64,000 nt of DNA from an uncultured Prevotella sp. (lineage in GTDB: Bacteria; Bacteroidota; Bacteroidia; Bacteroidales; Bacteroidaceae), in contig OMZM01000004.1 in assembly GCA_900315545.1 (NCBI GenBank), positions 62,001 to 126,000 on the forward strand, in the 5' to 3' direction. Position numbers and translations under genes: made by a program. Numbering within the stretch: position 1 is the stretch's first letter; every line of letters starts with the position of its first letter. Positions 1 through 64,000 of this stretch are shown piece after piece. A model generated the notes under the pieces. It ran no database searches, had not been told where the DNA came from, and worked only from the letters and a program-made list of their open reading frames with translations.

Positions 1-419
1 TCAATGATGTCTTTGATGCTTTGCGATATGCTTTCCCATCCGCCGCCAAAGTTTCGGTCTATGACTTCGAGCAGTTTGCTTGCCGTGATGTGTCTGATGT
101 TTTCGTATGTCAGGTCGGTTATTCTGGTTATAGGTCGTTTCTTTATAGCCCATTTTTTCTTTTCGTCATTTACGTTGACGGCAGCAACCTTGAAGTTCAG
201 CCCTTCATATTTCTTTATAACCTCCTTTTTGTCTATCTGCACTTCTTCTATTAAGAATGCAGTTTTGAAGATATCGACATAGTGGTTGAAGTTTTCCTTA
301 AACTCAGCGTTCTTGCTTGCTGTTGTCAGCATTCGGAAAACGTCATTTTCCTGTATGTCCCAAACATTGCTCTTATTGAGGTTTTTCAGTGTCAGTGTTT
401 TGTTGTCAGATGATTTCAT
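1..419 (-). CDS. hypothetical protein, C-terminus cut by window edge
   Basis: This open frame runs from an ATG at 419 leftward off the window edge, giving 139 visible residues with no stop. The protein starts MKSSDNKTLTLKNLNKSN and is lysine-rich and charged, with no signal peptide and no membrane segment. A stretch near residues 65-100 (KKEVIKKYEGLNFKVAAV) looks like an ordinary soluble alpha/beta fold. I do not recognise a family. It lies just downstream of the nitrilase gene on the same strand, 23 bp away, so the two may be co-transcribed. The clean frame, ATG start and tight spacing support a real gene; its function cannot be inferred here. Confidence 0.6.
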   Translation of the reverse strand, partial: MKSSDNKTLTLKNLNKSNVWDIQENDVFRMLTTASKNAEFKENFNHYVDIFKTAFLIEEVQIDKKEVIKKYEGLNFKVAAVNVNDEKKKWAIKKRPITRITDLTYENIRHITASKLLEVIDRNFGGGWESISQSIKDII

Positions 420-442
420 ATTTTGTTTTTATATATTCTATA

Positions 443-1201
443 TTACATTATTATATTAAAGTTGTCCTTGTCGTTGAGAACCTGAAACTTGTTTCTGAAG
501 TTGTCGAGCGATTCTCTTGATATTACGGCAGTGATAATTTCTTCGCCGTCGGTAGTATTTGCGGCTATATTCTTTCCCTTAGCATCTATTATGAAGCTGC
601 CCCCGATGTAGTTGCATTGTGGGTCTTTGCCAGTTCTGTTGGCTGCAATGACGTAGCATTGGTTTTCCATAGCCCTTGCCGTCAGCAGTGTTTCCCAAAC
701 CCTTTGCCTTGAGTCAGGCCAGTTGGCTGCTATTATTATTGCGTCATAGTCGTTGTTGTTTCTGCTCCATACGGGGAAGCGCAGGTCATAGCATGTCAGC
801 AGCAAAATCCTGTATCCTTTCCATTCCACTACGACGCGCCTGTCGCCAGCCGTATAGTTCTTGTCTTCGCCTCCATAGCTGAACAGGTGTCTTTTGTCGT
901 AGTATTGGTATGTCCTGTCAGGATATACAAAATAGTGTCGGTTGCGGTAGTCCTTGGCGTATATCGATACCGTTCCGCTTATGGCAGCATCGAGTCTTTC
1001 TGCCATGTCCTGCATCCACAGCAGCGACTGGTTTTCTGTTTCTGCAATGCCTTCAGGCGATGTGGCAAATCCTGTGCTCCACATTTCCGGAAGCACATAA
1101 ATATCGCTTTTCTCAGCTTTCTCCATGAGTTTGGCTGCATGTCTTGCGTTTTCCTCAGGATTAGCCCAGATAATATCTGTCTGAAGTATGCTTATTTTCA
1201 T
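443..1201 (-). CDS. nitrilase-superfamily amidohydrolase (omega-amidase-like)
   Basis: This 252-residue protein fits a nitrilase-superfamily C-N hydrolase, closest in pattern to YafV/omega-amidase enzymes that hydrolyse alpha-ketoglutaramate or alpha-ketosuccinamate in the cytosol. The catalytic triad is visible: Glu39 in VLPEMWSTGF, Lys103 in YYDKRHLFSYGGE and Cys137 in LLLTCYDLRFP. The length matches the omega-amidase branch. I chose ATG 1201 (MKISILQTDIIW) because the family begins at this beta strand; the eight codons upstream (MQHSTALF) are not conserved-looking. A TATTTTTG promoter box lies just upstream on the minus strand. The exact substrate is inferred from family resemblance only. 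Confidence 0.88.
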   Translation of the reverse strand: MKISILQTDIIWANPEENARHAAKLMEKAEKSDIYVLPEMWSTGFATSPEGIAETENQSLLWMQDMAERLDAAISGTVSIYAKDYRNRHYFVYPDRTYQYYDKRHLFSYGGEDKNYTAGDRRVVVEWKGYRILLLTCYDLRFPVWSRNNNDYDAIIIAANWPDSRQRVWETLLTARAMENQCYVIAANRTGKDPQCNYIGGSFIIDAKGKNIAANTTDGEEIITAVISRESLDNFRNKFQVLNDKDNFNIIM

Positions 1202-1222
1202 AAATAGTGCAGTTGAATGCTG

Positions 1223-1230
1223 CAAAAATA
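1223..1230 (-). promoter_or_regulatory. -7 promoter box for the nitrilase gene
   Basis: The minus strand carries TATTTTTG, a match to the Bacteroidota -7 consensus TAnnTTTG, 21 bp before the ATG at 1201. A TTGT about 19 bp upstream is a weak -33 element. The match is by eye. Confidence 0.5.
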
Positions 1231-1294
1231 AGGACTTTATCTGTTTTGTACAAGTTTTTCAATATATTTTTTCCAAATATGTTAATAATGTGCC

Positions 1295-1704
1295 CAGCAA
1301 AAAGTGTGCCAAACTCGTCAGGTTTTTCTGTTGAGCCGAAAAACGATGAAAATTTTTGACAGGGAAAACCTCTCCAAATAGATGCGGAACAGCCTCCGGA
1401 AGTGATAAAATATGCAAAATTCACCCTCAAATATGCGTATTAAAAATGTCAAAGAGCATGTTTGAGGCAGGAAACTGCACATTTTCGTGCAGTTACAGCT
1501 AAGCCGTCATATCGTTACAGAGTGTTTGTAATGGTGTGACGGAGTATCTGTAAGAGGATTACAAGATACTTGTAAAAATCCTGTAATCCATATTTTAGAG
1601 TCAAAGCGCTAAAAGTCAGCAACTTAGCCAACAAGCGAAAATACTCGCGTATATGCCGAAAAATATTTCGGAACGACTTTCGCGGGTATTCTCGCGACAG
1701 TAAA
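1295..1704 (+). repeat. dispersed intergenic repeat, copy 1 (type A)
   Basis: This is about 410 bp of non-coding sequence between the divergent nitrilase and rarA genes. It aligns almost end to end with the copy at 38624-39035, starting at CAGCAAA and GTGCCAAAC and ending at the block ACGACTTTCGCGGG plus CTCGCGACAG. Inside are short hairpins: CTGCAC/GTGCAG, GATTACA/TGTAATC and CCGAAA/TTTCGG. The words TGTCAAAGAGCATGTTTGAG and GACAGGGAAAA are shared with the type B copies. No open frame is conserved between copies. Confidence 0.85.
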
Positions 1705-1739
1705 AACGAGAAAAATGATTAAACATTTTACATGTAATG

Positions 1740-1771
1740 TTTCTGCATGTTTGCAAAATGTTGTAACTTTG
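1740..1771 (+). promoter_or_regulatory. rarA promoter (TTTC-N20-TAACTTTG)
   Basis: TAACTTTG at 1764-1771 matches the Bacteroidota -7 box, with TTTC at 1740-1743 as a near-match to the -33 TTTG and a 20-bp spacer. The rarA ATG begins only 8 bp after the -7 box, so the transcript would have almost no leader. Confidence 0.6.
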
Positions 1772-1778
1772 CACTGAA

Positions 1779-3059
1779 ATGACACAACCATTAGCAGAAA
1801 GAATGAGACCCCGCTCTCTGGACGACTACATCGGACAGAAGCATCTGGTGGGCAAGGGCGCCGTTTTGCGAAACATGATTGACGCAAAGCGCGTGTCTTC
1901 CTTCATTCTCTGGGGACCTCCCGGAGTGGGCAAGACGACGCTTGCGCAGATAATAGCCAATCAGCTCGAGACACCTTTCTACACGCTCAGCGCCGTAACA
2001 AGCGGCGTGAAGGACGTGAGAGACGTTATCGACAAGGCTAAGAACGGACGGTTTTTCAGTCAGGCTTCGCCAATACTGTTCATCGACGAGATACACCGTT
2101 TTAGCAAAAACCAGCAAGACTCGCTGCTCGGAGCAGTGGAGCAGGGAGTGGTAACGCTCATCGGTGCCACGACGGAAAATCCTTCCTTTGAGGTAATACG
2201 CCCGTTGCTGTCGCGCTGTCAGCTGTATATACTGAAGTCGCTCGGGAAAGACGACCTGCTCGAACTGCTGAACAGGGCGATAACTAAGGACGAACAGTTG
2301 AAGCGCAAAAACATCAAGCTCGACGAAACGGGTGCCATACTGAGATACAGCGGAGGAGATGCACGCAAGTTGCTCAACATACTCGAACTTGTCTGCGACT
2401 CGTTCAGCGACACCGACGAGGAAATACACATCACCGACGAACTCGTGGCTGAACGCTTGCAGCAGAACCCGCTGGCTTACGACAAGGACGGCGAGATGCA
2501 CTACGACATAATATCGGCATTCATAAAGAGTATTCGCGGCAGCGACCCCGATGCTGCTCTCTACTGGATGGCACGCATGATAGAGGGTGGAGAAGACCCT
2601 AAGTTTATAGCCAGAAGGCTTGTGATAAGTGCCGCAGAAGACATCGGACTTGCCAATCCCAATGCACTCTTGCTTGCAAATGCTGCCTTCGATGCTGTCA
2701 ACAAACTGGGATGGCCCGAAGGACGCATACCGCTTGCCGAAGCAGCAGTATATCTTGCAGCAAGCCCTAAAAGCAATTCGGCATACATGGGCATAGACAC
2801 AGCCTTGCTGCATGTACGCGAGACGGGCAACCTGCCTGTGCCGCTGCACCTGCGCAATGCACCAACGCAACTGATGAAGAACATTGGCTACAGCGACGGC
2901 TACAAGTATGCTCACGATTATCCGGGCAACTTCGTTGAGCAGCAGTTCCTGCCCAACGACATCAAGAACGAGCGCTTCTGGCATGCGCAGCACTCGCCGC
3001 AGGAAGAAAAACTGTATCAGCAGATGCTCAGATGCTGGGGCGACAGGTTCAAGAATTAA
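1779..3059 (+). CDS. rarA: replication-associated recombination protein A (AAA+ ATPase)
   Basis: This 426-residue protein is the RarA/MgsA/WRNIP1-type AAA+ ATPase that acts at stalled replication forks and interacts with single-stranded DNA-binding protein and clamp-loader pathways. Walker A is GPPGVGKTT from residue 46 and Walker B is DEIH at 103-106. Sensor motifs follow in GATTENPSFEV, and the family C-terminal tetramerisation region begins near YDIISAFIKSIRGSDPDAALYW. The length is normal. The ATG at 1779 gives the family start (MTQPLAERMRPRSLDDYIGQ). The dehydrogenase gene follows after 47 bp on the same strand and may be co-transcribed. A long open frame on the opposite strand is a codon-bias shadow. 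Confidence 0.95.
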   Translation: MTQPLAERMRPRSLDDYIGQKHLVGKGAVLRNMIDAKRVSSFILWGPPGVGKTTLAQIIANQLETPFYTLSAVTSGVKDVRDVIDKAKNGRFFSQASPILFIDEIHRFSKNQQDSLLGAVEQGVVTLIGATTENPSFEVIRPLLSRCQLYILKSLGKDDLLELLNRAITKDEQLKRKNIKLDETGAILRYSGGDARKLLNILELVCDSFSDTDEEIHITDELVAERLQQNPLAYDKDGEMHYDIISAFIKSIRGSDPDAALYWMARMIEGGEDPKFIARRLVISAAEDIGLANPNALLLANAAFDAVNKLGWPEGRIPLAEAAVYLAASPKSNSAYMGIDTALLHVRETGNLPVPLHLRNAPTQLMKNIGYSDGYKYAHDYPGNFVEQQFLPNDIKNERFWHAQHSPQEEKLYQQMLRCWGDRFKN

Positions 3060-3106
3060 CATGACTGCATGTAGGAAATAGTATTAATAATATAAATAAG
3101 GTATAT

Positions 3107-4063
3107 ATGAAAATAGTAATATTGGATGCTTACAGCGTCAATCCGGGCGACTTGTCGTGGGAAAGCATAGAGGCACTTGGCGACGTAGTTGTCTATGACC
3201 GCACAAAACCCGACGAGGTCGCGGTCAGATGCAAGGATGCGGAAATCGTACTGACAAACAAAGTAAAGATTACAGCTGAGATTTTTGACAGTCTGCCATG
3301 CTTGAAATATGTTGGCGTAATGGCTACCGGATACGACATTATCGACCTGAAAGCCGCTACGGCGCACGGAGTGAAGGTAACAAATGTGCCTGCCTACAGC
3401 ACCGACCATGTGGCGCAGATGGTTTTTGCACACCTGCTCAACATTACAGACTATGTTGACAGCTTTGCAAGGCAGAACCGAGACGGACGCTGGACCAACT
3501 CGGCTGACTTCTGCTATTGGGACAAGCCGACACACGAACTGGCAGCAATGACGATGGGAATTGTGGGACTTGGAAACATCGGAATGAAGGTTGCAGGCAT
3601 AGCTATGGCATTCGGCATGAAAGTAATGGCATACACCAGCAAGCCTCAGGAGCAGTTGCCCGAAGGCATACAGAAGGCAACGCTCGGAGATGTGCTGCGC
3701 TCTGCAGACGTGTTGACACTGCATTGTCCGCTGAACGAGCAGACACGGTATATAATAAACCGAGACTCGATACACCTGATGAAGTCAAGCGCCATTGTCA
3801 TAAATACCGGTCGTGGTCCGCTTGTAGATGAAGCCGATATGGCAGAGGCACTTGCCAAAGGCAGGTTGCAGGCTTATGCAGCCGACGTGATGGGGCAGGA
3901 GCCGCCCGCAAAAGACAATCCGCTGATGTCGTTGCCTAATGTTTTCACAACTCCGCACATTGCGTGGGCATCGCAGGAAGCACGCGTGAGACTGATAGCA
4001 CAGCTCGCAAAAAACATTGAGGCATTCAAAAATGGGGAAACTTTGAATGTCGTAAACGGATAA
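3107..4063 (+). CDS. D-isomer-specific 2-hydroxyacid dehydrogenase (hydroxypyruvate reductase-like)
   Basis: This 318-residue NAD(P)-dependent dehydrogenase is of the D-2-hydroxyacid family, in the glycerate dehydrogenase/hydroxypyruvate reductase branch. The Rossmann motif GIVGLGNIG spans 151-159. The catalytic residues are Arg236 in NTGRGPLVDE, Glu265 in GQEPP and His284 in TTPHIAWAS. The N- and C-terminal parts form the substrate domain. It probably interconverts glycerate and hydroxypyruvate, which would fit the glycerate kinase elsewhere in the window (37449), but the two genes are not adjacent. A terminator-like hairpin lies about 85 bp downstream. Substrate assignment within this family is often uncertain. 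Confidence 0.88.
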   Translation: MKIVILDAYSVNPGDLSWESIEALGDVVVYDRTKPDEVAVRCKDAEIVLTNKVKITAEIFDSLPCLKYVGVMATGYDIIDLKAATAHGVKVTNVPAYSTDHVAQMVFAHLLNITDYVDSFARQNRDGRWTNSADFCYWDKPTHELAAMTMGIVGLGNIGMKVAGIAMAFGMKVMAYTSKPQEQLPEGIQKATLGDVLRSADVLTLHCPLNEQTRYIINRDSIHLMKSSAIVINTGRGPLVDEADMAEALAKGRLQAYAADVMGQEPPAKDNPLMSLPNVFTTPHIAWASQEARVRLIAQLAKNIEAFKNGETLNVVNG

Positions 4064-4148
4064 AAGTTTTCCAAAATAATAATTTGCAGTAATGTTTTTC
4101 TGCTGCATCTTCGCAGAAATAACATTGAAGACACACCGGCTTTACATC

Positions 4149-4188
4149 GACTGGAAAAGGCACAAGAGTTTGTTCCAGTCTTCTTTTT
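4149..4188 (+). terminator. rho-independent-like terminator after the dehydrogenase
   Basis: A perfect 8-bp stem, GACTGGAA (4149-4156) with TTCCAGTC (4173-4180), has a 16-nt loop and is followed by TTCTTTTT. Confidence 0.6.
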
Positions 4189-4202
4189 GACACAAAACAC
4201 AA

Positions 4203-4236
4203 TTATACCTATTTATATATTATACCTTATTATATA
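4203..4236 (+). repeat. tandem 17-bp direct repeat upstream of nrdD
   Basis: TTATACCTATTTATATA (4203-4219) is followed directly by TTATACCTTATTATATA (4220-4236), with 15 of 17 positions identical. It lies about 75 bp upstream of the nrdD -33 box. Confidence 0.5.
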
Positions 4237-4309
4237 TTAATAGCTTTATCTTCGTCTTTCACTTATACATGTAGGCGTGAAAATTAATTGCAATATTTTA
4301 TATAAAAGT

Positions 4310-4340
4310 TTTGCAAAAAGGAAAATTAATATTATTTTTG
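4310..4340 (+). promoter_or_regulatory. nrdDG promoter (TTTG-N19-TATTTTTG)
   Basis: TTTG at 4310-4313 and TATTTTTG at 4333-4340 are separated by 19 bp, the standard Bacteroidota spacing. AGTTTTNCAAAA-like words overlap the -33 box (4307-4319), follow the expected start site (4351-4363) and sit before the start codon (4392-4406), resembling operator sites. Confidence 0.7.
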
Positions 4341-4418
4341 CACTCGCTAAAGTTTTCAAAAAAGAAAATTTTTAATTAAAGAAATTAAAATAAGTTTTCC
4401 AAAATAGCAAACATAGTT

Positions 4419-6509
4419 ATGAAAAATTTCACGATTACCAAGCGCGACGGATCAAAAGATCGTTTCTCTTTAGACAAAATTATGAATGCCATAATAAAGG
4501 CATTCCAGTCGGTTGAAGCACCTATTGACTTAGGTAGTATATCGAAGATAGTCAGCCACTTAGATATAAGTGATGATATAAAGGTTGAAGATATACAGAA
4601 CCAGGTTGAGGTGGCACTGATGAAGGAAGGCTACTACGATGTGGCTAAGTCGTTCATGCTTTACCGACAGCGACACACAGAAGACCGTGAGACAATCGAA
4701 AAAATAAATTTCCTTTCTGACTATTGCTCTGCTGCAAATGCTGCGACGGGCTCAAAATATGATGCGAATGCAAATGTTGAGCACAAAAATATTGCAACTC
4801 TTATTGGCGAATTGCCAAAGTCGAACTTCATCCGACTTAACCGTCGCCTGCTGACAGACAGAATAAAAAAGATGTACGGAAAGGAGTTGGCTGATGAATA
4901 TATCGACATGCTGACACACCACTTTATATATAAGAACGACGAGACTTCGCTGGCAAACTATTGCGCATCAATAACAATGTACCCGTGGCTGATTGGCGGA
5001 ACGACATCCATAGGCGGAAATTCCACAGCACCGACAAACCTGAAGTCATTTTGCGGTGGATTTGTAAACATGGTATTCATGGTATCGAGTATGCTCAGCG
5101 GTGCCTGCGCAACGCCGGAGTTCCTGATGTATCTGAACTATTTTATAGGTCTTGAATATGGCAAGGATTACTGGCAGAATGCAGACAAGGTTGTTGACCT
5201 TAGCACCAAGCAGCGCACCATAGACAAGATGATTACCGACTGCTTCGAGCAGATTGTTTATTCTATCAACCAGCCTACTGGAGCGCGCAACTACCAGGCT
5301 GTATTCTGGAACGTAGCCTACTACGACAAATATTATTTCAAGAGTCTTTTTGGTGAATTCTACTTCCCTGACGGCTCTCAGCCAGACTGGGACGGACTGT
5401 CGTGGCTGCAGAAACGTTTTATGAAGTGGTTTAATGCTGAACGCACGAAGGCTGTACTGACATTCCCTGTGGAAACAATGGCACTGCTGACTGAAAACGG
5501 CGACGTCATGGACAAGGAGTGGGGCGACTTCACTGCTGAGATGTATTCCGAAGGACACTCATTCTTTACATATATGAGCGACAACGCCGACTCGCTGAGT
5601 TCTTGCTGTCGTCTGAGAAACGAGATACAGGACAATGGATTTAGCTATACTCTCGGTGCCGGAGGAGTATCTACGGGCTCAAAAAGTGTATTGACTATAA
5701 ACCTCAACCGATGCATACAGTATGCCGTAAACCACGACATGGACTATCAGGAATACCTGTCGCACGTCATAGACCTATGCCACAAGGTACAGTTGGCATA
5801 CAACGAGAACCTGAAAGAGTTGCAGAAAGGAGGCATGCTGCCGCTGTTCGATGCAGGATATATAAACATTGGAAGGCAATATCTGACGATAGGTGTCAAC
5901 GGGCTTGTAGAGGCTGCCGAGTTCATGGGATTGCAGATAACAGACAATCCGCAGTATCTGGAATTTGTGCAGACCGTGCTTGGATTGGTGGAGAAGTATA
6001 ACAAGCAATATCGTACGAAAGACGTGCTGTTCAACTGCGAAATGATTCCAGCCGAAAATGTAGGCGTTAAGCATGCTAAGTGGGATAGGGAAGACGGCTA
6101 TTTCGTTCCGCGCGACTGCTACAACAGCTATTTCTATGTAGTGGAAGACGACAGCCTGACAGTAATAGACAAGTTCCGCATGCACGGAGCACCATACATT
6201 GAGCATCTGACGGGTGGCTCGGCACTGCACATGAACCTTGAGGAACATCTTACGAAGGAACAGTACAGGCAGTTGTTGAAGGTGGCTGCAAAGGATGGAT
6301 GCAACTATTTCACATTCAATATACCAAATACTATCTGCAACGAATGTGGGCACATAGACAAGCGATACTTAAAGGAATGTCCTCACTGCCACTCTAAGAA
6401 CATAGACTATATGACCCGCATCATAGGCTATCTGAAACGTGTGAGCAACTTCTCTGAGGCACGACAGCAGGAAGAACACCGCAGATACTATGCAAAAATG
6501 GAAGCATAA
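4419..6509 (+). CDS. nrdD: anaerobic ribonucleoside-triphosphate reductase
   Basis: This class III ribonucleotide reductase has 696 residues. It reduces NTPs to dNTPs without oxygen, using a glycyl radical made by NrdG. An ATP-cone regulatory domain occupies roughly residues 1-90 (KRDGSKDRFSLDKI onward). The C-terminal zinc site has Cys640, Cys643, Cys654 and Cys657, and the glycyl radical residue is Gly670 in TRIIGYLKRV. The length is typical. nrdG follows after 12 bp, forming an nrdDG operon. A consensus promoter and several repeated AGTTTTNCAAAA words lie upstream. This gene is expected in an anaerobe. Confidence 0.97.
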   Translation: MKNFTITKRDGSKDRFSLDKIMNAIIKAFQSVEAPIDLGSISKIVSHLDISDDIKVEDIQNQVEVALMKEGYYDVAKSFMLYRQRHTEDRETIEKINFLSDYCSAANAATGSKYDANANVEHKNIATLIGELPKSNFIRLNRRLLTDRIKKMYGKELADEYIDMLTHHFIYKNDETSLANYCASITMYPWLIGGTTSIGGNSTAPTNLKSFCGGFVNMVFMVSSMLSGACATPEFLMYLNYFIGLEYGKDYWQNADKVVDLSTKQRTIDKMITDCFEQIVYSINQPTGARNYQAVFWNVAYYDKYYFKSLFGEFYFPDGSQPDWDGLSWLQKRFMKWFNAERTKAVLTFPVETMALLTENGDVMDKEWGDFTAEMYSEGHSFFTYMSDNADSLSSCCRLRNEIQDNGFSYTLGAGGVSTGSKSVLTINLNRCIQYAVNHDMDYQEYLSHVIDLCHKVQLAYNENLKELQKGGMLPLFDAGYINIGRQYLTIGVNGLVEAAEFMGLQITDNPQYLEFVQTVLGLVEKYNKQYRTKDVLFNCEMIPAENVGVKHAKWDREDGYFVPRDCYNSYFYVVEDDSLTVIDKFRMHGAPYIEHLTGGSALHMNLEEHLTKEQYRQLLKVAAKDGCNYFTFNIPNTICNECGHIDKRYLKECPHCHSKNIDYMTRIIGYLKRVSNFSEARQQEEHRRYYAKMEA

Positions 6510-6521
6510 TAAACAGACATT

Positions 6522-6989
6522 ATGCTAAAATACGTAAATACATCAGTTGTATTTCAGGAAATTCCAGACGAAGTGACATTGGCAATTAACATATCTAATT
6601 GCCCGTGTCGCTGTCCTGGATGCCACAGTAAATTCCTCTGGACAGACACGGGACAACCGCTGACAGAGTCATCGCTGACAGAAATCATATCTTCTTATGG
6701 TGGCGATATAACATGTATCGCGTTTATGGGTGGTGATGCCGAACCAAAGGAGATAGACGCATTGGCTACTTACATACACAGAAACCATCCTGGATATCAT
6801 GTCGCATGGTATAGTGGGCGCGTAAGAATATCGTCTGAAATTGACAGAAACAATTTCGAATATATAAAGATAGGACCCTATCTGAAACATCTCGGCAGCC
6901 TGAAAGACAAGACTACAAACCAACGGCTCTACCGCCGTACGCCTGACAATACGCTTGAAGACATAACGCACCGCTTCTGGCGCAGTTGA
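6522..6989 (+). CDS. nrdG: anaerobic ribonucleotide reductase activating protein (radical SAM)
   Basis: This 155-residue radical-SAM activase installs the glycyl radical on NrdD. The iron-sulfur cluster motif CX3CX2C is Cys27, Cys31 and Cys34 in NCPCRCPGCHSKF. The GGD-type SAM-binding motif appears in FMGGDAEP. The length is normal for NrdG. It directly follows nrdD and is presumably co-transcribed. After it the sequence changes character and the accessory island begins within about 250 bp, so this gene marks the last clear core gene on the left side. Confidence 0.95.
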   Translation: MLKYVNTSVVFQEIPDEVTLAINISNCPCRCPGCHSKFLWTDTGQPLTESSLTEIISSYGGDITCIAFMGGDAEPKEIDALATYIHRNHPGYHVAWYSGRVRISSEIDRNNFEYIKIGPYLKHLGSLKDKTTNQRLYRRTPDNTLEDITHRFWRS

Positions 6990-7236
6990 TTTGTTCGTAT
7001 CAAATGATATTTCATATTGAAACATCAATATTTAATGACAAAGAGGATGTTTCATACCGTAATATAAAAACCAATCATCTGCAAAAACAGATGGATTTCC
7101 TCCACATCGTATTATTTTTTCCCTTTTATGAGAATAGTTTAGATTTTTTTATTAACTTTGCAGCGCTCATCTTACCGATCAGACAAAAGAAAAATATCTG
7201 ATATGGACGTATAAGAAAAGAGTACTACATTTTAAA
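6990..7236. other. intergenic junction between nrdG and the accessory island
   Basis: The gap is AT-rich. It holds a short hairpin CATCTG/CAGATG just after nrdG, a possible -7 box TAACTTTG at 7153-7160, and an inverted pair ATCAGA (7178-7183)/TCTGAT (7197-7202). I see no copy of the tRNA-Arg 3' end that would mark an integration site. Confidence 0.4.
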
Positions 7237-7596
7237 ATGCGTCACCGACGCTTTGTTTTTGGTCTGAACGATGTGTATATCGGAAATCCGATGCGTCACG
7301 ATGAGAAATACCTGCTCATCAATCAGGGCTTTGCTGGGAAGCAGCGCCTGATGCCGTTCTTTAATCGACAGAATAACGATGACTTGATACTCGCTATTCA
7401 GTCGGCAGGGGTAGAACGTGGACGCAACGGCTTCCGAAAAAACAAGTTTATGGAGAAACAGCCGGAATCGGAAGAGGACTTGTTGGAGCATCGTACCGAC
7501 GGCACGGATGCTTTCGATACACTGTATATCGGCTGTGAGAAGTTCCCGCAACACGATATTTTTCCTATTACGCTGGGTGGCGTAATGCAAAAATAG
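7237..7596 (+). CDS. hypothetical protein, island-edge ORF
   Basis: A 119-residue open frame starts MRHRRFVFGLNDVYIG and continues through a plausible soluble protein (NQGFAGKQRLMPFFNRQNNDD). Residue composition is protein-like, with few rare codons, and reads better than the overlapping minus-strand frame of 134 residues. I do not recognise the family. A TAACTTTG promoter-like box lies about 80 bp upstream. It sits between nrdG and the defence operon and could be a remnant of a mobile-element gene, but no other part of one is visible beside it. Confidence 0.45.
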   Translation: MRHRRFVFGLNDVYIGNPMRHDEKYLLINQGFAGKQRLMPFFNRQNNDDLILAIQSAGVERGRNGFRKNKFMEKQPESEEDLLEHRTDGTDAFDTLYIGCEKFPQHDIFPITLGGVMQK

Positions 7597-7667
7597 AATG
7601 CAAACGCCTGAATTTTGTGGCAAATTCACTTTTTTAATGTGAAATTACACAAATTGTTTCCCTAAAA

Positions 7668-7699
7668 TTAGTTAGTTAGGAGGTTTTTTTGTACCTTTG
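7668..7699 (+). promoter_or_regulatory. promoter of the defence operon (TTAG-N20-TACCTTTG)
   Basis: TACCTTTG at 7692-7699 matches the -7 consensus, with TTAG at 7668-7671 as an imperfect -33 and a 20-bp spacer. It lies 28 bp before the regulator ATG and is the only good promoter seen upstream of the operon. Confidence 0.6.
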
Positions 7700-7726
7700 T
7701 GCCACTATCGATTAACTTTTGATATA

Positions 7727-7962
7727 ATGGGAAATAAAGACATCAATCGCTTAAAAGTGGTTTTAGCAGAAAAAAACGAACAAATAAATGGCTTGCAGAA
7801 CAGGTGGGTAAAGATCCTGCAACGGTTAGCAAGTGGTGTACGAATTCTGCTCAGCTAGACATACAAACCTTTATTCGTATCTCAACACTTCTGAATGTTG
7901 AAGTAGAAGAGTTGATCAATAAACAGTATGTTGAATTTGTTAAAGAATCGGGAGCACAGTAA
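7727..7962 (+). pseudogene. XRE-family HTH regulator, shifted at an A7 tract
   Basis: An ATG at 7727 opens a frame (MGNKDINRLKVVLAEKN) that stops after 43 residues at 7856-7858. The -1 frame then encodes RTNKWLAEQVGKDPATVSKW and continues to TAA at 7960-7962, giving about 78 residues in all. Together these make a Cro/C1-type helix-turn-helix regulator, as often found controlling restriction-modification genes. The break is at seven A residues (7770-7776). In the zero frame the site reads A-AAA-AAC (7771-7777), a classical -1 slippery heptamer. Either one A is missing (mutation or read error), or the full protein is made by frameshifting or transcript slippage. The stop overlaps the next ATG (TAATG), implying translational coupling to mod. 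Confidence 0.7.
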
Positions 7963-9752
7963 TGGATAAGTTAGCTTTAATTAAACGGATACAAGAAATT
8001 GAAGGTTTAAGTAATGAGGAGCGTTCGGCTTTGCTCGGGCTGCTCCGTCAGCATAAGAAGTATGGGCTGGTGTGGGAAGACAAGCCAGAGGACGTAGAGG
8101 AAAGGTTGCGCGACGAGCTGCCTGTGCTCCGTGAGGTAAAGGACAAGGCGCTTCTTAGTGATGAGCCTGATGCGCCTAATCATATCCTCATTGAGGGTGA
8201 CAACCTGGAAGCCCTCACCGCCCTCAGCTATACCCATGAGGGCAAGATAGACGTCATCTACATCGATCCGCCGTATAATACGGGCAACAAGGATTTCGTC
8301 TATAACGACTCGTATGTAGACAGCGAGGACGACTACCGCCATAGTAAATGGCTCTCATTTATGAACAAACGTCTGAAGATTGCCAAGAAGCTATTGTCAG
8401 ATAAGGGTGTTATCTTTATTTCAATAGATGACAATGAGCAAGCACAATTGAAATTGCTTTGTGATGAGGTTTTTGGCTCTTCTAGTTTCAGAAACATTCT
8501 TTTTGTTCGCAGAAGAACAAAGACTCTTAACTTGCAATTTGCTTCCAATGGGCTGAATACGCAAAATGTCGGTGCGGAATATGTTTTAGTTTATGCTAAT
8601 AGCGATTTCCTTTACAAGGAAATGCGAGTAAAAAAGAAGGATGCGCCTGATAGAGGAACGTGGAATGTGTTTTGGAGTAATGCTGACAGGCCTACAATGC
8701 GTTATGAATTATTAGGTTTTATTCCATCCACAGGTCAATGGAGATGGGCTAAAGAGCTTGCTATCGAAGCTGTCGAGAACTATAAAGAGTATTTAAAAAC
8801 TGCCGGACATCTAACACTGGAGGAGTATTGGGATCTAACGGGAAGAACAAAACGATTTATTCGTCGTATAAATAATGGTACAGGGAAAAACGGTGGAGTT
8901 CAATACTGGGTTGGTCCTTCAGACACTTATTTGAGAACGACAAATTGGACTGATATTGAGGTTTCTCAAATTCATAAAGATTTTGATTTGCCTTTTGACA
9001 ACCCTAAAAATGTTGAGCTTATAAAAGAAATATTGTCAGCACCCTTTCACCATACGTCTACGGTTTTGGATTTTTTTGCTGGCTCCGGCACCACGCTTCA
9101 TGCCACGATGCAACTGAATGCGGAGGACGGAGGACACAGGCAATGTATCCTGGTAACGAACAACGAAAACAACATCTGCGAAGAGGTGACCTACGAACGG
9201 AACAAGCGGGTGATACAGGGTTATACCACCCCAAAAGGAGTCCAAGTGGCAGGGCTGAAACATAACACGCTGCGCTACTACAAGACAGATTTTATCCCTC
9301 GTGACCGAACACAGAAAAACATGCGCGACTTGGTAAACGCTTCCACCGATTTGCTTTGCATCAAAGAGGACTTGTATGATGAGCAGAACAAGTTCGGACG
9401 CTTCCGCGTGAACCCACGATTGATGCGTTATTTCTCGGATGGGAAGAAGCACATGCTCGTGGTCTATCGGGAAGAGATTGTTGACCAGTTAGCTGCAGAA
9501 ATCGCCAATATGGACTTTGGCAAAGAGAAACTGAAGATATACATCTTCTCACCAGCTCGTTATGCCTTTGACGACAACTTCTTTGAGGTGAGCGACAAAG
9601 TGAAGCTGATAGCACTGCCTGCTGCCATCTATGATGCCTACGAGAAAGTGCTGCCTAAGCGCAAAGAAAAGCTTTTCGACTTGGAAGAGGATGTAGATTC
9701 TCAAACAGCACAAGACTTGTTTGACAATAATGAGGAAGGAGGCGAAGCATGA
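7962..9752 (+). CDS. mod: type III restriction-modification DNA methyltransferase (Mod)
   Basis: This 596-residue beta-class adenine methyltransferase would modify DNA and supply target recognition for the Res subunit. The catalytic motif DPPY is at 102-105 (YIDPPYNTGN), and the SAM-binding motif FFAGSGTT lies near residue 370, giving the motif order of Mod proteins. Residues of about 140-366 between them form the target-recognition region. This part (about 8380-9060) is clearly richer in AT than the two flanks, suggesting it was exchanged with another allele. The start overlaps the regulator stop by one base, and the end overlaps res by 4 bp, so it is embedded in an operon. Confidence 0.92.
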   Translation: MDKLALIKRIQEIEGLSNEERSALLGLLRQHKKYGLVWEDKPEDVEERLRDELPVLREVKDKALLSDEPDAPNHILIEGDNLEALTALSYTHEGKIDVIYIDPPYNTGNKDFVYNDSYVDSEDDYRHSKWLSFMNKRLKIAKKLLSDKGVIFISIDDNEQAQLKLLCDEVFGSSSFRNILFVRRRTKTLNLQFASNGLNTQNVGAEYVLVYANSDFLYKEMRVKKKDAPDRGTWNVFWSNADRPTMRYELLGFIPSTGQWRWAKELAIEAVENYKEYLKTAGHLTLEEYWDLTGRTKRFIRRINNGTGKNGGVQYWVGPSDTYLRTTNWTDIEVSQIHKDFDLPFDNPKNVELIKEILSAPFHHTSTVLDFFAGSGTTLHATMQLNAEDGGHRQCILVTNNENNICEEVTYERNKRVIQGYTTPKGVQVAGLKHNTLRYYKTDFIPRDRTQKNMRDLVNASTDLLCIKEDLYDEQNKFGRFRVNPRLMRYFSDGKKHMLVVYREEIVDQLAAEIANMDFGKEKLKIYIFSPARYAFDDNFFEVSDKVKLIALPAAIYDAYEKVLPKRKEKLFDLEEDVDSQTAQDLFDNNEEGGEA

Positions 9753-12106
9753 AAGAACTGATATTTCAACAGAAAGCGGTACGGGAGTTGGTAGATAAAA
9801 CCATCAATCTTCTCCGTTTGTCAGGCAATAGTCGTAGGCTTATCTTTAAGGCTCCTACTGGAGCAGGTAAGACCGTGATGACAACGCAAATGCTTGCCAA
9901 TCTTACAGAAGAATTGCAATCGAGAAGCGACTTGCCTTTCCAGCAGGTGGCATTTGTTTGGATAGCACCGAACAAGTTGCATCAACAGAGTTACTTCAAA
10001 ATGAAGAACTACTTCACGGAAACACACCTTCTTCGTGCCGTGATGTACGATGAACTTGACCATTCGGAAGGTTATATCAAACCAGGCGAAATACTCTTTG
10101 TAAACTGGGAAAGCATCAACAAAGATAAAAACGTAATGGTGCGAGACAGTGAACAGAACGCCAGTATTTTTGAGATTACACGTCGTACAAGGGAAGAACA
10201 CGGACTGCCCATCGTCGTTATCATCGACGAGGAACACTTGTTCTGGTCAAAGACTGCCGACAAGTCAAAGCAGGTGTTGGAAAAGATTAAGCCGAAGGTG
10301 GAAATCCGCGTGTCTGCCACTCCCAAGACGTATAGCGACTATATTGTAAAAGTAGAGCGTGAGGCGGTTATCGCTGAAGAGATGATCAAGAAACAGGTAA
10401 TCCTGAATCCTGATATCACCGAAGGATATACCGATGAGCGGGAGTTGAACCAACACTTGATTGCTTGCGCTCTGAAGAAGCGCAACCAGTTGGCTGAAGC
10501 ATATCAAGCACTCGGTGTGAACATCAATCCGTTGCTACTCATTCAGCTTCCGAATGACACGAGCGAGAGCATGACGGCAGAAGATACGAAAATTGCCGAT
10601 CAGGTGAAGGCGTATCTCGGTCAGGTCTGTGGTATCACCACGGAGAACGGAAGGCTCGCTATATGGCTTTCAAAAGAAAAAGAAAATCTTGCGAATTTGG
10701 AACAACAAGACAATATTGCCGAAGTGTTGTTGTTCAAACAGGCGATAGCACTTGGCTGGGACTGTCCGCGTGCTGCCGTTTTACTTATTTTCCGAAAGCT
10801 GAGTAGCGACACGTTTACCGTTCAGACGGTGGGACGCATCTTGCGTATGCCAGAACAGAAGTTCTACACCAACAACCTTCTGAATGTGGGTTATGTTTAT
10901 ACAGATATCAGTAAAGACCGCATATCGATTGTTGCCGAAGATATGGACTACCTGAACAAAGATGCGCTTCAAGCAACAAGAAGAAAAGACTTGAAAAATG
11001 TGTGGCTCCAGTCTTACTACAGCGAGCGGAAGAGTAGCGACCGTAACCGTCTAGGACCTGACTTCAAAAAAGTTTTAATGGATAGCTTCACCAGAAACTG
11101 GCTGCTGATAAACCAGCCATCTTTCTTTACGTTAGAGGACTTTGGCGAAGAAAGTTCTGAGGAGGAAACGAATCATGAGACATCTGAATCTGCTCCTGCT
11201 CAAAATCGGAATAAGATGGAGGGTAAACTTCGTCTTGATGTAAAAAATATCAACGTGGCGATACCATCTAACGTGATTTTCCAAAATGATATTGGCACGA
11301 TAGATGTTGGAGAACGCCGCAAGTTCGCAAGAAGTGCTGGTGAAATAAGACGTATATATATAGATTTCTGCCGAAGCTTACTCGGACAGTTTGAAAAGGC
11401 TCATAGTACCGATGTGCTTGCGGGCTACCTTCTTGCCATTATGGAAGAGCTGTTTGAACTGTTTGAAACGGATGCCATGAAAGTCATCCTGTATCATGGT
11501 AATAAAGCACGATTCACGGACGTCATACAGAAAGCGTTGACAATATATGCTAGAATGTTGCAGGCTCGTCAGCGTGAGGCGAAAAAACGTGGCTTTGAAG
11601 CATACAAATGGGAAGTTCCAGCAGAGCGTCTATACAAGGAGTCAACGCACCAAATTATTAAGAATGTAGAAGACCATGCGCTGCTACCTTTCGTAGAATT
11701 GAAAGTTGCATCAAATCCTGAGCAGCGTTTCCGTTTGTTCTTGGAGTCGAACAAAGAATACATAGACTGGTGGTATAAGAATGGTGACGAGGGTAAGCAA
11801 CATTATTCCATTCCCTATGAAACAAGTACAGGAGACAAGTCTCTATTCTATGTGGACTTCATTATCAGAATGAAAAATGGCCAAGTATTCTTGTTCGATA
11901 CAAAGTCGCCTAATAGCGATGGCGAAGCGCCTCAAAAGCATAATGCGCTGATTGACTATATGGCTGATGAAGAAAGAGCCGATGAGCACTTGCTTGGAGG
12001 TGTTCTGATAGAGAAAAATGATGTGTGGTACTATTCGCGTTTTCATATTGATCGTACAGACGATGTCACAGGATGGGACGCTTTCTTTCCTAACGCATAT
12101 AAATAA
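9749..12106 (+). CDS. res: type III restriction enzyme Res subunit (SF2 helicase plus nuclease)
   Basis: This 785-residue protein combines a superfamily 2 helicase with a C-terminal nuclease. Helicase motifs in order are APTGAGKT at 35-42, DEEH at 160-163, SATPK at 189-193 and a motif VI-like QTVGRILRMPEQ near 360. A PD-(D/E)XK-like site lies near residues 700-720, where YVDFIIRM is followed by FLFDTK. With Mod it should cut DNA lacking the host methylation after ATP-driven movement. Its gene overlaps mod by 4 bp and precedes the 74-aa gene by 8 bp. Length is somewhat short for classical Res, but all key motifs are visible. Confidence 0.9.
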   Translation: MKELIFQQKAVRELVDKTINLLRLSGNSRRLIFKAPTGAGKTVMTTQMLANLTEELQSRSDLPFQQVAFVWIAPNKLHQQSYFKMKNYFTETHLLRAVMYDELDHSEGYIKPGEILFVNWESINKDKNVMVRDSEQNASIFEITRRTREEHGLPIVVIIDEEHLFWSKTADKSKQVLEKIKPKVEIRVSATPKTYSDYIVKVEREAVIAEEMIKKQVILNPDITEGYTDERELNQHLIACALKKRNQLAEAYQALGVNINPLLLIQLPNDTSESMTAEDTKIADQVKAYLGQVCGITTENGRLAIWLSKEKENLANLEQQDNIAEVLLFKQAIALGWDCPRAAVLLIFRKLSSDTFTVQTVGRILRMPEQKFYTNNLLNVGYVYTDISKDRISIVAEDMDYLNKDALQATRRKDLKNVWLQSYYSERKSSDRNRLGPDFKKVLMDSFTRNWLLINQPSFFTLEDFGEESSEEETNHETSESAPAQNRNKMEGKLRLDVKNINVAIPSNVIFQNDIGTIDVGERRKFARSAGEIRRIYIDFCRSLLGQFEKAHSTDVLAGYLLAIMEELFELFETDAMKVILYHGNKARFTDVIQKALTIYARMLQARQREAKKRGFEAYKWEVPAERLYKESTHQIIKNVEDHALLPFVELKVASNPEQRFRLFLESNKEYIDWWYKNGDEGKQHYSIPYETSTGDKSLFYVDFIIRMKNGQVFLFDTKSPNSDGEAPQKHNALIDYMADEERADEHLLGGVLIEKNDVWYYSRFHIDRTDDVTGWDAFFPNAYK

Positions 12107-12114
12107 CTTGAGAT

Positions 12115-12339
12115 ATGGCTAAGAATAAAAACCTAGACAGAAACCTGCTCCATTATGGGGTACGTCAAGAAGACATGGCTTTGATTGCTCAAACATGCCA
12201 AGATTGTGACATCGACTTTGAGTGGTTGAAGGAATATATCCTTAAACCATACAATGAGGAACGTACAAACAACAATGCGCTGACAGTGGACGACAAAAAA
12301 CTGTCGAAGATACTGAAGAAAGCGTTAAAAAACATATAG
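12115..12339 (+). CDS. small DNA-modification-system-associated protein
   Basis: This is a 74-residue protein (MAKNKNLDRNLLHYGVRQ...) that is mostly helical and ends in a lysine-rich tail (KLSKILKKALKNI). It has no signal peptide and no metal motif. It resembles the short proteins usually annotated as DNA-modification-system-associated; that label reflects gene neighbourhood, not a known activity. It lies 8 bp after res and 4 bp before the SMC-like ATPase, so it belongs to the operon. A role as an adaptor between the ATPases and the Res/Mod complex is possible but is only a guess. Confidence 0.75.
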   Translation: MAKNKNLDRNLLHYGVRQEDMALIAQTCQDCDIDFEWLKEYILKPYNEERTNNNALTVDDKKLSKILKKALKNI

Positions 12340-12343
12340 AGCC

Positions 12344-14359
12344 ATGAAGATAAAACGTATTTACGCAGAAAACTATAAAACCTACAAGAGCCTTGACCTG
12401 GACTTGGAGGTGACAAAAGAGCGTCCAATCATCCTGATTGGTGGTGGAAATGGCTGTGGTAAAACCACGTTGTTCGATGCTATTTATCATGCTCTGTATG
12501 GTTTGGAAGTGAAGAATGCCCGACAATTCGAGGAGCTGTTCAATGCAGGAGAGAAAATATCTACGGGAATGAAAGGAAAGAAAATCATTCTCCGAGTTGA
12601 CTTCTCTGGTTATGTCCTTAACAAGGAAGAGCAATATCGATTGGAACGCTCATATATGCTATCGGAGGATCGCATATTAGAATCGGTACGTTTGTTTATG
12701 GGTGGCACTACCTTTACTTATGGTACTGGTTCCACAGCAGCACAACGTTCGACAAATGAAGAAATCGTCAATAAAATTATCGCTGCCAACCTTCCGAAAG
12801 AACTGAGTTCTTATTTCCTTTTCGATGCGATGAAGACAAGTGATTTGCTGAAAGAAGAGCAAATCAATAAACTTATTGAAAAGAACATCAATTCTGTGAT
12901 GGGTTTCAACAAGTATAGTCGTTTGCGTAAGGGAGCAGAAGTGATGCTTGACGAAAAGAAAGCTGAGCGTCTGGAAAATGAAAACCAAAGAAAAGAATAC
13001 GCCAACCTTACGACGAGAAAACAGGACTTGGAGAAAGAGGTTGAAGAGTTGAACAACCAGTATGCTGAAGCCCTGGAATATGCTAATGAGAACAAAGAAC
13101 AGTATGACCAGCTAAAAGAAGGACGCAATGCAGATGATGTGACCCGTGATAAGATTAGGAAAATAGAACAATCTATCAACGCTACATTGGAAGCTGAAAA
13201 GAATTATCGCCAAAACGTGGACGCGATGGCGAAAGATATTGAAACAAAGGTAATCTTCCCAAAACTGGCAAGCTTAATCAGTACGGAAATAGAAATGATT
13301 GTCCACGCTAAAGAGGATGTGGCATCTGCCAAAGTCAACCTCCTTACAGATAGTCAGATTGAACATTTTACAGCTACCCTTTCAAAACTGATAGAGGAAA
13401 GGTATATGGCAGGACGCCATATTGATGTACCTTCGCTGATTGAGGAAATGAAATTGCAGCAGGAGCGCGAAAATACTGTAGAAGACAAATATTCATTCCT
13501 TAACGCTGCAGATATCAACCGGCTGAAGGATTTGATATACGCATCGGTTTCAAATCCATTTACTGCTCTTGACGATACAAGGGAACGCTTGAAACATGAT
13601 ATTCATGAGTTACCACGTCTGAAAGAACAACAAAAAGACTACCAGCGTACATTAAATGGTAGTGATTATACAATCATAGAATTGTATGAAAATAATGGAA
13701 AACGCATCAATGAGCTCAAAACTGAAATCGCTGAGAAGAAAGAGGAAATAAAGGACCTGACAAAGAAAATTGCCACCTACGACTATGATATGCCACAGGT
13801 GCCTGATCCTCAATACGATTTACTTTGTAAATTGCCCGACTTCTTCAAACAGCTTTCAGTACAGTTGCTCAGAGCTAAGAAAGCGAGCATTGAGAGAATG
13901 ATGCGCGACCAGCTGAATTTAAATTTGGTTGTTTATCGTGATATGATTGGACGGGTGGAGCTTTCTGCGTCGAGCAGCGATGATATTTCTTTCAAAATTT
14001 ATCACAGAGATGGTAATGAAATTTATCTGAGCCAACTTAACGCTGGAGCTAAGCAAACAGTGATGCAGGTTCTTTTGAAAGTTTTGTATGAATTGGGAGA
14101 TTATGCACCTCCTGTAATGATTGATACCGTGATGGGCGTGCTTGATAAGGAAAGTCGTGAGGTTATACTGGAGCGATATTTCCCTGACCTCGCCCACCAG
14201 ACAATCCTACTCAGTACTGATACGGAAATCACGACAGAAGCTGACTTTGAGAAAATACAAGCGTACGTAGCAAAGACTTATACACTGCACCGTGATAAGG
14301 AAAACCAATGTACAAACATAACGGACGACTATTTCGGACTTTATACTAAAGACATTTAA
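12344..14359 (+). CDS. DndD-like SMC/Rad50-type ATPase
   Basis: This 671-residue protein has the layout of DndD/Rad50 ATPases. Walker A is GGGNGCGKTT at 33-42. Long charged coiled-coil segments lie at about 205-290 and 440-500. An ABC signature variant (LNAGAKQ) is near 565, and Walker B (PVMIDTVMGVLD) is near 590-600, comparable to the DTPLGRLD motif of DndD. Such proteins bind DNA ends or nicks in Dnd phosphorothioation and other defence systems. No DndA, B or C gene is present, so a sulfur-modification role is not supported. The signature has Ala where Gly or Glu is usual. It is 4 bp from its neighbours on both sides. Confidence 0.85.
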   Translation: MKIKRIYAENYKTYKSLDLDLEVTKERPIILIGGGNGCGKTTLFDAIYHALYGLEVKNARQFEELFNAGEKISTGMKGKKIILRVDFSGYVLNKEEQYRLERSYMLSEDRILESVRLFMGGTTFTYGTGSTAAQRSTNEEIVNKIIAANLPKELSSYFLFDAMKTSDLLKEEQINKLIEKNINSVMGFNKYSRLRKGAEVMLDEKKAERLENENQRKEYANLTTRKQDLEKEVEELNNQYAEALEYANENKEQYDQLKEGRNADDVTRDKIRKIEQSINATLEAEKNYRQNVDAMAKDIETKVIFPKLASLISTEIEMIVHAKEDVASAKVNLLTDSQIEHFTATLSKLIEERYMAGRHIDVPSLIEEMKLQQERENTVEDKYSFLNAADINRLKDLIYASVSNPFTALDDTRERLKHDIHELPRLKEQQKDYQRTLNGSDYTIIELYENNGKRINELKTEIAEKKEEIKDLTKKIATYDYDMPQVPDPQYDLLCKLPDFFKQLSVQLLRAKKASIERMMRDQLNLNLVVYRDMIGRVELSASSSDDISFKIYHRDGNEIYLSQLNAGAKQTVMQVLLKVLYELGDYAPPVMIDTVMGVLDKESREVILERYFPDLAHQTILLSTDTEITTEADFEKIQAYVAKTYTLHRDKENQCTNITDDYFGLYTKDI

Positions 14360-14363
14360 GGCT

Positions 14364-15965
14364 ATGAGTAATATACATCAATTAACCGTGAAAGGAGTTA
14401 CTGCTATTCAGGGAATGCATGACCGAATTGCAGACGTAAAAGCGATGTTGGAGAATCGCCTGAATTTGGAAGAGTACACAGAAAATGTGCGCCCTTTAGT
14501 CCTCAATCATAGTGTTGCTTTACGTATATGTCTGCTTGCTGGACTGAGTGACAAGTCTCCAAGAACGATTGACGACTTGAACAGTTATAACCTTACTGTT
14601 TCGAGAACTCCTTATGCCACAACTTTCTTTACGAAGTCTGATATCGGTTCTATGTTTGAGACGCTGCTTAAACTTAGATACCATGATGTTGAAGCTGATT
14701 GGACTTCTGCAAATCTTGTAAGTCGTGTGATGGGACGCGAGATTTTAAGAGGAAGAGATATTCTTTTGAGAAACGGAGGTGTTGAAGAATGGCTGACATA
14801 TTTACCTCTGAGAGGTGGACGTTCCGTAAATGCTATCCCAGAACTTGACTTGCATGTTGGTCAGTATGACAATGGCATGGAAGCCTACCTCGACATGAAT
14901 AGTCGAAGCATCTCCAATACGCAAGTTCTTGTCGCAGGAACAACAGGCTCGGGAAAGTCTAATCTTTTGGCAGTGCTTATCAATCAAATAAGAAGCGCAT
15001 CGTCTGACACTCATTATCCTGTTAATTTCCTTTTGTTTGACTACAAAGGAGAATTTTCAGACCCAGCTAATGCTTCATGGCTGGACAAATTTGATACTGA
15101 CAGGTCCGCCATTCTTGACCCGATAGTCAGCCCATTACCTTTTACACCGTTCAAGGATTTCTCAGGAAGACCAATCAACGAGGTGAACTTGTATGCTACT
15201 TCGTTATCGTCCGCTTTGGCAGCCATCTCTCCTACAAAGATTAGCGCAAACATGGACAATAGACTGAGTGAAGCTATCATAAACGCTTATAAAGAAAAGC
15301 AATTCAAGCCAATAACCTTCGAGGATGTCTTGAATAATTATATTATGTTGCTCCCAGAAAAGAAGCAGGATGATACGGACAGCGTTATTTCGTCACTAAG
15401 TCAGCTGGTAAGAAACCATATATTCGCTGATGAAGACAGAATAGATCTTCTCAACGATTGCTACATCATCAATTTAGGTAGCTTTGAAAAGGATGGCATA
15501 ATGGCTAAGGCAATTGTCTACTTTGTTATCTCTAAACTCAATAACATCTATGAGAAACTGCCTAAACAGGCAGTAAATGATGAGAGAGTTGAATTGCGCC
15601 ACTTTACGATTATTGATGAAGCACATTATATGCTTGGCTTTGAAAACAAACCTTTGCAAAACCTTATTGCTGTAGGAAGGAACAAAGGTATGAGCATTAT
15701 TCTAGCTACACAAAACATGGAGAGCTTTAAGAGTAAACACTTTGATTTCTACGCTAATGCTCAATATCCTCTGATTATGAAGCAACAGCAACAGAATGAT
15801 AATGTCTTAAAAGACCTCTTCGCCGTATCTGGTACTGCACTGCAAGAGCTCAAACAAGCTATTGCTGGTTTGCAAAAAGGGGAATTAATTACGAAGGATG
15901 CCTCGAATATGGCTCTTGGCTTTGGTAAGCACTGGCAGAAAATAAAAGTAACTCACCTTATATAA
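14364..15965 (+). CDS. HerA-like ATPase with DndE-like N-terminal region
   Basis: This 533-residue ATPase belongs to the HerA/FtsK-type DUF87 group. Walker A (AGTTGSGKSN) is at about 191-200 and Walker B (FTIIDEAHYML) near 414-424. Such hexameric motors move along DNA. The first 140 residues show a pattern resembling DndE: a VRPLVLNHSVALRICLLAGL helix, a TPYATTFF segment, LLKLRYHD, and a basic REILRGRDILLR helix. If correct, DndE-like DNA binding is fused to a translocase here. The gene is 4 bp after the DndD-like gene and about 16 bp before the next. The HerA call is firm; the DndE resemblance is by eye. Confidence 0.8.
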   Translation: MSNIHQLTVKGVTAIQGMHDRIADVKAMLENRLNLEEYTENVRPLVLNHSVALRICLLAGLSDKSPRTIDDLNSYNLTVSRTPYATTFFTKSDIGSMFETLLKLRYHDVEADWTSANLVSRVMGREILRGRDILLRNGGVEEWLTYLPLRGGRSVNAIPELDLHVGQYDNGMEAYLDMNSRSISNTQVLVAGTTGSGKSNLLAVLINQIRSASSDTHYPVNFLLFDYKGEFSDPANASWLDKFDTDRSAILDPIVSPLPFTPFKDFSGRPINEVNLYATSLSSALAAISPTKISANMDNRLSEAIINAYKEKQFKPITFEDVLNNYIMLLPEKKQDDTDSVISSLSQLVRNHIFADEDRIDLLNDCYIINLGSFEKDGIMAKAIVYFVISKLNNIYEKLPKQAVNDERVELRHFTIIDEAHYMLGFENKPLQNLIAVGRNKGMSIILATQNMESFKSKHFDFYANAQYPLIMKQQQQNDNVLKDLFAVSGTALQELKQAIAGLQKGELITKDASNMALGFGKHWQKIKVTHLI

Positions 15966-15981
15966 TAAAATTAGAAAAGTG

Positions 15982-16581
15982 ATGGAAAGTTTACAGAAGA
16001 CGTATGAAGCTATCGATATGCTGAAATCGTTAGGGCTTCCTGTAAGCAACGAGCAGCTTATTGCCGTTTCAAAGATGGAGCGGGAGTATCTTCAGGGAGA
16101 AGTTATCCCCCTAATCAAGGCAGAAATGGAACCTTTGGTAGAAACGATGAGAAACAAGTTTCAATTGGAAGTTACATATAGCCTTGAAGATGGATTGGAT
16201 ATACAGCTTGTTGAACGCCGTACCGTGCAGGATGTTACGATGCCTAATTCGGGACAGGGAAAAAGGCAGAAAAAATTCATTATCCGTGTAACTTTCCCTG
16301 ACAACCATGTTTCCTGTAACAAGATGGTTTGGAAAACACTTTTAGATGTCGTAAGATATGCTGGACCTGAAAAAGTAAGAAATCTTAATATGTATATTAT
16401 GGGAGGAAACTTAGTTTCTCCTGATTTACATGAAAACGAAAGATATCGTGTGGGACAGAAAGAGGTTTCTCCTGGTTTATACGTCTGTACTTATTCAAGC
16501 ACAGAAACGAAATATGCCCAGATAATGCAGATAAACCGCTCCCTCAACTTGGGATTAAAGATAGAAAAAGTATTACTATGA
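15982..16581 (+). CDS. accessory protein A of the defence operon (modular, unknown)
   Basis: This protein of about 199 residues has two parts. Residues 1-75 are a helical segment (YEAIDMLKSLGLPVSNEQL, then EVIPLIKAEMEPLVE) that is closely matched by the next gene product. The C-terminal part, about 100-199, has a beta-rich pattern (KFIIRVTFPDNHVSC, then YVCTYSSTETKYAQIMQ). I associate that pattern with uncharacterised modules in Bacteroidota restriction loci. I cannot name a function. I prefer the ATG at 15982 over the GTG codon just before it. The stop overlaps the start of the next gene by 4 bp, so the two are translationally coupled. Confidence 0.75.
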   Translation: MESLQKTYEAIDMLKSLGLPVSNEQLIAVSKMEREYLQGEVIPLIKAEMEPLVETMRNKFQLEVTYSLEDGLDIQLVERRTVQDVTMPNSGQGKRQKKFIIRVTFPDNHVSCNKMVWKTLLDVVRYAGPEKVRNLNMYIMGGNLVSPDLHENERYRVGQKEVSPGLYVCTYSSTETKYAQIMQINRSLNLGLKIEKVLL

Positions 16582-17237
16582 AAGAAGGAGTTGAACGTTT
16601 GAAGAAAGCATATGAAGCTGTAGAAATGCTGAAAGCTCTCAACCTTCCAGTTAGTTTTGAGCAACAGCAAGAGCTAAGTAGACTTGAAAACGAATATATC
16701 ACCAACGAAATCATTCCGTTGATGATTGAGGAATTTGAACCATTTTTCGAAGAAATAAAGTCTGAACGTAAGTTTGAACTTATATATTCTCCAGAAGATG
16801 GTTTGGCTATCATTCCCAAAGAGAGTTCTCAAGTGAAAACTTTACCAGAGTCAAGGAATATAAGTCAAGGAGAAAGAGACCTTAGCAAGTATTCTTTCAA
16901 TGGAAAAGGTCCGTTCAATAAAAGGCGATTTGTTCTTGAAGTCATAAAAGACTATGTTAGGACACATCCTTCTGTCACTTTGATGGATTTAGAAAATCGT
17001 TTTCCTTCTATACTCCACACTACACGTATAAATGGTGTAGTAAGAAAATATGAAGATGTTATGCAACGAGTAGTTGCAAGTCCAGACTTGAAAAAACGTT
17101 TCTTTTTGAAACCTGATGAAATTATTCATCTCGCTGATGGAACAAGGGTTACTGTACACAATCAGTGGGGATCATGTTTTCCTGCTTTCCTTGAAGTTGC
17201 GGAACAGCTTTATGACATTCAAAAGCATAATAACTAA
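16578..17237 (+). CDS. accessory protein B of the defence operon (paralogous N-terminus, different C-terminus)
   Basis: This protein has 219 residues. The first 75 (KKAYEAVEMLKALNLPVSFEQQ, split by a short gap from NEIIPLMIEEFEPFFEE) mirror accessory protein A. The C-terminal 110 residues are unrelated to A. They carry a pattern SFNGKGPFNKRRFVLEVIK, then a conserved-looking VTVHNQWGS near residue 195, a layout I have seen in small DNA-reader-like domains of unknown role. It may contribute DNA recognition or interact with Mod/Res, but this is inference. It is the last tightly packed gene of the defence operon; a secreted-protein gene follows after 42 bp. Confidence 0.75.
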   Translation: MKEGVERLKKAYEAVEMLKALNLPVSFEQQQELSRLENEYITNEIIPLMIEEFEPFFEEIKSERKFELIYSPEDGLAIIPKESSQVKTLPESRNISQGERDLSKYSFNGKGPFNKRRFVLEVIKDYVRTHPSVTLMDLENRFPSILHTTRINGVVRKYEDVMQRVVASPDLKKRFFLKPDEIIHLADGTRVTVHNQWGSCFPAFLEVAEQLYDIQKHNN

Positions 17238-17279
17238 AACTACATATATCCTATTTTTTATAAAAATAAGCATTGTAAT

Positions 17280-17963
17280 ATGAAAAAATTATTTATTATC
17301 CTAATCGCTTTATTGCCCGTGACAGTATTGGCCCAAAATGATGTAACTACATTTTTGGGAATCCCCATCGATGGTTTCAAACCAGCAATGCGTCAGAAAT
17401 TAATTGGAAAAGGGTTTACTCCGCAAAAAGCTGGTACAAATGAGTATTTTGAAGGAGAATTTAATGGTCAGGATGTCCATATTTATATCTCAACCAACAA
17501 CAATAAAGTTTGTCGGCTGATGATATGTGATGCAAATACAACTGACGAAGCGAATATTAAAGTTCGCTTCAACAAGCTTGTTAGTCAATTTGAAAATAAC
17601 AAACGGTATATCCATCTCGGTGATCAATCTCTTTCGGATGATGTGGACATTTCATACGAAATGAGTGTAAACAACAAAAATTTTGATGCTATATTTTACC
17701 AAAATCCTGATCCTGAAAAAACTGATTCAACTTATATACAGAATAAGTTGAGAGAAGAACTGCTACAGAAATATACGCAGGAGCAGTTAGATAATCCAAC
17801 AGAAGAAATGCAAGAAGATATAACATCGGCTATTTTGAAAATTGGCTTTGAAAGATTATCTATGAAACCTGTTTGGTTTAGAATAACTCGCTTTTATAAT
17901 GAGTACTACATTACCATGTATTACGATAATGAATACAATCGTGCTAATGGTGAAGACTTATAA
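17280..17963 (+). CDS. secreted hypothetical protein
   Basis: This 227-residue protein begins with a clear Sec signal peptide (MKKLFIILIALLPVTVLAQ) and no lipobox, so it is probably periplasmic or outer-membrane associated. The mature part is soluble alpha/beta (FLGIPIDGFKPAMRQKLIGKG) with an acidic C-terminus. I do not recognise the family. It follows the accessory protein genes by 42 bp on the same strand and is closed by a strong terminator, so it may be the last gene of the operon. A secreted product is odd in a restriction operon and may be an unrelated passenger. Confidence 0.75.
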   Translation: MKKLFIILIALLPVTVLAQNDVTTFLGIPIDGFKPAMRQKLIGKGFTPQKAGTNEYFEGEFNGQDVHIYISTNNNKVCRLMICDANTTDEANIKVRFNKLVSQFENNKRYIHLGDQSLSDDVDISYEMSVNNKNFDAIFYQNPDPEKTDSTYIQNKLREELLQKYTQEQLDNPTEEMQEDITSAILKIGFERLSMKPVWFRITRFYNEYYITMYYDNEYNRANGEDL

Positions 17964-17983
17964 AATCTTTTGAACTGACTTTT

Positions 17984-18012
17984 AAGCAGGGCTTGTAAAG
18001 CTCTGCTTTTTT
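17984..18012 (+). terminator. terminator of the defence operon
   Basis: An imperfect stem AGCAGGGCTT/AAGCTCTGCT around GTA is followed by a T-run (18006-18012), about 20 bp after the stop of the secreted-protein gene. Confidence 0.8.
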
Positions 18013-18873
18013 CTGCTCATGCCCACCTGCTTCCGTGCCAGTATCTACGCAGTTTACTCACGCTAGTATTCCCCTCTACCGCCCCTTGATGGCTTAACGG
18101 TGCTGGTATTTTCTATGCCCATGCTATTCTGATGAGTGGTACGGGCAATTCTTTTATCCGGATGTTACTGCACACTCCTTTGCATATAGGTACGCATCTG
18201 TGCCAGTATGTACTTTTGCGCGGTGGGCGATGCAACCTCGCCTGCTTTGTTTTCTACCGCCCTTTGTCATCTTTTCTCTTGTGACTTCGCGCTTACGATA
18301 TACCTTATTCTTGCTCCTACATGATTGTTGGTTGAATAACGTCATACGTTTTGATGCTGTTGTGCTTGATTACCTCGATGTGGTGTCTGTCGCATGGTTC
18401 ATGCTTGCCCCTCAGCACTGATGGCTTTTCTGCGATGTTGCTTCGACGGGTATCTATTCGGCTCATCCCTCATTCCTTGACACTGACCTTAAATTGCCTT
18501 TTAGTCTATCTACGCTTGACAACATACTATAGTGGGAAGAACGATACACGGTGTTCTTGTGCCATAACAAATTTCCCTTGTCAGACATATTTTGCGTTAT
18601 CCGTTGCTGCTCTTCTGATTTTTCCTTTGCAAAGATAGCGCAAGCGTCATTCTGCAAGGGCATCGCTCCCGCTTTGACTCGAAAATTTTTCAAAGATTTT
18701 GGGGTGCAGTTGCTCCTGATCCAAATTCTCTGAAGCCCTGAAGGTTTGAAAATTTTTCGGTTATCTCTTGCATTTACATTCCTTCTTCTTGCCTGCTCCG
18801 TATTGCTCGTAAAAATTACAAAGAGCGCCACGGCGCAAAACATTGAAGTCTAACAATTAAAATTTATAAAGTT
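18013..18873. other. non-coding stretch resembling mobile-element leader debris
   Basis: This 860-bp stretch lacks a convincing gene on either strand, and its base composition differs from its neighbours (many C/T-rich runs on the plus strand). A 126-residue minus-strand frame (18463-18843) reads as low-quality protein. The last part, with AAAATTTTTCAAAGATTTTGG and GCGCCACGGCGC, looks like leader DNA that I associate with Bacteroides conjugative elements. That association is from memory and unverified. Two small ORFs of the same flavour follow. Confidence 0.4.
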
Positions 18874-19104
18874 ATGGTACACACCGTTCAAACATCGTTC
18901 TTATCCCACAGCAGGTTGTATAACAAGCGTTACTATCCAGGCAATTTCTATCAGGTCATTGTCAATACGGAAGAGGGAGAGTCCTATGAATATGAAGTCG
19001 AAGCGGACACATTCGCACAAGCCACAGAGATAGCTGAGGGGTTCGCTAATGATTTGATGACAGACATTACCTACATCGAGGTTTATAATCAATCACAATT
19101 TTAA
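18874..19104 (+). CDS. small protein, possibly from a conjugative element
   Basis: A 76-residue frame (MVHTVQTSFLSHSRLYNKRYYPGNFYQVIV...) has a protein-like composition and a tidy acidic domain (EEGESYEYEVEADTF). It resembles short proteins I have seen beside transfer genes in Bacteroides conjugative elements. I cannot name a family. No transfer, mobilisation or integrase gene is present in the window, so if it is mobile-element DNA, it is a remnant. Confidence 0.5.
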   Translation: MVHTVQTSFLSHSRLYNKRYYPGNFYQVIVNTEEGESYEYEVEADTFAQATEIAEGFANDLMTDITYIEVYNQSQF

Positions 19105-19145
19105 GACATCAAAAATAATCGTATAACATTCAAAATTCAAAAATC

Positions 19146-19289
19146 ATGGAAGCAAAAGTTATTATCGTATCAAGCGTGAAGTCTAACAAGAGTAATCACA
19201 ATGTATGGACAACGACCTTTCATTTTACTTCCTCGGCGTGTGCCAGGACTTCAAACACTTTGCTTTTGCCGTGTCGGTCATCATCTTAA
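19146..19289 (+). pseudogene. truncated small ORF, probable mobile-element remnant
   Basis: An ATG at 19146 opens a 47-residue frame starting MEAKVIIVSSVKSNKSNHNVW, which then reads into serine/cysteine-rich nonsense and stops at 19287-19289. The +2 frame from the ATG at 19205 reads more naturally (MDNDLSFYFLGVCQDFKHFAF), suggesting a frameshift or fusion of two broken genes. It ends near an AT microsatellite. Confidence 0.35.
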
Positions 19290-19331
19290 ATGCTGATGGC
19301 TCGAAGATAGTTGTGTCATGTGTCTGTTTTG

Positions 19332-19349
19332 ATATATATATATATATAT
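19332..19349 (+). repeat. (AT)n microsatellite
   Basis: About nine AT dinucleotides in a row sit in the gap upstream of the type II restriction gene. Confidence 0.8.
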
Positions 19350-19461
19350 TATAATGATAGCAAACGCTGTGTCGTGTTTGCTGTTGTGTGTTATTTACGA
19401 TAAAAATATGCTTTTTTGCTTTTTTAAGTTCACAAAGTAGTTTATTCTTAATAAAAAAAAG

Positions 19462-19469
19462 TATATTTG
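19462..19469 (+). promoter_or_regulatory. -7 promoter box upstream of the type II restriction gene
   Basis: TATATTTG matches TAnnTTTG and lies 32 bp before the ATG. The -33 element is poor. Confidence 0.45.
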
Positions 19470-19501
19470 TCGCGTAATTGTAAAACATTTAAAATGTTGC
19501 T

Positions 19502-20281
19502 ATGAATTATTTTACCCAACAAAGTATAGAACTTGCCAATCAGCGTAACTATTTGGATTTACTGTTTTCTGTATATCCACTAAGTCCTGACTCTGTTAGG
19601 GAAATAGACAAAAGGGTTTGGGAACAGATTGAAACAAGTTATCGCAGCAATGATAATGTTTCTCTTTTTAAGTCATTGTTGAAACTTAAATGGTTTCCTA
19701 TAAAAGATGGCTATGTCCCTTACTTCAGGAGAGATCCTTCTTCAATAGAGAGAAATCCGATGACAGTGAATAGAATATGTGGAAGAGTCAGAGAATTAGG
19801 TCTTGATAGATTATATGAGAAATGTACTCAACCAAAAGAGACTAACAGACAAATGGGCCCTTTATTTCGCCGATGGCTTAATTTGGGAGCACTTGGTCTT
19901 ATTCCTGTAAGTGAACCAGAGTTTTTGAAATCTAATGACAATGCAATATTAGATGGCTCAGATGCAGAACTAATGGACTTTGCTAAAAGACATTTAGGTT
20001 ATACAAGAAATAAAGGTGTAGATTTTATTGCACGCTTTAATGGGAAATATGTTATTGGCGAAGCAAAATTTATTTCAGATGAAGGAGGGCATCAAAACGA
20101 CCAATTCCTCGACGCAATGACAACGTTGCGCAGTCAGACACGTTCTAATGTGATAAATGTTGCTATCTTGGATGGTGTCCTATATATACCAGGAAAGAAA
20201 AAGATGTACAACTCAATTACAACGGAAGATGTTCCTGTCTTTAGTGCGCTTTTGCTAAGAGACTTTTTATATAGCTTGTAA
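19502..20281 (+). CDS. type II restriction endonuclease, PD-(D/E)XK family
   Basis: This 259-residue protein has a clear PD-(D/E)XK nuclease core: Asp174 in NKGVDFIARF and Glu187-X-Lys189 in YVIGEAKF, followed by SDEGGHQNDQFLDAM. This arrangement is like Tsp45I-type enzymes, but the recognition site cannot be read from sequence. The gene is AT-rich compared with core genes. The cognate methyltransferase starts 1 bp after its stop, forming a normal restriction-modification pair. No controller gene is visible. It lies on the right edge of the accessory region, close to tRNA-Arg. Confidence 0.88.
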   Translation: MNYFTQQSIELANQRNYLDLLFSVYPLSPDSVREIDKRVWEQIETSYRSNDNVSLFKSLLKLKWFPIKDGYVPYFRRDPSSIERNPMTVNRICGRVRELGLDRLYEKCTQPKETNRQMGPLFRRWLNLGALGLIPVSEPEFLKSNDNAILDGSDAELMDFAKRHLGYTRNKGVDFIARFNGKYVIGEAKFISDEGGHQNDQFLDAMTTLRSQTRSNVINVAILDGVLYIPGKKKMYNSITTEDVPVFSALLLRDFLYSL

Positions 20282-20282
20282 A

Positions 20283-21314
20283 ATGGAAGATAACAATATA
20301 TTAATTAAAGGTAACAACATATCAGGACTGAAATGGCTTCTTGATAATGGGTATAAGGGGAAAATAGATTTAGTATATATTGACCCGCCATTTGCTACTG
20401 GTGGTACTTTCTCTAAAGATAAAAATGGGAGAGTAGCCACTATAAGCAAGTCCTCTGATTCTATACTGGCATATAGTGACACGTTGCAAGGAAAAGACTA
20501 TATCAATTATTTGAAAGAAAGAGTTTTGCTTATTAGAGAACTTCTTTCTGATAAAGGCTCATTCTATTTGCACATTGACTATAAGATAGGACATTATGTT
20601 AAAGTTATGTTGGATGAGGTTTTTGGTATCGATAACTTCAGAAATGACATTACAAGAATAAAGTGTAATCCAAAGAATTTTGAAAGAATTGGTTATGGAA
20701 ACATAAAGGATATGATATTGTTCTATACCAAAGGGAAGCGTCCTATTTGGCATAATCCAACATTCCCATGTACAAAAGAAGAAATCGAAAGGCTTTACAC
20801 AAAAATTGATTCCAACGGAAGAAGATACACCACCGTTCCCATCCACGCACCAGGAGAAACAAAAAACGGCGAGTCAAATAAGCCGTTTAGAGGTATATAT
20901 CCACCCAAAGGCAGACACTGGCGATGTTCGGTAGAGGAACTGGAAGAATTAGACCGACAAGGACTCATTGAATGGTCGTCAAAAGGTAATCCTCGTAAGA
21001 TAAACTATGCAGATGACCATATGACTAAGAAGGCTCAGGATATCTGGGAATTTAAGGACCCAAGCTATCCTATATATCCAACTGAGAAAAACTTGGATTT
21101 GCTGAAATTTATAATAGAAGCATCATCCGATGAGGATTCAATCGTTATGGATTGCTTTTGTGGCTCTGGTACTACGATGGTAGTCGCATCCATTTGTAAC
21201 AGGCGATGGATAGGTATTGATAAATCTGAAGTAGCTATCGAAACTGTAAAAAACAGATTTAATACAGATAATTCACTATTCAAAGAAAAGCCTTATACAT
21301 ATATGGAATTATAA
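20283..21314 (+). CDS. site-specific DNA methyltransferase of the type II system
   Basis: This 343-residue beta-class methyltransferase, N6-adenine or N4-cytosine specific, has DPPF at 34-37 (YIDPPFATGG) and the SAM-binding motif CFCGSGTT near 291. Its order, catalytic motif first, is the beta class. Length is normal for a small type II enzyme. It overlaps in function with the adjacent endonuclease and should protect the host from it. The middle part (about 130-240) is the likely target-recognition region. It is followed by a strong terminator shared with tRNA-Arg. Confidence 0.92.
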   Translation: MEDNNILIKGNNISGLKWLLDNGYKGKIDLVYIDPPFATGGTFSKDKNGRVATISKSSDSILAYSDTLQGKDYINYLKERVLLIRELLSDKGSFYLHIDYKIGHYVKVMLDEVFGIDNFRNDITRIKCNPKNFERIGYGNIKDMILFYTKGKRPIWHNPTFPCTKEEIERLYTKIDSNGRRYTTVPIHAPGETKNGESNKPFRGIYPPKGRHWRCSVEELEELDRQGLIEWSSKGNPRKINYADDHMTKKAQDIWEFKDPSYPIYPTEKNLDLLKFIIEASSDEDSIVMDCFCGSGTTMVVASICNRRWIGIDKSEVAIETVKNRFNTDNSLFKEKPYTYMEL

Positions 21315-21376
21315 ATAATCATACCATAATAATAAATCAGGCAAAGGCTTCCTGTGTTTTTGCTAAACAGATAAAA

Positions 21377-21411
21377 TAAAAGAGAGCATTCATTTTGAAT
21401 GCTCTCTTTTT
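21377..21411. terminator. bidirectional terminator
   Basis: A near-perfect stem AGAGAGCATTC/GAATGCTCTCT has A-rich and T-rich ends, so it can stop the methyltransferase transcript (+) and the tRNA-Arg transcript (-). Confidence 0.85.
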
Positions 21412-21420
21412 GTGTTTTTG

Positions 21421-21495
21421 TGATTCCGTTGGGGCTCGAACCCAAGACCCACGCCTTAGAAGGGCGTTGCTCTAATCCAACTGAGCTACGGAACC
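21421..21495 (-). tRNA. tRNA-Arg (TCT)
   Basis: The 75-nt cloverleaf reads on the minus strand. The acceptor stem GGTTCCG pairs with CGGAATC with one G-U pair. The anticodon loop is CTTCTAA with anticodon TCT, and the T-arm has GGTTCGAGCCC. CCA is not encoded. Confidence 0.95.
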
Positions 21496-21509
21496 ATCAA
21501 AATCGGGTG

Positions 21510-21541
21510 CAAAAGTACATATTATTCGGCATATTTCCAAA
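21510..21541 (-). promoter_or_regulatory. tRNA-Arg promoter (TTTG-N20-TACTTTTG)
   Basis: On the minus strand, TTTG (21538-21541) and TACTTTTG (21510-21517) are 20 bp apart and lie 15 bp upstream of the tRNA. Confidence 0.7.
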
Positions 21542-21679
21542 TAAATTGCTCGTTTTTTTATTTTGTTCTTTTAATTGATATTTAATTTGTTTCGTTTTCG
21601 CAATCAGCCCGTGCACCTGCAAAAGTAAACTGTGTCTATATAATTATATGTATAAAAGGGGTATATATAGTGTGTCTGT

Positions 21680-21722
21680 AATAAATTATGCCGGAAACAG
21701 ACTGCTTCCGGCATAATTTATT
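21680..21722 (-). terminator. terminator of guaA
   Basis: A perfect 17-bp stem built around TTATGCCGGAA/TTCCGGCATAA with a 9-nt loop abuts the guaA stop. There is no T-run on the minus strand, so it may stabilise or terminate the mRNA. Confidence 0.7.
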
Positions 21723-21723
21723 T

Positions 21724-23334
21724 TTATTCCCATTCTATTGTTGCTGGTGGTTTCGACGAGATGTCGTAGCATACGCGGTTTACTCCGCGCACCTTGTTAA
21801 TTATCTCGTTGCTCACTTTTGCCATGAAGTCGTAGGGTAGGTGAGCCCAGTCGGCAGTCATGGCGTCGGTGCTTGTTACGGCGCGCAGTGCCACCGGATG
21901 TTCGTATGTGCGCTCGTCGCCCATGACACCCACCGAGCGTACGTCGGACAGGAGTATCGTTCCTGCCTGCCATATCTGGTCGTAGAGCGACACGTCTATC
22001 TCTCCGTCGTTCATCGTTGCCGGTATTCCTGCTGCCAAAACGCGTCGCGCTTCCTCGCCACTGAGGCGTACCTTGTAGTTGCGCAGTCCCTTTATGAATA
22101 TGTCATCAGCCTCTTGCAGCACTCTGACCTTCTCCGGCGTGATGTCGCCGAGTATGCGCACAGCCAGTCCTGGTCCTGGAAATGGATGACGGGTAATGAG
22201 ATGCTCAGGCATGCCGAGTTGTCTTCCTACGCGTCGCACTTCGTCCTTGAACAGCCATCGCAATGGCTCACACAGACTGAGATGCATCTCCTTTGGCAGT
22301 CCGCCCACGTTATGGTGGCTCTTTATCACTTTTCCCGTGATGTTGAGCGATTCTATTCGGTCTGGATATATCGTTCCCTGTGCCAGCCAGCGAGCGTCTT
22401 TTATCTTCTTAGCCTCGTTGTTGAACACTTCTACGAAGTCTCTGCCTATGATCTTTCTCTTCTGTTCGGGGTCGCTGATGCCTTTCAGGTCGCTGAAAAA
22501 CTTTTCGCTTGCATCAACGCCAACTACATTCAGTCCAAGACATTCATAGTCGTGCATGACATCGGTGAACTCGTTTTTGCGCAGCATGCCATGATCTACG
22601 AATATGCAGGTAAGGTTGTTTCCTATTGCCTTGTTGAGCAAAACGGCTGCCACACTGCTGTCTACGCCTCCGGAGAGTCCGAGAATGACGCGGTCGTTGC
22701 CTACCTGCCGGCGTATTTCCTCAACTGTTGTTTCTATGAACGATGCAGCGCTCCAGTCCTGTCGCGAGCCGCAGATGTCTACCACGAAGTTGCTTAGCAA
22801 CTGCGACCCCTGCACGCTGTGGAACACTTCGGGGTGGAACTGCACTGCCCATACTGGAATCTCGGTGCTGGCATAGGCTGCAAACTTCACGTCGTCGGTA
22901 GATGCTATCGGCTTGTATCCGTCGGGCAGGGCAGTGATGGTGTCGCCATGACTCATCCACACCTGCGAGTTAGGCGTGAAGCCCTTGAACAATATGTTGC
23001 TTTCGTCGTGCCATGTGAGATGCGCACGACCATATTCGCGTGTGTCGGTCTTTTCCACTTTTCCTCCGTTGGAGTGCGAAATATACTGTGCGCCGTAGCA
23101 TATTCCAAGCACGGGCAGCCTGCCTATGAACTGGCTCAGGTCTACCTGAAAAGCCTCTTTGTCGTGAACGGAGTAGGGGGAACCGCTCAGAATCACACCA
23201 ATGACACTGTCGTCGTCTTTCGGGAACTTGTTGTACGGAAGTATCTCGCAGAATGTGTTGAGCTCACGCACTCGTCGTCCGATGAGCTGCGTTGTCTGCG
23301 AGCCGAAGTCGAGAATTATAATTTTCTGTTGCAT
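21724..23334 (-). CDS. guaA: GMP synthase (glutamine-hydrolysing)
   Basis: This 536-residue enzyme makes GMP from XMP, ATP and glutamine. The N-terminal class I glutaminase has its nucleophile Cys79 in LGICYGAQ and its His/Glu in QFHPEV. The PP-loop ATP pyrophosphatase motif is [10 protein letters not shown] near 224-233. The C-terminal dimerisation domain ends in the family signature KPPATIEWE, so the protein is complete. It follows the nucleotidyltransferase gene by 36 bp on the same strand and probably shares its transcript. A long stem-loop follows its stop. Confidence 0.97.
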
Positions 23335-23370
23335 AAGATGTTATGTCGCTATGTTATAGTATTCATTTGC

Positions 23371-24177
23371 TTATTGTTTGCCTTGTCTGTCGAGAAATTC
23401 CTCCGCTTTATCGAGCGAGTCGAGCTTGCCAACGTCTACGATTTGCAGGTCGTCCTTTATGCATCCGTAGATGTTCGTGCGGTGGCAAGTTTGCAGGTAG
23501 AAGTCCATTATCGGGAACCTTTCCGGAAATCTGTCCATCAGTCTGAACAGTCGGGGAGAGAACGAATGTATGCCCGAGAATGCGAATATGCTGAACTCAA
23601 TGTCTGCGGTGCCACGCCGTATGGTCATGGTGTAGTTCTCCATGTCTGTGCTCACGTCGTCGGGCACACGTAGCCATTCGTACGGACTCTTTATTTCGCC
23701 TGTTTCGATGTTAGTCCATCCCATCAGTCGCATTGCCTTGTCGAAGATGAGATATCGCTTTGTCTGCCTGCGGCTTACTACGAGCACGGCATCCTCGCTG
23801 TCGAGATGCTGGCGCGAGAGCCATCCGTAGTCGATGTTGTCGAGAATGTCTACGTTGTGAATAATTATCGGACTGTCGTCGCGGAACAGTTTTTCTGCCT
23901 TTTTCAGTCCGCCGCCCGTCTCGAGCAGCTGCTCGGTTTCGTCGCTTATTCTGATGTCGATGTCGAAATTGCCATTGTTTTCCAGATAGCTGACAATCTG
24001 TTGTGCATGATGATGAACATTGACTACAATGTGTGCAACGCCAGCACTTTTCAGTTTTGTAATGACATGTTCCAGCAGTGGCATTCCGCCTACCTGTATC
24101 AACGCTTTGGGAGTTTTGTCGGTCAGTGGCTTCAGTCGTGTGCCGAGACCGGCTGCAAATATCATTGCTTGCTTCAT
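23371..24177 (-). CDS. nucleotidyltransferase (MurU-like sugar-1-phosphate uridylyltransferase)
   Basis: This 268-residue nucleotidyltransferase has the signature AAGLGTRLKPLTDKTPKALIQVGG split over residues 6-29 and the metal Asp in IIHNVDILDN. It resembles MurU, which makes UDP-MurNAc from MurNAc-1-phosphate in cell-wall recycling. The MurU-like call is supported by an AmgK-like kinase gene at 46646, although it is 22 kb away. I chose the ATG at 24177 (MKQAMIFAAG) over the upstream ATG because the extra 12 residues fall outside the fold. Other sugar nucleotidyltransferase roles remain possible. Confidence 0.8.
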   Translation of the reverse strand: MKQAMIFAAGLGTRLKPLTDKTPKALIQVGGMPLLEHVITKLKSAGVAHIVVNVHHHAQQIVSYLENNGNFDIDIRISDETEQLLETGGGLKKAEKLFRDDSPIIIHNVDILDNIDYGWLSRQHLDSEDAVLVVSRRQTKRYLIFDKAMRLMGWTNIETGEIKSPYEWLRVPDDVSTDMENYTMTIRRGTADIEFSIFAFSGIHSFSPRLFRLMDRFPERFPIMDFYLQTCHRTNIYGCIKDDLQIVDVGKLDSLDKAEEFLDRQGKQ

Positions 24178-24325
24178 GGCTACAAAGTTACTACTATGTG
24201 TTTGAAAATCCAAATTTATTTCAGTTTTTGCATCCTATTTGCTGAAATTTTATCGGCACAATATTGTTTCTCGCATAGTCAACAGTCAAAATTATGTGCG
24301 AAAACCATGTCTCAGACAGCATGTT

Positions 24326-24732
24326 TTTGGCATTATTTAACAAATCGGTATGAAAAATTTTGACAGAGAAAAACTGTTCAACGAGATGTTAACAAGTGTT
24401 TAATTCTTTAGATTTTGCAATTTTGAATAGTCGAGGAAAAGTGTTAAAAATGTCAAAGAGTACCTTTTAGTCGTCTATTTGGGCTTTTTTGTACTGCAAA
24501 ACACCATGCCTGATACCCTTAAATACTATGTTTTACCTCCTCAAACAGTGTGTTTGACAATCTCAAACATGCTCTTTGACAATTTTAACACTCGTATTTC
24601 CTGCACAAAAATCATATATTTGATACTAATGGTTTGATAGTCAGGTAATTAAAGATACGCTCAAAATTCTTGCATATTTTGCCCCTTCGATGCCCGGAAC
24701 GACTTTCGCGGGCATTCTCGCGACAGTAAGCG
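24326..24732 (+). repeat. dispersed intergenic repeat, copy 2 (type B)
   Basis: This non-coding element lies between the nucleotidyltransferase and the tRNA cluster. It has the shared 5' block (AAAATTTTGACAGAGAAAAA), a central inverted repeat with arms GTTAAAAATGTCAAAGAGTA (24442-24461) and GCTCTTTGACAATTTTAAC, and the shared 3' block ending ACGACTTTCGCGGG and CTCGCGACAG. Between the arms are words of the form TCAAACAGTGTGTTTGA. Confidence 0.85.
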
Positions 24733-24928
24733 TCATTTGTTTTAGAATTATTTAGCATTTGCAGCCATGCTTATCTTTATAGACAGGGTAGGTGATAATC
24801 AGCCGGAAGAAAAGAAGTCTTCTTACAGAAAAAGTGGGAATGATTATATATATAATAATGTATAGGAAGATAAAAATGAGCGAAAAGAATAAAAAATCGA
24901 TAATTAGAATAAAAAAAGTCGGAAAAAG

Positions 24929-24959
24929 TTTGTTTATAAATAAAAAATGCTTACCTTTG
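24929..24959 (+). promoter_or_regulatory. tRNA-cluster promoter (TTTG-N19-TACCTTTG)
   Basis: TTTG at 24929-24932 and TACCTTTG at 24952-24959 are 19 bp apart, an exact match to the consensus, and lie 31 bp before the first tRNA. Confidence 0.8.
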
Positions 24960-24990
24960 CAACCGCATTAAGCGAAATGCACGTTAAAAA

Positions 24991-25063
24991 GCGGAAATAG
25001 CTCAGTTGGTAGAGCACAACCTTGCCAAGGTTGGGGTCGCGGGTCCGAGTCCCGTTTTCCGCT
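24991..25063 (+). tRNA. tRNA-Gly (GCC), copy 1
   Basis: The 73-nt cloverleaf has acceptor GCGGAAA/TTTCCGC, anticodon loop TTGCCAA with GCC, and T-arm GGTCCGAGTCC. It is identical to the copy at 25368. Confidence 0.95.
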
Positions 25064-25100
25064 CTTTAAAATCAGTTTTTTTGAACAAAAAGTATTGAAT

Positions 25101-25182
25101 GCCCAGGTGGCGGAATTGGTAGACGCGCACGTTTCAGGTGCGTGTGCCGAGAGGTGTGCAGGTTCGAGTCCTGTTCTGGGCA
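25101..25182 (+). tRNA. tRNA-Leu (CAG)
   Basis: The 82-nt class II tRNA has a variable arm. The anticodon loop TTCAGGT carries CAG, and the acceptor GCCCAGG pairs with TCTGGGC. Confidence 0.92.
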
Positions 25183-25220
25183 CTCATTCTTTTTAATATA
25201 TCCAACGAGATGAAAATGAT

Positions 25221-25304
25221 GGAGAGGTGGCGGAATTGGTAGACGCGCTACTTTGAGGGGGTAGTGTCAATTGTGACGTGGGAGTTCGAGTCTCCTCCTC
25301 TTCA
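25221..25304 (+). tRNA. tRNA-Leu (GAG)
   Basis: The 84-nt class II tRNA has anticodon loop TTGAGGG with GAG, and the acceptor GGAGAGG pairs with CCTCTTC with one G-U pair. Confidence 0.92.
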
Positions 25305-25367
25305 CATTTTTGCAAATTGAATTAACTTTTATAATAACCAAAATCTTGATTTTTTAGTTACAGAATT

Positions 25368-25440
25368 GCGGAAATAGCTCAGTTGGTAGAGCACAACCTT
25401 GCCAAGGTTGGGGTCGCGGGTCCGAGTCCCGTTTTCCGCT
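25368..25440 (+). tRNA. tRNA-Gly (GCC), copy 2
   Basis: This is a second, identical copy of tRNA-Gly(GCC), closing the Gly-Leu-Leu-Gly cluster. Confidence 0.95.
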
Positions 25441-25471
25441 CATCCTCATTCTTTATTCTTTTTTAGTTTTT

Positions 25472-26014
25472 ATGAATTTATATATCAGATACTTCGAGAA
25501 AGAAGCGTTAGTCAGTAGTGTTGACGAAGCAATAGATTTTTTGACCGACATTCCGGAAATAGAGATGACCAATGAACTTGCCGACGACATTAAGGACTAT
25601 GCAGAAAGCAATATATTCTATCCTAAGAGATACAAGGTACGCCCGCGTGTCTATTTCATTATTATAAAGACCGAAGCTGCCACAATGACCGACTTCAAGC
25701 AGAAGAAGGCACTCCGCACAAATGCAAAGAATGAGCATGCCGAAGCGATATCGCCTGTCATTACAAGGCTGAACGAAGAGAAGTTCGGCTGGTATGAGGG
25801 CAGTCTTAACTTCAAGAGAGTAGTACTTATACCTGCTACAGGTAAGTTTGAATACAGAGACACACACTTCGTGGCACAGTGCAAGGCAAACTCTGGTATC
25901 GACTGTTATAACCGAATAGTTGATTACCTGAACCAGCGCGTGGACAGCAGGAGCCAGTTTCCATCGGCAAAGGGAAAGAACTTCAGGTTTCAGTTTTTAG
26001 GATATTGCAAATAG
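25472..26014 (+). CDS. hypothetical conserved-looking protein
   Basis: This 180-residue soluble protein (MNLYIRYFEKEALVSSVDEAIDFL) has an acidic N-terminal half and a basic C-terminal half (VDSRSQFPSAKGKNFRFQFLGYCK). I see no known motif, signal peptide or membrane segment. It lies 31 bp after the tRNA cluster and 21 bp before ssb, so it probably belongs to the ssb-gldE operon. Its small size and place next to ssb suggest a housekeeping role in Bacteroidota, but I cannot say which. Confidence 0.75.
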   Translation: MNLYIRYFEKEALVSSVDEAIDFLTDIPEIEMTNELADDIKDYAESNIFYPKRYKVRPRVYFIIIKTEAATMTDFKQKKALRTNAKNEHAEAISPVITRLNEEKFGWYEGSLNFKRVVLIPATGKFEYRDTHFVAQCKANSGIDCYNRIVDYLNQRVDSRSQFPSAKGKNFRFQFLGYCK

Positions 26015-26035
26015 ATAGATATAGGACAAGGTATT

Positions 26036-26428
26036 ATGAACAAAATAATGCTTATCGGAAATGTAGGAAAAGAGCCAGACGTCAGATACTATGACGCAGA
26101 TCAGGCTGTCGTCACATTTCCACTTGCAACCACAGAGCGCGGATACAAACTGCCTAACGGAACGCAGGTTCCCGACAGGACAGACTGGCACAACATAGTG
26201 CTGTGGAGAGGTTTGGCAAAGGTGGCGGAGAAATATATACACAAGGGCGACAAGCTGTATATAGAAGGCAAGATGCAGTATCGTACATACAACGACCAGA
26301 AGGGACAGAGCAGGTTTATAGCAGAAGTGATAGGCGAGTCTCTCGAACTGCTCTCTGCAAAGGTTCAGACAAACTCAGCTGAAACAACTCAGAATACAAC
26401 CGAAACCACAGACGATAATCCTTTCTAA
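26036..26428 (+). CDS. ssb: single-stranded DNA-binding protein
   Basis: This 130-residue OB-fold protein has the Ssb hallmarks: MNKIMLIGNVGKEPDVRY at the start, TDWHNIVLW, and VAEKYIHKGDKLYIEGKMQYR. The C-terminus is an acidic tail ending DDNPF, close to the DDDIPF tip that binds repair proteins. It coats single-stranded DNA in replication and repair. gldE follows after 4 bp; the ssb-gldE pair is a common Bacteroidota arrangement. Confidence 0.96.
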   Translation: MNKIMLIGNVGKEPDVRYYDADQAVVTFPLATTERGYKLPNGTQVPDRTDWHNIVLWRGLAKVAEKYIHKGDKLYIEGKMQYRTYNDQKGQSRFIAEVIGESLELLSAKVQTNSAETTQNTTETTDDNPF

Positions 26429-26432
26429 TAGT

Positions 26433-27767
26433 ATGACAGACTATACTGTTTTTCTAAAAACGCTATCAGATGTTCATTTTATTACCCCGACATGGGGCGT
26501 TTTCGTAGCATTGGGACTGACACTCGTATTGCTTTTCCTTTCGGGATTTGCAAGCGGTTCTGAAATATCTTTTTTCAGCCTTTCGCCGACAGACCTGAGC
26601 ATACTGGAAGAAGGAAAAACAAATGCTGACAAGAAAATTCTCAGCCTGCGCGAAGACAGCGAACGAACACTGGCGACGATACTGATAACAAACAATTTCG
26701 TCAATGTTACGATTATCATGCTGTGCAACTACATCTTTGTTCACACAATAGATTTCGGCGACGCGAAATGGCTTGAGTTCATCTGCATTACTGTGCTGCT
26801 CACATTCCTGTTGCTGCTCTTCGGCGAAATAATGCCAAAGGTTTATGGCAGACAGAACTCACTGCAGTTTTGCAGACGGACGGTCAACGGCATTATTATC
26901 ATGCGCAAGCTGTTCTGGCCTTTGGAAAACATACTGCTACGAAGCGGTATACTGGCAGAAAAAGTATTGCAGCGCGAATCGCACGTGCTTAGCGTTGATG
27001 AACTGGAGCAGGCTCTGGAACTGACAAACAAAGATGATATAAAGGAAGAAAAGAGCATGCTGCAAGGCATCATACGCTTCAGCGACGAGACGGCGAAAGA
27101 AGTTATGACTACCAGACAGGATGTCGTTGACCTCGAAATAAAGAGTACGTTTGCCGACGTGCTGAAATGTATAGTAGAAAACAACTATAGCCGAATACCA
27201 ATTTATCAGGACAATACGGACAACATCAGGGGTGTACTCTACATAAAGGACCTGCTGCCGCATCTCGGCAAACCGTCGAACTTCCGCTGGCAGAGCCTGA
27301 TAAGACCGCCGTATTTTGTGCCTGAGACAAAGAAGATTGACGACTTGTTGCGCGAATTTCAGGACAACAAAGTACACATAGCAATAGTTGTCGACGAGTT
27401 TGGTGGAACATCGGGCATCGTAACGCTTGAGGATATTCTTGAAGAGATAGTCGGAGAAATAAACGATGAGTACGATGAAGAGGAAAGACTCTACACGCGG
27501 CTGAACAAAAACACTTATGTGTTTGAGGGAAAGACCGTGTTGAGCGACTTCTGCAAGATACTACAGATAGACGATGAGTTGTTTGACGACGTCGCAGGAG
27601 AGGCTGACACGATAGCCGGTCTGCTGCTGGAAATAAAGGGAGACTTCCCTACGTTGCACGAAGTGATATCGTATGACAGGTTCGACTTTGAAGTGCTGAA
27701 GATAGAGGAACGACGCATTTCAAAGATAAAGGTGAGGATAAAGAACAAGACCGCCGACAACATATAA
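26433..27767 (+). CDS. gldE: gliding-motility-associated membrane protein GldE (CNNM/CorC type)
   Basis: This 444-residue membrane protein starts with a CNNM/DUF21 transmembrane domain (four hydrophobic segments within residues 15-180, including LGLTLVLLFLSGFASGSE). A CBS-domain pair follows (about 215-340, with EVMTTRQDVVDLE and VDEFGGTSGIVTLEDILEEIVGEI), then a CorC/HlyC domain at the end. GldE is linked to gliding and T9SS secretion in Flavobacterium; in non-gliding Bacteroidales its role is less clear and may involve ion transport. The usual partner gldD is not next to it; a phosphopantetheinyl transferase is. Confidence 0.92.
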   Translation: MTDYTVFLKTLSDVHFITPTWGVFVALGLTLVLLFLSGFASGSEISFFSLSPTDLSILEEGKTNADKKILSLREDSERTLATILITNNFVNVTIIMLCNYIFVHTIDFGDAKWLEFICITVLLTFLLLLFGEIMPKVYGRQNSLQFCRRTVNGIIIMRKLFWPLENILLRSGILAEKVLQRESHVLSVDELEQALELTNKDDIKEEKSMLQGIIRFSDETAKEVMTTRQDVVDLEIKSTFADVLKCIVENNYSRIPIYQDNTDNIRGVLYIKDLLPHLGKPSNFRWQSLIRPPYFVPETKKIDDLLREFQDNKVHIAIVVDEFGGTSGIVTLEDILEEIVGEINDEYDEEERLYTRLNKNTYVFEGKTVLSDFCKILQIDDELFDDVAGEADTIAGLLLEIKGDFPTLHEVISYDRFDFEVLKIEERRISKIKVRIKNKTADNI

Positions 27768-27783
27768 TAGCAAAACTATTTTT

Positions 27784-28419
27784 ATGCCACTTGTCGTTAA
27801 TAGGAAATTGGATGCCGAGACATTCTTGGGAGTCTGGCATCTGACTGAAACTGCAGGCGAAATAAAGCAAATAGACAGCAGTTCTGCTCGCTTGTGGCAT
27901 AATTATGAATCGGTTTATTCATCTGAACATAGAATTAAAGAGAAGGTTTTGGCAAGAATTCTGCTGAAAATACTGTATTCTACTTTTTTGAATACGGATG
28001 CCGATAGCAAGGAAGTACCGGAAATAAGTTATAATGAAGATGGTTGCCCGCGTCTGGATGATGGAGTCAACATTAGCATAAGCCACACTACAGATTATGT
28101 TGCCGTGATTATCTCGACTGAACATATAGTAGGAGTCGACATAGAGATGCGTGGTGAACGCGTAAACAAAATAGCAAAAAGGTTTATAAGGGAAGACGAG
28201 TATGCCGACACAACAGGGGAAAGACTGCTGATATGGTGTGCTAAGGAAACGATGTATAAGATGTTTTCGTCAGAGCATCTTGGATATTTTGACATGCGCA
28301 CTGCAAATATAAAAGACAGTGATGGTGTTTTCGTAATTGAAAACATAAAGAAAAATCTGCGTCTAAACGTGAATTATCATTTAGGCGCAGACTATGTTAT
28401 GACGTATTCGATATTTTAG
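27784..28419 (+). CDS. 4'-phosphopantetheinyl transferase
   Basis: This 211-residue Sfp/AcpS-type enzyme transfers phosphopantetheine to carrier proteins. The motif GVDIEMRGERVNKIAKRF near residue 118 contains the metal-binding Asp/Glu, and WCAKETMYKMF is the second family motif. The preceding SISHTTDYVAVII segment matches the family. It follows gldE by 16 bp and likely shares its transcript. The stop codon is immediately followed by the stop of the convergent DUF4270 gene, with no room for a separate terminator. A hairpin within the last codons (28357-28390) may serve instead. Confidence 0.88.
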   Translation: MPLVVNRKLDAETFLGVWHLTETAGEIKQIDSSSARLWHNYESVYSSEHRIKEKVLARILLKILYSTFLNTDADSKEVPEISYNEDGCPRLDDGVNISISHTTDYVAVIISTEHIVGVDIEMRGERVNKIAKRFIREDEYADTTGERLLIWCAKETMYKMFSSEHLGYFDMRTANIKDSDGVFVIENIKKNLRLNVNYHLGADYVMTYSIF

Positions 28420-29898
28420 TTAGTTGGTAAACTTACTGTATATGACTGAAAGTTTCAGCTTTCCGTTGTTGCTGTTGGTGCCTCCGACTATGCGCGTGCT
28501 GCTTAGCGACAAGTCGTGATTTACCTTTACGATTTCATAGGTCTGTGTAGTAGCATCCAGAACTTGTGTAACTGCAACAGGAATGAGTGCCAGTTTATTC
28601 CAGTTAGGATGCTCAGCCAGCCAGTTGGATGAGCTTTTCATTCCTTCCCTCTTTGCTTTTGCAAGGTTTGAGACCAGCGAGCTGATGTTGCTGAACGTAT
28701 AAGAGTTGACAGATGTTGTTTCCGATTTTGTCGTAGAATAGTCGGCGATGAAAGAATACTTGTTGTCAGGCAACATATTGTTTTCAAAGAACGTCTCTAC
28801 GCTGTCGGCTGGAATGATGAGCAGATGCTGCGGGCATGGCAGAGAGAAGCTTGAGCCATTGTCGTTGTTAATTCTTGGTATAACAAGCTTGGCGGTGTTG
28901 ATAGTGTCGTTCTCATGTCCATAAATAATTTCATCAACAGGCAGAGTCAGTTCTGTATAGATACCAGCTGGCGTTTTCAGGTATGTACATGTGTTGTCTG
29001 CAACCAGTGCCTCGAGTTCCTTCTGACTGTTCGTTATGTGTGATGTCTGCAATACTTCTTCCGTTCCGGCAAAGGTTATGACACTGTTGTATGTACTGTC
29101 GTTGTCTGTGTAACGGAAGTAAATATTCAGCGCACTTGACGTTATGTAAGCCATAGAGCCAATGCCTCCGGAATGCTTGAAATAGAATCCAGGAATGACA
29201 TTGTTGGCAAGTTGATATGAGTTCTTGAAGTATTCAGGATGCTCGTAGTATGTCCTCATAACGTATGTGCCAAAGTTGTCATATTGATTGTTGTTCTTGT
29301 CAACATATTGCGATGTCAACGGAATGGTAATATGGTCAATGTATGTAGACACGTTTCGGTCTGTACTGCTGACGTGCATGTCTGCAAGTGAGTATGTTGT
29401 AGAAGCAGTCAGACCATTTTCCCTTATAACGTCTTCCTTAATAGGATCGAAATCGGAAAAGTAGGTCGTACTCTCAGGAAGACGCTTTGACAACTCATAA
29501 GTCTTTACTTTCATAGTTTCCAGAGAGTCTCCGTAGAAACTTCTATAGTAAAGCCTTATTTCACATGAGTCAGCAACTATTTTGCCGTCTTTCCTGCTCA
29601 TTATGCTTGCCATGTCTGGCAGCGTGTAGTTTTCTATTGTATGAAATTGTGTCAGGAAGTCGCCGCTGATATATGAATTTGTTTCAGGGTCTTTGACATA
29701 GCCTAAATATCCGACATTGCTTCTGTTGATAACAGCATTTGAAAGCCTTGAAACAGATGCTACGTCAAAAGTGTCGGCTGTAACGGTAATATTGTTGATT
29801 CTGTCCGACAGCGATGTGCCTAAGGTGTCGGTTGTATCGTCGCATGCAACAAATATGCACAGTGTAAACAATACGACTAATATACTCTTTATTTTCAT
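28420..29898 (-). CDS. DUF4270 outer-membrane or periplasmic lipoprotein
   Basis: This 492-residue lipoprotein has a signal sequence MKIKSILVVLFTLCIFVAC with the lipobox Cys at 19. The following Asp-Asp suggests outer-membrane or surface sorting, although position rules in Bacteroidota differ from those of E. coli. The mature part matches the DUF4270 layout (NRSNVGYLGYVKDPE, then repeated beta strands). Function is unknown. It lies beside the starch-synthase-like gene and panC/panD, a neighbourhood that is common in Bacteroidales. The stop abuts that of the convergent transferase gene. Confidence 0.85.
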   Translation of the reverse strand: MKIKSILVVLFTLCIFVACDDTTDTLGTSLSDRINNITVTADTFDVASVSRLSNAVINRSNVGYLGYVKDPETNSYISGDFLTQFHTIENYTLPDMASIMSRKDGKIVADSCEIRLYYRSFYGDSLETMKVKTYELSKRLPESTTYFSDFDPIKEDVIRENGLTASTTYSLADMHVSSTDRNVSTYIDHITIPLTSQYVDKNNNQYDNFGTYVMRTYYEHPEYFKNSYQLANNVIPGFYFKHSGGIGSMAYITSSALNIYFRYTDNDSTYNSVITFAGTEEVLQTSHITNSQKELEALVADNTCTYLKTPAGIYTELTLPVDEIIYGHENDTINTAKLVIPRINNDNGSSFSLPCPQHLLIIPADSVETFFENNMLPDNKYSFIADYSTTKSETTSVNSYTFSNISSLVSNLAKAKREGMKSSSNWLAEHPNWNKLALIPVAVTQVLDATTQTYEIVKVNHDLSLSSTRIVGGTNSNNGKLKLSVIYSKFTN

Positions 29899-29948
29899 AT
29901 ATGATAGTAATCTATATAATAAAAGTAATAGTAACGCGATGACAGTTT

Positions 29949-30743
29949 TTATTGAATTTGCGATTCCAGGAATTGCTTTATTTCGTCAATATTGTCTTCT
30001 TTATAATTCAGTATAGGAATGTCCTTATCTTTCAGATATGTAGATATGCTCCTGTTCATATTGCCAGACATTTCTATAATAGAATCAGAGTAGTCGATAG
30101 CAATCTTTGTCAGTTCCTTGTAGTCGAACTTGCTTTTGTAAGCGGAAAGGACTTTTGACGTAACACCTTTGTACTCTATAAACTTTCTTGATGCAGAACC
30201 GAGAGTAGTGCCTGGCAGATTGTTATACAAGGCAGTTACAATCTTCGTATTGGCAAATGAAGGTTCCTCATCGTATGCAAGCTTAATATATAAAGGTATG
30301 AGCGAACTCATCCATCCCTGACATACTATCAGGTCTGGAGCCCAACGCAATTTCTTTACTGTTTCCAGTACGCCACGAGCAAAGAAAATAGCACGCTCAA
30401 CATTGACAGACTGTTCTTCGTCCTCTTCTTCAAGCTTGTGTTTGGGGAAATAGTCTTCATTGTCTATGAAATATACTTGTACACGTGCCGTAGGAATCGA
30501 TGCAACCTTGATAATAAGAGGATGGTCTGTGTCGTCGATTATCAAATTCATACCAGACAGTCTTATTACTTCGTGCAACTGTCCGCGACGTTCATTTATT
30601 TCTCCCCATTTAGGCATGAATGTACGTATCTCGTAGTTTGCCTCCTGAACTTTCTGAGGCAAAACTCTACCCATTATAGACATTTCATTGTCAGGAACGT
30701 ATGGTGAAATTTCCTGATTTACAAATAAAACTTTCTTCGCCAT
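29949..30743 (-). CDS. starch/glycogen synthase-like protein, N-terminal domain only
   Basis: This 264-residue protein resembles the N-terminal Rossmann half of GT5 glycogen/starch synthases (VLFVNQEISPYV, then PDLIVCQGWMSSLIPLYIK). It lacks two features needed for catalysis: the ADP-glucose-binding KTGGL motif is replaced by PDNEMSI, and the entire C-terminal domain is missing. It is therefore probably not a glycogen synthase. This short form sits next to panC in many Bacteroidales and may have a regulatory or unrelated role. It shares the minus strand with the DUF4270 gene and faces panC across a divergent promoter region. Confidence 0.8.
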   Translation of the reverse strand: MAKKVLFVNQEISPYVPDNEMSIMGRVLPQKVQEANYEIRTFMPKWGEINERRGQLHEVIRLSGMNLIIDDTDHPLIIKVASIPTARVQVYFIDNEDYFPKHKLEEEDEEQSVNVERAIFFARGVLETVKKLRWAPDLIVCQGWMSSLIPLYIKLAYDEEPSFANTKIVTALYNNLPGTTLGSASRKFIEYKGVTSKVLSAYKSKFDYKELTKIAIDYSDSIIEMSGNMNRSISTYLKDKDIPILNYKEDNIDEIKQFLESQIQ

Positions 30744-30922
30744 TATGTTATTCTTTTATCAGCATTCTGTTGAATTTACGGCAAAGATACGAAAAAATGT
30801 TGGTATAAGACTTATTCTTTTTATTTAATTTACAAAAAACAACATTATTATTATCTTTTTTTTATTGTAATTCTTTCTTATTTAAGAAAAATGTTGTTAT
30901 TTTGCAGCGCAATTTTAATTCT
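30744..30922. promoter_or_regulatory. divergent promoter region of the starch-synthase-like gene and panC
   Basis: On the minus strand TATCTTTG (30782-30789) is a good -7 box. On the plus strand a TATTTTG close to 30898-30904 may serve panC. The -33 elements are weak on both sides. Confidence 0.45.
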
Positions 30923-31783
30923 ATGAAAATGAAAGTATTTCAGAAAATTGTTGATTTGCAAAATGCTCTGTTCGAATTGCGCAAAGAAGGCAAGACAATA
31001 GGGTTTGTTCCCACAATGGGAGCACTGCATGAAGGGCATGCCTCATTAGTAAAAAAGAGTGTTGGCGACAATGACGTAACTGTTGTTTCTGTTTTTGTCA
31101 ATCCAACACAATTTAATGATAAGAAAGACTTGGAAACTTATCCTCGAGACTTAGATGCTGACTGTGCACTGCTTGATAGTGTAGGTGCCGATTTTGTTTT
31201 TGCACCAACAGTAGAAGATATGTATCCAACGCCAGATAATAGAACATTTGAGTTTCCTCCTGTATCAACAGTAATGGAAGGAGCACATAGACCTGGACAT
31301 TTTAATGGAGTTTGTCAGGTTGTCAGTCGTTTGTTCTATATCGTTAAGCCTGCCAAAGCATATTTTGGAGAGAAAGATTGGCAGCAGATATGTGTTGTTA
31401 AGGCTATGGTAAAACAGCTTGGTATCAAAGTGCAGATTGTTGAATGTCCTATAGTCAGAGAGGAAGATGGGCTTGCTAAAAGTTCGCGCAATGCTTTACT
31501 ATCGGCAGATGAGCGCAAAATAGCACCAACGATATATAAATACCTGAAAGAGAGTGTTGACTATGCAAAGAAACACTCTTTACAGGAAACACACAGTTTT
31601 GTTGTTGACAATATAAATTCCGTTGACGGACTTGAAGTTGAATATTATTCTATTGTAGACGGCAATTCTCTCCAAGATATTTCTTCATGGGATGACAGCA
31701 AATATATAGTTGGATGTATAACCGTTTATTGTGGCAAACGTCCTGTACGTTTAATAGACCATATTAAATATAAGGAGGATTAA
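30923..31783 (+). CDS. panC: pantoate-beta-alanine ligase
   Basis: This 286-residue enzyme joins pantoate and beta-alanine with ATP to make pantothenate. The nucleotide-binding HIGH-like motif is [20 protein letters not shown] and KSSRNALLS are family motifs, and the length is normal. I chose the ATG at 30923; an earlier TTG would add seven unconserved residues. panD, which makes its beta-alanine substrate, follows after 6 bp, preceded by an unusually good Shine-Dalgarno (AAGGAGG). Confidence 0.96.
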
Positions 31784-31789
31784 AAAGCT

Positions 31790-32131
31790 ATGATGATTGA
31801 AGTAATGAAGTCTAAGATTCACTGTGTAAAAGTGACAGAGGCTAACTTGAATTACATTGGAAGCATAACCATAGATGAGGATTTGCTTGATGCTGCAAAC
31901 ATGATTGCTGGTGAAAAAGTAGAAGTGGTCAACAACAATAATGGTGAAAGGTTTGAAACATATATAATAAAAGGTGAAAGGGGAAGTGGGTGTATATGCC
32001 TTAACGGTGCGGCTGCACGCAAATGTATTGTAGGCGATACAATTATTATTATTTCTTATGCCTTAATGGATTTTGAAGAGGCTAAGCAGTTCAAACCGTC
32101 GGTAGTCTTTCCTGACAACAATAAATTGTAG
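31790..32131 (+). CDS. panD: aspartate 1-decarboxylase
   Basis: This 113-residue pyruvoyl enzyme decarboxylates aspartate to beta-alanine. The self-cleavage site Gly24-Ser25 (NYIGSITID) is in the canonical position when translation starts at 31790, which supports this start over the adjacent second ATG. Ser25 becomes the pyruvoyl group. It is translationally close to panC, so the pair supplies pantothenate for coenzyme A. A strong bidirectional terminator follows. Confidence 0.95.
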
Positions 32132-32206
32132 TATCAGTTGCAAGCAGTTTTGTATTGACATGTAATTATATAAGTATGTGATAATAACTACCAGTTATAT
32201 AAAAAT

Positions 32207-32243
32207 AAAAAAGGCAGGTTACATTATATAAACCTGCCTTTTT
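32207..32243. terminator. bidirectional terminator between panD and the carboxylase operon
   Basis: A perfect stem AAGGCAGGTT/AACCTGCCTT with a 10-nt loop, flanked by A-run and T-run, serves both convergent operons. Confidence 0.9.
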
Positions 32244-32263
32244 CTTATTGCGTAGTTGTGCTT

Positions 32264-32692
32264 TTATTCTATAACAACTAATGGAGTATCTTCCATTACG
32301 TTTGCACCTACCTTTACCAATACGGCTGTTACCTTGCCGTCTTTGTTAGCTTCGAGGTTGTTAGCCATTTTCATTGCCTCAAGTACGATTACGGTATCGC
32401 CCTTCTTTACTTCGTCGCCTACAGCAACTTTAACTTCTGTAACGACACCTGGCAGTGGAGCCTTAACAGCGTCATTTGTGTTAACGTTAGTATTTGAAGC
32501 TGGAGCATCGTCTGAACTTTCCTGCTGAGCAACAGGCTTAACGACAACCTTTTTCTTCTCTGGTTCTGGTTCCGGTTCCATTTCAACTTTATAGCTTTCG
32601 CCGTTAACGGTTACTTCTGCTATGTTCTCAACGATGTCGCCGATAGCAACTTCGTATTTCGTACCATTTATGGTATATTTGTATTCTTTCAT
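32264..32692 (-). CDS. biotin carboxyl carrier protein of the methylmalonyl-CoA carboxylase/decarboxylase
   Basis: This 142-residue protein ends in a biotinyl domain with the biotin Lys108 in LEAMKMANNL. A proline/glutamate and alanine-rich linker (EPEPEPEKKK and onward) precedes it. It carries the carboxyl group between subunits of a propionyl-/methylmalonyl-CoA carboxylase or decarboxylase, the enzyme set behind propionate production. It is the last gene of an operon with the epimerase, the carboxyltransferase and a short OadG-like protein. Confidence 0.92.
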   Translation of the reverse strand: MKEYKYTINGTKYEVAIGDIVENIAEVTVNGESYKVEMEPEPEPEKKKVVVKPVAQQESSDDAPASNTNVNTNDAVKAPLPGVVTEVKVAVGDEVKKGDTVIVLEAMKMANNLEANKDGKVTAVLVKVGANVMEDTPLVVIE

Positions 32693-32704
32693 ATTAATAC
32701 TTGT

Positions 32705-32863
32705 TTATGGATGAGGAGTCATTGTCAACATTCTGCTGTTCCAGTCTGTGCAACGTGGCTTAATAGTAATTATACCAGACTCCTTGTCGTGTACATTATT
32801 ACCTTTGAATTCGTGCAGTGCTAAAGAAATAGCAGCTAACACTTCATTGTTTAATTTTGCCAT
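32705..32863 (-). CDS. short OadG-like tail protein (52 aa) without membrane segment
   Basis: A 52-residue frame (MAKLNNEVLAAISLALHEFK... ending in MLTMTPHP) lies between the carboxyltransferase and biotin carrier genes with gaps of 19 and 12 bp. It resembles the C-terminal tail of OadG/gamma-type subunits of sodium-pump decarboxylases (AAI.ALH, HD.ESGIITIK, then W.S), yet it has no transmembrane helix. The operon position argues for a real gene, too small for routine ORF calls. It may be a docking peptide for the carboxyltransferase complex. Confidence 0.7.
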   Translation of the reverse strand: MAKLNNEVLAAISLALHEFKGNNVHDKESGIITIKPRCTDWNSRMLTMTPHP

Positions 32864-32882
32864 TTTGTAATTGTTTTGTTCA

Positions 32883-34448
32883 TTACATAGGAATGTTTCC
32901 GTGTTTCTTAGCAGGCAGAGAGTCGCGCTTTGTTGCCAGCTGTGCTAAAGCACGGCAGATGCGGAAACGAGTGTTGCGAGGCTCGATAACATCGTCGATG
33001 TATCCATAGCGTGCAGCCTGATAAGGGTTAGCAAAGAGTTCTGAATATTCTTCTTCTTTCTCTGCGATATATGCCTTAACATCTTCGCCTGCCTCTTTCT
33101 TAGCCTTAGCTTCCTTAGCATACAACACTGCAACGGCACCTGAAGCGCCCATAACAGCGATTTCTGCGTTAGGCCAAGCATAGTTGAGGTCGGTGTGCAG
33201 TTGCTTACATCCCATAACGATGTGGCTACCACCATAGCTCTTGCGCAGTGTAATTGTAATCTTTGGAACTGTTGCTTCTCCATAAGCGTAGAGCAACTGT
33301 GCACCGTGAAGGATTACGGCATTGTATTCCTGACCTGTTCCAGGAAGGAATCCAGGAACGTCTACGAGAGACACGATAGGAATGTTGAATGCGTCGCAGA
33401 AACGTACGAAACGTGCCCCCTTGCGGCTTGCGTTAACGTCAAGCACACCTGCGTAGCATGCAGGCTGGTTTGCTACGATACCAACGCTTTGTCCGTTGAA
33501 GCGTGCGAAACCAACGATAATATTGCGAGCAAACTTAGGCTGAACTTCAAAGAATTCTCCATTATCGGTAATGGCAGAAATAACTTTATACATGTCGTAT
33601 GCCTTGTTTGGATCGTCTGGCAATATTTCGTTCAGTGAATCTTCCATACGGTCGATTGGGTCTGTGCATTCCTTGCGTGGAGTTTCTTCCATGTTGTTTG
33701 AAGGAATATAGCTCAGAAGAGTCTTTATCATTTCAAGAGCCTCTTCCTCTGTAGATGCTGTGAAGTGAGTTACACCACTCTTTGTTGAGTGTACGCTTGC
33801 TCCACCGAGATGTTCCTGGTCTACGTCTTCACCTGTAACGGTCTTTACAACTTTCGGACCTGTAAGGAACATGTAAGAAGTGTTCTCCATCATCAGAGTG
33901 AAGTCAGTCAGTGCAGGTGAATAAACAGCACCACCGGCACATGGACCAAAGATACCTGAAATCTGTGGAACAACACCTGAAGCAAGAATATTGCGTTCAA
34001 AAATCTCTGCATATCCGGCAAGTGCGTTGACAGCTTCCTGAATACGAGCACCGCCTGAGTCGTTGATACCGATGACTGGAGCACCCATCTTCATTGCCAT
34101 GTCCATTACTTTGCATATCTTCTGTGCCATTGTTTCTGACAGAGAACCGCCATTAACGGTAAAGTCCTGTGCGAAAATATAAACAAGACGTCCGTCGATG
34201 GTACCTGAACCAGCTACAACACCGTCGCCCAGATATTGTTTCTTTTCCATGCCGAAGTTTGTGCAGCGATGCAACTTAAACATGTCAAACTCTTCAAAGC
34301 TACCTTCGTCAAGTAACATATCTATACGTTCACGTGCTGTATATTTGCCACGTGCATGCTGCTTTTCAATAGCTTTTTCGCCTCCACCAAGACGTGCTTG
34401 CTCACGCTTGGCAATCAATGCTTTGATTTTTTCTAATTGTTTACTCAT
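32883..34448 (-). CDS. mmdA: acyl-CoA carboxylase carboxyltransferase subunit (MmdA-like)
   Basis: This 521-residue carboxyltransferase has the crotonase-fold beta/alpha pair: [19 protein letters not shown] and [13 protein letters not shown] in the first half, and [11 protein letters not shown] with [11 protein letters not shown] in the second. It transfers a carboxyl group between biotin and propionyl-CoA/methylmalonyl-CoA. I chose ATG 34448 ([11 protein letters not shown]), since the preceding 32 residues overlap the promoter-proximal gap and are not conserved in character. The epimerase gene is upstream by 37 bp. Whether the complex pumps sodium is unclear because no membrane beta subunit is present. 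Confidence 0.93.
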
Positions 34449-34485
34449 TGTCGTATAATGTATTTTTGTTTGTTCACTTGCTGTT

Positions 34486-34890
34486 TTAGTGCTCGCAAAG
34501 TTCAGTAAGAATACCGCATGTTGACTTTGGATGCAAGAATGCAATGTTCAGGTTTTCTGCTCCCTTGCGTGGTGCCTTGTCAATAAGTCTGATTCCTTTT
34601 TCATCACACTCAGCCAGAGCCTTTGATACGCCGTCTTCTATACAGAATGCAACGTGGTGTACTCCTTTATTTCCTTTGTCAAGCCATTTCTGGATTGTAC
34701 TTTCCGGAGATGTCGGCTCAAGAAGTTCAAGTTTAACTTCGCCGCATTTTAAGAATGCAGTTTTTACTTTCTGATCTTCTACAACTTCAACTGCATAGCA
34801 GTCTAAGCCTAAAACCTCTTTGAAATAGGGGAGGGCTTCTTCAATGCTTTGAACAGCAATGCCTAAATGTTCAATGTGTGAAATTTTCAT
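34486..34890 (-). CDS. mce: methylmalonyl-CoA epimerase
   Basis: This 134-residue VOC-fold metalloenzyme interconverts the R and S forms of methylmalonyl-CoA. Metal-binding residues include His8 ([10 protein letters not shown]), Gln/Glu in [10 protein letters not shown], His in VHHVAFCI and the C-terminal Glu in GILTELCEH. It is the first gene of the operon with mmdA, the OadG-like tail and the biotin carrier, fitting the succinate-propionate pathway. A good promoter lies upstream. Confidence 0.95.
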
Positions 34891-34927
34891 ATTATTTATG
34901 TATTTAAATGGTTTAAAATATTTCCTG

Positions 34928-34958
34928 CAAAGGTACGTATTTATTTTAATTGTACGAA
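34928..34958 (-). promoter_or_regulatory. promoter of the mce-mmdA operon (TTCG-N19-TACCTTTG)
   Basis: On the minus strand TACCTTTG (34928-34935) is preceded at 19 bp by TTCG. It lies about 40 bp upstream of mce. Confidence 0.6.
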
Positions 34959-34985
34959 ATTTTTTCGTTACTTTTATTTTAACAA

Positions 34986-37388
34986 TTAAAATTCAAACAA
35001 AATACGGGCATTTATTTGCCTTCCTGTCAGGTAATTTGGCACGGCGTACTGATGATTTGTTACGTCAGTTATCCAGTAGTATGAGTTTACGTTGTTTATT
35101 CCAAACAGGTTCAGGCAGTCTACGCCGAGCCAGATGTTTCTGAAAATGCTTTTCTTCTCACGTTTTTCATTGTCGAGCAGTCGGTAGCTCATACCGATGT
35201 CAGCACGTTTGTATGCCGGCGCACGGAAAGAATTTCTTTCCAACTCCTGATGTGGGGCAGAGAAAGGTAGACCGTCTGCGTATGCAAGTTTCAGCGACAT
35301 TTTCCATCGATCGGTACCAGGGAAGTAGTCGGTAAAGAACAGGTTGAGCGCATAGCGCTGGTCTGTCGGCAACGGTATGCTGACTCCGTTCAGCTTCATG
35401 CTTGTATTCATGAACGAGAAACTTACCCATGAATCGGTGCCTGGAACAAATTCGCCATACAGTTTCAGGTCAATTCCCATAGTGTGTCCTGTGGCTTCGT
35501 TTGTACCGTAGTAGACAACCTTCACGTTGTTGACACTGTATGGCACAAGATTCGACAGTGCCTTATAGTATGTCTCGGCTGTAAACTTGTAGTTGCGCTC
35601 CTTCATCTTAAACTTATAGTCGAATGCTGCGATGAAATGTATGGAGCGTTGGCTTTTTATTTTTTCGTTCAGTTTCGCAAATGTTACGCCGTTTATTGTT
35701 GTCGTGTCGCGCAGTTCCTTGAAGAATGGCGACTGGTAGTACAGTCCAGATGCAAATCTAAACATCATGTTTTTGTTGAATGCAGGCGTTATCTGCAATG
35801 ATACGCGTGGCGAAACGATAGATTCCTTGTTGTAGCTCCAATGGCTGAAACGCACACCATAGTTGAGTGCGAACTGTGTTGCGCCACCTCTCGACTTAAA
35901 CCTATAAGTGTCTTGAATGTACGACTCAAATCTATTGGCTTTCAGTTCGTTGCGTGCTTTAAGCGAATATATCATCTTCAGGTCGTATCCCGTGTGTGGT
36001 ATGCTGTATCCGGCAGAGTCGCGCATCTCGTATTCGCGGCTGTTTTCAACTATCTTTTCAAACCTGTAAGACAGTCCTACCTGTATGTTGTGGTTCTTTG
36101 GCTTATGGTTGTAGACCAGCTTGAATGTCTCCACATTTGCCTTCAGATAGTTTCGGGCATGTTCCATATATGTGCCAACGCCGAGATTTTCGCTTGTTTC
36201 GGTTTGTGTCAGCCAGTATTGTCCCTGTATGTCGTAGGTTTCCTTTTCCTTTGTATAGAACGCGCTGGCAATGAGCGACAGCGAAGTCCGGTCTGTAATG
36301 TTGCGTGTGATGTTCAGCGTACCGAAGTATGTGCGGAACAAATCCTTTTCCTTACCGTCAAAATAGACGCGGAACGACTTTACGTTTTCCAGTGTTCCGA
36401 AGTTTGTTTCCCTGTCTTCTGGTTCGAAGTTATAGTGATTTTCCGATATGTTTCCTATGAAGTCGATCGTCCATCGCTTGTTTGGTCGGAAACTCATGTA
36501 AGTCTGGTAGTCGAGGAAGTTAGGATTGTATTCTCCATTTGTTTCCAGAGAGCCAAGCAGATAGCGGTTGGTCTTGTATCTGACGCCGTTGAGCCATGAG
36601 AATTTCTTTGTTCCAATTCCTGCGTATGCACTTGTACCGAGCAGGCTGGCAGACAGTGTTCCTTCGAATACGGTCTTCTTTCCGTATGCCGGTTGCAGGC
36701 GCTTGTATGTAATGTCGAGTGCCGACGACATCTTGTCGCCGTATTTTGCATCAAATCCGCCAGTAGAGAAGTTTATCTGCCTAACCATGTCTGGGTTTAT
36801 CACAGACAGTCCTTCCTGCTGTCCGCTTCTGACAAGGAACGGGCGATAGACTTCCACGTCGTTGATGTAGACGCTGTTTTCATCGAAAGAGCCGCCCCTG
36901 ACGTTGTATTGCGATGACAGCTCGCTGTGTGTCGACACGCCTGCCTGTCCCTGTATGAGTTCCTCTACTGCGTTTCCCGTTGCCGACGGCATGGTCTTCA
37001 TGTCCTTAGTATCTATGGTCTGCACCTGTCCCACGAGTTTGCGGTCGGCAACGATTTCCACTTCGTCGAGGTCGGTGTCGCTGAACAGTTGTATCTGCAA
37101 TGTCTGCTTGCCTTTCGGGTTGCGAAGTATGCGCGTCTTGGTTTTGTAGCCTATCATGGAGTATCTCACCACTACGCTGTCTTCCGACTGCAATTCTATG
37201 GAGTATTCTCCCTTTAGGTTAGTCATCGTCATCTTGCCTTGATTTACTACTGCCACGTTGACCAACTCTATCGGGTTGTTATCTGTATCGCTTACCTTGC
37301 CTTGCAAAGTAAATGTCTGCGCGCTCAATTCTACATGGCTCAGGACCATGAATATTGTCAATACCGAAGTGATAATTATTCTTTTCAT
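34986..37388 (-). CDS. TonB-dependent outer-membrane receptor
   Basis: This 800-residue receptor has a signal peptide (MKRIIITSVLTIFMVLS...), a carboxypeptidase-like regulatory domain (about 27-110, GKVSDTDNNPIELVNVAV), a plug domain with the family pattern VEELIQGQAGVSTH and NVRGGSFDENSVYIN, and a long beta-barrel ending in ARILFEF with a terminal Phe. It imports a substrate across the outer membrane using TonB energy. No SusD partner is adjacent, so it is not a classic SusC/D pair. The substrate is unknown. Confidence 0.93.
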   Translation of the reverse strand: MKRIIITSVLTIFMVLSHVELSAQTFTLQGKVSDTDNNPIELVNVAVVNQGKMTMTNLKGEYSIELQSEDSVVVRYSMIGYKTKTRILRNPKGKQTLQIQLFSDTDLDEVEIVADRKLVGQVQTIDTKDMKTMPSATGNAVEELIQGQAGVSTHSELSSQYNVRGGSFDENSVYINDVEVYRPFLVRSGQQEGLSVINPDMVRQINFSTGGFDAKYGDKMSSALDITYKRLQPAYGKKTVFEGTLSASLLGTSAYAGIGTKKFSWLNGVRYKTNRYLLGSLETNGEYNPNFLDYQTYMSFRPNKRWTIDFIGNISENHYNFEPEDRETNFGTLENVKSFRVYFDGKEKDLFRTYFGTLNITRNITDRTSLSLIASAFYTKEKETYDIQGQYWLTQTETSENLGVGTYMEHARNYLKANVETFKLVYNHKPKNHNIQVGLSYRFEKIVENSREYEMRDSAGYSIPHTGYDLKMIYSLKARNELKANRFESYIQDTYRFKSRGGATQFALNYGVRFSHWSYNKESIVSPRVSLQITPAFNKNMMFRFASGLYYQSPFFKELRDTTTINGVTFAKLNEKIKSQRSIHFIAAFDYKFKMKERNYKFTAETYYKALSNLVPYSVNNVKVVYYGTNEATGHTMGIDLKLYGEFVPGTDSWVSFSFMNTSMKLNGVSIPLPTDQRYALNLFFTDYFPGTDRWKMSLKLAYADGLPFSAPHQELERNSFRAPAYKRADIGMSYRLLDNEKREKKSIFRNIWLGVDCLNLFGINNVNSYYWITDVTNHQYAVPNYLTGRQINARILFEF

Positions 37389-37448
37389 TATACAATATAA
37401 CGAGTTTTTTCCGTTATTATTGTAATAAGTACATACAAAGTTTGCACT

Positions 37449-38567
37449 ATGGGTAGTAATAGACGAAAATATATCGTGGCAGCAGACTCATTCAAAAGCT
37501 GCATGAATACGTTTGAAGTTGAATCGGCAATCAGCAGAGCCATACGCGCAGCTGACGCTAATGCCGATGTTGTTTGCATTCCTGTGTCGGATGGTGGAGA
37601 AGGATTTTTACAGGCATATTCGTCGCTGACGGAATGCAGGTTTGAAGAATGCGGTTGCCATGATCCTCTGATGAGAAGAATTAAAGCCTGTTATGGCGTC
37701 TGCAATAACGGTTATACTGTTATAGAAACTGCTTTATCGTGCGGAATTAACCTATTGGAAGAAAATGAGTTAAACGCACTCGTTGCAACGTCGTATGGAG
37801 TAGGGGAGATGCTTGCCGATGCCATCAGAAAAGGACACGAAAAGCTGTTGGTCGGACTGGGTGGAAGTGCTACGAGCGACTGTGGTCTCGGAATGCTGAA
37901 AGCACTCATAGACAAGTTCTGTCCGAACAAGACTATTTACGATTTGCAAGACTACTTCGCTGAGCAACATCCAGAATTGTCTATCACGATAGCGTGCGAT
38001 GTCGATGCAGTTTTATATGGCGATAGGGGAGCTGCTTACATGTTTGGAACGCAGAAAGGGGCTGGCGACGATATGAAAAAACTGCTCGACAGGAGGGCTG
38101 AAACATTTGCAGAAATGGCTGCAAAGAGGATGAAAACCGACATGTCTATGCGTTCTGGAGCCGGTGCCGCCGGTGGACTGGGCTATGCTTTCATGCAGTT
38201 TCTCAATGCAAAAGTTGTCTCTGGCATCGACGTGCTACTGAAAGCTGCCGATTTTACTGATAAACTGAAAGATGCAAATCTTGTTATCACAGGAGAAGGA
38301 CGTGCTGACAGGCAAACCGTACTTGGCAAGGCTGCATACGGAATAATGAAAACGGCTGAGCAACAGTCTGTTGCAACGCTTCTCATTGCCGGACAGATTG
38401 AAGATGAACAGCTGCTGCGCGATGCAGGATTTAAATATGTTATACCTATTAATAATAAGGTATATATAGACAAAAACAAGAATATTATTACTGATAAGGA
38501 CTATAATTCGCAGCGAATATTTGAAATTGTAAGCAATTTTGTTAATTCGTCAGATTTCGACTTATAG
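37449..38567 (+). CDS. glycerate kinase
   Basis: This 372-residue enzyme of the glycerate kinase (GckA/GlxK) type phosphorylates D-glycerate. Family motifs are ADSFKSCMNTFEVESAI at the start, PVSDGGEGFL, VGLGGSATSDCGLG and the VITGEGRADRQTVLGKA segment near 280. Length is typical. It stands alone, divergent from the TonB receptor. It could act after the hydroxypyruvate reductase-like enzyme at 3107 in serine/glycerate metabolism, which is an inference from activity alone. Confidence 0.93.
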   Translation: MGSNRRKYIVAADSFKSCMNTFEVESAISRAIRAADANADVVCIPVSDGGEGFLQAYSSLTECRFEECGCHDPLMRRIKACYGVCNNGYTVIETALSCGINLLEENELNALVATSYGVGEMLADAIRKGHEKLLVGLGGSATSDCGLGMLKALIDKFCPNKTIYDLQDYFAEQHPELSITIACDVDAVLYGDRGAAYMFGTQKGAGDDMKKLLDRRAETFAEMAAKRMKTDMSMRSGAGAAGGLGYAFMQFLNAKVVSGIDVLLKAADFTDKLKDANLVITGEGRADRQTVLGKAAYGIMKTAEQQSVATLLIAGQIEDEQLLRDAGFKYVIPINNKVYIDKNKNIITDKDYNSQRIFEIVSNFVNSSDFDL

Positions 38568-38623
38568 AATTTCACAAATATCGGTCATAATAAATATTAT
38601 TTCAGATATTCATGCTGAACACA
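38568..38623. other. short spacer before repeat copy 3
   Basis: The gap from the glycerate kinase stop to the repeat holds no recognisable feature. From 39036 to 39205 the sequence is strongly AT-rich, with no ORF or hairpin of note. Confidence 0.4.
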
Positions 38624-39035
38624 CAGCAAATACCGTGCCAAACTTGTCAGTATTTTCTTTCAAGCCGAAAAACGATGAAAAATTTTGACAGGGAAAAACT
38701 CTCCAAATAGACGCGGAACAGCCTACGAAAGTGCCAAAATATGCAAAAATCACTCTCAAATATGCGTGTTAAAAATGTCAAAGAGCATGTTTGAGGCAGG
38801 TAACGGCATGTTTTCGTGCGATTACAGTTAAGCCGTCATATCGTTACAGAGTATTTGTAAGGGTGTGACGGAGTATCTGTAATAGGATTACAAGATGCTT
38901 GTAAAAATCCTGTAATCCATATTTGAGAGTCAAGGCGTTAACAGTCAGCGACTTAGACAACAAGCGAAAATACTCGCGTATTTACCGAAAAATATTTCGG
39001 AACGACTTTCGCGGGCATTCTCGCGAAACTAAACG
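38624..39035 (+). repeat. dispersed intergenic repeat, copy 3 (type A)
   Basis: This copy is very similar to copy 1 over its full length, including the TAAGCCGTCATATCGTTACA block, the GATTACA/TGTAATC hairpin, the CCGAAA/TTTCGG hairpin and the 3' block with ACGACTTTCGCGGG. It lies between convergent genes. Confidence 0.88.
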
Positions 39036-39205
39036 ACCCCAAATTTGATTATATCTTTTTATGGACAATACAACATCTGAAATACAATTATCATTTTCTT
39101 TACTTATTAAAATATGTTGTTTAAAATCACATAATCGACATTATGATAAATAAAATGTATGATAATTTTATTATTATTATTATATTTGAAATTATTGACA
39201 TGAAC

Positions 39206-39850
39206 CTACTTCTTTCTTATTACTGCATGTAGTTTAAAACCTTTGCGTTGCTCGAAAGACTCAAACGTAAGACCTGCTCTGTCGCAAAGTGTTTGCAGTT
39301 CTTTACGATTATAGCAATGCACGTCTCCATAGCCAAACAAATTCAGCAAAGGCATTTCTATTTTGTTCACAAACCAATGAATAATTCCGTTGCCGACTGT
39401 CATGTCTCGCAGAATAAATCTACCGTTTTCACGCAGACAACGCTTTACGTTATTTAGAAATAATAACGGATTTGGATAGTGATGAAAGCTTTGTGAGCAT
39501 ATAATTACATCAAAAGAACGGTCTTCAAAAGGCAGATTTTCACAGTCTCCACATATAAATGTTGTGTTCGGAAGTTTTTTGTTCTTCGCAATTTCAATCA
39601 TCTTTGGAGTAATGTCTATGCCTGTAAAGTGTGCATCGGGATATGCTTCAACAAGCAGCGAAATCATTGGTGCAGTGCCACATCCTGCATCTAGCAAGTC
39701 TGTAAACGGCTCTTTCCTTATCTCTTCAAGTATGTCTGGATAATCTTTCTTACATATATTATATACTCCGGCGTTATTGCTTTCATACTTATCTGCCGCC
39801 TTAGTAAATTCGTTTACAGATATTCTTTTAAAATCATCCGATTTATTCAT
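39206..39850 (-). CDS. class I SAM-dependent methyltransferase
   Basis: This 214-residue methyltransferase has the SAM motif LLDAGCGTAPM, the acidic strand end FTGIDITPKMI, and the CGDCENLPF and FDVIICSQSFHHY motifs seen in the UbiE/Coq5-like Methyltransf_11 group. Its substrate could be a small molecule or a quinone precursor; I cannot decide. It stands alone between repeat copy 3 and tRNA-Thr. Confidence 0.85.
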   Translation of the reverse strand: MNKSDDFKRISVNEFTKAADKYESNNAGVYNICKKDYPDILEEIRKEPFTDLLDAGCGTAPMISLLVEAYPDAHFTGIDITPKMIEIAKNKKLPNTTFICGDCENLPFEDRSFDVIICSQSFHHYPNPLLFLNNVKRCLRENGRFILRDMTVGNGIIHWFVNKIEMPLLNLFGYGDVHCYNRKELQTLCDRAGLTFESFEQRKGFKLHAVIRKK

Positions 39851-39921
39851 GGTTATAAAAATTATGATTTGGGTACAAAAATACGACTAATAAAAATATG
39901 GTGCAATACCTAAATATTAGT

Positions 39922-39958
39922 AAAAAAAAAAATAGAGAGTCCTTTCGGAACTCTCTAT
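39922..39958 (-). terminator. terminator of the SRP RNA/tRNA-Thr transcript
   Basis: On the minus strand the stem ATAGAGAGTTCC/GGACTCTCTAT with a GAAA loop is followed by a run of about nine T residues. Confidence 0.85.
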
Positions 39959-39971
39959 CTGCTTGTTTTAG

Positions 39972-40045
39972 AGCCTCTTGTCGGATTCGAACCAACGACC
40001 CCGAGATTACAAATCACGTGCTCTGGCCAACTGAGCTAAAGAGGC
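39972..40045 (-). tRNA. tRNA-Thr (TGT)
   Basis: The 74-nt cloverleaf on the minus strand has acceptor GCCTCTT/AAGAGGC, anticodon loop TTTGTAA with TGT, and T-arm GGTTCGAATCC. It follows the SRP RNA by 4 bp. Confidence 0.93.
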
Positions 40046-40049
40046 AGGC

Positions 40050-40146
40050 GGGCAAGCTGTCTGTATCGCGCCGCTACAACCAAACTACCTTTGCTACGTT
40101 CCCGTCCTGGAGGATTCGAAGGGAGCTGGCCGTACAGGACTTGCCC
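40050..40146 (-). ncRNA. ffs: signal recognition particle RNA (small bacterial type)
   Basis: On the minus strand this 97-nt RNA is closed by GGGCAAG at the 5' end and CTTGCCC at the 3' end. The apical SRP domain carries CAGGACGGGAACGTAGCAA, which contains the GGAA-type tetraloop and the conserved internal-loop AGCA expected of helix 8. It partners with Ffh to target membrane proteins. It appears to be co-transcribed with the tRNA-Thr just downstream. A -7-like box (TACTTTTG on the minus strand, 40162-40169) lies upstream. Confidence 0.88.
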
Positions 40147-40161
40147 ATGTTTTTCGGGTTG

Positions 40162-40169
40162 CAAAAGTA
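40162..40169 (-). promoter_or_regulatory. -7 box for the SRP RNA/tRNA-Thr transcript
   Basis: TACTTTTG on the minus strand is identical to the tRNA-Arg -7 box, 15 bp upstream of the RNA 5' end. Confidence 0.6.
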
Positions 40170-40275
40170 CAATATATTTTTCAATTAGAGCGTATGTATA
40201 ATGATAAATTTAAATACTTTAACAAATAAATCTGTTTATAATTGCTAAATCTACGACTAATTGATATTTTTTTTG

Positions 40276-40283
40276 TACTTTTG
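40276..40283 (+). promoter_or_regulatory. -7 box of the DUF4199-glycosyltransferase operon
   Basis: TACTTTTG matches TAnnTTTG, 46 bp before the ATG at 40330. The -33 region is not convincing. Confidence 0.5.
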
Positions 40284-40329
40284 CATTCTATAATATAAAT
40301 ATGTGTAATTGTACAGTCAAAAAATAAAA

Positions 40330-40884
40330 ATGGACGAATCGTTTAAGGAGAAACTGATACAGCTGAAAGCATACGCACGTATAGACGGACTGATAGTTGG
40401 TGCCGTGATGTGCCTAAGTTTTGCATGTATGTTGGCAGGATTTAGGAACGGCATAATGAGCATGTTTTCTTTTGTGCTTATGCTAAGTGTTGCATTTACA
40501 GCTTATTACCTTACAGTAAGGTTTCGTAACAAGATACTGAATGGCAATATTTCGTTCAGGCGCGCATACGCCTATTGCCTTTACGGCATGCTCTACGGCG
40601 CACTGTTGCTTGCCGCTTTTCAGCTGATTTACTTCCAATGGTTTGACAATGGATACTTTGTCAGCCAGTATATCAGCATACTTCAGGAGCCCGTAAACAA
40701 AGACGTGTTTGCCCAAGCCGGTATTAAGGATGCCGAAATAAAGGAAATTGTAGCATTGTTGACCCAGATGCGCCCTATTGACATGACTATACAGTTTCTG
40801 ACTACAAACATATTCCTGTCGGCAGTAGTCAGTATTGTAATAGCGTTATTTGCCCGGTCGGCAGATCGGAAACATGAGATTTAG
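40330..40884 (+). CDS. DUF4199 membrane protein
   Basis: This 184-residue membrane protein has about four hydrophobic segments (around AVMCLSFACMLAGF, MFSFVLMLSVAFTAYY, YGALLLAAFQLIYF and FLSAVVSIVIALF). It fits the DUF4199 family, whose function is unknown. I use the ATG at 40330 instead of an upstream TTG. It precedes a glycosyltransferase by 35 bp; this pairing is common in Bacteroidales and suggests a link with lipid-linked sugar transfer. Confidence 0.82.
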   Translation: MDESFKEKLIQLKAYARIDGLIVGAVMCLSFACMLAGFRNGIMSMFSFVLMLSVAFTAYYLTVRFRNKILNGNISFRRAYAYCLYGMLYGALLLAAFQLIYFQWFDNGYFVSQYISILQEPVNKDVFAQAGIKDAEIKEIVALLTQMRPIDMTIQFLTTNIFLSAVVSIVIALFARSADRKHEI

Positions 40885-40919
40885 AACAAAAAATAAAAAA
40901 ACTAAAATAACAATCAGGT

Positions 40920-41885
40920 ATGGATATTTCCGTTATAGTACCTCTGTTCAATGAGGAAGAATCGTTGCCAGAGCTTTTTGCATGGATAAAAAGAGTAATG
41001 TCGGAACATGGCTTCAGCTATGAAGTAATCTTCGTAAATGATGGTTCTACCGACAGGTCGTGGGATGTTATTGACGATTTGTGCAGGCAGAATGCAGAAG
41101 CCAAAGGCATAAAGTTCCGCAGGAATTATGGCAAGAGCCCTGCCCTATTCTGTGGTTTCAAAGAAGCTAAAGGCGACGTAGTTATCACTATGGATGCAGA
41201 CTTGCAGGATTCGCCCGACGAAATACCGGAACTCTACAGGATGGTAAAGGAAGACGGCTACGACTTGGTATCGGGTTACAAGCAGAAACGATATGACCCA
41301 CTGTCGAAAACTATACCTACAAAACTGTTTAACGCTACAGCCCGCAAAATCAGTGGCATAAAAAATCTTCACGATTTCAACTGCGGCTTGAAAGCATACA
41401 GGCATGATGTTGTGAAAAACATAGAGGTATATGGAGAAATGCACAGGTATATACCATATCTTGCAAAGAATGCCGGCTTTACGAAGATTGGCGAAAAGGT
41501 GGTTCATCATCAGGCACGCAAATATGGAAAGTCAAAGTTTGGACTCAATAGATTTATCAATGGTTATCTTGACCTGATAACGCTTTGGTTCTTAGGGTCA
41601 TTCGGACGCAAGCCAATGCACGTTTTCGGTTTTCTCGGAAGCATAATGTTCATACTTGGATTTGTAGCCGTTGTAATCATCGGTATCGACAAACTGATAG
41701 CACTTTCGCATGGCATACCGCAGCGACTTATAACCGACAGTCCATATTTCTACATATCGCTGACAACAATGATGATAGGAACACAGCTTTTCATAGCAGG
41801 TTTCTTGGGCGACCTGATATCGCGTTCGTCGCAGGGAAGAAATGACTATCAGATTGAGAAAACACTGAAAACGGAGAACATTTAA
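40920..41885 (+). CDS. family 2 glycosyltransferase (polyprenyl-phosphate type)
   Basis: This 321-residue GT2 enzyme has VIVPLFNEEESLPEL at the start, the DGSTD motif, a DAD-type metal site (TMDADLQDSPDE) and two C-terminal transmembrane helices (VFGFLGSIMFILGFVAVVIIG and another after 275). This layout is that of dolichol/undecaprenyl-phosphate sugar transferases such as GtrB. It likely loads a sugar onto undecaprenyl phosphate at the inner membrane. It lies between DUF4199 and apbE, 11 bp before the latter. Confidence 0.88.
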   Translation: MDISVIVPLFNEEESLPELFAWIKRVMSEHGFSYEVIFVNDGSTDRSWDVIDDLCRQNAEAKGIKFRRNYGKSPALFCGFKEAKGDVVITMDADLQDSPDEIPELYRMVKEDGYDLVSGYKQKRYDPLSKTIPTKLFNATARKISGIKNLHDFNCGLKAYRHDVVKNIEVYGEMHRYIPYLAKNAGFTKIGEKVVHHQARKYGKSKFGLNRFINGYLDLITLWFLGSFGRKPMHVFGFLGSIMFILGFVAVVIIGIDKLIALSHGIPQRLITDSPYFYISLTTMMIGTQLFIAGFLGDLISRSSQGRNDYQIEKTLKTENI

Positions 41886-41896
41886 CTGTTGCTGAA

Positions 41897-42925
41897 ATGT
41901 CAAAACGCATAAGTAAGCATCTCTACTGGAAAGTTCCTTTCCTGCTGTTTCTGATAATTGGCACTGTCGTAATATTACGTCAAAACCAGACTATGCCATA
42001 CCAGACAGATGAAGGTGAAATATTTGGCACATTCTACCATATAACATATCAGCATGACAGGAAACTTTCCGACGAGATTAGAAAGGTGTTGCAGGATGTT
42101 GATATGGCTATGTCGCCATTCAACAAATCCTCAATCATAACAAAAGTAAACAACAACGAAGACATTAAACTCAACGATATTTTCATAGATGTGTTTACCT
42201 TGTCGCAGCGGATATCGGCAGAAACCGCAGGCGCTTTTGACATAACGGTGGCTCCACTGGTAAACGCGTGGGGATTTGGATTTAGGAACGACATCTCCCC
42301 TACTACTTCGGCACTCGACAGCATACGGTCTTTTATTGGCTATGAAAAGGTAAGCATAAATCATGGAAGAGTAAAAAAAGATGACAATCGGATAATGCTC
42401 GATTGCAGTGCTATAGCAAAAGGATATGCCTGCGATGCTGTTGCTAAGCTCCTAAGAAACCATGACGTCAGGAACTTCATGGTGGAAATAGGAGGCGAGG
42501 TTATCACACAGGGACAGAACAGCAAGCATAATGACTGGCGAATTGGCGTTGCTGTGCCTACGGAAGAAACTTCGTCTGATGCAGAGACATTGCAGACAAT
42601 ACTGAAAGTCAGCAACTGTGCTATGGCTACAAGTGGTAACTACAGAAACTTTTACTATAAAGACGGAAAGCGATATGCACACACTATAGACCCGAAAACA
42701 TGTCTGCCAGTTCAACATAGTTTGCTGTCCGCAACAGTATTGGCACCCTCGTGTGCAATGGCAGATGCCTATGCCACTGCCTTTATGGTAATGGGTGTGG
42801 AGAAGGCAAAGGATATTTTGAACAAGCATTCGGAACTGTTGGCATATTTCATTTATAGTAACAGCAATGGCGAATATGAAGTCTGGCACTCTGAAAAAAT
42901 AAATAAAATGATTGCAGATGACTGA
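41897..42925 (+). CDS. apbE: FAD:protein FMN transferase
   Basis: This 342-residue ApbE-type enzyme attaches FMN covalently to Thr/Ser of proteins such as Nqr and Rnf subunits, in the periplasm. It has an N-terminal signal-anchor (VPFLLFLIIGTVVILRQ). Motifs include FDITVAPLVNAWGF, DCSAIAKGYACDAV, MVEIGGEV and CAMATSGNYRNF with YAHTIDPKT. It overlaps the following regulator gene by 8 bp. Confidence 0.92.
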   Translation: MSKRISKHLYWKVPFLLFLIIGTVVILRQNQTMPYQTDEGEIFGTFYHITYQHDRKLSDEIRKVLQDVDMAMSPFNKSSIITKVNNNEDIKLNDIFIDVFTLSQRISAETAGAFDITVAPLVNAWGFGFRNDISPTTSALDSIRSFIGYEKVSINHGRVKKDDNRIMLDCSAIAKGYACDAVAKLLRNHDVRNFMVEIGGEVITQGQNSKHNDWRIGVAVPTEETSSDAETLQTILKVSNCAMATSGNYRNFYYKDGKRYAHTIDPKTCLPVQHSLLSATVLAPSCAMADAYATAFMVMGVEKAKDILNKHSELLAYFIYSNSNGEYEVWHSEKINKMIADD

Positions 42926-43613
42926 CTCGAAAAACCAACATACTATCTTTGAGCGACTCGTGTCGTTACCTTTGTTTATTGGGATGACACACGACGAGAT
43001 GAACGACATTATCGCTCATACAAAGTTGAACTTCCAAAAATATTCGTCAGGACAGCAGATAATATATGCCGATCAGCCTTGCAATGAAATAAAGATACTG
43101 ATGACGGGCAGTTTAAAGATGTATGCTGAACCAATAGACCATAGCTACAGAATGGAGGAAACAATATCTACTCCTACCCTTCTTGAGCCGGAACGACTGT
43201 TCGGACTAATGCCTCGATATGCCAACGATTACCGTTCGGAAATGAAATGCAGTATTTTGAGTATAACAAAGCAAGATGTTTTCAAGTTGTTATCGCAGTA
43301 TGAGATAATCCATTTCAATTTCATGAATATTGTGTCTACAAGGTCGCAGACAGACAGGTTGCGTCTGTGGATGCCACAACAGAGTAATATATTTAAGAAG
43401 ATTTCTTTTTTCCTGACAACACATTGCATGTATCTATCTGGCGAAAAGAAACTGACAATAACCATGCAACACCTTGCAAGGCTTATAGGCGAGAGTAGGA
43501 TAAACACGTCAGATGCCTTACATACGATGGAGAAATCTGATATCATCATTTTGCAAAGAAATGTGATAACTGTACCGTCTTTGCAGAAACTTATACAATT
43601 TTCAAACAATTAG
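42918..43613 (+). CDS. Crp/Fnr-family transcriptional regulator
   Basis: This 231-residue protein has a cyclic-nucleotide-binding-like N-terminal domain (RLVSLPLFIGMTHDEMNDII, SGQQIIYADQP, MTGSLKMYAE) and a C-terminal winged helix (KKLTITMQHLARLIGESRINTSDAL). No cysteine cluster like that of Fnr is evident. It overlaps apbE by 8 bp, so it is translationally coupled. Members of this group in Bacteroidales respond to redox or stress signals; the ligand is unknown. I start at ATG 42918, not the preceding TTG. Confidence 0.85.
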   Translation: MTDSKNQHTIFERLVSLPLFIGMTHDEMNDIIAHTKLNFQKYSSGQQIIYADQPCNEIKILMTGSLKMYAEPIDHSYRMEETISTPTLLEPERLFGLMPRYANDYRSEMKCSILSITKQDVFKLLSQYEIIHFNFMNIVSTRSQTDRLRLWMPQQSNIFKKISFFLTTHCMYLSGEKKLTITMQHLARLIGESRINTSDALHTMEKSDIIILQRNVITVPSLQKLIQFSNN

Positions 43614-43625
43614 AACATACCCTAT

Positions 43626-46442
43626 ATGAGTATTAACTATATAAATATAAAAGGTGCCAGAGAAAACAACCTGAAAAATATAAACCTAAAGCTGGCTCAC
43701 AACAAACTGATAGTTGTTACCGGTGTGAGTGGTTCGGGCAAGACATCATTGGCATTCGATACACTTTATGCGGAGGGACAGCGTAGATATGTGGAAAGTT
43801 TGTCTTCATACGCCAGACTTTTTCTTGGCAGAATGAAGAAGCCCAAATGCGATTTCATAACAGGATTGCCACCGGCGATAGCCATCGAACAGAAGGTTAT
43901 AAGTCGTAATCCACGCTCTACGGTCGGGACATCAACAGAAATATACGATTATCTTCGACTGTTGTTTGCACGAATAGGTAAGACTTATTCGCCCACAACA
44001 GGCAATCTTGTGAAGAAAGAAACAGTTGAAGATGTTTTCAACTATATTTATTCGCATCCCGAAGAAACAATGTGCTGCATATTATCTCCACTGAATAAAA
44101 ATGACAAACGTAGTCTGGAGAGCCTGCTGAAAGCAAAGTTGCAAAGTGGATACACAAGGGTTTACCTTAACAACGACTTTATAAAGATAGAAGATCTGTT
44201 GGAACAGGATGTTTCTGAAATAGATATCAAGGATATAGACATACTCATCGACAGAATAAGAACTGGTAGCGACAACGACACGGTATCAAGAATTCGTGAG
44301 TCAATAGAGACTGCTTTCTTTGAAGGCAACAGGGAATGCAAGATTGTAATCATGTCGCCGACCGTTGAAAGTCGCAGTTTCTCTGCGCGTTTCGAGGTTG
44401 ACGGTGAGAGTTTTGAAGAACCTTCGGAGAATATGTTTTCGTTCAATTCGCCGCTGGGAGCATGCCCTACATGTGAAGGATTTGGCAATATTATCGGCAT
44501 TGACGAGAAACTAGTAATACCAAATACGTCATTAAGTGTCTACGATGGATGTGTACAGTGTTGGCATGGAGAGAAGATGGGCATGTGGCAAGAGGAGTTC
44601 TGCCGCAGGGCAACAGCTGATAATTTCCCAATATTTACACCTTATTACGACTTGACGGAGGAGCAGAAAGGATGGCTGTGGCATGGACTTCCTTCTGAAA
44701 AAGCCTTAGACATTACGGAAAAGATATGTATCGACTCCTTCTTTCAGATGGTAAAAGACAATCAATACAAGATACAATACCGTGTGATGATGAGTCGATA
44801 TCGCGGAAAGACGGTATGTCCCGATTGTAAAGGTACGCGTCTCAAAAAAGAAACGAGTTATGTCAAGGTCGCAGGCAAGTCAATACAGGAACTTATTGAG
44901 ATGCCTATTGATGAACTGAGACAATGGTTTTCTGAAATAAAACTGTCGGAAACAGACTACAATATAGGCAAGAGAGCCATCACTGAAATCATCAGTCGTT
45001 TAGACTATCTATATAAGGTGGGGCTTGGTTATCTGACGCTTAATAGACAGTCGAACAGTCTAAGTGGAGGCGAAAGCCAGCGTATCAATCTCACAACCTG
45101 CATTGGAAGCTCGCTCGTTGGCTCTCTATACATTCTCGATGAGCCAAGTATCGGCTTGCACAGTAGAGATACGCAGAAGTTGATAGGTGTGCTTAAAGAC
45201 CTAAAGGAGCAAGACAATACAGTCATTGTAGTTGAGCATGACGAAGAAATCATGCGTGCGGCAGACTATCTTGTAGATATTGGTCCCGACGCAGGGCGCT
45301 TGGGAGGCACCGTAGTGTTTCAGGGCGACACAAAAGCAATATGCTCTGCCACAACAAAGAAACATCCTGACAGCCATACCGTCGCATATCTGTCGCATGT
45401 AGAGAATATAGACATACCTGCCACACGTCGCAGATGGAACATGTATATAGAACTGAAAGGCGCTCGCATGAACAACCTGAAAGGAATAGATGTGTGTTTC
45501 CCGTTGAATGTGATGACTGTTGTTACAGGCGTAAGCGGCAGCGGTAAGTCGTCGCTCGTCAAGGGAATACTCTATCCGGCACTGAAAAGACGACTCAACG
45601 AAGTATGCGACCCTCCTGGTGAATATTCTTCTATGGGTGGCGATTTGGAAAAGATAAGCCATGTGGAGTTTGTCGACCAGAACCCGATAGGCAAGAGTTC
45701 GCGCTCAAATCCAGTAACATACGTTAAGGCATTCGATGCTATACGTCAGCTGTTTGCCGACCAGCCGTTGGCACATCAGATGGGTTTCTCGCCACAATAT
45801 TTTTCGTTCAATACCGACGGCGGACGTTGTGATGAATGCAAAGGAGCAGGAGAAATAACGGTAGAGATGCAGTTCATGGCAGACCTGGTGCTGGAGTGTG
45901 ATGTGTGTCATGGACAACGCTTCAAGCGAGAGATACTCGACGTGAAGTTTGCAGGTAAGAATATAAATGACATACTAAACATGACGGTTGGTGAAGCAAT
46001 AGATTTTTTTGCTTCAAACGGTCAGCAAGCCATTGCATCGAAGCTGCAACCACTCAGCAGCGTCGGACTTGGATACATAAAACTCGGACAAAGTTCTTCA
46101 TCGTTGTCAGGAGGCGAAAACCAGAGAGTAAAGCTCGCATACTATATAGGACAGGAACGTCAGCAACCGACACTTTTTATTTTCGACGAGCCGACAACGG
46201 GTCTGCATTTCCATGACATAAAATGCTTATTGCAATCTTTCGACTCTCTCATAAAGAGAGGACACACTGTCGTCATAATAGAACACAATATGGAGATAAT
46301 AAAGTGTGCAGATCATGTCATCGACTTAGGACCTGAAGCTGGCAGCAATGGCGGAAATCTCGTCTGCGAAGGAACACCCGAAGACATTGTGCAATGCAAG
46401 AGCAGTTACACGGCGCAATACTTGAAAGAAAAACTTAAATAA
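43626..46442 (+). CDS. UvrA-family excinuclease ATPase, divergent paralogue
   Basis: This 938-residue UvrA has both ABC modules: Walker A GVSGSGKTSLAFDT and [13 protein letters not shown], signatures [12 protein letters not shown] and SLSGGENQRVKL, and zinc-binding pairs (CPTCEGFG, CPDCKGTRL, CDECKGAGE with CDVCHGQRF). It differs from the second copy: the module after the C-terminal signature reads AYYIGQERQQPTLFIFDEPTTG where canonical UvrA has a KDTGKT pattern. It probably belongs to a Bacteroidota second-UvrA group. UvrA scans DNA for damage with UvrB. Its function may be specialised or redundant. It is followed by a small membrane protein and the AmgK-RapZ fusion gene. Confidence 0.9.
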   Translation: MSINYINIKGARENNLKNINLKLAHNKLIVVTGVSGSGKTSLAFDTLYAEGQRRYVESLSSYARLFLGRMKKPKCDFITGLPPAIAIEQKVISRNPRSTVGTSTEIYDYLRLLFARIGKTYSPTTGNLVKKETVEDVFNYIYSHPEETMCCILSPLNKNDKRSLESLLKAKLQSGYTRVYLNNDFIKIEDLLEQDVSEIDIKDIDILIDRIRTGSDNDTVSRIRESIETAFFEGNRECKIVIMSPTVESRSFSARFEVDGESFEEPSENMFSFNSPLGACPTCEGFGNIIGIDEKLVIPNTSLSVYDGCVQCWHGEKMGMWQEEFCRRATADNFPIFTPYYDLTEEQKGWLWHGLPSEKALDITEKICIDSFFQMVKDNQYKIQYRVMMSRYRGKTVCPDCKGTRLKKETSYVKVAGKSIQELIEMPIDELRQWFSEIKLSETDYNIGKRAITEIISRLDYLYKVGLGYLTLNRQSNSLSGGESQRINLTTCIGSSLVGSLYILDEPSIGLHSRDTQKLIGVLKDLKEQDNTVIVVEHDEEIMRAADYLVDIGPDAGRLGGTVVFQGDTKAICSATTKKHPDSHTVAYLSHVENIDIPATRRRWNMYIELKGARMNNLKGIDVCFPLNVMTVVTGVSGSGKSSLVKGILYPALKRRLNEVCDPPGEYSSMGGDLEKISHVEFVDQNPIGKSSRSNPVTYVKAFDAIRQLFADQPLAHQMGFSPQYFSFNTDGGRCDECKGAGEITVEMQFMADLVLECDVCHGQRFKREILDVKFAGKNINDILNMTVGEAIDFFASNGQQAIASKLQPLSSVGLGYIKLGQSSSSLSGGENQRVKLAYYIGQERQQPTLFIFDEPTTGLHFHDIKCLLQSFDSLIKRGHTVVIIEHNMEIIKCADHVIDLGPEAGSNGGNLVCEGTPEDIVQCKSSYTAQYLKEKLK

Positions 46443-46451
46443 AACATAGAT

Positions 46452-46643
46452 ATGAAAGCAAATTACAATATAAAGCACTTTATAATTCTTTTCGTCGTAA
46501 TATTAGGTTTAAGGATTCTGACTGACTCTTGGATGATGACACTTGGCATTGTCATGATATTGCTTTTGATTGACAGGATGCTGATAATCTACGACAATAA
46601 AAGACGACGCGACAAAGAGGAAAACGATAAAGACAATAACTGA
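46452..46643 (+). CDS. small two-helix membrane protein
   Basis: A 63-residue protein has two hydrophobic stretches (FIILFVVILGLRIL and MMTLGIVMILLLIDRML) and a highly charged tail (NKRRRDKEENDKDNN). It sits 9 bp after the UvrA paralogue and 2 bp before the kinase-RapZ fusion gene, so it is part of that operon. I recognise no family; the tight packing supports a real gene. Confidence 0.65.
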   Translation: MKANYNIKHFIILFVVILGLRILTDSWMMTLGIVMILLLIDRMLIIYDNKRRRDKEENDKDNN

Positions 46644-46645
46644 CG

Positions 46646-48175
46646 ATGGAACGACTTGCAAACTTATATAGCACATGGCGCAAGCAGGATGCTGCAAAGA
46701 TAGAGAAACTTGCTGCATCGGGAAGCAACAGGGAATACTATCGCATATACGATAACGACGGCAGCACATACATAGGTGTAGTAGGAACGAGCCGCGAAGA
46801 GAACGAGGCTTTTGTCTATCTGTCTCAGCATTTCAAGAAACGTATGTTGCCAGTGCCAGACATACTTGCCGTAAGCAGCGACGAGATGTGCTACATACAG
46901 AGCGATTTAGGCAATAAATCACTGTTCGATGAACTCAGGGGCGGTCGCGAATCTGGTGGCAGATACAACGTCAGGGAGCGCGAACTGCTGGAAAAGACTA
47001 TCAGGGAACTTCCCAACATACAGATACGTGGCGCACGAGGACTACAATGGGAACACTGCTACCCACAACCGGAGTTCAATGAAGACAATGTAATGTTTGA
47101 CCTCAACTACTTCAAATACTGTTTCCTAAAACCAACCGGCATAGACTTCCATGAACTAAAGCTCGAAGCAAACTTCCGCATGTTCATGAAAGACCTGACG
47201 GAAGAAAAGTTTGACAGTTTCCTTTATCGTGATTTCCAAGCCAGAAATGTCATGCTCGATGACGACGACAATCCATGTTTCATAGACTATCAGGGAGGCC
47301 GCAAAGGACCATACTACTATGATGTGGCTTCTTTTCTCTGGCAGGCATCTGCACAATACCCGAAGGAACTGAAGCAGAAACTTGTAGATGTGTACTACGA
47401 TGCACTGAAAAACTATACGGAGGTACCGTCTGTACGTCATTTCAGAGACAGGCTAAATCTCTTTGTGCTGTTCCGCACGATGCAGGTTTTGGGTGCATAC
47501 GGCTATCGCGGAAACTTTGAAAAGAAGCAACATTTCATAGAATCCATACCGCCGGCGATAAACAATCTTCGCGAAATAATTAAAGAAGGTAACTTCCCCT
47601 ACCCTTACCTGATAGAGACATTGCAGCACATTTGCGACATGCCGCAGTATCAGACAGTGGAAAAGAAGAATGTATCGCGTGCCGACGGATATAAGATTAC
47701 GAGCAATAATATCTACAATGCGCATCCCTCTGACGGACCGGCAACGTTCTCGAAGTATGACAATCGTGGTCCGCTCGTAGTCAGGGTGTTCAGTTTCTCC
47801 TATCATAAAGGGATACCAGAAGACACGTCGGGCAATGGTGGCGGCTATGTTTTCGACTGCCGTTCCACGCACAATCCAGGACGATACGAACCATACAAGA
47901 AACTCACGGGACTCGATGAGCCTGTCATCCGATTTCTGGAAGACGACGGAGAGATACTCACGTTCCTCGACGACATATATAAACTTGCCGACAGACACAT
48001 AGAGCGCTATCTGCAACGAGGTTTCAACAGCCTCATGTTCTCATTCGGATGCACTGGCGGGCAGCACCGCTCTGTCTATGCAGCGCAGCATCTGGCAGAG
48101 TATATACACAACAAATTCGGAATAGAAGTTATCGTAAATCATCGCGAGCAAGGCATCGTAAGCGAACTAAAATAA
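46646..48175 (+). CDS. AmgK-like sugar kinase fused to RapZ C-terminal domain
   Basis: This 509-residue protein joins two domains. Residues 1-340 form a choline/aminoglycoside-kinase fold (SGSNREYYRI, FLYRDFQARNVMLDDDDNPCFIDYQGG) like AmgK, which phosphorylates MurNAc or GlcNAc in cell-wall recycling. Residues of about 375-509 resemble the RapZ C-terminal region (VRVFSFSYHKGIPED, GYVFDCRSTHNPGRY, MFSFGCTGGQHRSVY), which senses glucosamine metabolites in E. coli. The fusion links sugar recycling with amino-sugar sensing. The MurU-like partner is at 23371. It ends just before repeat copy 4. Confidence 0.85.
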   Translation: MERLANLYSTWRKQDAAKIEKLAASGSNREYYRIYDNDGSTYIGVVGTSREENEAFVYLSQHFKKRMLPVPDILAVSSDEMCYIQSDLGNKSLFDELRGGRESGGRYNVRERELLEKTIRELPNIQIRGARGLQWEHCYPQPEFNEDNVMFDLNYFKYCFLKPTGIDFHELKLEANFRMFMKDLTEEKFDSFLYRDFQARNVMLDDDDNPCFIDYQGGRKGPYYYDVASFLWQASAQYPKELKQKLVDVYYDALKNYTEVPSVRHFRDRLNLFVLFRTMQVLGAYGYRGNFEKKQHFIESIPPAINNLREIIKEGNFPYPYLIETLQHICDMPQYQTVEKKNVSRADGYKITSNNIYNAHPSDGPATFSKYDNRGPLVVRVFSFSYHKGIPEDTSGNGGGYVFDCRSTHNPGRYEPYKKLTGLDEPVIRFLEDDGEILTFLDDIYKLADRHIERYLQRGFNSLMFSFGCTGGQHRSVYAAQHLAEYIHNKFGIEVIVNHREQGIVSELK

Positions 48176-48294
48176 TTGTTTAATTGGAAACGGCAGATAG
48201 TCAAGTTTGATTTTCTGACGTTTCCGACTAAATGCCTATACCTTGTTATATATATAGAATCCTGCTTGTGATTAATCGCAGACTACTGCGTGAG
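48176..48294. other. spacer before repeat copy 4
   Basis: No ORF or hairpin stands out here. The remaining gap to 48741 is filled by repeat copy 4 (to about 48657) and an AT-rich stretch. Confidence 0.35.
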
Positions 48295-48657
48295 TGCCCG
48301 CGAAAGTCGTTGCAATGAAAAAAGTAGCGAAATATGCCCGTATTTTGTGTGCATTTATATCTGCCTTACAGTCAGGGTGTTAGACTTAAATATTAGCCTT
48401 GTGTGCAAAAAATATATGTGTTAAAATTGTCAAAGAGTATGTTTGAGATTGTCAAACAGTGTGTTTGAGGAGGTCAGACATAGTGTTTGGGGGTGTCAGG
48501 CATAATGTTTTGCAAGCCTATTTTGCAAAATAGAAGCCTCAAAGATACTCTTTGACAATTTTAACACTTGTAAATGGTCTTTGAATTAACACAAATTTAC
48601 ACTTTCTGGGGCTGTTCCTTTTTTATTTTGAGAGTTTTTCCTTGTCAAAATAAAATC
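48295..48657 (-). repeat. dispersed intergenic repeat, copy 4 (type B, inverted)
   Basis: Read on the minus strand, this copy has the 5' block AGGAAAAACTCTC, the central inverted repeat with arms GTTAAAATTGTCAAAGAGTA and its complement (48420-48563 on the plus strand), and the 3' block ACGACTTTCGCGGGC. Its last bases diverge (CACTCACGC instead of CATTCTCGCG). It is the only copy in this orientation. Confidence 0.85.
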
Positions 48658-48741
48658 ACAAATGCGATGTTCGAGGCTGCTCTCTCCTGCCCTGTTGAGG
48701 TAAGAATATACAAGACAATAGAGCAATGTGTATATAAAAAA

Positions 48742-48789
48742 GAGAATGTATGATAAAACGTATCAATACACGTCTTACCATACATTCTC
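48742..48789 (-). terminator. terminator of the peptide transporter operon
   Basis: An 11-bp perfect stem GAGAATGTATG/CATACATTCTC with a 26-nt loop is followed on the minus strand by six T residues. Confidence 0.75.
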
Positions 48790-48811
48790 GATATTGGAAT
48801 ATAAAAATATA

Positions 48812-50335
48812 TTAGCTTACTTTCTCAAGTCGCTTCATCATTGCAAACATGAATAGTGCAGAGAGGATGCAGAGCACGAGGAATACAGCCCAGACAACTG
48901 TCAGTGGCAGGTCGCCCCAGAGGAGTCCGCCCACAGCTACGAGGAAGTTACCGATAGCTGTTGCAACAAACCATCCGCCCATCATCATTCCCTTATATTT
49001 TGGAGGTGCAACTTTCGATACGAACGAGATACCCATTGGCGAGAGCAGAAGCTCTGCAAATGTAAGAATAAGATAAGTACCGATAAGCCAGTTGGCAGAT
49101 GCGAGTGGTCCGTCCTGTCCTGCGTCAGCGAGTGCCTTCTGCTCGTTTGGAGTGAGCAAGCCCTGTGAAGCAACAATCATCACGCAGAAAGCAACGGCAG
49201 CAACAAGCATACCGTAAGCAATCTTTCGTGGTGCTGAAGGCTCCTTGCCCTTCTTTGCCAATGCTCCGAAGATAGCCATGCTGACAGGAGTGAGTGCTAC
49301 TACATAGAACGGGTTGAACTGCTGGAATATTGGTGCGGCAAGGTCTACGGAACCGCTAACGCGTGTGTACTTCCAGTAAAGCACACCTACAACGGCTGCA
49401 ATGACAAGTGCAGAAATGCCTTTAGCCTTTGAAGTCTTGCTCTGGAACAGTGAGAACAGAGCGTAAACCATGACGATAATCAGGAACAGGTTTATTACGT
49501 CGAACGCCATGCTCTGTACGCCTTCAGCGCTCTTCTGTGTAAACTCGTTTGCAAAATATGTCAAGCTGAGACCATTCTGGTGGAATGCCATCCAGAAGAA
49601 TACTACGACTGCAAATACCAGACACAGTGCAACGATGCGTGCCTTTGTATCTTCAGGCGACAATTCTTCTTCATTTGAAACAACAGCCTCCTTCTTGCGC
49701 TCGCCACCTTCTACATGCTTGAACGTAGAACGGAAAGCATAATAGATGGCAATAGACAGAATCAGCGACAAGCAAGCCACGCCGAATGAGAAGTGGTAAG
49801 CATCGTTTCCGCTGAAGCCGAGAGAAGTTTCTGCATATTCCTTAATCTTAACGGCAGCTGTAGGAGCAAACAATGCACCGATGTTGATAGCCATGTAGAA
49901 GATAGAGAAAGCAGAGTCGCGCATGTCAGAGTATTTAGGGTCATCATACAGATTACCCACCATTACTTGCAGGTTACCCTTAAACAATCCTGTTCCAACA
50001 CTGATAAAGATAAGTGCCAGCAACATGACGATGAGTGCAAAAGTCTCTCCTCCGAGTGGAAGCGACAGCAAGAGATATCCTCCGAACATAATGATGATAC
50101 CGAGTGTTACCATCTTTCCGAAACCAAACTTGTCGGCAAGCATACCGCCAAAGAGGGGCATGAAGTAGACTAAGCCCAAGAATGTACTGTAGATAACTCC
50201 GGCAGTACCTGGCGTAAGTCCGAAGTTTTCCCTCAAGAATAATGCAAAAACTGCGATCATGGTGTAGTAACCGAATCGCTCTCCAGTGTTGGCGAGTGCC
50301 AACGCGTAAAGTCCTTTTGGTTGATTTTCAAACAT
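48812..50335 (-). CDS. POT/PTR2-family peptide transporter
   Basis: This 507-residue MFS transporter of the proton-dependent oligopeptide (POT) family has the signature GERFGYYTMIAVFALFL near the start, the FKGNLQVMVGNLY segment near 120, and about 12-14 hydrophobic helices. The ExxER-type motif is visible as NTGERFGYY. It likely imports di- and tripeptides. It lies downstream of the PorT-like gene by 34 bp on the same strand and may be the last gene of a three-gene operon. Confidence 0.93.
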   Translation of the reverse strand: MFENQPKGLYALALANTGERFGYYTMIAVFALFLRENFGLTPGTAGVIYSTFLGLVYFMPLFGGMLADKFGFGKMVTLGIIIMFGGYLLLSLPLGGETFALIVMLLALIFISVGTGLFKGNLQVMVGNLYDDPKYSDMRDSAFSIFYMAINIGALFAPTAAVKIKEYAETSLGFSGNDAYHFSFGVACLSLILSIAIYYAFRSTFKHVEGGERKKEAVVSNEEELSPEDTKARIVALCLVFAVVVFFWMAFHQNGLSLTYFANEFTQKSAEGVQSMAFDVINLFLIIVMVYALFSLFQSKTSKAKGISALVIAAVVGVLYWKYTRVSGSVDLAAPIFQQFNPFYVVALTPVSMAIFGALAKKGKEPSAPRKIAYGMLVAAVAFCVMIVASQGLLTPNEQKALADAGQDGPLASANWLIGTYLILTFAELLLSPMGISFVSKVAPPKYKGMMMGGWFVATAIGNFLVAVGGLLWGDLPLTVVWAVFLVLCILSALFMFAMMKRLEKVS

Positions 50336-50369
50336 TTTTTTATGGTTTTAGTGAATAATATTATCTTTA

Positions 50370-51137
50370 TTAATGGAGTATATCAAACAAATATGTCATT
50401 TTCATAACTATATTTCCTATATTTGATTTTCCGAAATAGTCTCGCTTTGAGTCATGGTAGATGTTGCCCAGTCCGTAATAGTAGCGGGCTTCCAACAGGA
50501 AATGCCCTACCTTAGGAACGGAATATTCCACTCCGGCACCGGCAGCAATTCCATAATCGAACTTGCGTTCTACTTTCATAGAGTATTGTTTTACTATGGT
50601 GTTTGAACGATCATCAATGTTTATTTTCTCAATATCGAAATTTGAGTCTGAAGATTCGTTCAGATAAAGTCCGAACTGTGGACCTGCCTGTACAAAAAAC
50701 TGCATGCCTCGCTCTTCCTTGCCCCATGCAAGGTGTGCAAAAAGCGGCATTTGAATGTAGTTTATGGTACGTGAATATTTTTCGGCAACACCGGTTGCCG
50801 TATTAATGACCGGCTGTTCCTGAGCATTTTTGATATCTTCTTTCCAGCCAATGGATGCATAATTGATTTCTCCGAGTAGTGAGCAGATGGTTGTAAAGTA
50901 TTTCTCACAGACATATTTCACGCTTACACCCATTGTCATGCCACCATGAAAGTTTTGTGGAACTTTAGGCGTAAACCCTACATTGCTCAATATGTAACCA
51001 CCATTTACACCTATCGACAAATCGTTGCGGTGCTCCCCTATCTGCGAGAACGACGACAGGCTTACGAGGAGAAAAGCCATGACGACGGAAATCGTCTTGA
51101 CTGATTGTTTGCTGTTTCCTCTGCGAACGGATGTCAT
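50370..51137 (-). CDS. PorT-family outer-membrane beta-barrel protein
   Basis: This 255-residue protein has a signal peptide (VVMAFLLVSLSSFSQ) and alternating hydrophobic beta strands (LSIGVNGGYILSN, FFVQAGPQFGLYL, YGIAAGAGVEYSV, LEARYYYGLGNIY). This is the PorT/OMP_b-brl_2 pattern. PorT is a T9SS-linked barrel in Porphyromonas; members here are often uncharacterised. It is followed by the peptide transporter and preceded at 38 bp by the LysM protein gene. Confidence 0.82.
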   Translation of the reverse strand: MTSVRRGNSKQSVKTISVVMAFLLVSLSSFSQIGEHRNDLSIGVNGGYILSNVGFTPKVPQNFHGGMTMGVSVKYVCEKYFTTICSLLGEINYASIGWKEDIKNAQEQPVINTATGVAEKYSRTINYIQMPLFAHLAWGKEERGMQFFVQAGPQFGLYLNESSDSNFDIEKINIDDRSNTIVKQYSMKVERKFDYGIAAGAGVEYSVPKVGHFLLEARYYYGLGNIYHDSKRDYFGKSNIGNIVMKMTYLFDILH

Positions 51138-51175
51138 AGGTACTGCTATGTATTTGTTTATACTGATTTTGTCTG

Positions 51176-52534
51176 CTAAAAGTTTATTGCATCAATGGCT
51201 TTGTCAGTCTTATAGTGTACGAACATGAGAGTTTCGTTTTGCATACCGCCACTGTTTCCAACTTTCCTGAATCGCAACGGTGTCTGCACGGCACGATACG
51301 TAGATTGTCCTTTCATGCCGTTGAATGTCTTGCCAAACTTGTGGAAGCCGCCGATGAAGAAACATCCATGATCGAAACCTGTCAGCCCAAAATGAGGAAT
51401 GGCATACATCATGTCATTTTTAAACCACTTCTTATAGTTGGCTTCTACCCAGCGGGTATCGTTTGACGTAGGATTGTAGTAGAATGTAGTGGGAATATAT
51501 GTGTCGTACTTATGAAAATAGTCTTTATAAACATTTGTGTATAAAAACCAGTCAACGTATCCGAACAATGAAATCTGTACGTTGTTGTCAACAGCCTTTA
51601 ACTTGTCTAAACGCTGGAATAATGTGTTTAGTTCCGGAGATTTGCCTGTATTGATAATGACGATATTGCGTCCGTTCTTGCTGAAACACTTCATGAAGTC
51701 AGCATCCGATGCCTTTAAGTGTGTAATGGAATAACTTAATCCTACAGATTCAAGTCTTTGCCTGAGTTCTTTGGTAAACAGTCCCTTGTCGCTTGTTACG
51801 TCTCCGGCATCGACGATTATCGGGTGATAGTCTTTAAACTGACCTATGAATTGTTGTGTCGTTATCTTGTTTAAATCTTCCTGTGCCTGATAAACTTGAA
51901 ATATATGACTGTTGACAGCCACATCGTTGCCGCTTATTGAGAAAGGAATGACCATCATTATATCATTTTTCTGGCAAAAATCAGCCAAAGGCTTTACCAT
52001 GCTAGTGTATAAAGGACCGAAAATAATGTCGCATTTAGAAGCATCGTTTTCAAGTAATGTTGTTCTTATGTCTGCATCTATTGGTACATTCCACGCATTT
52101 ATGTCTATCGAGATATTGTCTTTTTTTAGTCTGTCGCATGACAAAAGTAAACCGCGATAGTATTCTATCATGCGTTTACCGTCCCCATTTATATCATGCA
52201 GTGGCAGCATGACGCCGACTTTTATAGGACGACTGATGGGCAACTGCTGTGCTGTAGGCTGCTTTTGTTCAGTCGTGTTGTTGACAATCTTGTTGTCATT
52301 AGGGTAAGGTATGTTTATGTAATCTCCTTTTTTGAGGCTATAGCCAGGCATATTCATCTCGGGATTAACTTCTGAAAGTTCTTCAATAGTTATTCCATAA
52401 TTCTTTGCAATACCAAATAACGTCTCACTTTTCTTTACCTTGTGACGTTCCTTTATCTTGATTTCTTGCGCATACAAAGACAGGCTAATGTTGAAAGCAA
52501 TAAGTAACAGAAAAAATCTTAAAACTGTTTTCAT
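51176..52534 (-). CDS. LysM protein with periplasmic-binding-protein-like domain
   Basis: This 452-residue exported protein has a signal peptide (MKTVLRFFLLLIAFNISLSLYA), a LysM peptidoglycan-binding domain at about 30-77 (HKVKKSETLFGIAKNYGI), and a type 1 periplasmic-binding-like domain (about 105-452, IKVGVMLPLHDINGDGKRM, then IIVDAGDVTSDKGLF). I start at ATG 52534 because an upstream ATG adds ten non-signal residues. It may sense or tether to cell wall in the periplasm. It appears to lead the operon with the PorT-like gene and transporter. Confidence 0.85.
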   Translation of the reverse strand: MKTVLRFFLLLIAFNISLSLYAQEIKIKERHKVKKSETLFGIAKNYGITIEELSEVNPEMNMPGYSLKKGDYINIPYPNDNKIVNNTTEQKQPTAQQLPISRPIKVGVMLPLHDINGDGKRMIEYYRGLLLSCDRLKKDNISIDINAWNVPIDADIRTTLLENDASKCDIIFGPLYTSMVKPLADFCQKNDIMMVIPFSISGNDVAVNSHIFQVYQAQEDLNKITTQQFIGQFKDYHPIIVDAGDVTSDKGLFTKELRQRLESVGLSYSITHLKASDADFMKCFSKNGRNIVIINTGKSPELNTLFQRLDKLKAVDNNVQISLFGYVDWFLYTNVYKDYFHKYDTYIPTTFYYNPTSNDTRWVEANYKKWFKNDMMYAIPHFGLTGFDHGCFFIGGFHKFGKTFNGMKGQSTYRAVQTPLRFRKVGNSGGMQNETLMFVHYKTDKAIDAINF

Positions 52535-52561
52535 ATTATATATTTTATTTAAAACTGAATG

Positions 52562-52610
52562 CAAAAATACAAAAAAATAGAATGTTTATCAACTTTATTA
52601 TGTATTTTTG
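52562..52610. promoter_or_regulatory. divergent promoters between the LysM gene and the T9SS cargo gene
   Basis: TATTTTTG boxes occur on both strands: plus 52603-52610 for the T9SS cargo and minus 52562-52569 for the LysM gene. TTGA stands 19 bp before the minus box. Confidence 0.55.
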
Positions 52611-52637
52611 CAATAAATTTTAAATATAATTACAAAT

Positions 52638-53357
52638 ATGAGGATAAAAAACAGCATATTTACAGTTATTATACTACTTTTTTCGCTGCAATGTTTTGCA
52701 GACAAATTACCGACAATAAACCCTACTGCCACCGTAGAAAAGTCAGATGGAAATGAAGTTGTAACGTCATATTCAGGTTCTGCGCCGCTGAAAGTTGTAT
52801 TCGAAGCAAATGCTGAGAATGCTGACGGTTGGAGCGCATACTATGAGTGGCGTTTTACGCATGAGGAAGAAACAACCCCATACCTTATAAGATATGATGA
52901 AGACACGGACTATACGTTTACTCAGGCGGGCACTCACTATATTGTTCTCTATGCCACGTTTACACGAGGAACGGAGGAAGTGTCATACAAAGAGGAATAC
53001 TGGGGAGACGTTGGGGCAATAAATATATCCATCAGTGAAAGTAAATTGGACATGCCAAATGCTTTCTCGCCAAACGACGACGGAATAAATGACATTTATA
53101 AGGCAAAAGAGGGATTTCAAAGTATTACAGAGTTTCATGCATATATATTCAACAGATGGGGACAGAAACTGTTTGAATGGACAAATCCGGCAGAAGGATG
53201 GGACGGAACTTTCAACGGGAAACCTGTTAAGCAGGGTGTATATTTCGTGCTTGTGGAAGCGAAGGGTGCCGACGGCAGAAAATACAACATACGAAAAGAT
53301 GTCAACCTGCTGAGAGGATTCACAGAAGGAGGAGTAAGAAACAACTCTGAACAATAG
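52638..53357 (+). CDS. secreted protein with T9SS type B (gliding-motility) C-terminal domain
   Basis: This 239-residue exported protein has a signal peptide ([14 protein letters not shown]), a PKD-like region ([24 protein letters not shown]) and a T9SS type B sorting domain at the end ([44 protein letters not shown]). Such domains direct export through the type IX system. Cargo of this kind is usually larger; here the sorting domain is a third of the protein. The canonical uvrA gene starts 8 bp downstream. Confidence 0.88.
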
Positions 53358-53364
53358 GAAGATA

Positions 53365-56175
53365 ATGAAAAACATAGAAATATTAGGGGCAAGAGTACAC
53401 AACCTGAAAAACATAGACGTTACTATCCCCAGAAACAGTCTTACAGTCATAACTGGGCTGTCAGGCTCTGGAAAATCATCGCTGGCTTTCGACACGATAT
53501 ATGCTGAAGGACAACGCAGATATATAGAAACATTTTCTGCTTATGCACGCAATTTCTTGGGTGGACTTGAACGTCCTGATGTTGATAAGATAACAGGACT
53601 GTCTCCTGTTATCAGCATCGAGCAGAAAACAACAAACAAGAATCCACGTTCTACTGTTGGTACGACAACTGAAATATACGACTATCTTCGTTTGCTGTAT
53701 TCGCGTGTGGCAACGGCATACAGCTATGCTACCGGAGAAAAGATGGTGAAATACAATGAAGAGAAGATACTCGACATGATATGCTCTGAATACAATGGAA
53801 AGAAGATTTATATTCTTGCACCTCTTGTAAGACAGAGAAAAGGACACTATCGAGAATTGTTTGAGCAAATGCGACGCAAGGGATATCTGAACATACGGGT
53901 AGATGGCGAGATGTTGGAGATAACACGCGGCATGAAAGTTGACAGATATAAGAACCACAACATAGAAGTTGTAATAGATAAGCTGAAGATACCGGCTGAC
54001 ATCTCAAACGAACAAAAGACACGCATAGACAATTCTCTGAAGACAGCCATGCAGCAGGGCGATGGAGTCTTGATGATATACGATGCAGAAAGCAGTATAG
54101 TAAAGAACTATTCGCGCAGATTGATGTGTCCTACTACTGGTATGGCATATTCTGACCCTGCGCCCAACATATTCTCATTCAATTCGCCCGAAGGAGCATG
54201 TCCACGATGCAGAGGCATCGGAGTTATAAACGAAATAGATTTAAGTAAAGTCATACCAGACAGGAACTTGTCTATAAAAGACGGTGCTATCGTGCCACTG
54301 GGGAAATATAAGAACCAACTGATATTCTGGCAGATAGAAGCATTATTGCAACGCAATGGACTTGAGCTGAGCACGCCCGTCTGCAAAATACCCGACAGTC
54401 TGCTCGACGAAATACTGTATGGCGCCATAGGTAACATAAAGATATCAAAAGACATAGTACACACATCGACCGACTATTTCATTGAGTTCAATGGTGTAGT
54501 GAAATACCTTAGACAGATTATCGACAGCGACGATTCGGCAAACAGCCGCAAATGGTCAGAGCAGTTTCTTGCAACATGCACGTGCCCCGAGTGCAATGGA
54601 GCAAGGCTAAACCGCGAAGCATTGTCATACAGAATAGGCGACAAAAATATTTCCGACATTACCGCAATGGACTTGAATGAGTTGCGGGAATGGATAACAG
54701 CATGCAGCCAGTATCTTGACAAGCAACAGAAGAAAGTAGCCGCAGAGATTATAAAGGAAATAAGCAGCCGGCTTGACTTCATGCTAAACGTAGGACTCGA
54801 CTACCTGTCGCTTAACCGCACCTCTGCAAGCCTGTCTGGAGGCGAGAGCCAGCGCATCCGGCTCGCAACACAAATCGGATCACAGCTCGTAAACGTACTC
54901 TACATTCTCGACGAACCAAGCATTGGACTGCATCAAAGAGACAACCAACGCCTGATAAATTCACTGAAACAACTGCGCGACATAGGCAATACGGTCATTG
55001 TAGTAGAACACGATGAAGACATGATGAAAGCAGGCGATTACATTGTTGACATTGGCCCTAAGGCTGGGCGCAAAGGTGGTGAAGTGGTTTTTCAAGGTAC
55101 TGTAGATAAGTTGTTGAAGCAAAAGACTTTAACGTCGTGCTATCTCAATGGAGAGAAAAAAGTATTTGACACTCAAAACAATCGAAATGGAAACGGAAAG
55201 TCGATTGTGATAAGAAATGCATCAGGCAACAATCTGAAGAACATAGATGTGGAAATTCCGCTTGGGAAGCTCATTGTTGTTACCGGCGTAAGCGGAAGTG
55301 GCAAGTCGACATTGATAAACGAGACCCTGCAACCCATATTGTCAAAACACTTTTATCGTTCATTGAAACAGCCCCTGCCATACGAAAGCATAGAAGGAAT
55401 AGAGAATATAGACAAAGTAGTTACCGTCGACCAGAGCCCGTTGGGACGCACTCCCCGCTCAAATCCGGCAACTTATACCGGTGTTTTCTCCGATATTCGT
55501 TCCTTGTTTGTTGAACTTCCTGAGGCAAAGATACGCGGATACAAGCCAGGCAGGTTCTCCTTCAACGTTCGTGGCGGACGCTGTGAAGAGTGTGGAGGCA
55601 ATGGTTATAAGACAATAGAGATGAATTTTCTTCCTGATGTTTCAACGCCTTGTGAAGTTTGTCATGGCAAAAGATACAACAACGAAACACTGGAAGTAAG
55701 ATATAAGGGCAAGTCCATTGCCGATGTACTCGACATGACGGTAAATCAGGCTGTTGAGTTCTTTGAGAATGTTCCGAATATTCTCCGTAAGATAAAGACT
55801 ATTCAGGACGTTGGTCTGGGTTATATAAAGTTAGGTCAGCCGTCAACTACGCTTTCCGGCGGTGAGAGCCAGCGTGTCAAGCTGGCTACTGAATTGTCGA
55901 AAAAAGACACGGGAAAGACGGTTTATATCCTCGACGAACCTACTACTGGCCTGCATTTCGACGACATACGCATATTGATGTCCGTTCTGCAGCAACTGGT
56001 TGACAAGGGCAATACGGTTATAATAATAGAACACAACCTCGACGTCATTCGTCAGGCAGACCATATCATAGACATGGGGCCCGAAGGCGGACGACGAGGC
56101 GGAGAAATAGTTGACTGCGGAACTCCCGACGAGATACGCAAGCACCGAAAAGGATTTACATCACTATATATATAG
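53365..56175 (+). CDS. uvrA: UvrABC excinuclease subunit A
   Basis: This 936-residue UvrA is the canonical copy. It has Walker A motifs [14 protein letters not shown] and [12 protein letters not shown], signatures [12 protein letters not shown] and [12 protein letters not shown], then [21 protein letters not shown], and zinc pairs [17 protein letters not shown], and CEECGGNGY with CEVCHGKRY. With UvrB and UvrC it removes bulky DNA lesions. It is separated from the divergent paralogue by about 7 kb. It follows the T9SS cargo gene by 8 bp, which is unusual company, and ends before a terminator-like hairpin and repeat copy 5. Confidence 0.96.
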
Positions 56176-56213
56176 TTGTCTGTTACGTAACTTATTTATT
56201 ATATGTCAATACA

Positions 56214-56263
56214 TTAACCTTGACGGTACCTATGTGTAATTGTTAAGGTTAAGGTTGTTTTTT
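56214..56263 (+). terminator. terminator of uvrA
   Basis: The stem TTAACCTT (56214-56221)/AAGGTTAA (56245-56252) has a 23-nt loop and is followed by a T-run at 56258-56263. Confidence 0.55.
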
Positions 56264-56280
56264 ATGTCCTCCCTACAAAA

Positions 56281-56706
56281 ACCGTGCCAAAGTGAACGTA
56301 ATTTTATTTATGTGCGGAAATATATGAAAATTTTTGACAGGGAAAAACTCTCCAAATAGAATAAAAACTGGCTCTGAAAGTGTAAAAAACCGTTAATTTT
56401 ATGCTCGATACTAATTGTTAAAATTGTCAAAGAGTATCTTTGAGGCTCTTATTTCGCTTTTTTGGCTTGCCAGACATAGTGCACGAAATCCCCAAACACT
56501 ATGTTTGACATCCTCAAAGAGTGTGTTTGACAATCTCAAACATACTCTTTGACAATTTTAACATATACAATTCACACGCATAAACGATATATTCGTGGCT
56601 AAAAAACTGACTGTCAGGTGATTACAACAGTTGTCAAAATACGGGCGTATTTTGCCCCTCTGATTTCTAAAACGACTTTCGCGGGCATTCTCGCGACAGT
56701 AAACGG
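56281..56706 (+). repeat. dispersed intergenic repeat, copy 5 (type B)
   Basis: This copy begins CCGTGCCAAA and carries AAATTTTTGACAGGGAAAAA, the central inverted repeat with arms GTTAAAATTGTCAAAGAGTA and TACTCTTTGACAATTTTAAC, and the shared 3' block with ACGACTTTCGCGGG and CTCGCGACAG. It lies between convergent genes. Confidence 0.88.
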
Positions 56707-56768
56707 GAGAAAATTGATTAGTATTGTTTATGCAGAAAGTGTCCCTATATTCATATTGCTTGCATGTT

Positions 56769-58319
56769 TTATGCAAGTTTTTCAGCACATCTTTCTCCGT
56801 CGATGGCTGCCGATACTATTCCGCCGGCATAGCCAGCTCCTTCACCGCACGGATAAAGCCCGTTTATTTCAACATGTTGCAGCGTGTCCTTGTTTCTTAT
56901 AATTCGTAGCGGTGCAGATGTTCTTGTCTCCACACCTATTATTACTGCATCGTTTGTCAGGAAGCCATGACTTTGTTTTCCAAACTGTCTGAATGCCCGT
57001 TGCAGCCTGCCCGAGATACTTTCCGGCATCCAGAAATGCATCGGACTCGATATCAGTCCAGGCTGGTATGAACTTTTTGGAAGGTCGTAGCTGAGCTTGT
57101 TGTTTACAAAGTCTGCCATGCGCTGTGCCGGAGCCGTCTGCTTCATGTTAGCCTGCATCCAGCATTTCTTTTCCAATTCCTCCTGATATTTCATGACACG
57201 CAGGACGTCTTCTCCTTCCAGGTCTTCCGGTCGCAGTTCTACAACCATTCCGCTATTGCTCCATGCCGTATTTCTGTTCGATGGCGACATACCGTTTACG
57301 ACAACCTGTTCATTGCCAGTTGCAGCAGGAATGACAACGCCGCCTGGACACATACAAAAAGAATACACGCCTCTACCGTCCACCTGAGTAACAAAGCTGT
57401 ATTCCGCCGCAGGCAGATATTTTCCCCTTCCGGCATGTGAATGGTACTGAATTTGGTCAATCAGGTGTGCCGGATGCTCCAGGCGCACACCAACGGCAAT
57501 ACCTTTAGCTTCCATTGTGATGTTGTTGTGGTGGAGATATCTGTAAACATCGCGGGCGGAATGTCCGGTAGCAAGTATTACGCTCCCTTCTAATTCTCTT
57601 TCATCCCCACTCGTAAGTTCCTCAACGACAATGCCTTCTATACTGTTTCCTCTACATTTCAGTGAAGTCATTTTCGTCTGGAAATACACTTCGCCGCCGC
57701 AGCCGATAATAGTTTTCCTCATGTTCTCAATTACAGCCGGCAACCTGTCTGTGCCAATATGTGGATGAGCATCTATGAGAATATCTGTAGATGCACCGTG
57801 TTGGCAGAACACGCGCAGTATTTTCTCCACCGAGCCTCGTTTCTTTGAGCGCGTGAACAGTTTTCCGTCGGAATATGCTCCTGCCCCGCCCTCGCCAAAG
57901 CTGTAGTTGCTTTCGGTGTCTACCTTCTGCTGCCGGGCTATCTTGGCAATGTCATTCTTTCTCTCCCTGACATTCTTTCCTCTTTCCACTACTATTGGCT
58001 TAATGCCTAACTCAATCAGTCGCAGGGCTGCAAACAGTCCGGCAGGTCCGGCACCGACAACAATGGCGGGCTTGCAGTTGCTGACATCTCTATATTCAAT
58101 CCTCTCAAACGGTTCTTCGTCAGGTTGTTCGTTTATGTAAATTCTCACAGTCAGATTGACATACACCGTTCTGTGTCTTGCGTCTATGCTGCGCCTTATA
58201 ATCCTGACATGCTTTATGTCGTTCAGCCTTATTGCTTCTTCTTCGGAAATGTATGTTTTCAGATTGGCGATATCGGCAGCCACTTGTGGCAATACGCGTA
58301 TTTGTTTTTCCTTTATCAT
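56769..58319 (-). CDS. FAD-dependent oxidoreductase (COG2509-like)
   Basis: This 516-residue flavoprotein has an N-terminal alpha/beta region followed by the FAD-binding dinucleotide motif VVGAGPAGLFAALRL near 93, then FGEGGAGAYSDGKLFTR, ATGHSARDVYR and a C-terminal motif GLYPCGEGAGYAGGIVSAA. This is the uncharacterised NAD(P)/FAD-dependent dehydrogenase family. Its substrate is unknown. It stands alone, convergent with uvrA across repeat copy 5 and divergent from the lipoate ligase. Confidence 0.9.
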   Translation of the reverse strand: MIKEKQIRVLPQVAADIANLKTYISEEEAIRLNDIKHVRIIRRSIDARHRTVYVNLTVRIYINEQPDEEPFERIEYRDVSNCKPAIVVGAGPAGLFAALRLIELGIKPIVVERGKNVRERKNDIAKIARQQKVDTESNYSFGEGGAGAYSDGKLFTRSKKRGSVEKILRVFCQHGASTDILIDAHPHIGTDRLPAVIENMRKTIIGCGGEVYFQTKMTSLKCRGNSIEGIVVEELTSGDERELEGSVILATGHSARDVYRYLHHNNITMEAKGIAVGVRLEHPAHLIDQIQYHSHAGRGKYLPAAEYSFVTQVDGRGVYSFCMCPGGVVIPAATGNEQVVVNGMSPSNRNTAWSNSGMVVELRPEDLEGEDVLRVMKYQEELEKKCWMQANMKQTAPAQRMADFVNNKLSYDLPKSSYQPGLISSPMHFWMPESISGRLQRAFRQFGKQSHGFLTNDAVIIGVETRTSAPLRIIRNKDTLQHVEINGLYPCGEGAGYAGGIVSAAIDGERCAEKLA

Positions 58320-58432
58320 TGAATCAATATTGAAAATGTGCTACAAAAGTACGAAAAAACACTTAATCTTCATAATAAAAACAAAAAAGTAACATAATAT
58401 CTCAAATATTTTCCGAGATATTTCCAAAACTT

Positions 58433-58463
58433 TTTGCTGTTAGATAAATAATTACTAAATTTG
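58433..58463 (+). promoter_or_regulatory. promoter of the lplA-gcv operon (TTTG-N19-TAAATTTG)
   Basis: TTTG at 58433-58436 and TAAATTTG at 58456-58463 are exactly 19 bp apart. The lplA ATG is 40 bp downstream. No glycine riboswitch is visible in the leader. Confidence 0.8.
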
Positions 58464-58503
58464 CACGAAATAAAAACATATAGTCTAATACCAAATATAA
58501 AAT

Positions 58504-59475
58504 ATGGTTTACATCAGTTTGCCAGACATAAGTGAGCGCCGTCTCGTATTCTATCTTGCAATGGAAGAATACGTAGCACGACACATCAATGAAGAAGAGT
58601 GTTTTTTTATGTGGCAAAGTAAGCCAACGGTTATATTCGGACGCAACCAACTCATAGAAAACGAAGTTAACCTGGAATACTGTAAGCAGCACGGCATAGA
58701 GACCTACCGGCGTAAAAGCGGCGGCGGATGCGTTTACTCAGACATGAACAACATAATGTTTTCGTACATTGCAAAAGACGAGAATGTAAATATGACGTTC
58801 AATAAATATGTCAATCTTGTTGCCCTTGTATTGTGCAAGTTAGGCGTAGACGCCAAGCCGACGGGCAGGAACGATATTCTCATCGACGGCAAAAAAGTTT
58901 CAGGCAACGCTTTCTATCATGTTCCGGGCAGAAGTATTGTACATGGCACGATGCTTTACGACACCGACATGCAAAATATGATTGGGTCTATCACGCCAAG
59001 CGACGCTAAACTTGTCAGCAAAGGTGTGAAAAGCGTCAGACAGCATATTGCCCTCTTGAAAGACTATATATCGATTTCTATTGGCGACTTCATGGCGTTT
59101 GTACGCAAGAACCTATGCGACAGAGAGATTGCACTGAGCCATGACGACGTGAAAAAGATAGAAGAAATAGAAAAAGAATACCTTACCACCGAGTTTATCT
59201 TCGGCAACAATCCGAAATACACAAAGAATATAAAAGGCAGGATAGAGAATGTCGGCGACTTCGACATACGCATAGAACTCAAGAACAACGAGATAAAGAA
59301 AATCAACATGCTCGGCGACTTCTTTATAGTCGGCGACATTGACAAAGCTATTTTGTCGACATTAAAGGGCAAGCAACTCGACCGTGAAACGCTTGTCAGC
59401 GCACTACCTGAAAAGTTGGATGACACAATACTCAATCTAAAAAAAGAGGACTTCATCAACTTGTTAGTAGAATAA
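58504..59475 (+). CDS. lplA: lipoate-protein ligase
   Basis: This 323-residue ligase attaches lipoate to carrier proteins using ATP. The motifs RRKSGGGCVYSD, PTGRNDILIDGKKVSGNAFY and HGTMLYDTD are those of LplA, and the C-terminal accessory domain is present, so it should both activate and transfer lipoate. It heads the glycine cleavage operon, 35 bp before gcvT, and so supplies lipoyl groups to GcvH. This link between cofactor loading and substrate enzyme is evident from gene order. Confidence 0.94.
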   Translation: MVYISLPDISERRLVFYLAMEEYVARHINEEECFFMWQSKPTVIFGRNQLIENEVNLEYCKQHGIETYRRKSGGGCVYSDMNNIMFSYIAKDENVNMTFNKYVNLVALVLCKLGVDAKPTGRNDILIDGKKVSGNAFYHVPGRSIVHGTMLYDTDMQNMIGSITPSDAKLVSKGVKSVRQHIALLKDYISISIGDFMAFVRKNLCDREIALSHDDVKKIEEIEKEYLTTEFIFGNNPKYTKNIKGRIENVGDFDIRIELKNNEIKKINMLGDFFIVGDIDKAILSTLKGKQLDRETLVSALPEKLDDTILNLKKEDFINLLVE

Positions 59476-59510
59476 CTGATAACATAATATAAATTTAAAA
59501 GAAATAGAAA

Positions 59511-60602
59511 ATGGAAATTAAAACAACTTGTCTGCACGACAGACACGTAAAACTTGGAGCTCAGATGTCTCCATTCGCAGGTTTTGACATGCCTATTGTT
59601 TACTCATCTATCATTGAAGAACACAACGCAGTGCGTAATGCAAGCGGTGTCTTCGATGTTTCTCACATGGGAGAAGTGTCTATCAAGGGTAAGGATGCAG
59701 AGAAATATGTCAATCACATCTTCACCAACGACGTTACTGGTGCACCAGATGGACAAGTGTTCTATGGCATGATGTGCTATGAGAATGGTGGTACCGTTGA
59801 CGACCTGCTCGTTTATAAAATGGCAGAAAACGATTTCTTCCTCGTCATCAACGCTGCCAACATCGACAAGGATGTTGACTGGATGAAGCAGAACCTCGCA
59901 GGTTTCGATGTTGAGTTCAACCACTGCTCTGACTACTATGCACAGTTGGCAGTGCAAGGACCAGAAGGAGAGAAAATAGTAGAGGAAGTTCTTGGACTTG
60001 CATGCAAGGATATCGTCTTCTACAACGCACGCCGCGTAGATGTTGACGGCGAAACAATTATTCTCAGCCGTACAGGCTATACCGGTGAGGATGGTTTCGA
60101 GATTTATGGTTCTCACGATTTCATCATCCGCTGCTGGGACAAGCTGATGGCTGACGGTCGTTGCAAGCCATGTGGACTCGGATGCCGCGACACTCTGCGT
60201 TTCGAAGTTGGTCTTCCACTCTATGGCGACGAACTTTCTAACGACATTACACCAGTTATGGCAGGTCTCAGCATGTTCTGCAAGTTCGACAAGGAAGAAT
60301 TTATTGGCAAAGAAGCACTGCAGCAGCAGAAAGCTGAAGGTCCAAAGATGCGCGTCGTAGGTCTTGAGCTCAAGGACAAGGCTATTCCTCGTCATGGCTA
60401 TGCTATCGTTAAGGATGGCGAGACAATCGGCGAAGTAACTACAGGCTACAACAGCATCTCTACAGGCAAAAGCGTAGCGATGGCTCTCGTAGATGCACGC
60501 TTCGGCAAGCTCGGTACTGAAGTTGAAGTTCAGATTCGCAAGAAGACATTCCCTGCTGTTGTCGTTAAAAAGCGTTTCTACGACAAACACTATAAAAAAT
60601 AA
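59511..60602 (+). CDS. gcvT: glycine cleavage system T protein (aminomethyltransferase)
   Basis: This 363-residue protein is the tetrahydrofolate-dependent aminomethyltransferase. The start TTCLHDRHVKLGAQMSPFAGF is the family N-terminus; DVSHMGEV holds the folate-site Asp, and GYTGEDGFEIY and RDTLRFEVGLPLYG follow. It takes the aminomethyl group from GcvH and releases ammonia. gcvH follows after 58 bp. A long minus-strand open frame here is a codon-bias shadow. Confidence 0.97.
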   Translation: MEIKTTCLHDRHVKLGAQMSPFAGFDMPIVYSSIIEEHNAVRNASGVFDVSHMGEVSIKGKDAEKYVNHIFTNDVTGAPDGQVFYGMMCYENGGTVDDLLVYKMAENDFFLVINAANIDKDVDWMKQNLAGFDVEFNHCSDYYAQLAVQGPEGEKIVEEVLGLACKDIVFYNARRVDVDGETIILSRTGYTGEDGFEIYGSHDFIIRCWDKLMADGRCKPCGLGCRDTLRFEVGLPLYGDELSNDITPVMAGLSMFCKFDKEEFIGKEALQQQKAEGPKMRVVGLELKDKAIPRHGYAIVKDGETIGEVTTGYNSISTGKSVAMALVDARFGKLGTEVEVQIRKKTFPAVVVKKRFYDKHYKK

Positions 60603-60660
60603 TAACATTCACTATAGATAATTTTAATAAAACAATAAATTTTAAAACAGTAAAATAATT

Positions 60661-61044
60661 ATGGCAAAAGTAATTGAAGGACTCTACTACTCAGAGTCAC
60701 ACGAGTATGTTCGCGTAGAAGGCGACTTTGGTTTCATCGGTATCACTGACTATGCACAGCACGCACTTGGCAATATCGTTTATGTTGATATGCCTGAGGT
60801 TGACGACGATGTTGAAGCAGAAGATGATTTCGGTGCAGTAGAAAGCGTTAAGGCTGCAAGCGACTTGACATCTCCAGTCAGCGGTACAGTAGTTGAAGTT
60901 AACGAAGCACTCGAAGACACTCCTGAGCTCATCAACCAGGATGCATTTGCTAACTGGATCATTAAGGTTGAACTCAAAGACAAGGCTGAGCTTGACAACC
61001 TGATGGATGCAAAGGCATACGAAGAGTTCTGCGCTAAGCAGTAA
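60661..61044 (+). CDS. gcvH: glycine cleavage system H protein
   Basis: This 127-residue lipoyl carrier has the lipoyl-lysine Lys64 in GAVESVKAASDLTSPVSG. It shuttles the aminomethyl group between P and T proteins and is then re-oxidised by lipoamide dehydrogenase. Its length is normal. It lies between gcvT and gcvPA; a long perfect hairpin follows its stop. Confidence 0.97.
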   Translation: MAKVIEGLYYSESHEYVRVEGDFGFIGITDYAQHALGNIVYVDMPEVDDDVEAEDDFGAVESVKAASDLTSPVSGTVVEVNEALEDTPELINQDAFANWIIKVELKDKAELDNLMDAKAYEEFCAKQ

Positions 61045-61072
61045 TACTGGTTTACACTCATTTTACAATACA

Positions 61073-61114
61073 CGAATCAACACAGTATGGCTTGTAGATT
61101 CCTGTGTTGATTCG
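61073..61114 (+). other. 13-bp perfect hairpin between gcvH and gcvPA
   Basis: CGAATCAACACAG (61073-61085) and CTGTGTTGATTCG (61102-61114) form a perfect stem with a 16-nt loop. No T-run follows, so it is more likely an mRNA-processing or attenuating structure than a full terminator. Confidence 0.75.
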
Positions 61115-61142
61115 CGTAACCATTTAATAAAACAATAATACA

Positions 61143-62459
61143 ATGCAATATAAATTTTTCCCTCATACAGAGGATGATTTGAAAGAGATGCTTGCCAAAG
61201 TCGGTGTAAAGTCGCTCGACGACTTGTATGCCGAAGTGCCGGAGAGCATACGTTTCAAGGGCGAATACGATTTGCCTTCTGAGATGAGCGAAATGGAAAT
61301 ACGCCGTTTCTTCGACTGTCTCGGTAACAAGAACAAGCAGCTGACTTGCTTTGCCGGTGCTGGTGTCTACGACCACTACACTCCTTCAGTCGTACCAAAC
61401 ATCGTTGAGCGTTCAGAGTTCCTGACAAGCTATACGCCGTATCAGGCTGAAATCTCACAGGGTACACTGCACTATATCTTTGAATTTCAGTCAATGATGA
61501 CAGCGCTTACAGGTCTTGACATCTCTAATGCTTCTATGTACGACGGTTCCACCGCAACTGCCGAAGCAGTGATGATGGCAAAAGCCAACGCTAAGAAAGC
61601 AAACAAGGTATTGGTAAGTGCAACTGTTGACCCTAAAGTTCTGAAAGTTGTCAAGACTTACGCTCACTACAATGGTGTAGAGATAGAACTCATCAATGAA
61701 AAGGATGGCGCAGTTGACAAGGACGACATGAAAGCCAAGCTGACAGCCGGTGGTGTTGCTGGGGTTGTTGTACAGCAGCCAAACTACTATGGTGTCATCG
61801 AGGATTACAGTGGCGTTGCAGAAGCTTGCCATGAGCAGAAGGCACTGTTCATCATGAACAGCATAGCTGCTGACCTCGCACTGCTGAAGACTCCAGGCGA
61901 ATGGGGTGCCGACATTGCTGTAGGCGATGTTCAGTCTCTTGGTCTGCCAATGTCTTTCGGTGGTCCATACGCAGGCTATATGTGTTGCAGTGAAAAGCTC
62001 ATACGCAAGATGCCGGGACGTATTGTCGGTATGACGAAGGACAATCGCGGACAGCGTGCTTTCGTACTTACATTGCAGGCACGCGAGCAGCATATCCGTC
62101 GCCAGAAGGCTACATCGAACATCTGTTCTAACGAGAGCCTCATGGCACTGTTCGTTACTATCTACATGTCTGTCATGGGTAAGGAAGGCGTTAAGGAAGC
62201 TGCGCAGCGTTCTTTCGACGGTGCACACTATATGTGCGAACAGCTTGTCAAGACAGGCAAGTTCTCTCTTGCTTTCAACCAGCCGTTCTTCAATGAATTC
62301 TGCGTACGTTACAACGGAAACGTTGACGAGTTGCAGAAGCGTTTTATTGACAACGGCATTCTCGGAGGTGTCAAGGTTGCTGACGACTGCATCATGTTTG
62401 CAGTAACAGAAAAGCGCACTAAGGAAGAAATCGACAAGTTAGTTGAACTTACTAAATAA
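61143..62459 (+). CDS. gcvPA: glycine dehydrogenase (decarboxylating) subunit 1
   Basis: This 438-residue protein is the first half of the split P protein. It begins YKFFPHTEDDLKEML and has the family motif GAGVYDHYTPSVVPNI and QAEISQGTLHYIFEFQ. With GcvPB it decarboxylates glycine using PLP. The Gly-rich and metal-free pattern fits the alpha subunit. The gcvPB gene follows after 17 bp. Confidence 0.96.
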   Translation: MQYKFFPHTEDDLKEMLAKVGVKSLDDLYAEVPESIRFKGEYDLPSEMSEMEIRRFFDCLGNKNKQLTCFAGAGVYDHYTPSVVPNIVERSEFLTSYTPYQAEISQGTLHYIFEFQSMMTALTGLDISNASMYDGSTATAEAVMMAKANAKKANKVLVSATVDPKVLKVVKTYAHYNGVEIELINEKDGAVDKDDMKAKLTAGGVAGVVVQQPNYYGVIEDYSGVAEACHEQKALFIMNSIAADLALLKTPGEWGADIAVGDVQSLGLPMSFGGPYAGYMCCSEKLIRKMPGRIVGMTKDNRGQRAFVLTLQAREQHIRRQKATSNICSNESLMALFVTIYMSVMGKEGVKEAAQRSFDGAHYMCEQLVKTGKFSLAFNQPFFNEFCVRYNGNVDELQKRFIDNGILGGVKVADDCIMFAVTEKRTKEEIDKLVELTK

Positions 62460-62476
62460 TAGGGAGGAAGAAAGAT

Positions 62477-63946
62477 ATGAATAATAGATTATATGGAAAT
62501 CTGATTTTCGAATTGTCTCACAGTGGACGACGTGGCTACACTCTCCCTAAGAACGAGTTTGGCAACTATTCCCTGCCTGCCGGCAGCACACGCGCTGAGG
62601 ACGCCCCACTCCCTGAGTGCGACGAAATGACGGTTGTTCGCCACTATACAAACCACAGCGAAAACAACTTTGGTGTCAACAACGGATTTTATCCGCTGGG
62701 TAGCTGCACCATGAAATACAATCCTGTCATCAACGAAGACATAGCTGCACACACATCTTTCAGCGGTCTGCATCCATTGCAGCCTGTAGAAACAGTGCAG
62801 GGCGCACTTGAGCTCTACTATGGTTTGCAGAAGTCTCTGGCTTCTCTGGCTGGCTTGAGCGAGTTCACCCTCAATCCGTTTGCTGGTGCTCATGGCGAGT
62901 TGACAGGTCTTATGATTATACGTGCTTACCACGAGAAGCATGGCGATGCAAAGCGCACAAAGGTTATCGTTCCAGACTCTGCTCACGGAACCAACCCTGC
63001 CTCTGCTGCCGTTTGCGGACTCGACGTCCTCGAAGTAAAGAGTACAGACAAGGGTCTTGTTGATGTCGACGACCTGAAAGCACTCTTGGAGAAGGAAGGT
63101 GAGAACGTGGCTGCCATGATGATGACAAACCCTAACACTCTCGGTCTGTTCGAACAGCAGATTCCTGAGATTGAGAAGATGGTACACGCATGTGGCGGTC
63201 TGATGTACTACGACGGAGCCAACCTCAATCCTATGCTCGGTGCAAGCCGTCCTGGCGACATGGGCTTCGACGTGATGCACATCAACCTGCACAAGACATT
63301 CTCAACGCCTCACGGTGGCGGCGGTCCTGGCAGCGGTCCTGTCGGAGTACGCAAGGGACTCGAAGAATTCCTGCCTGCACCACGCGTTGTCAAGGAAGGC
63401 GACAAGTTCCGCGTTGACTGCGACAGCAACTGCAATTCTATCGGTGCTTTCTTTGGCAACTTTGCAGTTATCATGCGCGCTTACACATACATCCTCACTC
63501 TCGGTAAGGAGAACATCAAGATGGTCGGTCCGCTTGCAACGCTCAACGCCAACTATATCAAGGAAGAGCTGAAAGACGTTTACGAACTGCCTATCGACGG
63601 TCTCTGCAAGCATGAGTTTGTATTCGACGGACTGAAAGACAAGTCTACCGGCATCACAACAATGGATGTTGCCAAGCGTCTGCTCGACTACGGCTACCAT
63701 GCTCCTACCATCTACTTCCCTCTCCTCTTCCACGAGGCTATGATGATTGAGCCTACGGAAAATGAGTCGAAGGAGACAATCGACGGCTTCATCAGCATAC
63801 TGCGCAAGATTGCCGAAGAGGCTAAGAACGAGCCTGAGACAGTCAAGAGCGCACCACACAACACTCCTATCGGACGTGTAGACGACGTGCTGGCTGCCAA
63901 GCATCCTATCGTAACCTACGCACAGTTGGTTGCTGACAATCAATAA
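62477..63946 (+). CDS. gcvPB: glycine dehydrogenase (decarboxylating) subunit 2
   Basis: This 489-residue second half of the P protein carries the PLP-binding Lys273 in HINLHKTFSTPHGGGGPG. Other motifs are NNGFYPLGSCTMKYNP and DSAHGTNPASA. It pairs with GcvPA. An unusually strong Shine-Dalgarno (AGGGAGG) precedes it. The lipoamide dehydrogenase gene starts 18 bp after its stop. Confidence 0.97.
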   Translation: MNNRLYGNLIFELSHSGRRGYTLPKNEFGNYSLPAGSTRAEDAPLPECDEMTVVRHYTNHSENNFGVNNGFYPLGSCTMKYNPVINEDIAAHTSFSGLHPLQPVETVQGALELYYGLQKSLASLAGLSEFTLNPFAGAHGELTGLMIIRAYHEKHGDAKRTKVIVPDSAHGTNPASAAVCGLDVLEVKSTDKGLVDVDDLKALLEKEGENVAAMMMTNPNTLGLFEQQIPEIEKMVHACGGLMYYDGANLNPMLGASRPGDMGFDVMHINLHKTFSTPHGGGGPGSGPVGVRKGLEEFLPAPRVVKEGDKFRVDCDSNCNSIGAFFGNFAVIMRAYTYILTLGKENIKMVGPLATLNANYIKEELKDVYELPIDGLCKHEFVFDGLKDKSTGITTMDVAKRLLDYGYHAPTIYFPLLFHEAMMIEPTENESKETIDGFISILRKIAEEAKNEPETVKSAPHNTPIGRVDDVLAAKHPIVTYAQLVADNQ

Positions 63947-63964
63947 TTACAATAGCGATAAATC

Positions 63965-64000
63965 ATGAATAAAGCTGATATTATCATAATAGGTAGCGGA
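63965..64000 (+). CDS. lpdA: dihydrolipoyl dehydrogenase, start only
   Basis: The last 36 bases encode MNKADIIIIGSG, the start of an FAD-binding Rossmann motif. Its place directly after gcvPB makes lipoamide dehydrogenase (L protein) the likely product, completing the glycine cleavage set. Only 12 residues are visible, so the call leans on gene order. Confidence 0.7.
   Translation, partial: MNKADIIIIGSG

Follow-up and report, generated by a model that had tools for sequence, protein, structure and literature searches.

Cleavage by type III restriction-modification (R-M) systems is ATP-dependent and needs two unmethylated sites, and in known systems their Mods are self-sufficient. Sulfur insertion by Dnd systems requires DndD and DndE, and a small Dnd-associated protein is on record as well (PMC10853773; Sp-DndD, Pfam PF20306). 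The pairing of DndD with a DndE-HerA fusion has been recorded as belonging to HerA/FtsK clade 3 (Rakesh et al. 2024, PMC10853773), and passages of the same paper treat DndD/DndE cores as part of modification systems and describe CxC relatives, some of which have cytosine methylases. Hma, as outlined in PMC8565338, is a three-gene operon encoding a helicase, an m5C-methyltransferase and an ATPase.

The locus described here lies in a 64,000-nucleotide stretch of DNA (the window) from a relative of gut and rumen Bacteroidales. Its five-gene core joins a methylating R-M pair (Mod and Res, hereafter module 1) to motors otherwise known from sulfur systems (a small protein, a DndD-like ATPase and a DndE-HerA protein, hereafter module 2), which suggests that the motors are a portable part able to serve different self-marks.

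Organization of the locus and its proteins

Seven intact ORFs, all on the + strand, extend from 7962 to 17237 of the window, and a frame-broken HTH regulator lies upstream (Table 1). The preliminary description had placed all eight genes on one strand with gaps or overlaps of 4-16 bp, which is correct for the seven, whose junctions from Mod to X2 measure -4, 8, 4, 4, 16 and -4 nt (the HerA-X1 spacing of 16 nt becomes 13 nt if X1 starts at GTG 15979), but the regulator is not an intact ORF. Junctions that overlap or span a few nucleotides make translational coupling and one transcript for the seven genes likely, in keeping with the single transcription unit that had been proposed. The single promoter proposed with it is not backed by the promoter-like matches, the number of which (42) is within 1 sd of that in shuffles (37.0, sd 5.5); the terminator scan gave 15 against 9.5. 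No weight is given to single promoter or terminator sites. The motif TAnnTTTG is present at 7692 and at seven sites further on. Another R-M pair is found close to the operon within the window.

Table 1. Features of the locus, with positions in the window and the matches that identify them
Feature	Position	Strand	Annotation
XRE-type HTH regulator, frame-broken	7727..7962	+	5' half from ATG 7727; 3' half 7804-7962
Mod, type III beta-class amino-methyltransferase	7962..9752	+	PADLOC MTase_III 4.2e-86; PF01555 2.5e-30
Mod hypervariable region, aa 185-350	8514..9011	+	taken as target-recognition region
Res, SF2 helicase with C-terminal D...DxK nuclease motif	9749..12106	+	PF04851 7.2e-16; PADLOC REase_III 1.4e-18
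74-aa small protein, Sp-DndD family	12115..12339	+	PF20306 E 1.7e-4, 22.1 bits, cut-off 27.2
DndD-like coiled-coil ABC ATPase	12344..14359	+	PADLOC DndD 9.2e-68, nearly full length
Putative DndE-like domain fused to HerA/FtsK ATPase	14364..15965	+	PADLOC DndH 1.9e-27; PF01935 3.3e-11
Putative DndE-like N-terminal domain, aa 1-168, two strand-helix-helix units	14364..14867	+	predicted fold
X1, shared N-terminal helical module and X1C C-terminal domain	15982..16581	+	no Pfam family over cut-off
X2, similar N-terminal module, different C-terminal domain	16578..17237	+	PADLOC PDC-S57 8.9e-10, aa 94-210

The two halves of the regulator are in different frames, the change occurring near an A run (7770-7776), and the break may be genuine, the result of slippage or an artefact of assembly. 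Its 3' half matches Pfam HTH_3 (E 4.3e-5). Regulator-like genes were found by tblastn with both halves (E < 0.01) in 2 of 86 related loci, and the regulator is therefore not a core part. HTH genes of the same type are intact elsewhere (e.g. 8178-8387 in locus L030). An empty site was unreadable in three genomes of the same genus, in which nrdD and guaA homologues lie at a distance from each other or on separate contigs.

Module 1 has the sequence hallmarks of type III R-M. Mod matches type III Mods in the PDB (6k0w, 7dsu and EcoP15I 4zcf), is adjacent to Res and carries DPPY (52 of 53 aligned sequences, with one gap) and FxGxG (53/53) together with a variable recognition region. Mean pairwise identity among the 53 sequences is 0.23 in this region, compared with 0.67 for aa 1-180 and 0.54 for aa 365-596, as would be expected if target sites change. 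Because DPPY is common to m4C type III Mods as well, according to a passage in PMC8259958, m6A is not claimed as the sole product, which is left as m6A or m4C. In Res, the Walker A and DExH motifs, R363/R366 and D703/D717/K719 are conserved in 53/53 sequences, and the protein is thus assigned at the level of motifs as an SF2 helicase with a PD-(D/E)xK nuclease; a PDB profile search gave no match at 1e-3.

Within module 2, PF20306 matches 24 of 28 aligned small proteins at 0.01 (best 6.4e-12), among them the window's copy, which is below the curated cut-off. The DndD-like ATPase scores 202.8 bits against the NCBIfam equivalog TIGR03185, below the cut-off of 245.85, and has its Walker A residues and D594 in 53/53 sequences and D601 in 47/53. 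Across Mod, Res, DndD and HerA, every other catalytic residue tested is present in 52 or 53 of 53; in HerA these are K198 of Walker A and DE418-419 (53/53). The HerA protein matches the DptH ATPase in the PDB (7es4, 8.8e-15). A structure model supports reading its N-terminal part as a DndE-like domain, with a middling Z that mostly helical models can, as the tool warns, reach by common arrangement. Searches by sequence in NCBIfam and with PDB profiles gave no match to DndE, and hhalign against four DndE sequences gave nothing (probability 0.24 on a per cent scale, E 0.25); the sequence-based identity was dropped and the fold match kept. The locus would thus possess a HerA fused to DndE, the latter by fold only, adjoining a DndD-related ATPase.

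With PADLOC, Pfam and NCBIfam, Mod was the only modifying enzyme recognised in the core. The DndC sulfurtransferase expected of Dnd phosphorothioate modification was not detected in the genome of the window, which is 92% complete. Among 20 carrier genomes, several of them incomplete, DndC is below the family cut-off in 19 (including the window's), one carrier showing a trace match of 19.2 bits. The sole DndC over the cut-off belongs to a separate DndC-DndD-DndE/HerA locus (L239) in the genome of locus L103, which therefore has both kinds. The genus and family of the window include similar DndC-bearing cousins (L029, L030 and L032, delineated from ORFs, with NCBIfam names for L029 only). The failure to detect DndC and the existence of cousins that have it both favour the idea that module 2 may work on Mod-marked rather than sulfur-marked DNA.

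Co-occurrence of the core and its optional neighbours

Scanning 84,980 species genomes with a HerA alignment yielded 185 relatives, of which the best 80 were fetched (some are near-duplicates, and the 105 weaker ones are outside the counts); viral contigs scanned in the same way had none. Sequence titles assign nearly all of the 80 to Bacteroidota, one (L087) being titled Alphaproteobacteria and another (L090) just 'uncultured bacterium'. The five core genes are found together, in the same order and on one strand, in 61 of these 80 loci, and 17 of the 19 incomplete loci start within a core gene or immediately ahead of one, at the end of a contig or stretch. L106 has only a C-terminal fragment of DndD, downstream of an ORF that looks recombinase-like by eye, and L056 has Res flanked on both sides by extra genes, its Mod possibly lying beyond the fetched stretch. 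Where there was enough upstream DNA, DndD was present in 73/73 loci, the small protein in 70/71, Res in 59/60 and Mod in 54/56. The proposal that the ATPases belong with Mod/Res is thus upheld by both gene order and co-occurrence, and the opposite pattern, ATPases usually without mod and res, is not what relatives display.

The reverse is less strict. A search with Res in 301 family, 393 order and 375 phylum genomes (draws that partly overlap) retrieved 12 loci at E <= 1e-100, eight with module 2 (G000, G017, G199, G212, G165, G287, the first locus of G321 and G339), two without it and two on contigs that end at Res. The in-clade Mod/Res pairs L144 and L160 stand without module 2, so Mod/Res can persist on their own. 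Ordinary, distant type III loci had no module 2 in 11/11 informative cases, i.e. those with at least 2.2 kb beyond Res (L145-L151, L153, L244, L245 and L247; L152 and L246 were too short there). A Res tree of 70 rows places the partners of the system in one clade of 58 (SH-aLRT 100), comprising 55 with the system, two without (L144 and L160) and one on a cut contig; this was a quick tree with midpoint root and no bootstrap, and its long branches are mostly outside this clade.

Correlations of protein distances, calculated for the window and the 52 complete loci, out of 61, that passed a length filter, and with kinship ignored, were high within module 2 (Spearman 0.81 for small protein-DndD, 0.79 for small protein-HerA and 0.86 for DndD-HerA), moderate for Mod-Res (0.55) and low between the modules (0.29-0.38). 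For instance, L042 is 80% identical to the window in HerA and 47% in Res, while the corresponding values for L096 are 56% and 68%. The low values between modules indicate that these change partners, yet stay together, so that any interface between the two has to accept different partners.

The accessory proteins X1 and X2 had been proposed as additional parts. They are indeed present in some loci, but in only 23 of the 73 that have at least 900 nt after HerA, and their family also occurs beside other systems. The two are paralogous, having an N-terminal module in common and different C-terminal ones (the structure model of X1 has a pLDDT of 86.8 and a pTM of 0.52). X genes are nearly always 3' of HerA; in L048 the X gene is between Res and the small protein. 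In relatives, the N-terminal module is joined to other partners, including a topoisomerase C-terminal repeat, and one variant combines it with the X1 C-terminal domain and DUF4357; these two families were the Pfam matches among six variants scanned (2/6), the remaining four having none. An X1 profile matched 41 of 301 family genomes, 36 of which are without a close DndD match, and in L223 and L225 the X proteins adjoin or neighbour a helicase and an Eco57I-type methylase. X proteins may be interchangeable adaptors for ATP-dependent R-M-like systems. A different kind of variation is seen in 19 of the 61 complete loci, which carry an ORF between two core genes. Ten such inserted genes, from nine relatives, were scanned, and most belong by their matches to families with ties to defence or phage conflict: Abi_2 (three), YhcG (two) and, once each, GmrSD_N, Schlafen AlbA_2, AAA_15/DUF3696 and a polyvalent-protein (PolyVal) kinase, one being without match.

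A proposed mechanism and its alternatives

On balance, we lean slightly towards one composite R-M system in which Mod/Res and the motor module work together. Module 1 would be a type III Mod/Res pair from one distinct clade, with Mod methylating a short site (m6A or m4C) chosen by its variable region and Res acting as an ATP-driven helicase-nuclease. Module 2, in which neither a nuclease nor a modifying enzyme was recognised, would supply ATPases and a DNA-binding domain. DndE, together with DndD, would load on DNA and scan it, the HerA ring would move or hold it, and DNA lacking methylation, the putative self mark for module 2, would be handed to Res for cutting, presumably in defence. The small protein might tune assembly or activity, and X1 and X2 might be optional adaptors adding DNA-binding or sensing domains. 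Since module 1 has both a nuclease and a modifying enzyme and can live alone, while neither was recognised in module 2, the simplest reading makes module 2 an accessory to Mod/Res, scanning or capturing DNA on their behalf.

A role of module 2 in cutting is preferred to one in methylation or in a suicide response. That DndD and DndE-HerA are needed for Mod to methylate seems unlikely to us, given the self-sufficiency of type III Mods and the in-clade pairs that do without module 2, although the sulfur cousins have this same core next to the modifying enzyme DndC. There is also a parallel in BREX, whose methylation reportedly requires a subset of the BREX proteins (PMC13326643). Decidedly unlikely is a guard or suicide layer in which module 2 would sense that Mod/Res is under attack or has failed and would respond by killing, the effectors being X proteins or inserted toxins. 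It would account for the Abi_2, YhcG and similar genes of some relatives, and back-up effectors and suicide have been proposed for related cores in passages of Rakesh et al. (PMC10853773), but ORFs between core genes are lacking in 42 of the 61 complete loci, X proteins are confined to a minority of loci and the two Pfam families matched among six X variants are not known toxins.

The low correlation between modules and the second R-M pair close to the operon are what one would expect of two independent defence systems merely side by side in a defence island. This is nevertheless very improbable in view of near-universal co-occurrence in one order with mostly overlapping or few-nucleotide junctions, of the single Res clade and of the finding that, among testable loci, module 2 genes are without Res only in the truncated L106. 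Finally, module 2 might make a further DNA modification of its own, as the inclusion of DndD/DndE cores among modification systems (PMC10853773) might lead one to think; with Mod the only modifying enzyme recognised in the core and DndC below the cut-off in 19 of 20 carriers, we find this scarcely credible.

If the composite system is a methyl version of Dnd, which we regard as an even call, the small protein, DndD and DndE-HerA would form a portable engine for scanning and capturing DNA that operates with marks made either by sulfur chemistry (DndC) or by type III methylation. One motor would then read chemically unrelated marks, or serve unrelated marking enzymes, providing a natural experiment on the core function of DndD/DndE; if that core operates alongside a type III methylase and its nuclease, it would be a more general DNA-scanning engine, not tied to sulfur chemistry. 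It would also follow that some Bacteroidota type III loci resembling simple Mod/Res pairs belong to larger machines, with consequences for the reading of methylomes and for DNA-uptake barriers in gut bacteria.

Comparison with known systems

What appears new is the coupling of a DndD/DndE-HerA core, itself already known, to type III Mod/Res. No such coupling was found in the literature searched by full text, and it is unmentioned in the portions consulted of PMC10853773, PMC8565338, PMC12839542, PMC12707154, PMC5608340 and PMC8259958. The suggestion that the locus might correspond to Hma was not borne out. Helicase, methylase and ATPase genes are together in both, but Hma as outlined in PMC8565338 has three genes and an m5C methylase, whereas Mod here matches N6_N4_Mtase, and that outline makes no mention of DndE or HerA. 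Hma was accordingly rejected; there was no Hma profile among the PADLOC matches listed (the best 25 of 31 for Mod and the best 25 of 60 for DndD).

The PbeABCD/CxC systems, as portrayed in passages of PMC10853773, resemble the locus in having an SF2 helicase with a nuclease, a small protein, a DndD-related ATPase and a DndE-like protein. They were rejected as well because the window's ATPase has no C-x-C (found somewhere in 4 of 53 aligned DndD rows) and its Res has no match to the PLD/HKD nuclease family in Pfam; the Mod, moreover, is of N6/N4 type and the putative DndE is fused to HerA. With type III R-M of the EcoP15I type, the locus shares the mod-res pair, a beta-class Mod with a variable region and an SF2 helicase with a nuclease motif, but differs by a separate Res clade, three extra conserved genes and two more ATPases. 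In the DndD and DndE-HerA fusion systems (such as L029 and L239), a DndD-like ABC ATPase is likewise followed by a DndE domain and HerA in one polypeptide, the HerA core being 24% identical over 304 aligned positions; where these have the DndC sulfurtransferase, the window has Mod, Res and the small protein instead.

Surroundings of the system in the window

Features flanking the five-gene system (Mod, Res, a 74-aa protein, a DndD-like ATPase and DndE-HerA) are listed below, together with cousins of the system. The 227-aa protein encoded after the accessory protein X2 begins with what by eye resembles a signal peptide, a Pfam search gave no family over the cut-off for it and it probably lies outside the system. 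Further downstream, the REase of the second restriction-modification pair belongs to the Tsp45I family (PF06300, 1.4e-119) and its partner is an N6/N4 methylase; this pair is followed by a tRNA-Arg (21420-21495) and then a GMP-synthase gene.

Features and their positions
Feature	Position	Remark
HTH regulator	window 7727-7962	two frames; frame change near a run of seven A
227-aa protein	window 17280-17963	42 nt past X2
Second restriction-modification pair (REase, methylase)	window 19502-21314	
DndC-DndD-DndE/HerA sulfur-type cousin	L239 8222-13267	
Same	L029	
Same	L030	
Same	L032	

Relatives of the accessory proteins

The N-terminal module typical of X1 and X2 also starts proteins in four related loci (L039, L040, L063 and L066), whose C-terminal ends look like topoisomerase C-terminal repeats, judging from their sequence (the Pfam scan covers L039 only). 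X1-family proteins are found near pairs of ~1,100-aa proteins at L223, L225, L229 and L233; in the two pairs scanned (L223 and L225), one member is a helicase and the other an Eco57I-type methylase. L226 and L238 each have one such large protein in the ORF listing.

Distribution and sulfur-type cousins

One genome (G321; loci L159 and L160) carries both a complete system and a solitary Mod/Res pair from the same Res clade. Another copy (L087) lies on a contig titled as an Alphaproteobacteria MAG and its Res clusters with Bacteroidota copies, which may reflect transfer or misbinning. The genome harbouring the DndC-type locus L239 also has a locus of the Mod/Res type (L103). Two other DndC-type cousins, L030 and L032, are preceded by small HTH ORFs similar to the window's regulator.
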